A stretch of 40,311 nucleotides of DNA from a bacterium (GTDB lineage Bacteria > Patescibacteriota > Minisyncoccia > Phycocordibacterales > UBA9973): assembly GCA_021824345.1 (NCBI GenBank), contig JAKAKW010000006.1, positions 74,257-114,567 on the forward strand. The letters are read 5' to 3'. A program made the translations under genes and the position numbers. A model generated the notes under the pieces. The model was not told the DNA's origin. It did no database searches and saw nothing but the letters and a program-made list of their open reading frames with translations. This document shows, one piece after another, positions 1-40,311 of this stretch. The number at the start of each line of letters is the position of its first letter. The stretch's first letter is position 1.

Positions 1-10
1 ACAGATTCGC

Positions 11-652
11 ATGACGAATTATCAAAAAATACTGCTGCTGGTTTTCATCCTTGCTTTTCTCTGGTCCGGAATAAATCCGCCCGCAGGATATTCGGACTGG
101 TTTCTTGAAAACAGCCCGATCATTGTGGCAATTATTGCGCTGATTTTCATTGGCAAATATTTAAAGTTTTCAAATGTATCGTATACGCTTCTCACTTTAT
201 ACATAATGTTTCCGTTGGTCGCTTCGCATTTTGGAGTATCGGGTGTGGCCTTTGGAAGCACGGTCGGGCATTGGTTGGATTCAACCCGAAACATGTATGA
301 CCGAGTGGAGCATTTTATGTTCGGCTTTCTTTGTTTTTTGCCGGCCAAGGACATAATTATGCAGGTGGCGAGAAAAGAGAATTTTTGGACGCTTTACTAT
401 CTTCCGGTGGATGCCATTATCAGCCTTTCCGCCTTATATGAAATATTTGAGTGGCTGGCGGCCGTTACGGTTAATCCTCATCTGGCCGCATCGTTCTACG
501 CCTCACAAGGAGATATTTTTGACACCCCGAAGGATATGGCCAATGCCGTCGTTGGCGCCATTATAGCGTCCCTGCTTTACGCAATATACCGCTATTATCG
601 GGACAGACATAGATCCTTAAGAGAAAAGATCGGTGATATCGTTCACGCATAA
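11..652 (+). CDS. DUF2238 (YjdF-like) integral membrane protein
   Basis: A 213-residue multi-pass membrane protein with about five to six hydrophobic segments. The motif YDRVEHFMFGF in the middle and the acidic GDIFDTPKDMANAVVGA near the C-terminus resemble the DUF2238/YjdF family of inner-membrane proteins, whose biochemical role is not established. The ATG at 11 is only 10 nt from the window edge, so upstream context and promoter are unseen. The gene ends 20 nt inside the next gene, so the two are probably co-transcribed and translationally coupled. Family assignment is from memory of the motif pattern; function is unknown. Confidence 0.75.
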   Translation: MTNYQKILLLVFILAFLWSGINPPAGYSDWFLENSPIIVAIIALIFIGKYLKFSNVSYTLLTLYIMFPLVASHFGVSGVAFGSTVGHWLDSTRNMYDRVEHFMFGFLCFLPAKDIIMQVARKENFWTLYYLPVDAIISLSALYEIFEWLAAVTVNPHLAASFYASQGDIFDTPKDMANAVVGAIIASLLYAIYRYYRDRHRSLREKIGDIVHA

Positions 653-1232
653 TCTTCTGGCGTTCTTTCACGTCTCAAAGTATGCTCTGGTTTTTTTGGG
701 CACTTTCGCTGAAGGTCCGGTTGTGGTAATGACAAGCGGGTTTCTTCTGCGTATCGGGCAGTTTAGTCTGATACCGCTTTTTGCTGCGTTATTTTTCGGC
801 AACTTTTTTGCAGATTTATGCTGGTACTGGATCGGCAAATATGGCGCGGAAAAGGCGGTTAGGCGCTTCGGCAAATTTCTCAAAGTAACTCCGGGGCTGG
901 TGGCCAGAATGGAAAATCGTTTCAACAACCACGGGGAAAAAATTGTTCTTTTGGCCAAGCTTACCACCACCTTGGCTATTCCGGTATTTTTGGCGGCGGG
1001 AATGCTGCGCATGCCTTTGAAAAAATTTGTTTCGACGGTCCTTGCCGGAGGAATCGCTTGGACTGCGGTGATGCTGTATCTTGGATTCGCCTTTGGAAAC
1101 GCATACAACCTCGTTCCTTCTGTTTATAAATATCCGTTTCTGATTTTGATATTCATACTTGTAGTACTCATTCTGCATTACGCAAAAAAATATTCAATGA
1201 AAAAGGAAATGGTCGGGCAAAAAACGCCTTAA
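633..1232 (+). CDS. DedA/VTT-family membrane protein
   Basis: A 199-residue membrane protein of the DedA (SNARE-associated/VTT domain) family. DedA proteins are linked to undecaprenyl-phosphate or phospholipid flipping and membrane homeostasis. Visible family features are the acidic FAEGPVVV segment near residue 25, GNFFADLCWYWIGKYG near 60-70, the basic loop with FNNHGEKIVLLAKLTTTLAIPVFLAAGML near 95-125, and a C-terminal hydrophobic helix followed by a basic tail. The start is GTG at 633, inside the last 20 nt of the DUF2238 gene, which suggests coupled translation. Substrate cannot be deduced from the sequence. Confidence 0.8.
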   Translation: MISFTHNLLAFFHVSKYALVFLGTFAEGPVVVMTSGFLLRIGQFSLIPLFAALFFGNFFADLCWYWIGKYGAEKAVRRFGKFLKVTPGLVARMENRFNNHGEKIVLLAKLTTTLAIPVFLAAGMLRMPLKKFVSTVLAGGIAWTAVMLYLGFAFGNAYNLVPSVYKYPFLILIFILVVLILHYAKKYSMKKEMVGQKTP

Positions 1233-1247
1233 GGGGCAAAATTGTTT

Positions 1248-1285
1248 TTGAAAGAAAAAAAGGAAAAGGGGAGTATAATTGGCAA
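1248..1285 (+). promoter_or_regulatory. Putative promoter of rarA, near-leaderless
   Basis: A perfect TATAAT lies at 1274-1279 and is followed by exactly 6 nt before the rarA ATG at 1286. The best upstream -35-like element is TTGAAA at 1248-1253, with a long 20-nt spacer, so the -35 is weak. A start site 6-7 nt after the -10 would fall at the start codon and give a leaderless message. Confidence 0.5.
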
Positions 1286-2443
1286 ATGGAACCCTTGGCA
1301 GCCAAGATACGGCCGAAGAGCCTGGATGAATTCGTGGGCCAGGAACATTTGGTCGGAAAAAAGAACGGGCAGAAATCCGGCCTAGCCGGCCCTTTGCGGG
1401 TTGCCATAGAAGGCAGGCACCTTTTCTCATTCATACTTTGGGGTCCTCCCGGCGTGGGCAAGACCACTCTTGCCAGGATATATGCCAAAGCCTTGAACGC
1501 CGATTATCACGAACTTTCCGCCGTGTCCGCCGGGAAAGAGGATATACGGGAAATTGTGGAAAAGGAGGGCGGGCTTCTCGGTCCTAAAATACTTTTTCTG
1601 GATGAAATACATCGCTTCAACAAGGCTCAGCAGGATTACCTTCTGCCGGCAGTTGAATCCGGACGGCTGACGCTTATCGGCGCCACCACGGAAAATCCCT
1701 CTTTTGAGGTGATACCGGCGCTTCTGTCTCGTTGCAAAGTTTTTGTGCTGGAAGAATTGTCTCCCCAAAATATGCGGGAAATCATCAAGCGCACCGGCCA
1801 CAAGCTTGATGCGAAGGCAATGGAATGGCTGGTCGGCATGGCAAACGGCGACGCCCGACAAGCCATAAGCATGATAGAAAATACAGCCGGACTTTATGCC
1901 AAAATTACTTTGGAAAATCTCAAGCAGACTTTGCAGTCAAAATACCTGCGATATGACAAAAAAGGGGAAGAACATTACAATACAATTTCAGCTTTCATAA
2001 AGAGCATGCGCGCCAGCCAGCCTGACGCCGCCCTATACTACTTGACGCGCATGATAGAATCAGGAGAGGATCCGAAGTTCATTGCCCGCAGGATGGTAAT
2101 ATTCGCTTCCGAGGATATCGGGATGAAGGATCCGGGAGCCTTAGAAATTGCCAACGCCGTCTTTAGGGCGGTTGAAACAATCGGATATCCTGAAGCCGGA
2201 ATAAATTTGTCGCATGGCGTAATATATCTCTCAAAGGCTCCAAAAACAAAGGCAGTGTACTGGGCATATCAGAAGGCGCTGGCGGACGCTAAAGAGTTCG
2301 GTAATCTGCCCATCCCGCTCAAAATCCGGAACGCCGTTACCAAGATGATGAAGAACCTGGGCTATGGGGAGGGATACGAAAAATATACAAAAGAAGATCT
2401 TCTGCCGGAAAAATTACAAGGGAGAAAATATTGGGAGGAATAG
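1286..2443 (+). CDS. rarA: Replication-associated recombination ATPase RarA (MgsA)
   Basis: A 385-residue AAA+ ATPase of the RarA/MgsA/WRNIP1 family, related to clamp-loader subunits and acting at stalled replication forks. The family N-terminus RPKSLDEFVGQEHL is present. Walker A is GPPGVGKT near residue 53-60, Walker B is LFLDEIHRFNK near 105, and sensor 1 is GATTENPSFEV near 132-142. The C-terminal oligomerisation region includes FASEDIGMKDP and the YPEAGINLSHGVIYLSKAPKT region. It is a little shorter than E. coli RarA (about 447 residues), mostly at the C-terminus. The start ATG follows a TATAAT by 6 nt. The next gene begins 1 nt after its stop codon. Confidence 0.93.
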   Translation: MEPLAAKIRPKSLDEFVGQEHLVGKKNGQKSGLAGPLRVAIEGRHLFSFILWGPPGVGKTTLARIYAKALNADYHELSAVSAGKEDIREIVEKEGGLLGPKILFLDEIHRFNKAQQDYLLPAVESGRLTLIGATTENPSFEVIPALLSRCKVFVLEELSPQNMREIIKRTGHKLDAKAMEWLVGMANGDARQAISMIENTAGLYAKITLENLKQTLQSKYLRYDKKGEEHYNTISAFIKSMRASQPDAALYYLTRMIESGEDPKFIARRMVIFASEDIGMKDPGALEIANAVFRAVETIGYPEAGINLSHGVIYLSKAPKTKAVYWAYQKALADAKEFGNLPIPLKIRNAVTKMMKNLGYGEGYEKYTKEDLLPEKLQGRKYWEE

Positions 2444-2444
2444 C

Positions 2445-3107
2445 ATGAAATTGGATATACGAAAAGAAAAAGGGGTGAAAGGGGCGGCAGAATTCGTTGC
2501 CGGTTCGATTTTGGCACAGCTTGCAAAAGGGAAGAAAGTTTTATGGCTGGTGGCGGGAGGCTCTTCCATACCGGTAGCCGTTGCGGCGTCAAAAATAATT
2601 CGCAAGCATCCGCACAAAAAGCTTTGCGTGACTCTTACCGACGAACGCTATGGAGAAGTGGGGCATTCCGATTCAAACTGGGCGAAGCTTCTTGCGCGCG
2701 ATTTTAAATTGCCCCAAGCGAATTTAAAGCCCGTTCTTAAAGGGAGAAACATGGAAATCGCCGTAAGCGCTTTCCGCACTGAACTGGAAAAGCTGTATAA
2801 ATGGGCGGATTGGAAAATCGGCATTTTCGGAGTGGGAATGGACGGGCATACCGCCGGGATTCTGCCGGAAAGCGACGCGGTGTCCGTCCCTCGGCTGGCT
2901 TTCGGATATTACACTGAAAAATTCAATCGCATCACTATGACCGCGAAGGCAATCGGCATGCTGGATCAAGCGGTTGTATTTTCCAAAGGTGAAAAGAAAA
3001 GAAAGGCGATAAATCAACTTTCAAAAAATCTGCCTGTTTCAAAAATGCCGGCTCAGGCCCTGAAGCAGATTCCATTATTAACCATTTTCTTAAATTTTAA
3101 AAAATAA
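2445..3107 (+). CDS. pgl: 6-phosphogluconolactonase
   Basis: Hydrolyses 6-phosphogluconolactone to 6-phosphogluconate, step two of the oxidative pentose-phosphate pathway, in the cytoplasm. The protein is 220 residues, usual for the NagB-fold lactonase. Family motifs are LTDERYGEVGHSDSNW in the first half and FGVGMDGHTAGILPES in the second. The ORF track starts at 2364, inside rarA; I prefer ATG 2445 because it is preceded by the purine-rich GGGAGGAA and removes a non-homologous 27-residue extension. It is followed by gnd after 1 nt and then zwf, so the three enzymes form one operon. Confidence 0.9.
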   Translation: MKLDIRKEKGVKGAAEFVAGSILAQLAKGKKVLWLVAGGSSIPVAVAASKIIRKHPHKKLCVTLTDERYGEVGHSDSNWAKLLARDFKLPQANLKPVLKGRNMEIAVSAFRTELEKLYKWADWKIGIFGVGMDGHTAGILPESDAVSVPRLAFGYYTEKFNRITMTAKAIGMLDQAVVFSKGEKKRKAINQLSKNLPVSKMPAQALKQIPLLTIFLNFKK

Positions 3108-3108
3108 C

Positions 3109-4050
3109 ATGAAAATCATTGTGGCCGGCTTGGGCAGAATGGGTTCGCAAATCGCAAAAAAATTGCACGAAGGGGGACATAAAGTGGTGGCGCTGAATCG
3201 ATCGCCCGAACCGGTGCGAGAAATGGTATCGCTTGGCATGCTCGGAGCATTTTCCAAGGAAGAGGCTCTGGCGTTTTTCGCAAAAAAGGAACGCGTTGCC
3301 CTTTGGCTTATGATTTCAGCCGGCGCCATGGATGAGGAATTGGATAAATGGCTTAACATGCTTCCGAAGGGAAGCATAATCATTGACGGCGGGAACTCAG
3401 ATTACAGGCTTACCCGCAAGCGAGCGGAAAAAGCCAAGCGCAAGGGACAAACGCTCTTGGACGTGGGAACCAGCGGAGGAATCTGGGGATATGAAAATGG
3501 ATTTTCAATGATGGCCGGCGGCGACAAGTCTGCCTTTAAGACAATTGAACCCCTGCTTAAGACGCTCGCCAAGCCTTCCGGCGGCTATGCATACTTTGGA
3601 GAGCCCGGCTCGGGGCATTATGTGAAAATGGTACACAATGCCATTGAATATGGAATGATGGAATCCCTGGCCGAGGGTTACAGGCTTTTGAAGGAGGGGC
3701 CGTATAAAAATTTGGAATTGGCAAAAGCGGGGGATGTATGGCAGAAGCGAAGCGTGATAACATCCTGGCTGAACGGTTTGATGGCGGATGCATTGCGAAA
3801 AAACAAAGATATGAGAAACGTCGACGGAGCGGTGGCTGAGTCGGGAGAAGCTCGCTGGGCTCTGGAAACGGCCGAGGATTTGAGTATAAGGACTCCGGCC
3901 ATACGCGCGTCATTTGACGTGCGCATTGAATCACAGCGGGGAAAAATAAACTTTGCCACAAAGCTTCTTTCTCTCACTCGCAATGCTTTCGGCGGGCATA
4001 AGATAAACGAGGCAACGGAAAAGACAAAGCAGGCAAAAAGGAAAAAATGA
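3109..4050 (+). CDS. gnd: 6-phosphogluconate dehydrogenase, short decarboxylating type
   Basis: Oxidatively decarboxylates 6-phosphogluconate to ribulose-5-phosphate. At 313 residues it is the short form (YqeC/GndA-like, about 300 residues) rather than the 470-residue form. The N-terminal Rossmann fold carries GLGRMGSQIAKKL, followed by the 6PGDH segments IIDGGNSDYR, DVGTSGGIWGYENGFSMMAGG and GHYVKMVHNAIEYGMM with the expected catalytic Lys and Asn. The dinucleotide loop ALNRSPEP has no acidic residue at the usual NAD-selecting position, which hints at NADP use; this is a weak inference. The last 4 nt overlap zwf (ATGA junction). Confidence 0.92.
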   Translation: MKIIVAGLGRMGSQIAKKLHEGGHKVVALNRSPEPVREMVSLGMLGAFSKEEALAFFAKKERVALWLMISAGAMDEELDKWLNMLPKGSIIIDGGNSDYRLTRKRAEKAKRKGQTLLDVGTSGGIWGYENGFSMMAGGDKSAFKTIEPLLKTLAKPSGGYAYFGEPGSGHYVKMVHNAIEYGMMESLAEGYRLLKEGPYKNLELAKAGDVWQKRSVITSWLNGLMADALRKNKDMRNVDGAVAESGEARWALETAEDLSIRTPAIRASFDVRIESQRGKINFATKLLSLTRNAFGGHKINEATEKTKQAKRKK

Positions 4051-5348
4051 GCACCGACCAACCCACAATTCTGGTCATATTCGGCATTTCCGGCGATTTA
4101 GCCGGACGGTATCTTTTGCCGGCGATCAGCGCCATAAGCAAGGCTAAAATGCTTCCCAAAAAATTTCATATCGTCGGCGTCACCAGGAACTTGGACAAAG
4201 CGTATTTGAAAAAACATTTGGACAAAAAAACTGAGATGCTGGAAATGGATCTAGGCAAGGCATCCGAGTATGAAAAATTAAAGAAAATTATATTGTCGGC
4301 AAGAAAAAAATTTAAGTCGGAGCTTGACCCGCAAATTCTTTTTTACCTCTCCGTTCCTCCAAACGCTAGCGAGAAAATAGTTGAAATGCTCGGGAAATCC
4401 GGGCTGTCAAAAATAAAAAATGCCAAGCTCCTTTTGGAAAAACCCTTCGGATCGGATCTCTCAAGCGCAGAGCATTTGGTGCGACATATTGAAGAGTATT
4501 TTGCGGAAGAACAAATTTATCGCATAGACCATTATCTCGCGAAGGAGGCGGCGCAAAACATAATTGTTTTCCGCAATGGAAACTCGTTATTCAAGAAGAC
4601 ATGGAATTCCAATTTTATTGAAAGCATTGATATCCTGGCGAGTGAAAAAATAGGAATTGAGGGAAGGGCAAAATTTTATGAACAGACGGGAGCGCTCCGG
4701 GATTATGTGCAGAGCCATCTTCTTCAGCTTGCCGCCCTTATCTTGATGGATTTGCCGGATCAATGCGGCATGGATGCCGTCCCCGCGCTTCGGCTGAAGG
4801 CGCTCAAGGGCCTGAAAATAGCCTGCGGCGACGGCGGTTCAAAATGCGTGAAGCGCGGGCAATATGCGGGATATAGAAGCGACGCCGGAAACCCGAAAAG
4901 CACAGTGGAAACTTTCGTTTCAATTCAGCTGAAATCTTCCGACCCGAAATGGAAAGGCGTGCCAATAACTGTTGCAACCGGCAAGGCGATGGCCGAACGT
5001 TTTACGGAAATCAGGATTCGCTACAAAAAAACAAAAGAGCAGGAAGCTAACGAATTAATATTCCGCCTTCAGCCAAACCCCGGCATTGAGTTCAGTGTCT
5101 TTGCCAAGAAGCCTGGATATGAAAGAGAATTATCCGAGCATACCCTGCATTTTAATTTCAATGAGCACTACACCAAGCTTCCGGAGGCATACGAGCAAGT
5201 CCTCTGGAGCGCTATCAATTCCGACCACTCACTGTTCACCGGCAGCGCGGAGGTTTTGGAAAGCTGGCGCATTGTGGACATAATCCAGCGAGCTTGGAAA
5301 GGCAAGAGCGCAGATTTGACGATATATAAAAAAGGAAGTAAAATATAG
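4047..5348 (+). CDS. zwf: Glucose-6-phosphate 1-dehydrogenase
   Basis: Oxidises glucose-6-phosphate to 6-phosphogluconolactone with reduction of NADP+. The nucleotide-binding motif is FGISGDLAGRYLLPA near residue 11. The active-site signature RIDHYLAKEAAQN is near 158 with the catalytic His context DHYL. TGALRDYVQSHLLQL is near 210, the conserved substrate and dimer region. At 433 residues it is shorter than the usual 480-500, the trimming being spread through the C-terminal half. It overlaps gnd by 4 nt. The purine operon begins 7 nt after its stop, and its 3' end contains a promoter-like sequence for guaB. Confidence 0.92.
   Translation: MSTDQPTILVIFGISGDLAGRYLLPAISAISKAKMLPKKFHIVGVTRNLDKAYLKKHLDKKTEMLEMDLGKASEYEKLKKIILSARKKFKSELDPQILFYLSVPPNASEKIVEMLGKSGLSKIKNAKLLLEKPFGSDLSSAEHLVRHIEEYFAEEQIYRIDHYLAKEAAQNIIVFRNGNSLFKKTWNSNFIESIDILASEKIGIEGRAKFYEQTGALRDYVQSHLLQLAALILMDLPDQCGMDAVPALRLKALKGLKIACGDGGSKCVKRGQYAGYRSDAGNPKSTVETFVSIQLKSSDPKWKGVPITVATGKAMAERFTEIRIRYKKTKEQEANELIFRLQPNPGIEFSVFAKKPGYERELSEHTLHFNFNEHYTKLPEAYEQVLWSAINSDHSLFTGSAEVLESWRIVDIIQRAWKGKSADLTIYKKGSKI
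5316..5344 (+). promoter_or_regulatory. Putative guaB promoter inside the zwf 3' end
   Basis: TTGACG at 5316-5321, a 17-nt spacer, then TAAAAT at 5339-5344: good spacing for a housekeeping sigma factor. The guaB ATG at 5356 is 11 nt downstream of the -10, so the leader would be only about 4-5 nt. This could let the purine genes be transcribed independently of pgl-gnd-zwf. Confidence 0.5.
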
Positions 5349-5355
5349 GAAAATT

Positions 5356-6831
5356 ATGCCGAAAAAAATCTCATCTCCCGAAAATCTTGGCCAGGGCCTT
5401 ACTTTTGACGATGTTTTACTGGCGCCCGCCTATAGCGAAGTACTGCCAAAAGAGGTAAGCATAAAGACTCGCCTAACAAAAAATATAACCTTAAATATTC
5501 CGCTGTTGTCTGCCGCCATGGATACTGTCACTGAAACCTCCATGGCAATCGCCATGGCTCAGCTTGGAGGCTTCGGCGTCATTCACAAGAATATGACTAT
5601 TGCGGAGCAGGCGGAGGAGGTTCGCATGGTTAAGCGCTATGAGTCGGGAAAAATCGCGGAGCCTATTACTTTAAATATCAAGGGAACAGTAGCTGATGCC
5701 TTGGCTATTCAAAAGAAACATAACATCGGCGGAATACCGATCGTGGACGACAAGGGTATTTTGAGGGGAATCGTCACGCATCGCGATCTGCGCTTTGAAA
5801 AAGACGAACAAACTCCCATTAAGGATGTAATGACATCAAAACTGATTACCGGCAAGCCGGATACCACCACCGCAGAAGCGAATAAATTATTTCAGCAATA
5901 TGGCATAGAAAAGCTTCCGTTGGTAGACAAGAACGGCAAATTGGCAGGGCTCATTACATACCGTGATATGGTAAAAAGCAGGGAATATCCGCTGGCCACT
6001 CGCGACAAGCTCGGACGCTTGCGGGTGGGAGCCGCAGTGGGAACATCCGCAGACACCATGGAGCGGGTTAAGGCGCTCGTTGCGGCGGGCGTTGACGCGA
6101 TATTCGTAGATACCGCGCACGGGCATTCAAAAGGCGTGCTTGATATCGTCAAGAATGTCCGCAAAACATATCCGAAACTGGACATTGTGGGGGGAAATAT
6201 TGCCACAGGAAAGGCGGCTCTGGCCCTAATCAAGGCTGGAGCAAGCGCGGTGAAGGTAGGCATCGGTCCCGGTTCAATTTGCACTACCAGGATTGTTTCA
6301 GGAGTGGGCGTGCCTCAGCTTTCGGCTGTGCTTGATGTTTACAAAGCCTGCGCTCCTCTCGGTATTCCGCTGATAGCCGACGGAGGCATAAAATCTAGCG
6401 GGGACATTGTGAAGGCTCTTGCATTTGGCGCGGACACGGTAATGTCCGGCAGCGCTTTCGCGGGCACGGATGAATCACCCGGGGATACAATCGTTTCGGA
6501 CAATCAAAAGTTTAAAAAATACCGCGGAATGGGTTCCATTGAGGCCATGAAGCAAGGATCAAAGGACCGATATTTCCAGGCTGATCAGTATGACAGCACA
6601 AAACTGGTGCCGGAAGGCGTTTCCGCTCACGTGGCGTACAAGGGTCCACTTTCGCAAGTAGTGCACCAGTATCTCGGAGGCCTGCGGTCCGGCATGGGTT
6701 ATATAGGCGCGAAGGACATAGAGTCCATGCGAAACGCTTCCTTCTACACGATAACCAACGCCGGATTGAAGGAAAGTCATATTCACGACATTTTTATGGT
6801 AGATCCCACGCCGAATTATAAAAAAGAATGA
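5356..6831 (+). CDS. guaB: IMP dehydrogenase
   Basis: Oxidises IMP to XMP, the committed step to GMP. The 491-residue protein has the standard bacterial layout. The N-terminal barrel segment begins [17 protein letters not shown]. Tandem CBS domains lie at about residues 95-205 ([21 protein letters not shown] and [20 protein letters not shown]). The catalytic loop [17 protein letters not shown] has the nucleophile Cys near residue 309. The IMP-binding segment [20 protein letters not shown] and the flap start [10 protein letters not shown] follow. GuaA, which converts XMP to GMP, is not in this window. It overlaps purA by 4 nt. Confidence 0.96.
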
Positions 6832-8201
6832 GCCAAGTAATTCCCGTAATCGGGCTACAATGGGGCGATGAAGGAAAAGGAAAGGGGGTCGCGCAGATCG
6901 CCGCCGGTTTGGGACAAAACGATTTAGTTGTAAGATTTCAAGGAGGAAATAATGCGGGGCATACCATTTACCATGATGGGAAACAATATGTTTTTCATCT
7001 TCTTCCTTCCGCCGCTTTCGGCAAAGCAAGCATGCATATGGGAGGCGGGATGGTCATAAACCCTTCGGCGCTAAGGGAAGAATCATTGGCAATTCCGGGC
7101 TTTGAGGAATTAAAGAATCGCATTTCTGTTTCTCCGCATGCCGTACTCATACTTCCTACGCACCAGCTTATTGATTCAATTTCCGAGAGCAGCCTGGGCG
7201 CCAAGAAAATCGGTTCCACCGGCAAAGGCATCGGACCCTCATACACTGATTTCGTCTGGCGCAAGGCACTGCGAGTCGGGGATATTTTTTATAATGATTT
7301 TAAGGAAAGATACGATGGTTTGCGGGACAACCACTTGCGCATTTTGCAGAAGGATTATGATTACGAGCCGGACAAGAACGATTTTGCTGAAAAAGAAAAG
7401 AAATTTTTTGAAGGAATTGAATTTCTCAAGACGTTGGTAATGAAAAATTCCGCCGATATCATTGAAGAAGCCCTCTCTAAAGGCAACAAAGTTGTCGCCG
7501 AAGGAGCCCAAGGCACGCTTTTGGACGTGCGCTGGGGTAATTATCCGTACGTAACCTCATCTCACACCGTCTCCGGCGGAATTCCGTCCGCTCTCGGGGT
7601 CCAGCCTGCTTGCATTGGCGGAGCAATAGGCATTTTTAAGGCATATGTTACCAAGGTTGGAGAAGGGCCTTTTCCCACGGAATTAGGCGGAGAAAAGTCT
7701 GCCGTGTGGTGCAGGGACCAGAAGGCTGAGTACGAGAAAGAAAAATATCCAAAAGCGGATCCGAACAGTTCAGACCCTTTTGAGCAGGGAATCGCGCTCC
7801 GGCAGATGGGTTCCGAATTTGGGGCCACCACCGGGCGCTTGCGCCGTACGGGATGGCTTGACCTTCCGCTTCTGAAATATGCTGTGAAGGTGAATAATGC
7901 TACCGAGCTTGTGATGGCGAAGCTTGATGTCTTGAGCGGATTCAAAGAAATAAAAGTGTGCACCGCGTATAAAGTGAACGGCAAAGAGACAAACAAAATT
8001 CCTTTTGATTTATCCCGAGAAAAAATTGAGCCGGTCTACAAATCCTTCCGAGTATGGAAGGGCGAGCTTGCCGATAAAGCCGGCAAGCTCGCTCCCGAAG
8101 CTCTTGAATACGTAAAATACCTTGAAAGCGTCCTCGGGGCTCCCATCACCTTTGTCGGCACTGGCCCCGAAGAGCAAGACTTCGTGAGGCGGTATTGGTA
8201 A
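6828..8201 (+). CDS. purA: Adenylosuccinate synthetase
   Basis: GTP-dependent ligation of aspartate to IMP, first step to AMP. The N-terminal GLQWGDEGKGKGVAQ holds the catalytic Asp and the P-loop-like GDEGKGK; NNAGHTIYHDGK holds the catalytic His; GSTGKGIGPSYTD and the GATTGRLRRTGWLDL segment bind IMP. Length (457) is normal to slightly long. The ATGA junction with guaB implies coupling. The 3' part of the gene carries a perfect 12-bp inverted repeat at 8062-8092. After the stop codon the sequence becomes strongly AT-rich for about 140 nt. PurB, the other enzyme of the AMP branch, closes the same gene run at 22361. Confidence 0.96.
   Translation: MSQVIPVIGLQWGDEGKGKGVAQIAAGLGQNDLVVRFQGGNNAGHTIYHDGKQYVFHLLPSAAFGKASMHMGGGMVINPSALREESLAIPGFEELKNRISVSPHAVLILPTHQLIDSISESSLGAKKIGSTGKGIGPSYTDFVWRKALRVGDIFYNDFKERYDGLRDNHLRILQKDYDYEPDKNDFAEKEKKFFEGIEFLKTLVMKNSADIIEEALSKGNKVVAEGAQGTLLDVRWGNYPYVTSSHTVSGGIPSALGVQPACIGGAIGIFKAYVTKVGEGPFPTELGGEKSAVWCRDQKAEYEKEKYPKADPNSSDPFEQGIALRQMGSEFGATTGRLRRTGWLDLPLLKYAVKVNNATELVMAKLDVLSGFKEIKVCTAYKVNGKETNKIPFDLSREKIEPVYKSFRVWKGELADKAGKLAPEALEYVKYLESVLGAPITFVGTGPEEQDFVRRYW
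8062..8092 (+). repeat. 12-bp perfect inverted repeat inside purA
   Basis: GCGAGCTTGCCG at 8062-8073 and its exact reverse complement CGGCAAGCTCGC at 8081-8092 are separated by 7 nt. It is fully coding (GELADKAGKLA region). A stable hairpin here in the mRNA, about 110 nt before the purA stop, could affect RNA processing or termination; no U-tract follows, so an intrinsic terminator is unlikely. Confidence 0.6.
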
Positions 8202-8340
8202 AATACAACCTAAATTTTGTTTTGGGTGTGTATTAAAGGATGAATTTTATTTATTTTGGACAAATTCAAAGTTTTGTTTTAGTATAAAATAAATAGATTT
8301 TTTTAATAATTAAATATCAACAATATAGACGGAGGTGTGT
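8202..8340 (+). other. AT-rich intergenic region after purA
   Basis: About 140 nt of very AT-rich DNA between purA and the small ORF at 8341. I see no ORF, tRNA or clear intrinsic terminator. Promoter-like pieces exist (TTGGAC at 8256-8261, TATAAA at 8283-8288) but the 21-nt spacing is poor. The region probably holds the promoter and leader of the 40-codon gene. Confidence 0.35.
8331..8337 (+). promoter_or_regulatory. Strong Shine-Dalgarno site for the 40-codon ORF
   Basis: GGAGGTG ends 3 nt before ATG 8341. It is a near-complete anti-Shine-Dalgarno match with good spacing and is unusually strong for this window, where most starts show little or no ribosome-binding sequence. It is the main reason for calling the tiny ORF real. 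Confidence 0.65.
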
Positions 8341-8463
8341 ATGTTTGACAAAAATTTTCTTATTTTTGTTGCGCTCCATTTGTTAGTAGGTGTTATTCTT
8401 TTTTTTGTTTTTCTAGGACCCAAACCCTGGAAATATATGGAAACAAATAACAACAAAAAATAA
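8341..8463 (+). CDS. 40-residue single-pass membrane peptide (too short for ORF track)
   Basis: Reading ATG 8341 to TAA 8461-8463 gives 40 residues. A short polar start (MFDKN) precedes a roughly 20-residue hydrophobic stretch (FLIFVALHLLVGVILFFVFL), then a polar tail rich in Asn and Lys. This is the layout of a single transmembrane peptide. Support is the strong GGAGGTG ribosome site, sensible composition, and its position in an otherwise empty 329-nt gap between purA and purSL. A hairpin with modest AT-rich tail follows the stop codon. I do not recognise a family. It could be a membrane-active small protein or one half of a regulatory pair; no function can be assigned. Confidence 0.55.
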   Translation: MFDKNFLIFVALHLLVGVILFFVFLGPKPWKYMETNNNKK

Positions 8464-8467
8464 TTTC

Positions 8468-8495
8468 GCCCGCCTTAACCCGCGGGCATTTAATT
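8468..8495 (+). terminator. Possible weak terminator after the 40-codon ORF
   Basis: GCCCGC at 8468-8473 pairs with GCGGGC at 8482-8487 across an 8-nt loop, followed by ATTTAATTT. The stem is short and the tail is not a clean T-run, so this may only be a partial terminator. It separates the small ORF from the purSL promoter. Confidence 0.35.
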
Positions 8496-8524
8496 TGCAA
8501 AATTTGGCACAAATATTGTAATAT
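8495..8524 (+). promoter_or_regulatory. Putative purSL promoter, leaderless geometry
   Basis: TTGCAA at 8495-8500, an 18-nt spacer and TAATAT at 8519-8524, followed by exactly 6 nt before ATG 8531. Transcription would begin at or next to the start codon. No ribosome-binding sequence precedes the ATG, which agrees with leaderless translation. Confidence 0.55.
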
Positions 8525-8530
8525 CAGGAT

Positions 8531-11527
8531 ATGATTTCGAGGATATACGTAGCGCAGGAATCGGGAGACAGCCGGGAGAAAATTCTCTTGAAATCGTGGC
8601 GCGAGCTGGGCCTCTCCGGCAAGCCGAGCGCAGTTTCAATACTTGATTCATACATTCTGGATTCAGATCTCACAAAGGATGAATTGGATAAGGCCGGCAG
8701 GGCCCTGGCCAATTCTGTCGTTGAGGAATACTTCGTAAACGAACTGCCAACCAAGAAAAAATTCTCTTACTGCGTGGAAATCGGATTTCTTCCTGGCGTA
8801 ACCGACAATGTCGGAAATTCCGCCCGGGAAACTCTGCAGGATCTTCTTGACCAAGACCTTAAAGTGTACAGCTCTAAGGCCTTTTTAATTTCCGGAAAGC
8901 TCGGGAAGAATGACGCGGAAAAAATCGCTTCATCAATGTATAATCCGCTGATTGAACGTGCATACATTGCGACCGGCAAGGAATTGGCAAAGGTGAAAAC
9001 GCTCCCGCTGAAAGCGCCGGTGGTAAAACTTGCCGAAAGAAAGCCGGTTATCAAAATATCGCTGAACGTGCCTGATGCGGAGCTTGAGAAAATCGGGAAA
9101 GAAGGAATCATGGATCCGGACGGCACTCGCCGGGGACCGCTTGCCCTGGATCTTGAATCCATGAAAACAATCCGGAAATATTTCAAGGAACTCGGCCGTG
9201 ATCCCACCGATGTTGAACTGGAATCTCTCGCTCAGACGTGGTCCGAGCACTGCAAGCATACGATTTTTGCCGATCCGATCGATGAAATCAAGGACGGCTT
9301 GTACAAGACATATATAAAAGGCGCCACCAACCTGATTCGACAACGCAAAGGCAGCAAAGATTTCTGCGTTTCAGTTTTTTCGGATAATTCCGGTGCCATA
9401 GCTTTTGACGATGAATTTTTAATTACCCATAAGGTTGAAACTCACAACAGTCCATCCGCCCTGGATCCGTTCGGAGGAGCCATTACCGGCATAGTGGGAG
9501 TGAATCGCGATACCATGGGTTTCGGCCTGGGCGCCAAGCCGGTGGGGAACGTGTACGGTTTTTGCGTGGGAGATCCCGCCGACAAAAGGCCGCTTTATCG
9601 CGGAAAGAACAAACAGCAAAAAATGCTTTCCACAAAGCGGATAATGGACGGGGTTGTGAAAGGCATTAATGTAGGAGGAAACTGCTCCGGTATTCCGACA
9701 GTTTCAGGATTTATCAGATACGAAGACAGATATCGCGGAAAGCCTTTGGTTTTTGCCGGCACAGTGGGAATTATACCGCGCAAGGTTAACGGAAAGCTGT
9801 CGCATATAAAAAAGGCGGAGCCCGGAGATTATGCGGTAATGCTGGGCGGACGAGTGGGCGCGGACGGAATCCATGGGGCCACATTTTCTTCCGTTACAAT
9901 GGATTCCACTTCTCCGGCAACCGCGGTGCAGATAGGCGACCCCATCACCCAGAAGAAAATGAGCGACGCTTTGGTAAAAGAAGCGCGGGGGATGAATCTT
10001 TATGACAGTATTACCGACAATGGAGCCGGCGGGTTATCCTGTTCGGTGGCGGAAATGGCCAAGGAATCCGGCGGGGTGAAGGTTGATCTTGAAAAAGTTC
10101 CGCTCAAATATCCGGGGCTTCGTCCATGGGAAACTTGGATCTCCGAATCGCAGGAACGCATGACCCTGGCGGTGCCGAAGAAAAAATGGGAGGTATTCAG
10201 AAGGCTTATGGAAAACCGAGGGGTGGAAGCGACCATTGTCGGGGAGTTTACCGGAGGAAATGCCTGCCAGGTATCATATGAAGGAAAAAAAATAATGAAT
10301 ATGGATATGAAATTCCTTCATGACGGGCTTCCAAGCAAAAAACTTAAAACAGTCAGGCATGAAAAAAAGTACAAGGAGCCGAAGCTTCCTGCCGGATCCG
10401 CGCGCACCCAAATTTTTGAAAAGCTGTTCGGCACTCTTAATCTGGGAAGCTTTGCCTTCATCTCCGAGCAGTATGACCACGAAGTCCAAGGTTCTTCCGT
10501 GTTGAAACCTGTTTCTGGAGCGGGAAGAGTGAACACCGAGGCGCAGGTTTTCCGTCCGGTGCTTGGCTCGCCAAAAGGAGCGGTGCTTTCCATGGCGCTG
10601 TATCCGTTCTATGGAGACATAAGCACATACCACATGGCCGGAGCGGCGATAGATTCGGCTATTAGGAGCGCGGTATGCGCCGGAGGCAGTCTTTCCCGAC
10701 TGGCACTTTTGGACAATTTCTGCTGGTGCTCTTCCAATGAGCCGGAAAGGCTTGGCGAGCTCAAGGACGCCGTGAAGGCATGCTATGACTACGCCGTCGG
10801 TTACGAAACTCCTTTTATCTCCGGCAAAGACAGCATGTTCAATGATTTCAAAGGATACGACGAGAAGGGAAATCCAATAAAGATATCAATACCGCCGACC
10901 CTCCTCATTTCCGCCATTGGCGTGATGGACGACATTTCAAAAACTGTTTCCCCGGAATTCAAATCCGCCGGCGACCTTATTTTCCTGCTCGGCGAAACGA
11001 ATGACGAACTCGGAGCAGGCGAATATTACCGCATGCTGGCCAGTGAGCAAAAAAAACCATTTCGATCAAAATTAAAATCCGACACAGAGGTCGGAGATGC
11101 AATCGGCAATAACGTGCCCCAAGTGAACTGGAAAACAAACACAAAAACTTACCGCGCGCTGGAAAAAGCGATTGCAAAGGATTTGATAGCCTCGGCAATC
11201 TCCGTCAGCTCCGGCGGGCTGGCGATAGCCTTAGCCAAATCGGCTGTGGGAGGAATGCTCGGTTGCAATGCTTCAGTGGAAAATCTTCCGGGTAATGCCG
11301 ACACTGTTGACGCCAAGCTTTTTTCCGAAAGCCAGGGAAGGGCGGTGGTCAGCATAAATCCAAAGGACGCAAAAAGGTTTGAAAAAATCATGAAGGAGAA
11401 TGGAGCACACTTTGCCAAGATCGGCGTTGTTTCAAAAAATAGCGGATTTACAATAGACAAAGCGATAAAAACAGACGTCAAAAAGCTTCACGCCATCTAC
11501 CACAAATTCTCCGATTCGCAAAAATGA
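8531..11527 (+). CDS. purL: Phosphoribosylformylglycinamidine synthase, PurS-PurL fusion
   Basis: ATP-dependent amination of FGAR to FGAM. It is 998 residues, longer than the about 740-residue stand-alone PurL and shorter than the about 1,300-residue PurL with built-in glutaminase. Residues 1-170 look like two PurS-type units in tandem; the second has IGFLPGVTDNVGNSARETL, the PurS PGV-D-x-G pattern. The catalytic body follows, with TWSEHCKH, THKVETHNSPSALDPFGGA, TDNGAGGLSCSVAEMA and SGKDSM. Glutaminase is supplied separately by purQ one gene downstream. The 3' end overlaps the Cys-rich gene by 4 nt (ATGA). PurS fused to PurL is known in some lineages. Confidence 0.93.
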   Translation: MISRIYVAQESGDSREKILLKSWRELGLSGKPSAVSILDSYILDSDLTKDELDKAGRALANSVVEEYFVNELPTKKKFSYCVEIGFLPGVTDNVGNSARETLQDLLDQDLKVYSSKAFLISGKLGKNDAEKIASSMYNPLIERAYIATGKELAKVKTLPLKAPVVKLAERKPVIKISLNVPDAELEKIGKEGIMDPDGTRRGPLALDLESMKTIRKYFKELGRDPTDVELESLAQTWSEHCKHTIFADPIDEIKDGLYKTYIKGATNLIRQRKGSKDFCVSVFSDNSGAIAFDDEFLITHKVETHNSPSALDPFGGAITGIVGVNRDTMGFGLGAKPVGNVYGFCVGDPADKRPLYRGKNKQQKMLSTKRIMDGVVKGINVGGNCSGIPTVSGFIRYEDRYRGKPLVFAGTVGIIPRKVNGKLSHIKKAEPGDYAVMLGGRVGADGIHGATFSSVTMDSTSPATAVQIGDPITQKKMSDALVKEARGMNLYDSITDNGAGGLSCSVAEMAKESGGVKVDLEKVPLKYPGLRPWETWISESQERMTLAVPKKKWEVFRRLMENRGVEATIVGEFTGGNACQVSYEGKKIMNMDMKFLHDGLPSKKLKTVRHEKKYKEPKLPAGSARTQIFEKLFGTLNLGSFAFISEQYDHEVQGSSVLKPVSGAGRVNTEAQVFRPVLGSPKGAVLSMALYPFYGDISTYHMAGAAIDSAIRSAVCAGGSLSRLALLDNFCWCSSNEPERLGELKDAVKACYDYAVGYETPFISGKDSMFNDFKGYDEKGNPIKISIPPTLLISAIGVMDDISKTVSPEFKSAGDLIFLLGETNDELGAGEYYRMLASEQKKPFRSKLKSDTEVGDAIGNNVPQVNWKTNTKTYRALEKAIAKDLIASAISVSSGGLAIALAKSAVGGMLGCNASVENLPGNADTVDAKLFSESQGRAVVSINPKDAKRFEKIMKENGAHFAKIGVVSKNSGFTIDKAIKTDVKKLHAIYHKFSDSQK

Positions 11528-13260
11528 ACGCGGAAAAGAAAATATGCCAGAATTGTAAAAAGGAGTTCATAATTGAACCGGATGATTTCGGATTTTATAA
11601 TAAAATAGATGTTCCTCCGCCGACTTTTTGCCATCAGTGCCGTTTGCAAAGGCAATTGCTTTTTAGAAATAACAGAGTTTTTTATCGAAATAAGTGCGCC
11701 TTGTGTGGAAAGGAGGTATTAACAGTGTATAATCCCAACCAGAGCTTTGTTATCTACTGCAGAGAATGCTGGTTGTCGGACAATTGGGATCCTGTATCCT
11801 ATGGAAGGGATTACGATTTTTCAATTACTTTTTTTGAACAATTCCGCTCACTGCAGGCCTCAGTGCCTCGATCAAATTTATATCAGACCAATTTTATTTC
11901 AAGCGAATATTGCAATTACGGATTAGACTTCAAGGAAAGCTATCTGCTTTTTGGAGGATACAATAATGAAAGGGTGTATTTTGGGAACCAGGTATTTAAC
12001 TCTAAAGACTCGCTGGATATTGCTTTCGTCGAGAAGGCAGAGCTAAGTTATGAAATTTTTGAATGTAAAAGGACCAATAGAGTTTTTTTCTCGCATCATT
12101 CCGATGACTGCGTGGATTGCAGATATTTGATTGATTGCAATAATTGCCTCAATTGCTTTGGCTGTGTGGGTCTGAAAAAGAAGCAGTACTGTGCATTCAA
12201 TGAGCAGTTAACGCGCGAGGAATATGCAGATTTCATTAAATCAGAGAATCTCGGAAGCTATTCTGCGCATTTAAAATATCTTGAAAAGCTTAGCACCCTT
12301 GAAATGGACTTGCCACATCGCTACGCAAGGATATTTAAATCGGCAAGTTCGGACGGCGATGATTTATCCGAAGCGAAAAATACTCATTTTGCGTTTACTT
12401 CTCGCCAGGTTGAAGATTCAAAATTTCTGTTCTTTATACGAAACAACGTAAAAAACTGTTATGATAATTGTTTCCAGGGATTTAACAGCGAATTCCTTTA
12501 TGAAATTGCCCACGGGTTTGGAGGTTCAAATTCTGCATTCGGGGTAAGAAATCATTACAACCAGAGCGCATATTATTCCGAGGATTGTCATGACTGCCAA
12601 TATGTTTTCGGCTGCGAAGGATTAAGAAAAAAGAAATATTGTATTTTAAATAAGCAGTATTCCAAAGAGGAATATGAAAAATTAGTCCCAAAAATAATCA
12701 GCCAAATGAAAGATATGCCGCATAAGGAATTAAAAGGGACAATCTACACTTTCGGCGAATTCTTTCCTCCATCTCTTTCTCCGTTTGCCTATAATGAAAC
12801 TATTGCCCAGGAGTATTTTCCTCTATCAAAGGACGAGGCCCTTGCCTGCAATTTCAAATGGGAAGATCTCGAAAAGAGAAATTATCAGATCACCGCGGAA
12901 ACTAATAATTTGCCGGATCATATAAAAGACACGAGCGATGATATCACAAGCAAAGTGGTAGGCTGTGCCCATAAAGGTAAATGTAAGGAGCAGTGCACTG
13001 AGGCGTTTAAAATTACATCATTTGAGCTCCGATTCTATAAGCGCATGAACCTGCCTCTGCCCCGCTTATGTCCGAGCTGTCGGCATTTTCAGCGGCTGAA
13101 GCAAAGAAACCCGCTGAAGCTCTGGCACCGCCGTTGCATGTGTGAGAAAGCGGAGCATGGCCACTCCGGACCGTGCAAAGAAGAGTTTGAAACCAGCTAT
13201 TCACCAGAGAGGCCGGAGGTGGTATACTGTGAACATTGCTACCAAAAAGAAGTGTATTGA
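11524..13260 (+). CDS. Cys-rich double zinc-ribbon/solenoid protein, paralog A (in pur operon)
   Basis: Unrecognised 578-residue protein with about 34 Cys. An N-terminal 8-Cys module has Cys at 8, 11, 36, 39, 58, 61, 79 and 82, with the signature DDFGFY-x5-VPPPTFC-x2-CR. Two Cys-rich middle segments each end in a cap motif (GCVGLKKKQYCAFNEQ near 215 and GCEGLRKKKYCILNKQYSKEEY near 375). After a YxFGEFFP linker comes a C-terminal module (FYKRMNLPLPRLCPSCR, then LWHRRCMC, HGHSGPC and VYCEHCYQKEVY). The ends resemble zf-trcl-like probable zinc-binding domains; this is from memory. The gene overlaps purL by 4 nt and precedes purQ by 1 nt, so it is expressed with purine synthesis. It looks more AT-rich than purL, suggesting later insertion. 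Three paralogs lie at 32.7-38.0 kb. No function is known to me. Confidence 0.85.
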   Translation: MNAEKKICQNCKKEFIIEPDDFGFYNKIDVPPPTFCHQCRLQRQLLFRNNRVFYRNKCALCGKEVLTVYNPNQSFVIYCRECWLSDNWDPVSYGRDYDFSITFFEQFRSLQASVPRSNLYQTNFISSEYCNYGLDFKESYLLFGGYNNERVYFGNQVFNSKDSLDIAFVEKAELSYEIFECKRTNRVFFSHHSDDCVDCRYLIDCNNCLNCFGCVGLKKKQYCAFNEQLTREEYADFIKSENLGSYSAHLKYLEKLSTLEMDLPHRYARIFKSASSDGDDLSEAKNTHFAFTSRQVEDSKFLFFIRNNVKNCYDNCFQGFNSEFLYEIAHGFGGSNSAFGVRNHYNQSAYYSEDCHDCQYVFGCEGLRKKKYCILNKQYSKEEYEKLVPKIISQMKDMPHKELKGTIYTFGEFFPPSLSPFAYNETIAQEYFPLSKDEALACNFKWEDLEKRNYQITAETNNLPDHIKDTSDDITSKVVGCAHKGKCKEQCTEAFKITSFELRFYKRMNLPLPRLCPSCRHFQRLKQRNPLKLWHRRCMCEKAEHGHSGPCKEEFETSYSPERPEVVYCEHCYQKEVY

Positions 13261-13261
13261 T

Positions 13262-14086
13262 ATGAAGAAAGTAACGGCCCAAAAATCCCGAGTATCCTCA
13301 AAAAAGAAAACTAGAGCCATGAAGCGCCATGTTAAGCCAAGAGCCATGGTGCTTTCAGGTTATGGCCTCAATTGCGAGGAAGAGACGAAGTTCGCTTTTG
13401 ACTCTGCCGGAGCAAAGGCCGACATTGTGCATATCAATGACATCATCGCCAAGCCCGGAATGCTTTCCGAATATCAGATCCTGGCTTTTCCGGGAGGATT
13501 TTCCTACGGGGATGACACCGGCAGCGGAAAGGCCTACGCCAATAAATTTAAAAATCATCTGAAAAAACAGCTGGATGAATTTCTGGCCAAAGACACGCTG
13601 GTCATCGGCATATGCAACGGATTTCAAATCCTTACAAACCTGGGAGTCCTGCCCGGCGCGCTGGCAGTGAACAAAAATGGCCGATATATCGACCGCTGGG
13701 TGGATCTTAAAGCGGTGGGAAAAAGTCCGTGGCTTTCCGGCATCAAAAAAATTTCGTTGCCGATTGCTCACGGCGAGGGAAGATATGTCGGAAATAAAAA
13801 GGATGCGGGATTCGTATATGAAGAAGGGGAGATATGCAAATTCCAGAATTTGGAAAAAAACCCGAACGGATCCATGCATGATATAGCGGGTGTCCTCGGA
13901 TATAAGGGAAGAGTTCTGGGCATGATGCCCCATCCCGAGCGAGCCATGTTCTTTCACCAGAGCCCAATGTGGCAGAAGGAAAAGGAAAAAATAAAAAGAA
14001 GCGGAAAATCCGCCTCAAAAATCGCCCAGAAGGAAGGGGAAGGGCTGCAGATATTCAAGAACGCCGTAGAATATTTCAAAAAATGA
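13262..14086 (+). CDS. purQ: Phosphoribosylformylglycinamidine synthase glutaminase subunit
   Basis: Class I glutamine amidotransferase that hydrolyses glutamine to supply ammonia to PurSL. The nucleophile Cys is in GICNGFQILTNLG and the His/Glu pair is in MMPHPERA. The oxyanion-region motif FPGGFSYGDD is also typical. The ORF track extends to 13142 inside the Cys-rich gene. I place the start at ATG 13262, 1 nt after that gene's stop, which leaves a Lys/Arg-rich extension of about 28 residues before the conserved MVLSGYGLNCEEE. ATG 13319 or 13346 are alternatives that would remove it. The gene is split from purL by the Cys-rich paralog and overlaps purF by 4 nt. Confidence 0.92.
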   Translation: MKKVTAQKSRVSSKKKTRAMKRHVKPRAMVLSGYGLNCEEETKFAFDSAGAKADIVHINDIIAKPGMLSEYQILAFPGGFSYGDDTGSGKAYANKFKNHLKKQLDEFLAKDTLVIGICNGFQILTNLGVLPGALAVNKNGRYIDRWVDLKAVGKSPWLSGIKKISLPIAHGEGRYVGNKKDAGFVYEEGEICKFQNLEKNPNGSMHDIAGVLGYKGRVLGMMPHPERAMFFHQSPMWQKEKEKIKRSGKSASKIAQKEGEGLQIFKNAVEYFKK

Positions 14087-15483
14087 ATGAATTGAATGAA
14101 AAATGCGGAATTGTCGGCATATACGACGGCAAGGATACGAGTATTTCCAAATATGCCTTTTTTGCCCTGTTCGCTCTTCAGCACAGAGGGCAGGAAGCTT
14201 CCGGCATTTGCACCAGCGACGGAAAAAAAATGTATAACCATAAAGGCCCAGGGCTTGTTTCCGCCGTATATACCGAGGATGCCATTAATTCTCTAAAAGG
14301 ACATATTGCCATAGGACATAACAGATATTCTACCTCCCAGGGGAGCGCTATAGCCCACGCCCAACCGGTCATGGACGAGGAGAATGGCTTTGCGCTGGCA
14401 CATAATGGCAATCTGCCGAGCGTCAAAGCGCTTGAAAATTTTTTATCAAAGGAAGGAGCCTTAAAAGAAAATCGCTCCGATTCTGAATTGATTGCGGATG
14501 CCATAAGCCTCTATCTTGCCCGCGGAAAATCTTTGCCGGAAGCGGTGAAGGAAGTTTTCCCGCTTTTGACCGGGGCATTTTCCTTGGTAATGATGACAAA
14601 AGATACTCTGGTCGGCGTGCGCGACAAATACGGTATGCGCCCGCTGTCATTGGGAAAGCTCGGAGAAGGATATGTTATCGCTTCTGAAACGTGCGCCATT
14701 AAAACAATCGGGGCAGTTCCGGAACGAGACGTGAAAGAAGGGGAGATGATAGTGATAAGCGAGAAAGGGATGGAAAGCGTGCAATTAGCCGAGCCCGAGC
14801 CAAAGCATGATATTTTTGAGTACGTATATTTTGCAAGGCCCGACAGCGTGCTGGCGGGCAAACTGATATACGAAGTGCGTAAAAATCTTGGAAAAGCCTT
14901 GGCGAAGGAGTGCGAATTGGAGGTGGACGCGGTTGTGCCTGTGCCGGATACGGCCATACCCGTTTCTTTGGGATTCTCGGAGGCCTCCGGCATACCCATT
15001 GAAATGGCATTGGTGAAGAACAGATACGTCCATCGCACTTTTATTGAACCTAGCCAGGAATCCCGCAGGCATAGCGTGGCGCTCAAACTTGTTACCTTGC
15101 CGGAAGTTTTAAAAGGCAAGAAAATTGCGGTCATTGATGATTCAATAGTGCGCGGGCATACGAGTAAAAGGCTGATAAAAACATTGTTTGATGCCGGAGC
15201 AAAGGAAGTGCATCTTTTGATATCCTCGCCTCCCGTGCGTTTTCCGGATTTTTACGGAATCGATACTCCAATGCAAGGGGAGCTGATTGCTTCCCATATG
15301 ACAGTGGAGCAGATCCGTGAATTTTTGGGCGCCACAAGTTTGCATTATCTTTCCCTGGACGGCCTGATCAATTCTATCGGCCTTCCGAAGGATACGCTTT
15401 GCACTTCATTCTTTACCGGAGAATATCCTATTGATATACTGGAGAGGAAAGGCGAGGTGAACTATGATGTCCCCAAATCATAA
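14083..15483 (+). CDS. purF: Amidophosphoribosyltransferase
   Basis: First committed step of purine synthesis: PRPP plus glutamine to phosphoribosylamine. True start is ATG 14083 (ATGA overlap with purQ), not the track's 13969. The N-terminal Ntn-hydrolase domain begins MNELNEKCGIVGIY. Cys8 would be the nucleophile after removal of a short 7-residue propeptide, as in the Bacillus-type enzyme. GHNRYSTSQGS and the AHNGNL segment are present. The C-terminal phosphoribosyltransferase domain carries the PRPP loop IAVIDDSIVRGHTS near residue 350. Length of 466 is normal. Feedback sites cannot be judged here. Confidence 0.95.
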   Translation: MNELNEKCGIVGIYDGKDTSISKYAFFALFALQHRGQEASGICTSDGKKMYNHKGPGLVSAVYTEDAINSLKGHIAIGHNRYSTSQGSAIAHAQPVMDEENGFALAHNGNLPSVKALENFLSKEGALKENRSDSELIADAISLYLARGKSLPEAVKEVFPLLTGAFSLVMMTKDTLVGVRDKYGMRPLSLGKLGEGYVIASETCAIKTIGAVPERDVKEGEMIVISEKGMESVQLAEPEPKHDIFEYVYFARPDSVLAGKLIYEVRKNLGKALAKECELEVDAVVPVPDTAIPVSLGFSEASGIPIEMALVKNRYVHRTFIEPSQESRRHSVALKLVTLPEVLKGKKIAVIDDSIVRGHTSKRLIKTLFDAGAKEVHLLISSPPVRFPDFYGIDTPMQGELIASHMTVEQIREFLGATSLHYLSLDGLINSIGLPKDTLCTSFFTGEYPIDILERKGEVNYDVPKS

Positions 15484-16216
15484 AAGGAATCACCATTTAC
15501 GATTGGCTCTGCTCATTTCAGGCGGAGGCACGACAATGGCCGCGATTATCAAGGCCTGCAAAGACGGCCAACTGCCGAAGGTGGAGCCGGCATTGGTAAT
15601 ATCCAGCACCTCATCAGCCGGTGGCCTGGAGAAGGCTGAAAAGCTGGGCATACCAAAAAAAGATATTTTGGTCATAAATCCGAAGGATTTTAAGGACGCC
15701 GAAGAATTCGGCAGAGAGATTATAAAGGAATGCGAAAAGCGAAGGGTTAATTTCGTCGGCCAATACGGCTGGATGGCCCTGACGCCCGGGAACGTAATCA
15801 AAAAATTCTCCGGCCATATTGTGAATCAGCACCCCGGGCCTTTAGACAACGGGCGTCCCGACTTTGGCGGAAAAGGAATGTACGGCATGCGGGTGCACAA
15901 AGCTAGGCTGGAATTTGTCCGCGCTACCAAGCGCGACTACTGGACGGAAGCGACCGCCCACAGGGTTACAAGCGAATTCGACAAAGGGGAAGTGGTGAAA
16001 AGAAGGCAGATGTCAATTTCTCCGAATGAAAGAACAGAGCATGTGAAAAAGCGCCTTCTTCCCGTCGAGCATGAAGTGCAAATTGAAACTCTGCTCGATT
16101 TCAGCGAGGGGGTGGTTCATCCATTCAAAAGAAAGGATCCGCTTGTAAGGCCGGAGGAAATGAAAATTTTGGAAAAATGCAAAGCGATTGCCCGTAAAGC
16201 TTATCCGAACGGCTGA
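15464..16216 (+). CDS. purN: Phosphoribosylglycinamide formyltransferase, divergent
   Basis: Transfers a formyl group from 10-formyl-tetrahydrofolate to GAR. Formyltransferase-fold features are LLISGGGTTMAAI near the start, VGQYGWMALTP, and the active-site VNQHPGPLDNGRPDFGGKG, giving the Asn-x-His pair. The EFDKGEVV segment carries the likely catalytic Asp. At 250 residues it is longer than E. coli PurN (212) and has a distinct HPGPLDNGRPDFGGKGMYG loop in place of the usual HPSLLP, so it belongs to a divergent subgroup. It overlaps purF by 20 nt; ATG 15467 is an equally possible start. Confidence 0.85.
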   Translation: MMSPNHKRNHHLRLALLISGGGTTMAAIIKACKDGQLPKVEPALVISSTSSAGGLEKAEKLGIPKKDILVINPKDFKDAEEFGREIIKECEKRRVNFVGQYGWMALTPGNVIKKFSGHIVNQHPGPLDNGRPDFGGKGMYGMRVHKARLEFVRATKRDYWTEATAHRVTSEFDKGEVVKRRQMSISPNERTEHVKKRLLPVEHEVQIETLLDFSEGVVHPFKRKDPLVRPEEMKILEKCKAIARKAYPNG

Positions 16217-16221
16217 ATAAT

Positions 16222-17523
16222 ATGGAAGAGAACAAACTGAAAATTTTGATTGTGGGCGGAGGGGGCAGGGAACATGCCGTCGGCTGGAAGGTGGCTCAGT
16301 CTCAGAGAATTGAAAAAATATTTTTTGCTCCCGGAAACGCCGGCACCGCGGAAATCGGAGAAAACATACCTGTAAGCGCGACAGACATACCCGCCTTGCT
16401 TGAATTCGCCAAGAGGGAAGGCGTCGGTCTGACCTTGGCGCTTCCGGACGATCCGCTGGCGCTCGGCATAGTTGATGAATTCAAAAGGGCCGGTTTACGC
16501 ATTTTCGGCCCAACCCAGTACGCCGCCAGACTTGAATCTTCCAAGGCGTTTGCCAAAAGCTTTATGGAAAAGTACGGCTTGCCTACGGCAAAATTTAAAA
16601 TTTTCACAGATGCGGACAAAGCAAAAGAGCACCTAAAAAGTCATTCACTGCCGGTTGTAGTAAAAGTGTCAGGTCTTGCCTTGGGCAAGGGCGTCTTCAT
16701 ATGCCAGACGCTTGAGGAGGCGGAGGATGCGGTAGAAAGGATAATGGTGGAAAAACAATTCGGAGAGTCCGGAAACGAGATCGTTATTGAAGAGTTCCTT
16801 ACAGGTCCGGAAATTTCCATTCACGCCTTCTCCGATGGAGAGCACTATTCATTGTTCCCCGCTGCTCAAGACCACAAGCGCGCCGGGGAAGGAGACACAG
16901 GTCCGAATACGGGCGGAATGGGAACAGTCGCGCCATTGCCTTTTGTGACTTCAAAAATCTTAAAAGAAATTGAGGTGAGGATCGTTCGGCCAGCATTAGT
17001 GGGCATGCGCGTGGAAAATTCTTCTTTTCAGGGAGTGCTGTACCCGGGATTGATACTGACCGAAGATGGTCCGAAAATTCTTGAGTTCAACGCCCGCTTC
17101 GGCGACCCGGAAACCCAAAGCTATATGCGCTTATTGGACTCCGACATTTTGGATATCATTGACGCATGCATTGATGGAACGTTAGATAAAACGGAGATAA
17201 ATTGGAAAAAAGAGTCGGCTTGCACGGTGGTGCTAGCTTCAGGCGGGTATCCCGACAAGTACGAAAAAGGGAAAGTAATATCTGGCATTGAAGAAGCGGA
17301 AAAGGACGAACGGGTAAAAGTTTTTCATGCCGGCACTATTAAAAGCGGAGACGGAAAACTGCTCACGAACGGCGGAAGGGTGCTGGGGGTGAGCGCAACC
17401 GGAGCCAATCTTGAAGATGCGCTCAAGACCGCCTATGATGCAGTAGGCAAAATTTCTTTTGAAGGAATGCAGTATCGCCGGGATATCGGCAAGAAATCTC
17501 TTTTGACATTTAATAATACATAA
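16222..17523 (+). CDS. purD: Phosphoribosylamine-glycine ligase (GAR synthetase)
   Basis: ATP-dependent joining of phosphoribosylamine and glycine, pathway step two. The N-terminal loop is VGGGGREHAVGWKV. The ATP-grasp domain contains VVVKVSGLALGKGVFIC, DHKRAGEGDTGPNTGGMGTVAP and EFNARFGDPETQ, all PurD landmarks. Length of 433 is normal. It begins 5 nt after purN and is followed by purE after 14 nt, keeping the operon tight. It uses a product of purF that is chemically unstable, so co-expression in one operon makes sense. Confidence 0.95.
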   Translation: MEENKLKILIVGGGGREHAVGWKVAQSQRIEKIFFAPGNAGTAEIGENIPVSATDIPALLEFAKREGVGLTLALPDDPLALGIVDEFKRAGLRIFGPTQYAARLESSKAFAKSFMEKYGLPTAKFKIFTDADKAKEHLKSHSLPVVVKVSGLALGKGVFICQTLEEAEDAVERIMVEKQFGESGNEIVIEEFLTGPEISIHAFSDGEHYSLFPAAQDHKRAGEGDTGPNTGGMGTVAPLPFVTSKILKEIEVRIVRPALVGMRVENSSFQGVLYPGLILTEDGPKILEFNARFGDPETQSYMRLLDSDILDIIDACIDGTLDKTEINWKKESACTVVLASGGYPDKYEKGKVISGIEEAEKDERVKVFHAGTIKSGDGKLLTNGGRVLGVSATGANLEDALKTAYDAVGKISFEGMQYRRDIGKKSLLTFNNT

Positions 17524-17537
17524 TTTAAACTCATTTT

Positions 17538-18059
17538 ATGGATACAAAAGCATTAGTTGGCATAGTAATGGGATCAGATTCGGATTTGGAGGTGATATCC
17601 GAGGCGGCCAAAGTAATGGAGGAATTCGGGATTCCTTATGAAATCACAGTCGTCTCCGCGCACAGAAGCCCGAAGCTCGCTCATGAATTCGCCACTAGCG
17701 CAAAGTCCCGAGGATTGAAGGTTCTTATTGCGGGCGCAGGCGGAGCCGCCCATTTGGCCGGCGTTATGTCCAGCATGACTCAATTGCCGGTAATAGGAAT
17801 ACCGGTGAAAGCAAAGACCTTGGACGGCTTGGATTCACTCCTTTCCACTGTTCAGATGCCGCCGGGAGTGCCTGTCGCAACGGTTGGCATAAACGCTGCA
17901 AAAAATGCAGGATTGCTTGCGGTGCAAATTCTTGCACTCAATGATAAAGAGCTTGAAGCAAAACTGTCCGCCTATAAGGAGAAGCTGGAAACGGGAACGG
18001 GAGAAAAGGGAAAGAAACTTTCCGAGCTGGGATACAAAAAATATCTTGATGCAAAATGA
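17538..18059 (+). CDS. purE: N5-carboxyaminoimidazole ribonucleotide mutase, class I PurE
   Basis: Rearranges N5-CAIR to CAIR. The 173-residue protein has the PurE landmarks GIVMGSDSDLEV, VVSAHRSPKLAHEF, IAGAGGAAHLAGV and VQMPPGVPVATVGI. The AGAGGAAHLAG form is the class I type, which normally depends on PurK to make N5-CAIR. No purK is in this window and none is fused. It overlaps the following M24-fold gene by 4 nt, suggesting coupled translation of an apparently unrelated protein. Confidence 0.93.
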   Translation: MDTKALVGIVMGSDSDLEVISEAAKVMEEFGIPYEITVVSAHRSPKLAHEFATSAKSRGLKVLIAGAGGAAHLAGVMSSMTQLPVIGIPVKAKTLDGLDSLLSTVQMPPGVPVATVGINAAKNAGLLAVQILALNDKELEAKLSAYKEKLETGTGEKGKKLSELGYKKYLDAK

Positions 18060-18868
18060 GCGAACTGATTGAAGCGATAACCAAGACCAGAAAAATTGCC
18101 GAGGAAATCGCGGCTGGGGCGCTAGAGGGCGCGGAAGGAAAATCAGAAGCTGAAATCAGAAACAGGATTTTAGAAGGAATGAAAAACAGGCCGGAAATAT
18201 ATCCGACCGGCTGGTATGATCCGCCACCGGGCGGAGTTGCGGTTATTTTTGATATAAATCCTTATACACAGCTACAGTACGGTTCGTTAAGGAATCAAAA
18301 GTTTTGGCCAAGAAAAGATGTAATCTTCAGCAAGAAAACAGTAAATTTTGTTTACCTTTCTCCGGTAAATAAAGGAACGAGCATGTTGGGTGACATGGGC
18401 TTTACAATGTATTCCGGAGAAGACGCGGAAATAAAAGAACACATCAATAAATGTTTTGAACTCAATCTTGCAATCGCACAGAGTGCGAAAATCGGAATGA
18501 AATTCAAAGATATTGCTTCTCATGCTCTAAAAATTCTTGCAGAAGCGGGCAAGCGCCATAAATCAATTTCCTTGATTAGCGACCCAAATAATTTGAAAGG
18601 AATTAATCTTGGGCATACGATTCCAGGATCATTTGAGGGAAATTTAATTTTAGGAAACACATTTGATGAAATCAAAGAAAATATACGTACAAAACGAATA
18701 TTTCTTGATGAAAAAGCAGATTTTGAAATTCCCAAGACCTGCGCATTTACGCTAGAATCCAGAATCTCAGATATTGAAAAGGATTATCTGCCTTACGCAT
18801 ATTTCCATTTTATAGTAACATTCGACAATGGTATTAAAAATATTTTAATGACAAAATATGAGCGCTGA
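18056..18868 (+). CDS. M24 (aminopeptidase/creatinase-fold) protein, probably degenerate
   Basis: A 270-residue protein with the pita-bread pattern of M24 metallopeptidases. It has GDMGFTMYSGED (second metal Asp region), then IGMKFKDIASHALKILAEAG, GHTIPGSFEGN (metal/substrate His) and AFTLESRI (first Glu). The first metal Asp and the last Glu are not evident: NFVYLSP and FIVTFDNGIKNIL stand where ligands are expected. I therefore suspect a non-catalytic or altered enzyme. It overlaps purE by 4 nt and purM by 11 nt, so it belongs to the purine operon. Its DNA is visibly more AT-rich than the neighbours, suggesting later acquisition. Its role in purine synthesis is unknown. Confidence 0.65.
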   Translation: MSELIEAITKTRKIAEEIAAGALEGAEGKSEAEIRNRILEGMKNRPEIYPTGWYDPPPGGVAVIFDINPYTQLQYGSLRNQKFWPRKDVIFSKKTVNFVYLSPVNKGTSMLGDMGFTMYSGEDAEIKEHINKCFELNLAIAQSAKIGMKFKDIASHALKILAEAGKRHKSISLISDPNNLKGINLGHTIPGSFEGNLILGNTFDEIKENIRTKRIFLDEKADFEIPKTCAFTLESRISDIEKDYLPYAYFHFIVTFDNGIKNILMTKYER

Positions 18869-20015
18869 TTCAGAGAAAAAAATATATTCAAAAGACGGGG
18901 TAGACGTGGAGGAAGAAGCATCCTTCAGCAGTTTCGCCGGAACCATTTGCAAGGCGAGCTATGAGAATTCTCCGTTTGTGGAAGTGCATGACCTCTCCGG
19001 CGGAAACTTCCGCGGTCCCAGGCCGTTTACTTTGAAGAATCTTCCTGAAGGATATTTCGTAGAAATGTCATCAGACAGCATTGGAACAAAGGGAATTGTG
19101 ATTGATGCGGCAAAGACGCATGCCACCGCCGCCTATGACCTATTGGCTATGACCGCAAGCGATATTACCCGTTATGGAGGAATACCGCTTGTATTCGTTA
19201 ATATTTTAGACACATCTTCGGTAGGCACAGAAGGGGATGAAATAAGCAATACATACAAAAGCGCGTTGGCTGGTCTCGGCGATGCCGCAAAAAAGGAAAA
19301 AATTGTATTGCTCAAAGGGGAAACCGCGCAGATGAGCGCCTCTTTGGGGTCGGAAATCGCAGACTCCAAAACAAAATTAAATTGGGGCGGGGTAATGTTC
19401 GGAGCATATCATAAAGATAAAATGATAACCGGAGAAAACTTGACTTCCGGGCAAGTGATAATTGCGCTGAAAGAAAATGGCTTCCGGTGCAACGGGATCA
19501 GTTCTGTACGTACAGCTTTGCGAAAAAAATACGGCGAGAAATGGTGGAGCAATCCCGAAGCTCAAGATGACATCCGCAAAGCCGCGGAACCGTCAGTGCT
19601 TTATGACCTTTTTGTGAATACCATTCATGGCTGGTTCAATAAGGATTTCAAACCGGAAATAAATATTCATGCCATAGTGCACCTGTCCGGTGGAGCGTTT
19701 AAGGAGAAACTGGCAAAGGACATATTGTTTCCAAAGGGTCTGTCAGCCGAGCTGAATGATCTGTGGGAACCGCCGGAAATAATGCGGAAATGCGCGGATT
19801 GGCGCGGTATAGGCGATGATGAATTTTACGAAGTATGGAACGGCGGGCAGGGGATGCTTCTAGTCGTTGAAGAAAATCAAGCGGATCAGTGCTTAAGGCG
19901 AGCGACTGAATTTGGAATACAGGCAAAGGTTGCCGGGAAAACAACCCAAGAAAAAAATCCGCAGGTTATAATTGAATCAAAATTTACCCCTGGTAAAAGA
20001 ATTATTTATAAGTAA
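18858..20015 (+). CDS. purM: Phosphoribosylformylglycinamidine cyclo-ligase (AIR synthetase)
   Basis: ATP-dependent ring closure of FGAM to AIR. It is a 385-residue PurM/SelD/ThiH-fold protein and longer than the 345-residue E. coli enzyme. Recognisable parts are the N-terminal YSKDGVDVEEEASF, SSDSIGTKG and AYDLLAMTASDITRYGG, GETAQM, ENGFRCNGISSVR and VHLSGGAFKEKLA. Extra length lies in the middle and C-terminal half. The sequence is divergent from textbook PurM but the order of motifs is retained. The start overlaps the M24-fold gene by 11 nt. purC starts 11 nt downstream. Confidence 0.9.
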   Translation: MSADSEKKIYSKDGVDVEEEASFSSFAGTICKASYENSPFVEVHDLSGGNFRGPRPFTLKNLPEGYFVEMSSDSIGTKGIVIDAAKTHATAAYDLLAMTASDITRYGGIPLVFVNILDTSSVGTEGDEISNTYKSALAGLGDAAKKEKIVLLKGETAQMSASLGSEIADSKTKLNWGGVMFGAYHKDKMITGENLTSGQVIIALKENGFRCNGISSVRTALRKKYGEKWWSNPEAQDDIRKAAEPSVLYDLFVNTIHGWFNKDFKPEINIHAIVHLSGGAFKEKLAKDILFPKGLSAELNDLWEPPEIMRKCADWRGIGDDEFYEVWNGGQGMLLVVEENQADQCLRRATEFGIQAKVAGKTTQEKNPQVIIESKFTPGKRIIYK

Positions 20016-20026
20016 CGTATAATATT

Positions 20027-20998
20027 ATGGATCTAAAAACTATCAAAGAGCACATAAATGACGTCATAAAGGAAACCGACTTTCCGGAACTTGGAGAGAA
20101 GCGGGTAGGGAAGGTGCGGGACGTATATACCGCAAGCGACCACGTCACTATGATCGCCACTGACAGGCATTCCTCCTTTGACAGGATAATCGCCCACATC
20201 CCGTTTAAAGGCGAGGTGCTGAACCAGATCAGCCTCTTTTGGTTTGATAATACGAAGGATATTATCCCGAATCACGTTTTGAATTCTCCTGATCCGAATG
20301 TACTGACCGCGAAAAAATGCGAACCCATCCTCATTGAATGCGTGATGCGAGGATACATCACAGGGGTTACCGGAACATCTCTTTGGACGCATTACAATAA
20401 CGGAGAGCGGGACTTCGGCGACTTTACCTTGCCCGACGGCATGAAGAAGAATCAGAAGCTCCCAGAGCCGGTATTTACTCCCACCACCAAATCGGACGAA
20501 CATGACCGGCCTGTAAGCCTGAAGGAAATAATTGAGGAAAAAATGCTGCCGGAAGATTTGGCGCGCAGGCTTGAAAAGACGGCCAAGGCGCTATTTGCCC
20601 GCGGGCAGGAAGTCGCCCTTTCCAGGGGATTGATTTTGGTGGATACAAAATACGAATTCGGCATGGATGAAAACGGCGAACTTACTTTGATTGACGAAAT
20701 CCATACTCCGGATTCTTCCCGATATTGGAAGGCGGGAAGCTATCAGGAAAGATTTGAAAAAGAGGAAGAGCCGGAATATTTTGATAAGGAGTTTCTCCGG
20801 CTGTGGTTCAAGGACAATTGCGATCCGTATAACGATAAAGTATTGCCGAAGGCCCCCGACGACATGGTGGCGGAACTTTCTCGCAGATACATAGAGATAT
20901 ACGAGACGATCACCGGCCAAGAATTCAAGCATGATTTTTCTCTCCCGCCGCTTGAGAGGATTAAAAATAATTTAAAGAAAACGCAAAATGCCGCTTAA
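20027..20998 (+). CDS. purC: SAICAR synthetase
   Basis: ATP-dependent addition of aspartate to CAIR. The 323-residue protein is longer than the about 237-residue E. coli PurC and closer to the about 300-residue eukaryote-like form. Motifs are GKVRDVYTASDHVTMIATDRHSSFD at the N-terminus (nucleotide loop), ECVMRGYITGV, the FTPTTKSDEHD phosphoribosyl site, and LIDEIHTPDSSRYW near 225. It ends 11 nt inside purB, so PurC and PurB, which act one after the other, are coupled. Confidence 0.95.
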   Translation: MDLKTIKEHINDVIKETDFPELGEKRVGKVRDVYTASDHVTMIATDRHSSFDRIIAHIPFKGEVLNQISLFWFDNTKDIIPNHVLNSPDPNVLTAKKCEPILIECVMRGYITGVTGTSLWTHYNNGERDFGDFTLPDGMKKNQKLPEPVFTPTTKSDEHDRPVSLKEIIEEKMLPEDLARRLEKTAKALFARGQEVALSRGLILVDTKYEFGMDENGELTLIDEIHTPDSSRYWKAGSYQERFEKEEEPEYFDKEFLRLWFKDNCDPYNDKVLPKAPDDMVAELSRRYIEIYETITGQEFKHDFSLPPLERIKNNLKKTQNAA

Positions 20999-22361
20999 TT
21001 CAATTTCCCCAATAGACGGAAGATACGCAAAAAAGACTGCCCCTCTTTCGCCGATTTTCAGCGAAAAGGGACTGATGAGTTACAGAGTGAAAGTTGAAGC
21101 AGAGTATCTTATCGCCCTTTCCTCAGCAGGGCTTGGACTGCGAAAATTTTCCGAAAAGGAAAAGAAAATGTTGCGTTCTTTGCATGTGCTTTCCCAAAAA
21201 GACGCGCAAATGATTTCCGATATTGAATTGAAAGGTTACAAAAAAATCAAGGCCACCGATCATGACGTAAAAGCGGTTGAATATTTCATCAAGGAAAAGC
21301 TTTCCCGCACATCGCTTGCCAAAGCCACCGAATGGGTGCATTTCGCACTGACCTCGGAAGATACGAACAATCTTGCCTATGGACTTATGCTAAGCGAGGG
21401 CGTTGAAAAAATAATGGCGCCGAAGCTGCAGGAAATCGTCAGCCGGATGAAGTCTATGGAAAAAAAATATAGGAATTTGCCAATGCTCGCCCGAACCCAC
21501 GGCCAGCCCGCCAGTCCGACAACTTTTGGAAAAGAAATGGCGGTATTCGCATATCGGCTTCAGAGGGCACTGGAGCATTTGAAGGGACAAAGAATCCTTG
21601 TAAAGCTTAATGGCGCTACAGGCAATTACAATGCCCATGTCGCCGCATTTCCAAAATTCAATTGGCCTAAATTTTCAAAAAACTTTGTTGCGGGTTTGAA
21701 CAAAAATTTAAAATTCAAGCTTGAGCTTAATCCGCTGACCGCGCAGATAGAGCCGCATGATTCGTACATAGAACTTTTTGACAGATTCAGGCGCATGAAT
21801 ACTATGCTGATTGATTTCAACCAAGATATGTGGCGGTATATCAGCGATGAATGGGTCATTCAAAAGCCCGTCGCCGGCACAGTCGGCTCTTCCACAATGC
21901 CCCACAAAATCAACCCGATTAAGTTTGAAAACAGCGAGGGAAATCTCGGCACAGCGAATGCGCTTTTTGAATTCTTCGCGCGCAAATTGCCGGTCTCCCG
22001 CTTGCAGAGAGATCTTTCTGATTCAACAGTTGAACGAAATATCGGCGTTGCTTTCGCTCACAGTCTTGTCGCCTATGAATATTTACTCGCGGGTCTGGAT
22101 AAGATTGAAGTAAACAGGAAGAAAATTCTGGAAGATTTGGACGCGCATCCCGAGGTAATCGCCGAAGCTATCCAAACAATTCTACGCAGGGAAGGGGAGA
22201 AGTTCCCGTATGAAAAGCTGAAAGAACTGACCAGGGGAAAGAAAGTGAGCTTGGAAGACCTGCGAAAATTTATTGATACCTTGCCAGTCAGCGCCAAGAC
22301 CAAGAATGAGCTAAAGAAAATCACCCCCAGGAACTACATCGGCTTTGCCGGGAAAATTTGA
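20988..22361 (+). CDS. purB: Adenylosuccinate lyase
   Basis: Eliminates fumarate from SAICAR and from adenylosuccinate, serving both the main pathway and the AMP branch. The 457-residue protein is of E. coli PurB type (fumarase/aspartase superfamily). Landmarks are the N-terminal SPIDGRYAKKTAPL, TEWVHFALTSEDTNN, LARTHGQPASPTTFGKE and the signature GSSTMPHKINPIKFENSEGN. It starts 11 nt before the end of purC. It is the last purine gene in the window; the product AICAR would need PurH or an equivalent encoded elsewhere. Confidence 0.96.
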   Translation: MPLNSISPIDGRYAKKTAPLSPIFSEKGLMSYRVKVEAEYLIALSSAGLGLRKFSEKEKKMLRSLHVLSQKDAQMISDIELKGYKKIKATDHDVKAVEYFIKEKLSRTSLAKATEWVHFALTSEDTNNLAYGLMLSEGVEKIMAPKLQEIVSRMKSMEKKYRNLPMLARTHGQPASPTTFGKEMAVFAYRLQRALEHLKGQRILVKLNGATGNYNAHVAAFPKFNWPKFSKNFVAGLNKNLKFKLELNPLTAQIEPHDSYIELFDRFRRMNTMLIDFNQDMWRYISDEWVIQKPVAGTVGSSTMPHKINPIKFENSEGNLGTANALFEFFARKLPVSRLQRDLSDSTVERNIGVAFAHSLVAYEYLLAGLDKIEVNRKKILEDLDAHPEVIAEAIQTILRREGEKFPYEKLKELTRGKKVSLEDLRKFIDTLPVSAKTKNELKKITPRNYIGFAGKI

Positions 22362-22395
22362 TAAGTTTCGAACATAGCCCCTTGGTTTGTCCCGC

Positions 22396-22423
22396 TTCCA
22401 AAAGGCGTAAAAAGGTGTAAAAT
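22396..22423 (+). promoter_or_regulatory. Putative promoter of the envelope gene set, leaderless geometry
   Basis: TAAAAT at 22418-22423, preceded by TG (TGTAAAAT), with exactly 6 nt before ATG 22430. A weak -35-like TTCCAA lies at 22396-22401 with 16-nt spacing. It would separate transcription of the small membrane gene and PBP2 from the purine operon. Confidence 0.45.
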
Positions 22424-22429
22424 GGCGGT

Positions 22430-22705
22430 ATGATCTGGCGCATTTTGGCTTTTTTCGTCCTGCTTTTTTCTATGCTTTTCCTGCCTTTTTGGCTGTCCGT
22501 CGTTTTAGCGGCCGCGGCCATGTTTCTCTTTCCGCTCTATCTGGAGGCCGTTTTTATCTTTTTCATATCCGACTTGCTTTACGGAGCGCCCGAAGGAAGA
22601 TATCTGGGGATTACCATGGTTTCCGCCATCCTCGGCCTGGTTCTTCTGGCGGCCATTGAATTTACCAAGAAAAAAATCCGCCTTTACCCGGAAAAATCGC
22701 AATGA
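22430..22705 (+). CDS. Small three-helix membrane protein in MreD position
   Basis: A 91-residue hydrophobic protein with about three membrane segments, the internal FFISDLLYGAPEGRYLGITM loop, and a basic C-terminus. It overlaps the PBP2 gene by 4 nt. In many bacteria mreD sits directly upstream of the rod-type PBP2 gene, and short MreD-like proteins share a DxLYG-type loop, so an MreD-like role in cell elongation is plausible. It is only about half the length of classical MreD and direct sequence similarity is weak. mreB and mreC are not in the window. The role is inferred from context. Confidence 0.55.
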   Translation: MIWRILAFFVLLFSMLFLPFWLSVVLAAAAMFLFPLYLEAVFIFFISDLLYGAPEGRYLGITMVSAILGLVLLAAIEFTKKKIRLYPEKSQ

Positions 22706-24396
22706 TAATAGGACTGCCGAAAAAGAACAGATTGAACAAAAAAAACCAGTTCGTAGAACCGGATGAAATTTTTCTTGATTCCGAAAACCTGGAAAACTTC
22801 GACAGACAGCAGTTTGAGGGAAGGATTGAAAAAGCTATTTCAAAAAAAACGGTCATTTTTCTCGGAGTATTCATGGCCGTTGCCTTGGCGGCGTTTTTCG
22901 GACGGCTTGGATATCTGCAGATCATCGAAGGGAAAGCTTATGCAGAGAAAAGCGCGAATAATACTCTGGAGGAGCAGATAATCTTCGCCGACAGAGGAAT
23001 CATTTATGATCGGAACGGCGCGGAAATGGCGTGGAATGAAAAAAACGGCGGAAAAACCATTAGGGCGTATCTTTCTCCGGGGTTTTCACATTTGCTCGGG
23101 TACGTAAGCTATCCGGCCAAGGATGAAAATGGAAAATACTGGCAGACCTCTTTTGAAGGGAGGGCGGGGCTGGAAAAAGAATACAACGACAGGCTGAACG
23201 GGGAAAACGGAGCGAAGATAGTGGAGACGGACGCTCATGGAAATGTTCATTCGGAAAATACGGTGAACACCCCGGTAAACGGGGAGGATTTGAATACGGC
23301 CATTGACTCAAGGATCCAAGAGGAACTGTACAAGATCATTTCCGGACTGTCCGGAAGCAATTCATTTGCCGGAGCCGCGGGCATCATCATGGACGCAAAT
23401 AGCGGGGAAATTCTCGCCTCTGTAAGCTTTCCGGAATACGATTCCGAAATACTTTCCCAGGGAACCGACAGCGCAAAAATTGACGGCTATCTTTCCGACA
23501 GGCGGAATGTTTTCATGGACAGAACCATGGCCGGCCTATACACTCCCGGCTCCATTGTAAAGCCCTTCTTCGCCATCGGCGCCTTGAAAGAGGGGATAAT
23601 AGACCCTCTGAAAAAAATCCTGTCCACAGGATCGATTTCAATACCGAATCCGTATTTCCCCGATCAGCCCACGGTATTTAAGGACTGGCGCGCGCAAGGC
23701 TGGGTGGATATGAGAGAAGCCCTGGCAGTATCCAGCGACGTATACTTCTATGAAGTCGGCGGGGGATACCAAGATCAAAAAGGCCTGGGCATAGACAATC
23801 TGGACAAATACGCAAAGCTTTTCGGGATCGGAAAGTCAACCGGCATAGACATGCCCAACGAAAATACCGGAGTGATTCCGAGCCCGGCGTGGAAAGAGAA
23901 GAATTTTCCCGGAGATCCGTGGAGAATAGGAGACACTTATAACACCGCCATCGGCCAATACGGTTTCCAAGTCACTCCCATGGAAATGATTCGAGCCATC
24001 TCGGCTATTGCAAACTATGGCACTCTTCCCCAGCCGCATTTTCTTCTGAACGACAAGGCAATGGAAGCCAAAGCGGAAAATCTGGGAGAAAATATCAGCA
24101 GAGCCGACTTTGACGTGGTGCGGGAGGGCATGCGGGACGGCGTACTTTTCGGCACTTCCACGAATCTCGACGTGCCTTACGCGGAATTCGCCGCAAAGAC
24201 CGGCACCGCCCAGGTTGGCATAGACAACAGCAAAGTGAACTCGTGGATCATCGGATTTTTCCCCTATCAGAATCCGAAATACGCTTTCACCATCATGATG
24301 GAGGGCGGTCCGGCTTCCGGAGGAGTGAGCGCTTCCTCGGTGGCCAGAAGCATCTTTGACTGGATGTCGGTTAATACGCCCGGATATTTTAAATAA
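22702..24396 (+). CDS. mrdA: Penicillin-binding protein 2 (peptidoglycan transpeptidase)
   Basis: A class B PBP that cross-links peptidoglycan during elongation, 564 residues. A basic N-terminal cytoplasmic part is followed by a membrane anchor at about 50-67. The pedestal domain includes EQIIFADRGIIYDRNG. The catalytic domain has TPGSIVKP with nucleophile Ser284 and Lys287, the SSD motif at about 344-346, and KTG at 499-501. All three transpeptidase motifs are intact. An intrinsic terminator overlaps its stop codon. Its RodA/FtsW-type partner in this window is the gene at 30448-31551. The symbol is by family resemblance to PBP2; a divisome role cannot be excluded. Confidence 0.88.
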   Translation: MIIGLPKKNRLNKKNQFVEPDEIFLDSENLENFDRQQFEGRIEKAISKKTVIFLGVFMAVALAAFFGRLGYLQIIEGKAYAEKSANNTLEEQIIFADRGIIYDRNGAEMAWNEKNGGKTIRAYLSPGFSHLLGYVSYPAKDENGKYWQTSFEGRAGLEKEYNDRLNGENGAKIVETDAHGNVHSENTVNTPVNGEDLNTAIDSRIQEELYKIISGLSGSNSFAGAAGIIMDANSGEILASVSFPEYDSEILSQGTDSAKIDGYLSDRRNVFMDRTMAGLYTPGSIVKPFFAIGALKEGIIDPLKKILSTGSISIPNPYFPDQPTVFKDWRAQGWVDMREALAVSSDVYFYEVGGGYQDQKGLGIDNLDKYAKLFGIGKSTGIDMPNENTGVIPSPAWKEKNFPGDPWRIGDTYNTAIGQYGFQVTPMEMIRAISAIANYGTLPQPHFLLNDKAMEAKAENLGENISRADFDVVREGMRDGVLFGTSTNLDVPYAEFAAKTGTAQVGIDNSKVNSWIIGFFPYQNPKYAFTIMMEGGPASGGVSASSVARSIFDWMSVNTPGYFK

Positions 24397-24410
24397 TAGC
24401 CGGGTTTTTT
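24379..24410 (+). terminator. Intrinsic terminator after PBP2
   Basis: CCCGG at 24379-24383 pairs with CCGGG at 24400-24404, extended inside by TATT/AATA pairing after one mismatch, followed by six T. The stem begins within the last codons of the PBP2 gene and spans its stop codon. This is the clearest rho-independent terminator in the window. Confidence 0.75.
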
Positions 24411-24413
24411 CCA

Positions 24414-24442
24414 TTGTCTGAAATTAAATTTACTGCTATACT
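24414..24442 (+). promoter_or_regulatory. Putative promoter with leaderless geometry before 82-aa gene
   Basis: TTGTCT at 24414-24419, a 17-nt spacer, then TATACT at 24437-24442, with 6 nt (GGCGGA) to ATG 24449. It lies directly after the intrinsic terminator, marking a transcription-unit boundary. It probably drives the small membrane gene, the protease and rplI. Confidence 0.65.
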
Positions 24443-24448
24443 GGCGGA

Positions 24449-24697
24449 ATGAGCAAGATAAACGCAATTTTAATTCTGGGCGCGTGGACCGCGATCCTGC
24501 CCTTTCTGGGTTTTCCGTATTTTGTAAAGAATATATTGTTTTCCTTGACCGGAATCGCCGTAATTTGCCTGGCGTGTTTCCTGCGCAAAGAATTCCGCAA
24601 ACAGACCCCAAAACAGAAGGCAAGCGTTGAAAGCTTTTCTGAGAACGGGAACTTTATGGAACGCGAACCGCTGAACAGCGAAAGCGTTTCAAATTAG
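24449..24697 (+). CDS. Small two-helix membrane protein
   Basis: An 82-residue protein with two hydrophobic segments at about residues 5-22 and 28-45, then a basic and polar cytoplasmic-type tail (KEFRKQTPKQK onward). I do not recognise a family. It has its own well-placed promoter, ends 2 nt before the protease gene, and is probably co-transcribed with it. No function can be assigned. Confidence 0.7.
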   Translation: MSKINAILILGAWTAILPFLGFPYFVKNILFSLTGIAVICLACFLRKEFRKQTPKQKASVESFSENGNFMEREPLNSESVSN

Positions 24698-24699
24698 CC

Positions 24700-25968
24700 A
24701 TGATTGATCTGAAGTTTTCAAAAAAAACCACATACGCGTCATATTCGGCGCTAATCGCGCTGGCTATTTTTATTTTTGGAGTGTATATCGGATCCGCCAA
24801 CCGTCCGGAAATACAAAAAGTCGTGGGAGTGAGCGACAAGCAGAATCCGGCGGATATTCAAACCGACTTTTCGCCTTTCTGGAAAGTATGGAACCTTTTG
24901 GATGAAAAAAATCCCGACGCGCCGAAGGAAAGCAACCAAGACAAAATATACGGAGCCATTTCCGGCCTGGTAAATTCTCTGGGCGATCCTTACACTGAAT
25001 TTTTCACTCCGGACGAAGCGAAAATGTTTGAATCCGATATTGCCGGCAATTTTACCGGCGTGGGCATGGAAGTGGGAGTGAAGAACGGAGCTCTCACGGT
25101 AATCGCGCCCCTTAAGGACACTCCCGCCTACTATGCCGGCATAAAATCGGGCGATATTGTCCTAAAAATTGACGGCAAGGATACCTCGAGCATGAGCGTT
25201 GACGAGGCGATCAAATTGATTCGCGGGCCTAAGGGCACGATCGTTACTCTCTCTATTTTTCGAGAAGGGTTCAAGGAACCGAAAGACATCAGCATTACCC
25301 GCGACGTGATCAACGCTCCGATCCTGGATACTGAACAGCGCCCAGACGGCATTTTTGTCATCCACTTGTACAGTTTTTCCGCAAATTCAGCTTCGCTTTT
25401 CCGAAATGCTTTGCAGAAGTTTTCCAATTCGGGCGCCGATAAGCTCATATTGGACCTGCGCGGAAATCCCGGCGGGTATCTTGAGGCCGCCGTGGACATG
25501 GCCAGCTGGTTCTTGCCCGCGGGAAAGCCGGTGGTGATTGAGGATTACGGCGGCAACCAGAAGGAAACAATTTATCGGGGCCGAGGCTACGACGTGTTCA
25601 ATAATAATTTGAAAATGGCAATATTGATCGACGGAGGTTCGGCTTCCGCTTCTGAAATACTTTCCGGAGCTTTGCGCGATTACGGCAAAGCGGTGCTGGT
25701 GGGGGAGCAGAGCTTCGGCAAGGGTTCGGTGCAGGAAGTGGAACAGGTCACCCCCGACACGATTCTAAAAGTGACAGTGGCCAAGTGGCTGACGCCGAAT
25801 GGAATTTCAATTTCAAAGAAGGGATTGACTCCTGACTTTGCGGTACCCATTACCCAAAACGATGTCCAATCAAGGATTGATCCGCAGATAGAAAAAGCGG
25901 CGGAGATTCTGAACAACTGGCAGAGCGAGGCCGCCGGACTGCTCAGCAAGCCTTCAACAAAGCAATAA
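24700..25968 (+). CDS. S41 family C-terminal processing protease (CtpA/Prc-like)
   Basis: A membrane-anchored extracytoplasmic serine protease, 422 residues. The N-terminal hydrophobic anchor is at about 15-32. A helical segment has DKIYGAISGLVNSLGDPYTEFF, followed by a PDZ domain at about 110-195 (FTGVGMEVGV, AYYAGIKSGDIVLKIDG). The catalytic domain has LILDLRGNPGGYLEAAV, the nucleophile region GGSASASEILSGAL near 313-318 and the general-base Lys in QSFGKGSVQ near 340. Family members trim envelope proteins or act in regulated proteolysis. Neighbouring PBP2 and carboxypeptidase genes suggest a cell-wall setting, but the substrate is unknown. Confidence 0.92.
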   Translation: MIDLKFSKKTTYASYSALIALAIFIFGVYIGSANRPEIQKVVGVSDKQNPADIQTDFSPFWKVWNLLDEKNPDAPKESNQDKIYGAISGLVNSLGDPYTEFFTPDEAKMFESDIAGNFTGVGMEVGVKNGALTVIAPLKDTPAYYAGIKSGDIVLKIDGKDTSSMSVDEAIKLIRGPKGTIVTLSIFREGFKEPKDISITRDVINAPILDTEQRPDGIFVIHLYSFSANSASLFRNALQKFSNSGADKLILDLRGNPGGYLEAAVDMASWFLPAGKPVVIEDYGGNQKETIYRGRGYDVFNNNLKMAILIDGGSASASEILSGALRDYGKAVLVGEQSFGKGSVQEVEQVTPDTILKVTVAKWLTPNGISISKKGLTPDFAVPITQNDVQSRIDPQIEKAAEILNNWQSEAAGLLSKPSTKQ

Positions 25969-25975
25969 TTCATCC

Positions 25976-26419
25976 ATGAAAGTGATTTTTTTACAAGATG
26001 TCCCCAGGGTCGGGAAAAGGCATGATGTGAAGGAAGTGAACGATGGCTACGCGCTGAATTTTCTTTTCCCGAAAAAAATGGCGGAAAAGGCCACTCCTGA
26101 CGCCATCGCCCGGCTGGAACAGCGGAAAAAGGAAATTGAGATTGAGAGGGAAGTGCGCGATGATCTGCTAAAGAAAAATCTTGAGGAAATAAAAAACACC
26201 GCCGTAACCCTGAGGGCAAAGGCGGATGAAAAAGGGCATCTTTTTTCCGGCATTCATAAAAAGGAAATATGCAAAGCGCTTGAGAACGATCACAAGGCCA
26301 TGGTCGGAGAAGAATTCATCATGCTCGACAAACCGATAAAGGAAATCGGAGAATACGAAATTCCCGTAGAGGTAAAAGGCAAGAGATCTTTTTTCAAGCT
26401 GATCGTGGAAAAGGCCTAG
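25976..26419 (+). CDS. rplI: 50S ribosomal protein bL9
   Basis: A 147-residue two-domain protein that binds 23S rRNA domain V and affects frame maintenance. The N-terminal domain [36 protein letters not shown] is diagnostic, followed by the long connecting helix at about 45-75 and the C-terminal domain ending ELIVEK-like. Several CPR groups are reported to lack bL9, so its presence narrows placement. It starts 7 nt after the protease gene and ends 4 nt inside the convergent rpmA gene. Confidence 0.96.
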
Positions 26420-26688
26420 ACCACGCTGACTGTTTTCTTTACAGAAGATTTTCCATTGAAGGAGGTCTTTCTTTTCGTGCCGAACTTCACAGTGCCGTCT
26501 TTGACTGCGAACAGGGTGTGATCTCGTCCGACTCTTACATTCTCTCCAGCCAAAATCGGGGTGCCGCGCTGGCGCACGATTACCGCCCCCGGCTGCGCTT
26601 TCTGGCCGTCCGCAAGCTTTACGCCGAGGTATTTTGGATTTGAATCTCTTAAGTTTTTGGCTGTCCCGCCGGCTTTTCTATGTGCCAT
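26416..26688 (-). CDS. rpmA: 50S ribosomal protein bL27
   Basis: A 90-residue ribosomal protein whose N-terminal tail reaches the peptidyl-transferase centre. [35 protein letters not shown] and [11 protein letters not shown] are the family landmarks. It starts directly with MAHRKAGG, so there is no cleavable Firmicutes-type N-terminal extension. Its 3' end overlaps the 3' end of rplI by 4 nt in convergent orientation. The usual partner rplU (bL21) is not adjacent here. A 6-bp hairpin lies in its upstream region. Confidence 0.96.
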
Positions 26689-26727
26689 TGTTTTTTCTTT
26701 ATGCTGTCTTTATCTCTTAATGTTTTA

Positions 26728-26743
26728 ATCCGCCCGAGCGGAT
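26728..26743. promoter_or_regulatory. Short hairpin between divergent rpmA and 136-aa gene
   Basis: ATCCGC at 26728-26733 and GCGGAT at 26738-26743 form a 6-bp perfect inverted repeat with a 4-nt loop. It lies between divergent genes and could be an operator or a leader hairpin for rpmA. Evidence is only the symmetry. Confidence 0.35.
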
Positions 26744-26755
26744 AAGTAGCATAAG

Positions 26756-26761
26756 TATACA
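26756..26761 (+). promoter_or_regulatory. Putative -10 element, leaderless geometry
   Basis: TATACA at 26756-26761 is followed by exactly 6 nt (TGGAAC) and ATG 26768. No convincing -35 element is seen at 16-18 nt. It is listed because it repeats the spacing seen at five other starts in this window. Confidence 0.4.
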
Positions 26762-26767
26762 TGGAAC

Positions 26768-27178
26768 ATGGGAAAAATCAAGCATTTTTTGACTGAATCG
26801 GAAAACGGAAGAAAAGCCCTTTTAATATCAGGCATATTACTGTTTGGAATAGTCGCATTTCTGTCCGGACGCTTGTCTAAAAGCGATAAATGCCCCGGTA
26901 TTGGCATAGAATACCCGGAATGGCCAAGTACCGGCCCGGAGGAGGGAATAGGCCCTAAAATCGATTATGGCGTTCAAGGCAAGGCCTCAGCCATAAATGC
27001 CGCTGAAGCCTTACAAAACGCTTCCAAAGGGAATTATTTCGCATCCAAAAGAGGCAAGAAATACTATTCAGCGGGCTGTACTGCGGGTAAAAGTATAAAA
27101 CTTGAGAACAGAATATATTTTTATACGGAAAACCAAGCGAAATCAGCGGGATATGAAATGTCCGATTCTTGCAGGTAA
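26768..27178 (+). CDS. Membrane-anchored protein with Ada-like metal-binding motif
   Basis: A 136-residue protein. A basic N-terminus and a hydrophobic helix at about 17-35 form a single anchor. A Pro/Gly-rich linker then leads to a C-terminal segment of about 45 residues: NYFASKRGKKYYSAGC, then NRIYFYTENQAKSAGYE and a final SDSC. This matches the pattern of the small Ada-type zinc-binding or nuclease-associated metal-binding domain (ASKNGKKYH-x3-C, then N-x2-F, A-x2-GY, C). The domain would sit on the outside of the membrane. It stands alone on the + strand among - strand genes. Partner and ligand are unknown. Confidence 0.7.
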   Translation: MGKIKHFLTESENGRKALLISGILLFGIVAFLSGRLSKSDKCPGIGIEYPEWPSTGPEEGIGPKIDYGVQGKASAINAAEALQNASKGNYFASKRGKKYYSAGCTAGKSIKLENRIYFYTENQAKSAGYEMSDSCR

Positions 27179-27321
27179 TTTTAAAGGGGAGCGGACCTGG
27201 GTTAAACTATACTACGTCGCACAATATATCTTTTGTGTCGTTATTATATATAACAGGCTCAAAATGCGGCTTATTGATCCATCTCCGGATAATACCCCCG
27301 CAATCATTCACATTCAGCGCG
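27179..27321. other. Intergenic space, convergent, nothing recognised
   Basis: About 143 nt between the convergent ends of the Ada-motif gene (+) and the 105-residue membrane gene (-). I looked for tRNA arms, terminator hairpins and short ORFs with a ribosome site on both strands and found none convincing. Confidence 0.5.
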
Positions 27322-27639
27322 TTAGTTCGGCAAGGACGGAGCGGAATTTTGTATTTCCGTCGGTTGGCCGTTCTTTACCCTTTGCATATTATTAACAAAA
27401 GAATCCCAAAGCAGATTGATGAACACTTCATTCCAAATATACTCGGCAGGCTTCTTCAAATACTTGTCCCAGATGCTTTGGCTTCCTTCTGTGACATAAC
27501 CTACGTTCTCTTGGGCCGTAGGACTCTCAACTACGCTCTTGATGCTGATTTTGAAGTAACTGAGCACGAATATAGCCACCACTCCGAGCAAGATAATTCC
27601 AAGAATGCTGAAGCCGAATTTTTTACTTTTTGATTTCAT
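27322..27639 (-). CDS. Small single-pass membrane protein (105 aa), downstream of gltX
   Basis: The track ORF begins at 27813, but ATG 27639 is preferred because it overlaps the stop of the upstream 57-codon gene (ATGA) and is followed by a normal membrane-protein start, MKSKSKKFGFSILG. One hydrophobic helix covers residues 10-28, then the motif YFKISIKSVVES, then a soluble tail of about 70 residues rich in aromatic and charged residues. I do not recognise a family. Its helix-plus-YFKISIKS pattern resembles YFHLSVSD in the upstream 57-residue protein, suggesting they are related. Confidence 0.7.
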   Translation of the reverse strand: MKSKSKKFGFSILGIILLGVVAIFVLSYFKISIKSVVESPTAQENVGYVTEGSQSIWDKYLKKPAEYIWNEVFINLLWDSFVNNMQRVKNGQPTEIQNSAPSLPN

Positions 27640-27809
27640 TGCCGCCAAGAAAAGATTTTCACAATAATTTTTCCAATGTCTGAAATCCAATTTACGAGAT
27701 CGCTCACGCTTAGATGGAAATAATTCATGACAAGAACAACGGCAACAATGAAAATAATGAGTTTCAGAATAAATCCTTCCTGCCTGTTTTTTGTCCAATC
27801 CCCCGCCAT
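27636..27809 (-). CDS. 57-residue membrane peptide (too short for ORF track)
   Basis: Read on the minus strand from ATG 27809 to TGA 27636-27638. It encodes MAGDWTKNRQEGF followed by a hydrophobic helix and MNYFHLSVSDLVNW, ending FSWRQ. It overlaps the next gene's ATG by 4 nt. A well-formed promoter (TTGAAC, 18 nt, TAAAAT, 6 nt, ATG) precedes it. The promoter, coupling and composition make it convincing despite its size. Function unknown; probably works with the following 105-residue membrane protein. Confidence 0.7.
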   Translation of the reverse strand: MAGDWTKNRQEGFILKLIIFIVAVVLVMNYFHLSVSDLVNWISDIGKIIVKIFSWRQ

Positions 27810-27815
27810 GCAATT

Positions 27816-27845
27816 ATTTTACCACACAATCAACTGTTCGTTCAA
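27816..27845 (-). promoter_or_regulatory. Putative promoter for the two small membrane genes
   Basis: On the minus strand TTGAAC at 27845-27840, an 18-nt spacer, TAAAAT at 27821-27816, then 6 nt to ATG 27809. The geometry predicts a leaderless message. It lies just after the gltX stop, separating this gene pair from gltX. Confidence 0.6.
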
Positions 27846-27861
27846 TAGCAAATGTTAATAT

Positions 27862-29316
27862 TTATTCCAGGCTTTTTAGTATGCCTGCCGCGCCGTTCAA
27901 TCTGTCCAAAGTCTCTTCCTTACCGAGAATCTCCGCCACGATAAAAGGATCGGGAGATTTATCCAGCCCGGTCAGCGCATAACGCACAGGATGCAGCAGT
28001 TTGCCTCGAGCGTCCAGACTGTCGGCGATTTCCATAAGCACATTTTTTATATCCTCTTTCCTGAAATCGGATATTCCGGACAGCCACTCCGCCGCTTTCC
28101 GCAGATTTTGAACGGTTTCTTCCGCAGATGCATTTTTAAACAATAATTTGCTTCCGTCAGACAGTTCCGGTTTTTTGAAAAAGAAGTCCAACTCCCCTGC
28201 CCCGGCCATCTGCCGAATATCTCCCCACTTTGAAATTCTTTCAAAAAGCACCGGTTCCAATTTCCCGGCAATACCGCTCCGCATATTTTCCGGCAGCCAT
28301 TCAAGAATGCTATTCTGTATCGCCTCCGGCGAAAGCTTTTTCAAATGTTCCTTGTTTATCCAATCCAATTTTTTTTCATCCAGGCGGGCGCCGGAACGCT
28401 GAACCCGATCAAGTTCAAAGGATTTGACCAGCTCGTCCTTATCAAAAATTTCCTGATCCGTGCCGGGATTCCATCCGAGAAGCGCCAGGAAATTCATCAT
28501 GGCTTCCGGCAGGTATCCTTCCTTCCTGTACTCCAAAATATCTTTGGCTCCATCTCGCTTGCCAAGCTTCTTTTTTCCGTCCGGCGCCATGATTGGAGGC
28601 AAGGTTGCGAAGAGCGGCGGCTTCACGCCAAGAGCTTCATACACGGCCAGGAACTTCGGCGTGGATGAGATAAATTCCTGTCCGCGCATTACGTGAGTCA
28701 CGCCCATTTCAATATCGTCCACAATGTGCGCAAAATTGTACGTCGGATACCCGTCGCTCTTGATCAGGATGAAATCGTCCAGCGCCTCCGGTCCGGCGGA
28801 AAGATCTCCGTATACCAAATCATTCCACTTTGTTTCCTTTATCTCCGGGGTTTTAAAACGCAAGGGTTTCTTTTCGTCCCACTTCTCAAATTCAGCGGGA
28901 CGGTACTCGCGGTACAGGAACGGTTTTTTGTGCAATTCCGCCTGCTCCCGAAATCCGTCCAACTCCTCGTCGGAATACGGATCGGGGTATGCCAGCCCTT
29001 TGTTAATTAAAATTTGCGCGTAGCGCTTATAGAGCTCCAGTCGTTCGGATTGGAGATACGGCAGGTGCGGTCCGCCTTTGTCGGGCCCCTCGTCCCAATC
29101 AAGCTCCAGCCACTTCAGGCATTCCTTAATATGGTCAATGGATCCTTCCACTTCGCGCTCCTTATCCGTATCTTCAATGCGAAGAATGAAGGTTCCATTG
29201 TTCTTCCGGGCCCATAGCCAAGCGTATAACGCCGTTCTCACGCCCCCTACATGCATAAAGCCGGTCGGAGACGGAGCGAACCTGGTGACAACTTTTTTTA
29301 CATTTGTTTTTCCCAT
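27862..29316 (-). CDS. gltX: Glutamyl-tRNA synthetase
   Basis: Charges tRNA-Glu (and probably tRNA-Gln, if a GatCAB pathway exists) with glutamate. The class I HIGH-type motif is in FAPSPTGFMHVGGVRTALY, the KMSKS-type loop is KKLGKRDGA, and DDFILIKSDGYPTYNFAHIVDD lies between. The track start at 29337 is TTG inside murG; ATG 29316, 4 nt after the murG stop, is preferred and gives 484 residues. It follows mraY-ftsW-murG in the same direction. No GlnRS gene is visible in the window. Confidence 0.94.
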   Translation of the reverse strand: MGKTNVKKVVTRFAPSPTGFMHVGGVRTALYAWLWARKNNGTFILRIEDTDKEREVEGSIDHIKECLKWLELDWDEGPDKGGPHLPYLQSERLELYKRYAQILINKGLAYPDPYSDEELDGFREQAELHKKPFLYREYRPAEFEKWDEKKPLRFKTPEIKETKWNDLVYGDLSAGPEALDDFILIKSDGYPTYNFAHIVDDIEMGVTHVMRGQEFISSTPKFLAVYEALGVKPPLFATLPPIMAPDGKKKLGKRDGAKDILEYRKEGYLPEAMMNFLALLGWNPGTDQEIFDKDELVKSFELDRVQRSGARLDEKKLDWINKEHLKKLSPEAIQNSILEWLPENMRSGIAGKLEPVLFERISKWGDIRQMAGAGELDFFFKKPELSDGSKLLFKNASAEETVQNLRKAAEWLSGISDFRKEDIKNVLMEIADSLDARGKLLHPVRYALTGLDKSPDPFIVAEILGKEETLDRLNGAAGILKSLE

Positions 29317-29320
29317 TTTC

Positions 29321-30451
29321 TTATCTTTCGTGCGCAAGAGCCATGTCTACGAGTTCGCGGGCGATTTTAAGCGCGGCATCAGGCTTATAGAAGGCGCTGG
29401 CGGATTTGGCCATTTTATTCCAAATTTCCTTATCCCCCACTATGCGATCGATTTCCGAACACAAAATGTTGGCTGTCATGTTTTCCTCTTCCACTACGCT
29501 GGCTGCTCCTTCTCTGGCGTAAGAGAAAGCGTTCTTAAGCGCATGATCGGCGTTTGATTCGGCAAAAGGAATGACAATGGACGGAATCCCCCAGGAGGCA
29601 ATCTCAAAAATAGTGGAACCGGCCCGGGAAACTACGATGTCAGCCGCGCCGGCGGCCATCTTCATGCCCACTGAACTTAAAAAATCCATTGGAAAATACC
29701 TGGCCTTGTTTTCTCTGCCGGAAAGAACCACCTCCGCTCTGGCGGTAACATTTTTGAAATTCTTCACGCCCGTCTGGTGAATGACTTGATAATTTTCAAG
29801 AAGTCGAGGGAGAGCGTCCAACACCGTATTGTTTATTATTTCCGCTCCCTGGGATCCGCCCAATACAAGGACAGTGGGAATGCCGGATTCAAACTTGAAA
29901 TACTTCAGGGCTTCTTCTCTGTCGGCTTTTCGCTCTATTTCCCTGCGCACCGGCTGGCCAATCCAGGCCGTCTTCTTGGCGGGAAAATATGCGGCAGCCT
30001 CGGGATATGAAATGGCGATTTTTTTTGCAAAGCGGCTGGCCCACTTGTTCACTCTTCCGGGCGCCGAATCGGATTCATGGATCAGCACGGGAATATGCAA
30101 AAAGCGCGCGGCGGCCACCGCCGGAAACGAGGCATATCCTCCTTTTCCAAATACCACATCCGGATAAATTGAGAACATCATATACGTGGCGCTGATCATT
30201 CCGAAAAAAGTCTTGAACATGTCTAAAAAATTTCGAAAAGAAAAATACGTGCGGAGCTTGCCTGTCCTAACCGCCTCGAAATGAATGTTGTTCTCAAACA
30301 AAAGCTCCCGGTCATAAGGCTCGGTGGAAATATAGTAGAGCTTGGCTCCAAGAATGTTTTCTTCGTCTATTATTTCGTTTACTTTCTGGGCGACGGCGAT
30401 GATAGGATAAAAGTGCCCACCCGTTCCGCCTCCCGTAAATGCTATTTTCAT
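29321..30451 (-). CDS. murG: MurG, UDP-GlcNAc:lipid I GlcNAc transferase
   Basis: Adds GlcNAc to lipid I to make lipid II at the inner face of the membrane. The 376-residue GT28 protein has the N-terminal glycine loop FTGGGTGGHFYPIIAV, the VFGKGGYASFP segment, HESDSAPGRVNKW, the C-domain start VLGGSQGAEIIN and the donor-binding VVSRAGSTIFEIASWGIPSIVIPF. It overlaps ftsW by 4 nt. It is an intact peptidoglycan precursor enzyme next to ftsW and mraY; murC-F are elsewhere. Confidence 0.95.
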   Translation of the reverse strand: MKIAFTGGGTGGHFYPIIAVAQKVNEIIDEENILGAKLYYISTEPYDRELLFENNIHFEAVRTGKLRTYFSFRNFLDMFKTFFGMISATYMMFSIYPDVVFGKGGYASFPAVAAARFLHIPVLIHESDSAPGRVNKWASRFAKKIAISYPEAAAYFPAKKTAWIGQPVRREIERKADREEALKYFKFESGIPTVLVLGGSQGAEIINNTVLDALPRLLENYQVIHQTGVKNFKNVTARAEVVLSGRENKARYFPMDFLSSVGMKMAAGAADIVVSRAGSTIFEIASWGIPSIVIPFAESNADHALKNAFSYAREGAASVVEEENMTANILCSEIDRIVGDKEIWNKMAKSASAFYKPDAALKIARELVDMALAHER

Positions 30452-31551
30452 ACTCTCTTTTTCTGAAATTTGGAAACGTTAAGCAGGATGCCTGCGGCAG
30501 TCAGATATATCATAAGCGAAGTGCCTCCATGGCTCATAAACACGAGCGGAACGCCCGTCAGCGGAAACACCCCGGTGATAGAAGCGATATTCATGAAAGA
30601 CTGCGCCGTAATCATTATAACAATCCCGGCGGCTAAAAGTCTACCGAATGAATCCGGGCTTCTGGAAGCCACTCTGATGCCCCGCATGGCGAAAATGAGA
30701 TACAAAATTATTACTCCTCCGGCGCCTACGAAGCCCAGTTCCTCCCCTATTACCGCAAAAATTGAATCACCCTGCGGCTCGGGAAGAAAGCTGAATTTTT
30801 GGATGCTCTGGCCATACCCGCGGCCGAATATTCCGCCGGAACCGATAGCAATCAGCGACTGCTGGATTTGATATGCCGATCCCTGAGGATCATTTGACGG
30901 ATTAATGAAAGTATCCACTCTGCTTTGGAGATATGGAGTAAAGAACACCAGCCCTCCGAGCAGCACTGCCACAATGGCTCCTGTTCCGAAAAGATACTTG
31001 AAGGGCACATCTGAGAGAAAAAGCATGGCTATGCCTGTGACTGTAATAAGAATGAAGCTTTTGGTATCGGGTTGCTTGAAAAGCACCAAAGCGATAACGG
31101 CCAGCATTCCCAGAAACGGCAAAATACCGAATTTAAAATTCTGGGCTCGGCGTTTTGCCCAGGAAAGCCAAGCGGCAAAATATATCACAAAGCCGAACTT
31201 CAGCAATTCCGCCGGCTGAAATGATATTGGTCCGAGTTCTATCCACCGCCTTGCGCCCTGTTTCAGCACTCCAAGATGAGGAATAAACACGGCGGCGGTA
31301 AGCGCGATGGAAATAATAAAAATGTAGAAAGCGTATTTGCGCCAAAATTTATAATTTACTTTCAAGGCAAAATACATGCCTGCAAGCCCAAAAGGCAGCC
31401 CAAGCGCAAGCTGGCTTATCAGAACGGAATAAAAAGTGGAAGAGCTCCTGGCAAGAATTCCCAGAGAAGCGGAAAAAAACATGGCCAAACCGATGACGAT
31501 CAGGAGGCACAGCGTTATCAATAAAAATTTGTCTACTTTCCTTTCCTTCAT
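30448..31551 (-). CDS. ftsW: FtsW/RodA family lipid II polymerase
   Basis: A 367-residue SEDS-family membrane glycosyltransferase with about ten hydrophobic helices. Landmarks are GARRWIELGPISFQPAELLKFGFV, the extracellular PQGSAYQIQQSLIAIGSGGIFGRGYGQSIQKFSFLPEPQGDSIFAVIGEELG region, and near the end LTGVPLVFMSHGGTSL. It lies between murG and mraY, the usual dcw-cluster position of ftsW, so division rather than elongation is the likelier role, but RodA cannot be excluded. PBP2 at 22.7 kb is the only class B PBP in the window. A palindromic element separates it from mraY. Confidence 0.9.
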   Translation of the reverse strand: MKERKVDKFLLITLCLLIVIGLAMFFSASLGILARSSSTFYSVLISQLALGLPFGLAGMYFALKVNYKFWRKYAFYIFIISIALTAAVFIPHLGVLKQGARRWIELGPISFQPAELLKFGFVIYFAAWLSWAKRRAQNFKFGILPFLGMLAVIALVLFKQPDTKSFILITVTGIAMLFLSDVPFKYLFGTGAIVAVLLGGLVFFTPYLQSRVDTFINPSNDPQGSAYQIQQSLIAIGSGGIFGRGYGQSIQKFSFLPEPQGDSIFAVIGEELGFVGAGGVIILYLIFAMRGIRVASRSPDSFGRLLAAGIVIMITAQSFMNIASITGVFPLTGVPLVFMSHGGTSLMIYLTAAGILLNVSKFQKKRV

Positions 31552-31562
31552 AATTCATCCCC

Positions 31563-31583
31563 GGCGGAGGGTTACCCTCCGCC
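31563..31583. repeat. Palindromic hairpin between mraY and ftsW
   Basis: GGCGGAGGG, loop TTA, CCCTCCGCC: a perfect 9-bp stem with a 3-nt loop. It sits in the 49-nt spacer between mraY and ftsW. No T-run follows on either strand. A related element sharing CCCTCCGCC and a similar loop lies at 37992-38015, so this may be a dispersed palindromic element. It could stabilise the mRNA or reduce read-through. Confidence 0.65.
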
Positions 31584-31600
31584 CTTGACAATACTGCTTC

Positions 31601-32656
31601 CTATTTCCCGATAACCTGCAAAATCACTCCAAGAATCGCAAACACCACCGACAATACCCAAAAACGCATTGTTACCTTATACGACGGCCAGCCGAGAGCT
31701 TCAAAATGATGATGCAAGGGAGCAAGCTTGAATATTTTTTTCCCATTGCGGAATTTGCGCGAAAACATTTGAAGAAGCACGGAGCCGGTGGAGAGCACCA
31801 AGGGCATGGCAATAATGGGAAGAACCAGCACGGAGTCGGTCAAAAAAGCCAAGGTTGCCAGCGCTATCGTAAGGCCCATAATTCCGGTTTCCCCCATATA
31901 AAATCTGGCGGGCGGAATATTGAACCACAGAAAAGCGAGAATCGCGCCGGTTACGACCGCCGAGAATGCGGCAAGGTCAACTTGGTTATTTGCGTAAGAA
32001 ATCACCGCGTAGGCCGCAAAAATGGAGGCAAGCACTCCGCCGGAAAGCCCGTCCAGTCCGTCTATCACTCCTCCGGAAAATGTGGCCAGCGCCACGACGA
32101 TAAAGGCGGGAATTATGAAAATCCCGAGGTAAATTTCTCCGCCAAACGGAATGTGAATGGAAACCATTCCAAGCTTATAGTAAAACCAACAACCGATGAG
32201 CAAAGCCATTGCCGCCACCATCAGCGCCTTCCATTTTCTCCAGGTAACATTATCGCGCGAAAACTTTCCTTTATCATAAATTTGAATCAAATCATCCCAT
32301 AGTCCTATAAGCGAGCCGAGAAAAAGAGTGAAAAAAGGAATAAGGGTCTGATTCCTGCTGAGGAAGTTAAGTTTTTCCGAGGTATCGGATGGAAAAACAA
32401 CGGAAAAAAGATAAAAAAGCAAGGTTGCGGAAAGCGCGGAAATCCAGACGATTGTCCCGCCTATCCTGGGCGTTTTTAATTCCTCTGTTCCGTTATGTAT
32501 TTTCTTGAAATCATCATTTGCCACCGTCTCGTCCCGCGAATGCTTCCTCCACATTTGATGCTTGAAGAAAAAATGAGTGGCAAAAGGAGTTATGAAAAGA
32601 CCGAAAAAGAAGGCCAGTACTGTTGGAGCGAAAACTTTCACCAAATCCAATATCAT
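31601..32656 (-). CDS. mraY: Phospho-MurNAc-pentapeptide transferase MraY
   Basis: Makes lipid I from UDP-MurNAc-pentapeptide and undecaprenyl phosphate. The 351-residue protein has about ten membrane helices. Conserved pieces are TPRIGGTIVW, LIGLWDDLIQIYDKG, VIDGLDGLSGGVLAS with the metal-binding Asp pair, MGETGIMGLT and KLAPLHHHFEALGW. A TATAAT lies 8 nt upstream of the start. It is transcribed away from the Cys-rich gene cluster upstream. Confidence 0.93.
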   Translation of the reverse strand: MILDLVKVFAPTVLAFFFGLFITPFATHFFFKHQMWRKHSRDETVANDDFKKIHNGTEELKTPRIGGTIVWISALSATLLFYLFSVVFPSDTSEKLNFLSRNQTLIPFFTLFLGSLIGLWDDLIQIYDKGKFSRDNVTWRKWKALMVAAMALLIGCWFYYKLGMVSIHIPFGGEIYLGIFIIPAFIVVALATFSGGVIDGLDGLSGGVLASIFAAYAVISYANNQVDLAAFSAVVTGAILAFLWFNIPPARFYMGETGIMGLTIALATLAFLTDSVLVLPIIAMPLVLSTGSVLLQMFSRKFRNGKKIFKLAPLHHHFEALGWPSYKVTMRFWVLSVVFAILGVILQVIGK

Positions 32657-32664
32657 ATTGGGCT

Positions 32665-32670
32665 ATTATA
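32665..32670 (-). promoter_or_regulatory. Putative mraY -10 element
   Basis: On the minus strand TATAAT at 32670-32665 is followed by 8 nt before ATG 32656, predicting a leader of only a few nucleotides. No good -35 hexamer is seen at 16-18 nt. Confidence 0.4.
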
Positions 32671-32691
32671 CAACAATATATGCCTAAATAG

Positions 32692-32708
32692 TAGCGTTTC
32701 GCACGCTA
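32692..32708 (-). terminator. Possible hairpin terminator after paralog B
   Basis: TAGCGT at 32692-32697 and ACGCTA at 32703-32708 form a 6-bp stem with a 5-nt loop, between the end of the Cys-rich cluster (32736) and the mraY -10 element. The tail on the minus strand (CTATTTAGG) is only weakly T-rich, so termination efficiency is doubtful. Confidence 0.4.
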
Positions 32709-32735
32709 GGGACCGCACTAAATGCAAAATGGAGG

Positions 32736-34475
32736 CTAATACACTTCCTTGTTGTAACAATCCTTGCAGTAGATGATTTCCGGCCGCTCCGGCGCGTAAC
32801 TCGTCTCAAATTCATTTTGGCACCGGCCGGCGTGGCCATGGCTCCCCTTCTCGCACATGCATTGGCGATGCCAGAGCTTCATGGGGTTGCGGCGTTTCAA
32901 ACGAGAATTATGCCTGCACCAGAAGCACCTTCTGGGCAGAGGTATTTCCATTTTTCGGTAAAAAGCTAGCTCATTTTTCGCGATTTTGTAATTTCTCTTG
33001 CAATCAACGCAAGCAAGAACTTCATCTAGAATTGCATCGGTTATATCGTTAATGCTTTCAGGAATGTTTTTAGGTTTGATCGTTTCCTTGCCTAATGTGT
33101 GCTGAACGCCTTCTTGCCAATTATATCCTTTTTCGCGCGCCTCCTCTCTAGAAATAGGCAATTGCTCCATTGCGCAACTCTCATTATATCCGAAATATGA
33201 AAGCTCGATCGGAAAATATTCGCCGTACTTATATTTGATCCCGGCTTTGTCTACGTATGGCATTGCTTCCATCTGCTCAATAATTTTTCTCACCAACTGC
33301 TCGTACTCTTCCTTGGAATACTGCTTATTAAAAATACTGTAATTCGAATCACGAAGCCCTACGCAGCCGAAGCAGTGTTTGCAATTATGGCAATGGTGGC
33401 AATATCGCACATCCTGGCTTTTTACGGAAAAAAGGCCGAAAAAATTCATCTGAGAATGATCCCCAGTGACGCACTCATAACATTCCGACGCGCCGCCGGT
33501 CATGGTCACATCGAAAGAATCCTTCACAGGGTCGTTGACTCCGCCTGTATATTCGCCATATCTGCAGTTCTCAAGGTTTTTTCCGACAAAACAGCTTTTC
33601 ACGTTTTTGGAATACGAAATAATGTCTCCGATGACGTTGTCAGTATTGTGAAAATTATCGGCGTGTTTGCGGGGATATTTCAATATTAGATTTTTGTATT
33701 CATTTTCCGCCTTTTCCATTCCGGAATAGGTATCCAGCCTGTAATCTTTTAATATTTTTTCATACTCTTCCTCGGAATATTGCTTATTCTTGAAATGAAA
33801 CTTCTTGCCACGAAGCCCGGCGCAAAGGAAACAGTTGGAACAATTCCAGCAATCATAAGTGAATTGCGAATCGATTAGGTTCAGGCAATACTGGGAATAT
33901 TTTGCCCTGTACGATAAGCTGGTGGTAATGCTTTCATACAACTGTTCGCTTTTTGATCTTATATTCATGCAATCCACCAGATCTCTGCCGGCTAACAGAT
34001 AAAAGCTGTACATGGTATTCTCCGTGTGCCATCCCGAAAAACACATGTAACAATTTTTTGAAAACCACCAATCGTGGGTATATTCGCAATTCAAGCTGGC
34101 AATGCCGTCATCATTCACAATGGCCATGTGCGGCACTGATTTCATTAACGCAGCAAATTGGGCGAAAAACGGCTTAGAAAAATCATAATCGCGGCCGTAA
34201 CTCTTCGGATTCCATTTATCGCTCCACCAACATTTATTGCAATAAACGATAATACCAGATTCTGAAGAATAAATGGAAATAACGGATTTCCCGCATAGCT
34301 CGCATTTGCGATTGTAAAGCGACATATTGTTTCTCCAAGCCCAACGCCTCAACCTCCGGCACTCCGGACAAAAAGTCGGCGGAGGCACGCCGATTTTCTT
34401 GTAAAACCCGAAATCATCCGGCTCTATGATGAAATCCTGTTTGCAGTTCCCGCATTGTCGTGTTTCGCTTTGCAT
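32736..34475 (-). CDS. Cys-rich double zinc-ribbon/solenoid protein, paralog B
   Basis: Third gene of the tandem. The track begins at 34511, but ATG 34475 gives MQSETRQCGNCKQDF, matching the other paralogs, and leaves 2 nt after paralog C. The 579-residue protein has N-terminal Cys at 8, 11, 36, 39, 58, 61, 79 and 82, as in the other three. Solenoid segments end in GLRGKKFHFKNKQYSEEEY and GLRDSNYSIFNKQYSKEEY, so the caps are shared but Cys are partly lost. After YKYGEYFPIELS comes the C-terminal module FYRKMEIPLPRRCFWCR, LWHRQCMCEK, HGHAGRC and IYCKDCYNKEVY. The linker before it has CVDCKRNYKI, replacing the CTEAFKI form of A and D. Function unknown. Confidence 0.85.
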   Translation of the reverse strand: MQSETRQCGNCKQDFIIEPDDFGFYKKIGVPPPTFCPECRRLRRWAWRNNMSLYNRKCELCGKSVISIYSSESGIIVYCNKCWWSDKWNPKSYGRDYDFSKPFFAQFAALMKSVPHMAIVNDDGIASLNCEYTHDWWFSKNCYMCFSGWHTENTMYSFYLLAGRDLVDCMNIRSKSEQLYESITTSLSYRAKYSQYCLNLIDSQFTYDCWNCSNCFLCAGLRGKKFHFKNKQYSEEEYEKILKDYRLDTYSGMEKAENEYKNLILKYPRKHADNFHNTDNVIGDIISYSKNVKSCFVGKNLENCRYGEYTGGVNDPVKDSFDVTMTGGASECYECVTGDHSQMNFFGLFSVKSQDVRYCHHCHNCKHCFGCVGLRDSNYSIFNKQYSKEEYEQLVRKIIEQMEAMPYVDKAGIKYKYGEYFPIELSYFGYNESCAMEQLPISREEAREKGYNWQEGVQHTLGKETIKPKNIPESINDITDAILDEVLACVDCKRNYKIAKNELAFYRKMEIPLPRRCFWCRHNSRLKRRNPMKLWHRQCMCEKGSHGHAGRCQNEFETSYAPERPEIIYCKDCYNKEVY

Positions 34476-34477
34476 GA

Positions 34478-36184
34478 CTAATACACTTCCTTGTTGTAGC
34501 ATTCCTCGCAATAAATTGTCTCCGGATTTTCCGGCGGATATGTGGTTTCAAATTCGTTCAGGCATCCTTCGCGCATGCATTTGCGGTGAAAAAGCTTTAA
34601 AGGATTTTTCTTTTCCAGACGGGAATAACACCGGCAATTCGGGCACATCGCAGGCAGTGGTATTGCGTTTCCACGATAGAACCCGAGCTCGGCCTGGGTG
34701 ATTTTAAAAGCCGATGTACAGCCATGCGCGCACTTTCCCGCATGCGCGCATTCTATAACCTCATTCAATATGGCATCGCCGACATCTTTAATGTTCGAAG
34801 GAATATCTTCATTCTTCATGGTGATACTGTAATTGCGCTCTCCCTGTTCTTTCCAATGCAAGCCGGCTTCTTTCGCTTTCTCATGGTCTAAGGGATAAAA
34901 TCGCTGGGCGATAGTTTCATTGTAGGCATAAGGAGCGAGATCGTACGGGAAAAACTCCCCGTAGGAAAACACTCTCCCCTTCCCGTCTACGTATGGATTT
35001 TTACTCATATCCATGACTATGCTTTCCTTCAGGCTTTCATAATCTTCTTTTGAGTACTGTTTGTTTAAGATGCAATATTTTTTGCTCTGTAATCCTTCGC
35101 AGCCGAAAAGAAAGGCCGAGCTCTTGCACATTTCGCAATATTCCAGGTTGTTGGAACCGTCCACCACGCTGGAAAATTTAATATTGGAAACTTCTTCCGG
35201 CCCGATGGATTCGTAAATAAATTCGCTGGAACCCATGCCGTAGGCGTCATGAATCTCCTTTGAAGAAAACACCCATACCGAATATCTTGCGTTTTCCAAA
35301 TCGTATCCGTCAAAAACAGCTTTGCAGTTCCTGGCGTTTTCCAGATGGTCTCCGGTGGAATTGCGGCAGTTGATCAGCTTGGCGTATTTATGCGGAGCCT
35401 CTTTTTTCATTTTCTCAAACTTCTGCGAGAGCTCGTCCACCGTCTTTCGATCGCCCAGGTCCAGCGCGCTCATTCTTTTTTTAAATTCATCCTTGGAAAG
35501 CTTTTCACCAAAAAATATGTCCGAGCTTCCGCGCTGATTGACCACTCCGCATGAATTCTGGATATTTCGGCAATCGGAAACGAAGGCGCAGTCTATCGCC
35601 GCTTCCGATTCTTCCGCATAACGGGAGTTGTAGGATTTTTCCACATTGAAACATTCGTACAGATTTTCAGAATAGTGGACGTATTCTCCATCAATGCTTT
35701 TTTTCATTTTTACCGCGTAGGAAATGTTCGTGCAGTCTTCCGAATCTCGGATGGCGAAACATAAATAGCAATTTTTGTTGCTGTATGATTGGTTTGTATA
35801 TGGAGAATTGTGGCACTGCACCGTCCATATTCCCAAACGCGGAACCTTCTGCTGGAGTTCCTTAAATTGCTCAAAAAAATTCCTGCCTGAATCATATTCT
35901 GCCCCATAGGACATAGGGTCCCAGCCGTCTCCATACCAGCAATCTTTGCAATATATGGTATATGGAGAATCCTCGGGATATAAGGCGATGAATGAAGCGC
36001 CGCATTTGTCGCATTTGCGCTTGTACATGGTACGTTCATTGCGCCAAATATACCGCCTCTGCGCCCGGCAATCCGGACAAAAAGTCGGAGGAGGCACTTT
36101 CATTTTTTCGTAAAAGCCGAAATCTTCCGGATCAATCGTGAAGTCCTCCTTGCAGTTCTGGCAGTTTTTTTTCTCCGCTCTCAT
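34478..36184 (-). CDS. Cys-rich double zinc-ribbon/solenoid protein, paralog C
   Basis: Second gene of the tandem, 568 residues. The N-terminal 8-Cys module keeps identical spacing (MRAEKKNCQNCKEDF, FGFYEKMKVPPPTFC). It is the most diverged paralog. The first cap motif is eroded (GVVNQRGSSDIFFGEKLSKDEF) and the C-terminal module lacks the HGHxGxC loop, reading CMREGCLNEFETTYPPENPE instead. The second cap (GCEGLQSKKYCILNKQYSKEDY) and YGEFFPYDLAPYAYNETIAQ linker are intact. Its first codons are almost identical in DNA to paralog D (66 of 67 nt), unlike the rest. It starts 27 nt after paralog D ends. The ending CYNKEVY is shared with B. Confidence 0.85.
   Translation of the reverse strand: MRAEKKNCQNCKEDFTIDPEDFGFYEKMKVPPPTFCPDCRAQRRYIWRNERTMYKRKCDKCGASFIALYPEDSPYTIYCKDCWYGDGWDPMSYGAEYDSGRNFFEQFKELQQKVPRLGIWTVQCHNSPYTNQSYSNKNCYLCFAIRDSEDCTNISYAVKMKKSIDGEYVHYSENLYECFNVEKSYNSRYAEESEAAIDCAFVSDCRNIQNSCGVVNQRGSSDIFFGEKLSKDEFKKRMSALDLGDRKTVDELSQKFEKMKKEAPHKYAKLINCRNSTGDHLENARNCKAVFDGYDLENARYSVWVFSSKEIHDAYGMGSSEFIYESIGPEEVSNIKFSSVVDGSNNLEYCEMCKSSAFLFGCEGLQSKKYCILNKQYSKEDYESLKESIVMDMSKNPYVDGKGRVFSYGEFFPYDLAPYAYNETIAQRFYPLDHEKAKEAGLHWKEQGERNYSITMKNEDIPSNIKDVGDAILNEVIECAHAGKCAHGCTSAFKITQAELGFYRGNAIPLPAMCPNCRCYSRLEKKNPLKLFHRKCMREGCLNEFETTYPPENPETIYCEECYNKEVY
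36091..36157 (-). repeat. Near-identical 67-nt block shared with paralog D, copy 1
   Basis: Compared base by base with 37864-37930, one mismatch in 67 nt. It encodes the start of the N-terminal zinc-ribbon module (NCKEDFTIDPEDFGFYEKMKVPP region). Identity at synonymous sites points to recent duplication or gene conversion restricted to the module, since the downstream parts of the two genes are very different. Confidence 0.8.
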
Positions 36185-36211
36185 CTACAAACTATACAAC
36201 ATGGAATCGAA

Positions 36212-37957
36212 TCAGTAAACTTCTTTTTGATAGCATTCCTCGCAATATACCATTTCCGGCCGCTCCGGCGCGTAGCTTGTTTCAAATTCTTTTTTGCACC
36301 GGCCATCGTGTCCGTGACTTCCCTCTCCGCACATGCATTGGCGGTGCCAGAGCTTGAATGGGTTGCGCTTAGCCAGGCGCTCGTAATGCCGGCAATTCGG
36401 GCAAAGATGCGGAAGAGGAAGATTCATCCGGCGATAAAAGGCGAGTTCTTCGGGAATGATTTTAAACGCTTCGGTACAGCCGGCCCCGCACTTTGCAGGG
36501 TGTTCTCCAATATCATGATGTTCGCACTCGACTACTTTGCCGACAATGGAATCATCAGCATCTTCAATGCGAGAAGGTATGTCCGAGGATTTGATGTCGA
36601 TGGCATAATTCCTGTCATCCTTTTCCTTCCAAGAATATCCCCGGGCAACCGCCTCCTCTTTGGAAAGCGGAAAAAACTCCGCAGCTACTGATTCGTTATA
36701 GCAGAAAGGAGAAAGTTCTACCGGGAAATACTCGCCGTATTTGTACATTCTTCCGTTTTTGTCCTTATACGGCATATCATTCATTTGCTTGATGATTTTC
36801 GGAAGAAGCGAGTTGTATTCCTCTTTGGAATACTGCTTGTTAAATATGCAGTATTGCTTGCCTCTTAATGCAATGCATCCGAAAAGGTTTGAGGATCCCG
36901 AACAAAAATCGCAATAAGTCAGATCCGATCCTTCTCCGCAAGTGTTTGAAAACATGCTTCTTTGCACTTTCCAAAAACCCAGATAGTCATAGCACATTTC
37001 CAGATACTCGCAGTAGTTGCTGTCATAAACATCCTTAGCATGAATCAATCGCACGCTGTAACGGGTATCCTCCGCCTCCTTGACATCAAAACAGTTTTTT
37101 GTATTTTTGGATTCTACGATATGATCCCCGGAAACATCCTTGCATTGTATAGTGGTGGCAAAACGATGCGGCGTTTCCGCTTTCACTTTTTCAAATTTTT
37201 TCTGTATATACAATAGCCCCTCATATCCCTTTGCAAGAAACTTTTCTTTTTCTTTTTGGAAATCATCCTTTGAGTATGCCTGATTGAAAATATGATATTC
37301 CTTGTTCCGCAAGCCGGCGCATCCAATGCAGTCATGACAATTCTTGCAATCATAGCAATGCAGGAGTTCATAGGAAGCGGTGCACTCCTGGCAAAACGAG
37401 CACCTTGAAAGCTTTTCGCAATCTATGCATTCGTAGCAATATTCCGATTCCCGCGCAAGGTAAGTATCCACGCAAAATTTAGATTCATACGGACAGCCGT
37501 ACATGCAATCCTCCACCTCGATGGAACCGAAGCATAAATAACAATTCTTGCCGTCCGCTACATAATTGCAATAATCGCTGTTTTTTGTATTTGTGTTGCG
37601 AAGGTTCGGCCTGGGAATCACATTTAAAAGTTCTTGGAACTGCGCAAAAAACGGTTTGGAAAAATCATATTCTTTGCCAAAACTGGCCGGATCCCACTTG
37701 TCGCCCCACCAGCATTGACTGCAATAAATGGGAAAATGCGAACCTTCTGCATACATGGAAATAACTTGTTTCCCGCAAAGCTCGCATTTTCTCTTATAAA
37801 AATTCCGCTCGTTTCGAACGGCCATCCGCCTCTGCAATCTGCATGCAGAGCAAAACGTCGGCGGAGGCACTTTCATTTTTTCGTAAAAGCCGAAATCATC
37901 CGGATCAATCGTGAAGTCCTCCTTGCAGTTTTGACAAGTTTTAGTTTCCGCCTGCAT
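36212..37957 (-). CDS. Cys-rich double zinc-ribbon/solenoid protein, paralog D
   Basis: First gene of the tandem and the most Cys-rich, about 45 Cys in 581 residues. The N-terminal 8-Cys module has Cys at 8, 11, 36, 39, 58, 61, 79 and 82. The first middle segment (about 130-225) can be cut into repeats of about 22 residues with C-x2-C and C-x3-C pairs (NCYLC, DCMYGC, YCYEC, RCSFC, HCYDC, NCHDC), ending in GCAGLRNKEYHIFNQAYSKDDF. A PHRFA linker leads to a second segment ending GCIALRGKQYCIFNKQYSKEEY, then YKYGEYFPVELSPFCYNES and a C-terminal zinc module with HGHDGRC. The repeat suggests a beta-solenoid stacked with Cys; this is inference. An upstream hairpin separates it from the carboxypeptidase gene. 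Confidence 0.87.
   Translation of the reverse strand: MQAETKTCQNCKEDFTIDPDDFGFYEKMKVPPPTFCSACRLQRRMAVRNERNFYKRKCELCGKQVISMYAEGSHFPIYCSQCWWGDKWDPASFGKEYDFSKPFFAQFQELLNVIPRPNLRNTNTKNSDYCNYVADGKNCYLCFGSIEVEDCMYGCPYESKFCVDTYLARESEYCYECIDCEKLSRCSFCQECTASYELLHCYDCKNCHDCIGCAGLRNKEYHIFNQAYSKDDFQKEKEKFLAKGYEGLLYIQKKFEKVKAETPHRFATTIQCKDVSGDHIVESKNTKNCFDVKEAEDTRYSVRLIHAKDVYDSNYCEYLEMCYDYLGFWKVQRSMFSNTCGEGSDLTYCDFCSGSSNLFGCIALRGKQYCIFNKQYSKEEYNSLLPKIIKQMNDMPYKDKNGRMYKYGEYFPVELSPFCYNESVAAEFFPLSKEEAVARGYSWKEKDDRNYAIDIKSSDIPSRIEDADDSIVGKVVECEHHDIGEHPAKCGAGCTEAFKIIPEELAFYRRMNLPLPHLCPNCRHYERLAKRNPFKLWHRQCMCGEGSHGHDGRCKKEFETSYAPERPEMVYCEECYQKEVY
37864..37930 (-). repeat. Near-identical 67-nt block shared with paralog C, copy 2
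   Basis: Partner of 36091-36157; 66 of 67 bases match. Located in the 5' part of paralog D, encoding the zinc-ribbon signature. Confidence 0.8.
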
Positions 37958-37983
37958 GTCATTTATATTACCACTCCTTCACA

Positions 37984-38032
37984 AATATTCTAGGGCGGAG
38001 GGCAACCCCCGCCCTCTCCGCACTAGAATATT
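37984..38032. repeat. Long nested inverted repeat upstream of the Cys-rich cluster
   Basis: An outer 10-bp perfect stem (AATATTCTAG at 37984-37993, CTAGAATATT at 38023-38032) encloses a GC-rich hairpin AGGGCGG-A-GGG, loop CAA, CCC-CCGCCCT at 37992-38015. It fills most of the 79-nt space between the carboxypeptidase gene and paralog D. It could end carboxypeptidase transcription, or act as a leader structure for the cluster. The GC-rich core resembles the palindrome at 31563-31583. Confidence 0.65.
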
Positions 38033-38036
38033 GTTC

Positions 38037-38951
38037 TCAGTTCATACCGTACAACGCATTTACAATCTTTTCCATATCGGTAAATCTCCCTTCATAGGTT
38101 GAGCCAAGAACGGTTATCGCTATCTCATGCCCCAAAGCGTTCTTGAAAATTATGGTAAGATTTCCGCCGGCCATGTCCGTATTGCCGGTTTTGGAAAATA
38201 AAAGATTCGGTATTTTGCCTATATCCTCGTCCGTATTTTTGACTGTATGAGTAAAACCCGACAAAGATTTTACAGTAATATCCGGCAGGACTGTGGCGCT
38301 GAAAATATCGGGATAGTCTCGAAGAGCGAACAAGGCCAAGACGTTCATGTCCCGCGCCGAAGCGTAGGACCCCGCGCCCACGGGTTCGCCTGTGGCCTTG
38401 TTGTCAATATCAAGGCCGGTGGGGTCCAAAAAAACAGCGCTGGAGAGTCCTATGGCTCTTGCCTTGTCATTCATTTTATTCAGAAATTCCTTTAACTGGT
38501 CGTCAGCAAGCGCATAAGCTCCGTCGTTGGAAGAAACGACAAGGGTAAGCTTCGCCAAATCTTCCACTCTCCATTTTTCGCCCACAAGAAGGCCGTAATT
38601 CCCCTCCCGATTCACGGCGGCGCGAGAAATGGTTATTTCCCCGTCGCGCCCGTAATCGTTAAGCGCAACCAGTACGGTCATGATCTTTGTCAGTGACGCC
38701 AAGGGCAAGGGAACGGTGGCGTTTCGGCTGTACAATTCCTCGTTGGTTGAAGCGTCATAGACGGCCACGGCTTTGGCCAGAATGTTCAGGCTGTCCAGCT
38801 TCTGCGCTATGAGCGCAAGCCTTTTGTCTTTCACTTGTTCTTCCCTCTGCGATTGCCTGTCATTCTGCCATGTGCCATATAGGAAAAAGGCCGCAAATAC
38901 AGCCACCGCGATGAATACCGCCGCCAGTTCTTTTTTATGAGCTGCCTTCAT
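38037..38951 (-). CDS. D-alanyl-D-alanine carboxypeptidase (peptidase S11)
   Basis: A 304-residue membrane-anchored low-molecular-weight PBP that trims the terminal D-Ala from peptidoglycan stems. The N-terminal helix at about 9-27 is the anchor. Catalytic motifs are intact: SLTK with Ser86 and Lys89, SSN at 140-142, and KTG at 254-256. There is no C-terminal amphipathic anchor domain as in E. coli DacA, so the protein ends shortly after the catalytic fold. The start overlaps scpB by 17 nt, indicating co-transcription with the condensin genes. Confidence 0.9.
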   Translation of the reverse strand: MKAAHKKELAAVFIAVAVFAAFFLYGTWQNDRQSQREEQVKDKRLALIAQKLDSLNILAKAVAVYDASTNEELYSRNATVPLPLASLTKIMTVLVALNDYGRDGEITISRAAVNREGNYGLLVGEKWRVEDLAKLTLVVSSNDGAYALADDQLKEFLNKMNDKARAIGLSSAVFLDPTGLDIDNKATGEPVGAGSYASARDMNVLALFALRDYPDIFSATVLPDITVKSLSGFTHTVKNTDEDIGKIPNLLFSKTGNTDMAGGNLTIIFKNALGHEIAITVLGSTYEGRFTDMEKIVNALYGMN

Positions 38952-39540
38952 CGCTTTCAGATCCGGCAGTAATATTTTCTGTATTTTCCTTCTCTTCCTT
39001 CTTTTCTTCCTCTTTCATGTTTTCCCCGGCCTGATTCAATAGGGCGAGGGTTTCCGCATAGCCCGGCAGTTCCTCTACCGATTTCACTCCGAGATATGAA
39101 AGAAGCTCGAATGTCGGCCTGTAAACATACCGCCGGCTGTCATTAGGATCCGTTATCTTTTCCACCAAGCCGCGCACGGAAAGCGCCCGGAGGATGAAAC
39201 TGGAGTTTACTCCGCGCACGTAATCAATCTCGGCGCGAGTCGCCCCGTTTTTGTAAAGAAGGATGGAAAGCGTTTCCAGCGACGCTTTGGATAAATCCTT
39301 GTGGAGCTCCTCCTTCTGCAATTTTTCAAAAAGGGAAGACAGCTCCGGCGGAGTTCCGAGGGCCACGTCGTTGTCTTTTTCCAAAAGCACCATTCCCCTG
39401 CCGGCAAGGGACGCTTTCAGCTTTTCAATCCCTTCGTTGAGTTCCGTCTGGCCCGCATTCAAAATCTCTCCGAGCCGCTTGCGCGACACCGGCTCCCCTT
39501 TCCAAAAAAGCACCGCTTCAATTTTTTGTTCTATATTCAT
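38935..39540 (-). CDS. scpB: Segregation and condensation protein B (ScpB)
   Basis: A 201-residue subunit of the SMC-ScpAB condensin, with two winged-helix domains. Landmarks are EQKIEAVLFWKGEPVSRKRL, KASLETLSILLYKNGATRAEIDYVRGVNSSFILRALSVRGLVEK and YRPTFELLSYLGVKSVEELPGY. The C-terminus is a Glu/Lys-rich tail beyond residue 170, likely disordered. It overlaps scpA by 4 nt upstream and the carboxypeptidase gene by 17 nt downstream. smc itself is not in the window. Confidence 0.93.
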   Translation of the reverse strand: MNIEQKIEAVLFWKGEPVSRKRLGEILNAGQTELNEGIEKLKASLAGRGMVLLEKDNDVALGTPPELSSLFEKLQKEELHKDLSKASLETLSILLYKNGATRAEIDYVRGVNSSFILRALSVRGLVEKITDPNDSRRYVYRPTFELLSYLGVKSVEELPGYAETLALLNQAGENMKEEEKKEEKENTENITAGSESDEGSS

Positions 39541-40271
39541 TCCGCTGTTTTTTCTATGATAATATCCTCAAAATTGTTTTCCTGCAAAGCATCCAGGATT
39601 CCCTGGCGCACCATTTCAAGCATCGCCAGGAAGGAAACGATCACCGTGACTTTTTCCTCCTTGTTTTTGGCTCCGCCGGCAAAATCTTTGAAGCTCATGC
39701 GAATCGCATTCTGTATCCTGCCCGCGAGATTCTCTATCATTTCTTCAATGCTCACCACTTTTTTCACTTCGACTTCCGGCAAAAATTCCTTCTTGGGCAT
39801 TCGGCCCAGGACTTCGCCCGCCAAGGCCATCATGCTCTCTTTTGTAATCTGCTCGTCCGGCAGAAAAACAACGCTTGCCTGCTTGCGCTCCTCCGGAGGA
39901 AAAATCATTCTCTTGCCGAACATGAGCTTTATTTCCGCGCCGAGACGGGCATACATTTCAAAAAGCTTCAGCCGGTCTTGCAGATTTTTGATATCGGTTT
40001 CTTCCTCGCTTGAAAGATCAAGATTGGGCAGAAGGGATTTTGATTTTATCAGGATCAGCGTGGCCGCCACTACCATAAAACTCGACACTTCGGCATGATT
40101 CGCCTTTTCCAGGGCATTTATGTATTTCAAATAGTCCTCGGTCACTTTGGACAAAGACAGGTCGTTTATGAAAAGCTTCCGCTCCTCCACCAGAGACAGC
40201 AGTAAACCGAAAGGCCCCTCGAAAACGGGGGTCTTGACTTTGTATGAATTTTCCAGTATTTCTGTGTCCAT
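39537..40271 (-). CDS. scpA: Segregation and condensation protein A (ScpA kleisin)
   Basis: A 244-residue kleisin that bridges the SMC heads. N-terminal FEGPFGLLLSLVEERKLFINDLSLSKVTEDYL is the family hallmark, followed by EVSSFMVVAATLILIKSKSLLP, an acidic linker, and the C-terminal winged helix containing VTVIVSFLAMLEMVRQGILDALQENNFEDIII. A purine-rich GGAAGAAG precedes the ATG, one of few visible ribosome-binding sequences here. The 40 nt to the window end contains a possible -10 (TAAAAT on the minus strand). Confidence 0.93.
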   Translation of the reverse strand: MDTEILENSYKVKTPVFEGPFGLLLSLVEERKLFINDLSLSKVTEDYLKYINALEKANHAEVSSFMVVAATLILIKSKSLLPNLDLSSEEETDIKNLQDRLKLFEMYARLGAEIKLMFGKRMIFPPEERKQASVVFLPDEQITKESMMALAGEVLGRMPKKEFLPEVEVKKVVSIEEMIENLAGRIQNAIRMSFKDFAGGAKNKEEKVTVIVSFLAMLEMVRQGILDALQENNFEDIIIEKTAE

Positions 40272-40311
40272 CTTCTTCCGTTATTCGGTTGATTTTACCT
40301 ATGAATGTTAG

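Follow-up and report, generated by a model that had tools for sequence, protein, structure and literature searches.

Gene D and its paralogs in the window

The window, a stretch of 40,311 nucleotides from a reduced genome of Patescibacteria (G000), contains gene D and three paralogs (A, B, and C). D encodes a protein of 581 amino acids with 45 Cys, of which 26 fall within residues 116-375; it starts with a zinc cap, a solenoid, and helices, followed by a second solenoid, a helix, a linker, and another zinc cap. The features, with the evidence for each, are:

36212-37957 (-): gene D, whole open reading frame; homologs are open in the same genome and in other genomes
37613-37957 (-): N-terminal cap, residues 1-115, with a treble-clef-like site (C8/C11/C36/C39) and a zinc ribbon (C58/C61/C79/C82); Cys conservation, weak zf_Tbcl/zf_Tbcl_2 matches in relatives, pLDDT 95+
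37292-37579 (-): solenoid 1, residues 127-222; Cys register, lag 12, DSSP bridges
37172-37276 (-): two helices C-terminal to solenoid 1, residues ~228-262; AlphaFold2 helices at residues 230-242 and 244-261, pLDDT ~88-94
36848-37135 (-): solenoid 2, residues 275-370; duplicate of solenoid 1 by hhalign, lag 12 best
36548-36832 (-): helix at residues 378-394 and linker up to residue 470; pLDDT 92-99
36215-36526 (-): C-terminal cap, residues 478-581 (C519/C522/C541/C554/C572/C575); hhalign detects homology with the N-terminal cap, six Cys kept in 130 of 139 members
34478-36184 (-): paralog C, 568 amino acids, in tandem with D; 47% identical to D
32736-34478 (-): paralog B, ~580 amino acids, ATG at 34478, in tandem with C; 47% identical to D
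11524-13260 (+): paralog A, 578 amino acids, within a purine operon

The tandem D-C-B is flanked on the same strand by scpA-scpB-carboxypeptidase and mraY-ftsW-murG-gltX, and paralog A lies in the order purL - A - purF - purN - purD - purE. This run of genes for de novo purine synthesis (purL, purF, purN, purD, and purE; positions 8531-18059) is, to our knowledge, unusual for a reduced genome of Patescibacteria. The closest relatives of A in other species adjoin dnaJ, which, together with the dispersal of copies over unrelated operons (purine, scpAB/mraY), suggests that the genomic context of the family is partly mobile.

Searches with D against the profiles of Pfam and NCBIfam gave no match above cut-off, and a sequence profile search of the PDB returned just one LIM-domain chain (E 0.058), which aligned over the C-terminal cap. 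Among viral contigs, phages, and plasmids, the full protein found no relative except one cap-like match, and a search of a literature collection yielded no description of this protein family.

Coil length and probable core packing of the solenoids

The Cys statistics and the AlphaFold2 model of D are based on a family alignment of 139 members. An earlier note on this DNA had pointed out Cys repeats in D, and their pattern is not random: all 12 Cys in residues 156-225 share one register modulo three (permutation P = 5e-5). However, the note had cut residues ~130-225 into units of about 22 residues, typical of one turn of a right-handed parallel beta-helix, and this period is ruled out by the alignment. 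Among the 139 homologs, Cys pairs of segment 1 that are separated by multiples of three residues occur at 2.4-4.0 times expectation (4.0 times for separations of 12 and 3, 3.8 times for 9), all others at 0.02-0.25 times, and a separation of 22 is depleted to 0.11 times. The self-similarity of the profile over all residues peaks at lag 12 (0.52 in segment 1, 0.48 in segment 2), is approximately zero at lag 22, and keeps its optimum at lag 12 when the inward columns are left out. Each of the proposed units thus comprises two coils of 11-12 residues, and the coil has 12 residues rather than ~22.

When the alignment is read at lag 12, solenoid 1 divides into eight coils, each 11-12 residues long (first residues 127, 139, 151, 162, 174, 186, 198, and 210), and solenoid 2 into as many (first residues 275, 286, 298, 310, 322, 334, 346, and 358), with one 11-residue coil per segment and an inward residue at every third position of each coil. 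The Cys columns keep a single register modulo three in each stretch, with slips at residues 151-159 and 275-283; the register of the Cys pairs is weaker in segment 2 than in segment 1. Instead of being restricted to one face, as the note had expected, the Cys line the inward corners on every side of the coil. From coil to coil, Lys and Glu alternate at a single position (K137/E149/K160/E172 and K284/E296/K308/E320; 67-97% conserved), and this ladder would be expected to form salt bridges between stacked coils.

The existence of a Cys-lined solenoid, which was part of the same proposal, is supported by the registers, the Lys/Glu ladder, and AlphaFold2 models. Structure prediction, suggested at the time as a check, gave a confident overall model of D (pTM 0.91, mean pLDDT 89, with most of the caps above 90), but its solenoids are weaker, with pLDDT values around 70 in solenoid 1 (~68-77) and of ~75-85 in solenoid 2, and with short DSSP bridges spaced by roughly twelve residues. 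The model of a homolog from Giovannonibacteria (L065) with 9 middle Cys has the same pTM (0.91) and a mean pLDDT of 90.9; residues 170-230 of its solenoid 1 reach 92-96, with a DSSP bridge at about every third residue. Since this Cys-poor member keeps the solenoid in the model, the solenoid appears to be independent of the Cys. Foldseek searches of the PDB with both models found nothing at E <= 0.001, and the solenoid of the D model had no fold-level match in a viral library.

The most likely role of the middle Cys, judging from their pattern of substitution, is packing of the buried core rather than formation of metal or disulfide ladders. The solenoid interior is filled with Cys, Ser, Val, Leu, and Ala, and the Cys are replaced one at a time by Ser, Val, Ile, Leu, Thr, or Ala. 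Co-occurrence is absent between the middle Cys columns of the 139 members (mean phi ~0), whereas it is almost complete in the positive control, the zinc ribbon C61/C79/C82 (phi 0.97-1.00). Also Cys at positions i and i+6 show no positive co-occurrence (mean phi -0.08 and -0.06), and the co-occurrence test thus speaks against ladders of metal sites or disulfides. Side-chain volumes at i and i+3 are negatively correlated in the inward columns (-0.31 and -0.15) and uncorrelated (~0) in the outward columns. Independent loss, the nature of the substitutes, and the compensating volumes together argue for Cys as a core filler.

Coils of 12 residues are found in beetle antifreeze proteins (Tenebrio/Dendroides; PF02420; PDB 1EZG), which resemble the D family also in having an inward residue at every third position and Cys in the core. 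Nevertheless, PF02420 does not match D at E <= 1, and the differences are substantial: Cys at i/i+6, the disulfide partners in the antifreeze proteins, show no co-occurrence in the D family, the family has zinc caps and no apparent signal peptide, and the organisms are unrelated. The antifreeze repeat is TCTxSxNCxxAx (PMC8038014), and its ice-binding TxT ladder is missing from the D family, where TCT occurs only twice in 139 proteins; an antifreeze function was rejected on this ground.

The same three-residue Cys register is present also in PHROG 15341, a group of hypothetical proteins of Campylobacter phages (CPt10, CP20, and CP21), which is matched by a double solenoid from locus L130 (E 8e-19) and by D (E 7e-4). 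The phage proteins differ from the D family in being short (141 amino acids in CPt10), in lacking caps, and in having Cys at nearly every inward position. For the CPt10 protein (L140:4007-4432), the depositors had recorded weak Pfam matches to insect antifreeze proteins. The best, although insignificant, Foldseek matches of the models in the PDB are left-handed beta-helices (LpxA, GlmU, and gamma-carbonic anhydrase), but their coil has 18 residues with a hexapeptide repeat, whereas the signal of the D family is strongest at lag 12, not at 6 or 18.

Internal duplication, paralogs, and gene neighborhood

Profile comparisons show that the N- and C-terminal halves of D are duplicates of each other. 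The second Cys segment ahead of the C-terminal cap, which the earlier note had already pointed out, extends over residues ~275-370; hhalign identifies it as a homolog of the first (99.9%, E 4.5e-37) and likewise pairs the two parts of the caps (cap1/capC1 99.2%, cap2/capC2 97.2%). The site C8/C11/C36/C39 is complete in 138 of the 139 homologs, and C61/C79/C82 are gained or lost as a set in 137 of them; 64 members have lost the second zinc ribbon of the N-terminal cap (residues 58-82) as a whole. Both caps resemble the zinc-finger proteins zf_Tbcl (PF13451) and zf_Tbcl_2 (PF23477). Short stand-alone relatives of the caps pass the Pfam cut-offs, whereas the long proteins, with two solenoids between their caps, mostly remain below them (17.6 versus a cut-off of 24 for B, 19.6 versus 27 for A, and no match for D). 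At L130:4043-5268, cap and double solenoid are encoded by two separate, adjoining genes.

The genome of the window (833 kb in 16 contigs; completeness 99.97%) harbors 26 family copies, of which 25 are open; at ~1.73 kb each, they account for about 5% of the genome. The remaining copy (C3:37819-39528) has an internal TGA and is either a pseudogene or an assembly error. Relatives were present in 34 of the 35 congeners sampled (1 to 20 copies each) and at more than 500 places in a profile scan of GTDB genomes, of which 77 loci were kept. Nearly all of these are titled Patescibacteria and fall into Nomura-, Giovannoni-, Lipton-, Jorgensen-, Staskawicz-, Sungii-, Magasanik-, Kaiser-, Moranii-, Peregrini-, and Peribacteria; one locus titled Burkholderiales (L061, JAMPXW010000002.1) carries arrays of the Nomurabacteria type and probably stems from a mislabelled MAG. 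In a broad sample of the phylum (193 genomes), about 12 encode the full-length family, usually with at least five copies each.

In a tree built from 74 members, the closest relative of most G000 paralogs belongs to another species; the copies are therefore old and have been kept distinct. Among eight ortholog groups, identity at outward solenoid positions is 0.70 between orthologs and 0.31 between paralogs, whereas that of the caps is 0.69-0.73 and 0.48-0.49, respectively; because the orthologs had been selected by their overall similarity, these identities are informative as a contrast between domains and not in absolute terms. At the level of sequence identity, it is thus the rod that sets the paralogs apart, and the caps and the linker resemble each other more closely in all of them.

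Adjoining family copies are co-oriented in 91 of 91 pairs, with a median gap of 24 nt. Their most common neighbors are VirD4/TrwB-like ATPases (PF10412; 31 genes at 24 of the 77 loci, without exception on the same strand), and gene order shows that the association between the two families extends to several lineages, including ten loci outside Nomurabacteria at which the ATPase gene adjoins the family. Among 169 immediate neighbors, 16 are VirD4-like ATPases, compared with ~0.6 expected by a statistic that ignores shared ancestry; of four distant genomes inspected, one (G104) lacks an ATPase in the vicinity of its family copies. A C-terminal ribbon of 14 of the 45 VirD4-like ATPases matches the cap profile of the family. 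The ATPase at L092:1878-4376 and its relatives look soluble and combine a C-terminal zinc ribbon with a long low-complexity tail. Most VirD4 homologs of Patescibacteria are located far from virB4 and have possibly been exapted (PMC12102498).

In the genus of G000, the family is also interleaved with hsp70 genes, in the order rpsI-grpE-[array]-dnaK-ATPase-[array]-ATPase-dnaJ (C3:15001-50000 of G000, which holds L032 and L033; also L038-L048). This arrangement is conserved across the genus and limited to it; dnaK, dnaJ, grpE, rpsI, and rpoA at this locus were named from their sequences, without a profile search.

Possible roles of the family

Our favored reading, which we put forward tentatively and at somewhat less than even probability, is that the members of the D family are specific adaptors that combine a variable recognition rod with constant zinc caps. 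Each of the ~26 copies would use its solenoid surface to bind a different partner, either a client protein or an RNA, and the caps would dock all copies to a shared machine. Candidates for this machine are the soluble VirD4-like ATPase encoded nearby and, within this genus, also the Hsp70 system; the proteins would in that case serve as assembly factors or as adaptors for specific substrates. Points against this reading are the partly mobile context of the family, the restriction of the Hsp70 association to a single genus, the genome (G104) with no ATPase close to its copies, and the modest pLDDT of solenoid 1 in D itself. It is possible, albeit rather unlikely, that they are interchangeable specificity subunits of a quality-control or transport machine of VirD4-like ATPase and Hsp70 that is peculiar to Patescibacteria. 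A reduced genome here devotes ~5% of its DNA to 26 diverged copies, kept distinct across species. If the solenoid surface were a recognition code and the caps a common plug, the family would be a new bacterial repertoire for modular recognition and would provide a concrete handle on the role of soluble VirD4-like ATPases in Patescibacteria; it would also extend the 12-residue coil to a large class of bacterial proteins with Cys as core filler.

The same combination of a diversified repertoire with constant ends, next to VirD4-like genes and in a phylum of epibionts (PMC12102498), might be expected of effectors or adhesins that are secreted via a VirD4-linked type IV system and stapled by disulfides, like the beetle antifreeze coil with its C2-C8 disulfides. 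We consider this improbable: signal peptides are not apparent, Cys six residues apart do not co-occur, no membrane anchor is evident at the start of the ATPases, the operons around the family serve housekeeping functions, and most VirD4 homologs lie apart from virB4. Equally doubtful is a function as regulators that bind DNA or RNA with their Arg-rich treble-clef and zinc-ribbon ends and derive their specificity from the solenoid. The conserved cap motif CPECRxxRRxxWRNERxLYKR, the best viral Foldseek matches of D (short stretches of zinc-ribbon and HNH proteins), and the ability of HerA/VirD4 ATPases to move DNA are consistent with nucleic-acid binding, but solenoid 1 carries a net negative charge (family mean -3.2), the caps are near neutral overall, and no known nucleic-acid-binding domain reaches threshold.

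Storage or wiring of metals or Fe-S clusters by stacked core Cys, as implied by the earlier suggestion of Cys ladders that bind many metal ions or clusters, is very unlikely. Members have up to 31 middle Cys, the near-continuous run C204/C207/C210/C213 has all four Cys in 82 of the 139 members and three or four in 131, and the Campylobacter phage relative carries Cys almost throughout its interior. However, the Cys columns substitute independently, volumes compensate, and segment 2 has mostly C-S-L-C at the positions equivalent to this run. Moreover, Cys-poor members retain the solenoid, as in the model of L065, and other Patescibacteria possess relatives whose solenoid is poor in Cys and stands alone, lacking zinc caps (L128:2876-3664 and L129:3490-4188). 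The C204-C213 run may nevertheless be a local site and hence an exception to the core-filler pattern.

It is least probable that a dispensable gene was amplified in tandem by a near-neutral process. This would agree with the tandem arrays, the internal stop in one copy (C3:37819), and the patchy presence across the phylum but not with the retention of distinct paralogs across species at 70% surface identity and of 25 open copies out of 26 in a reduced genome.
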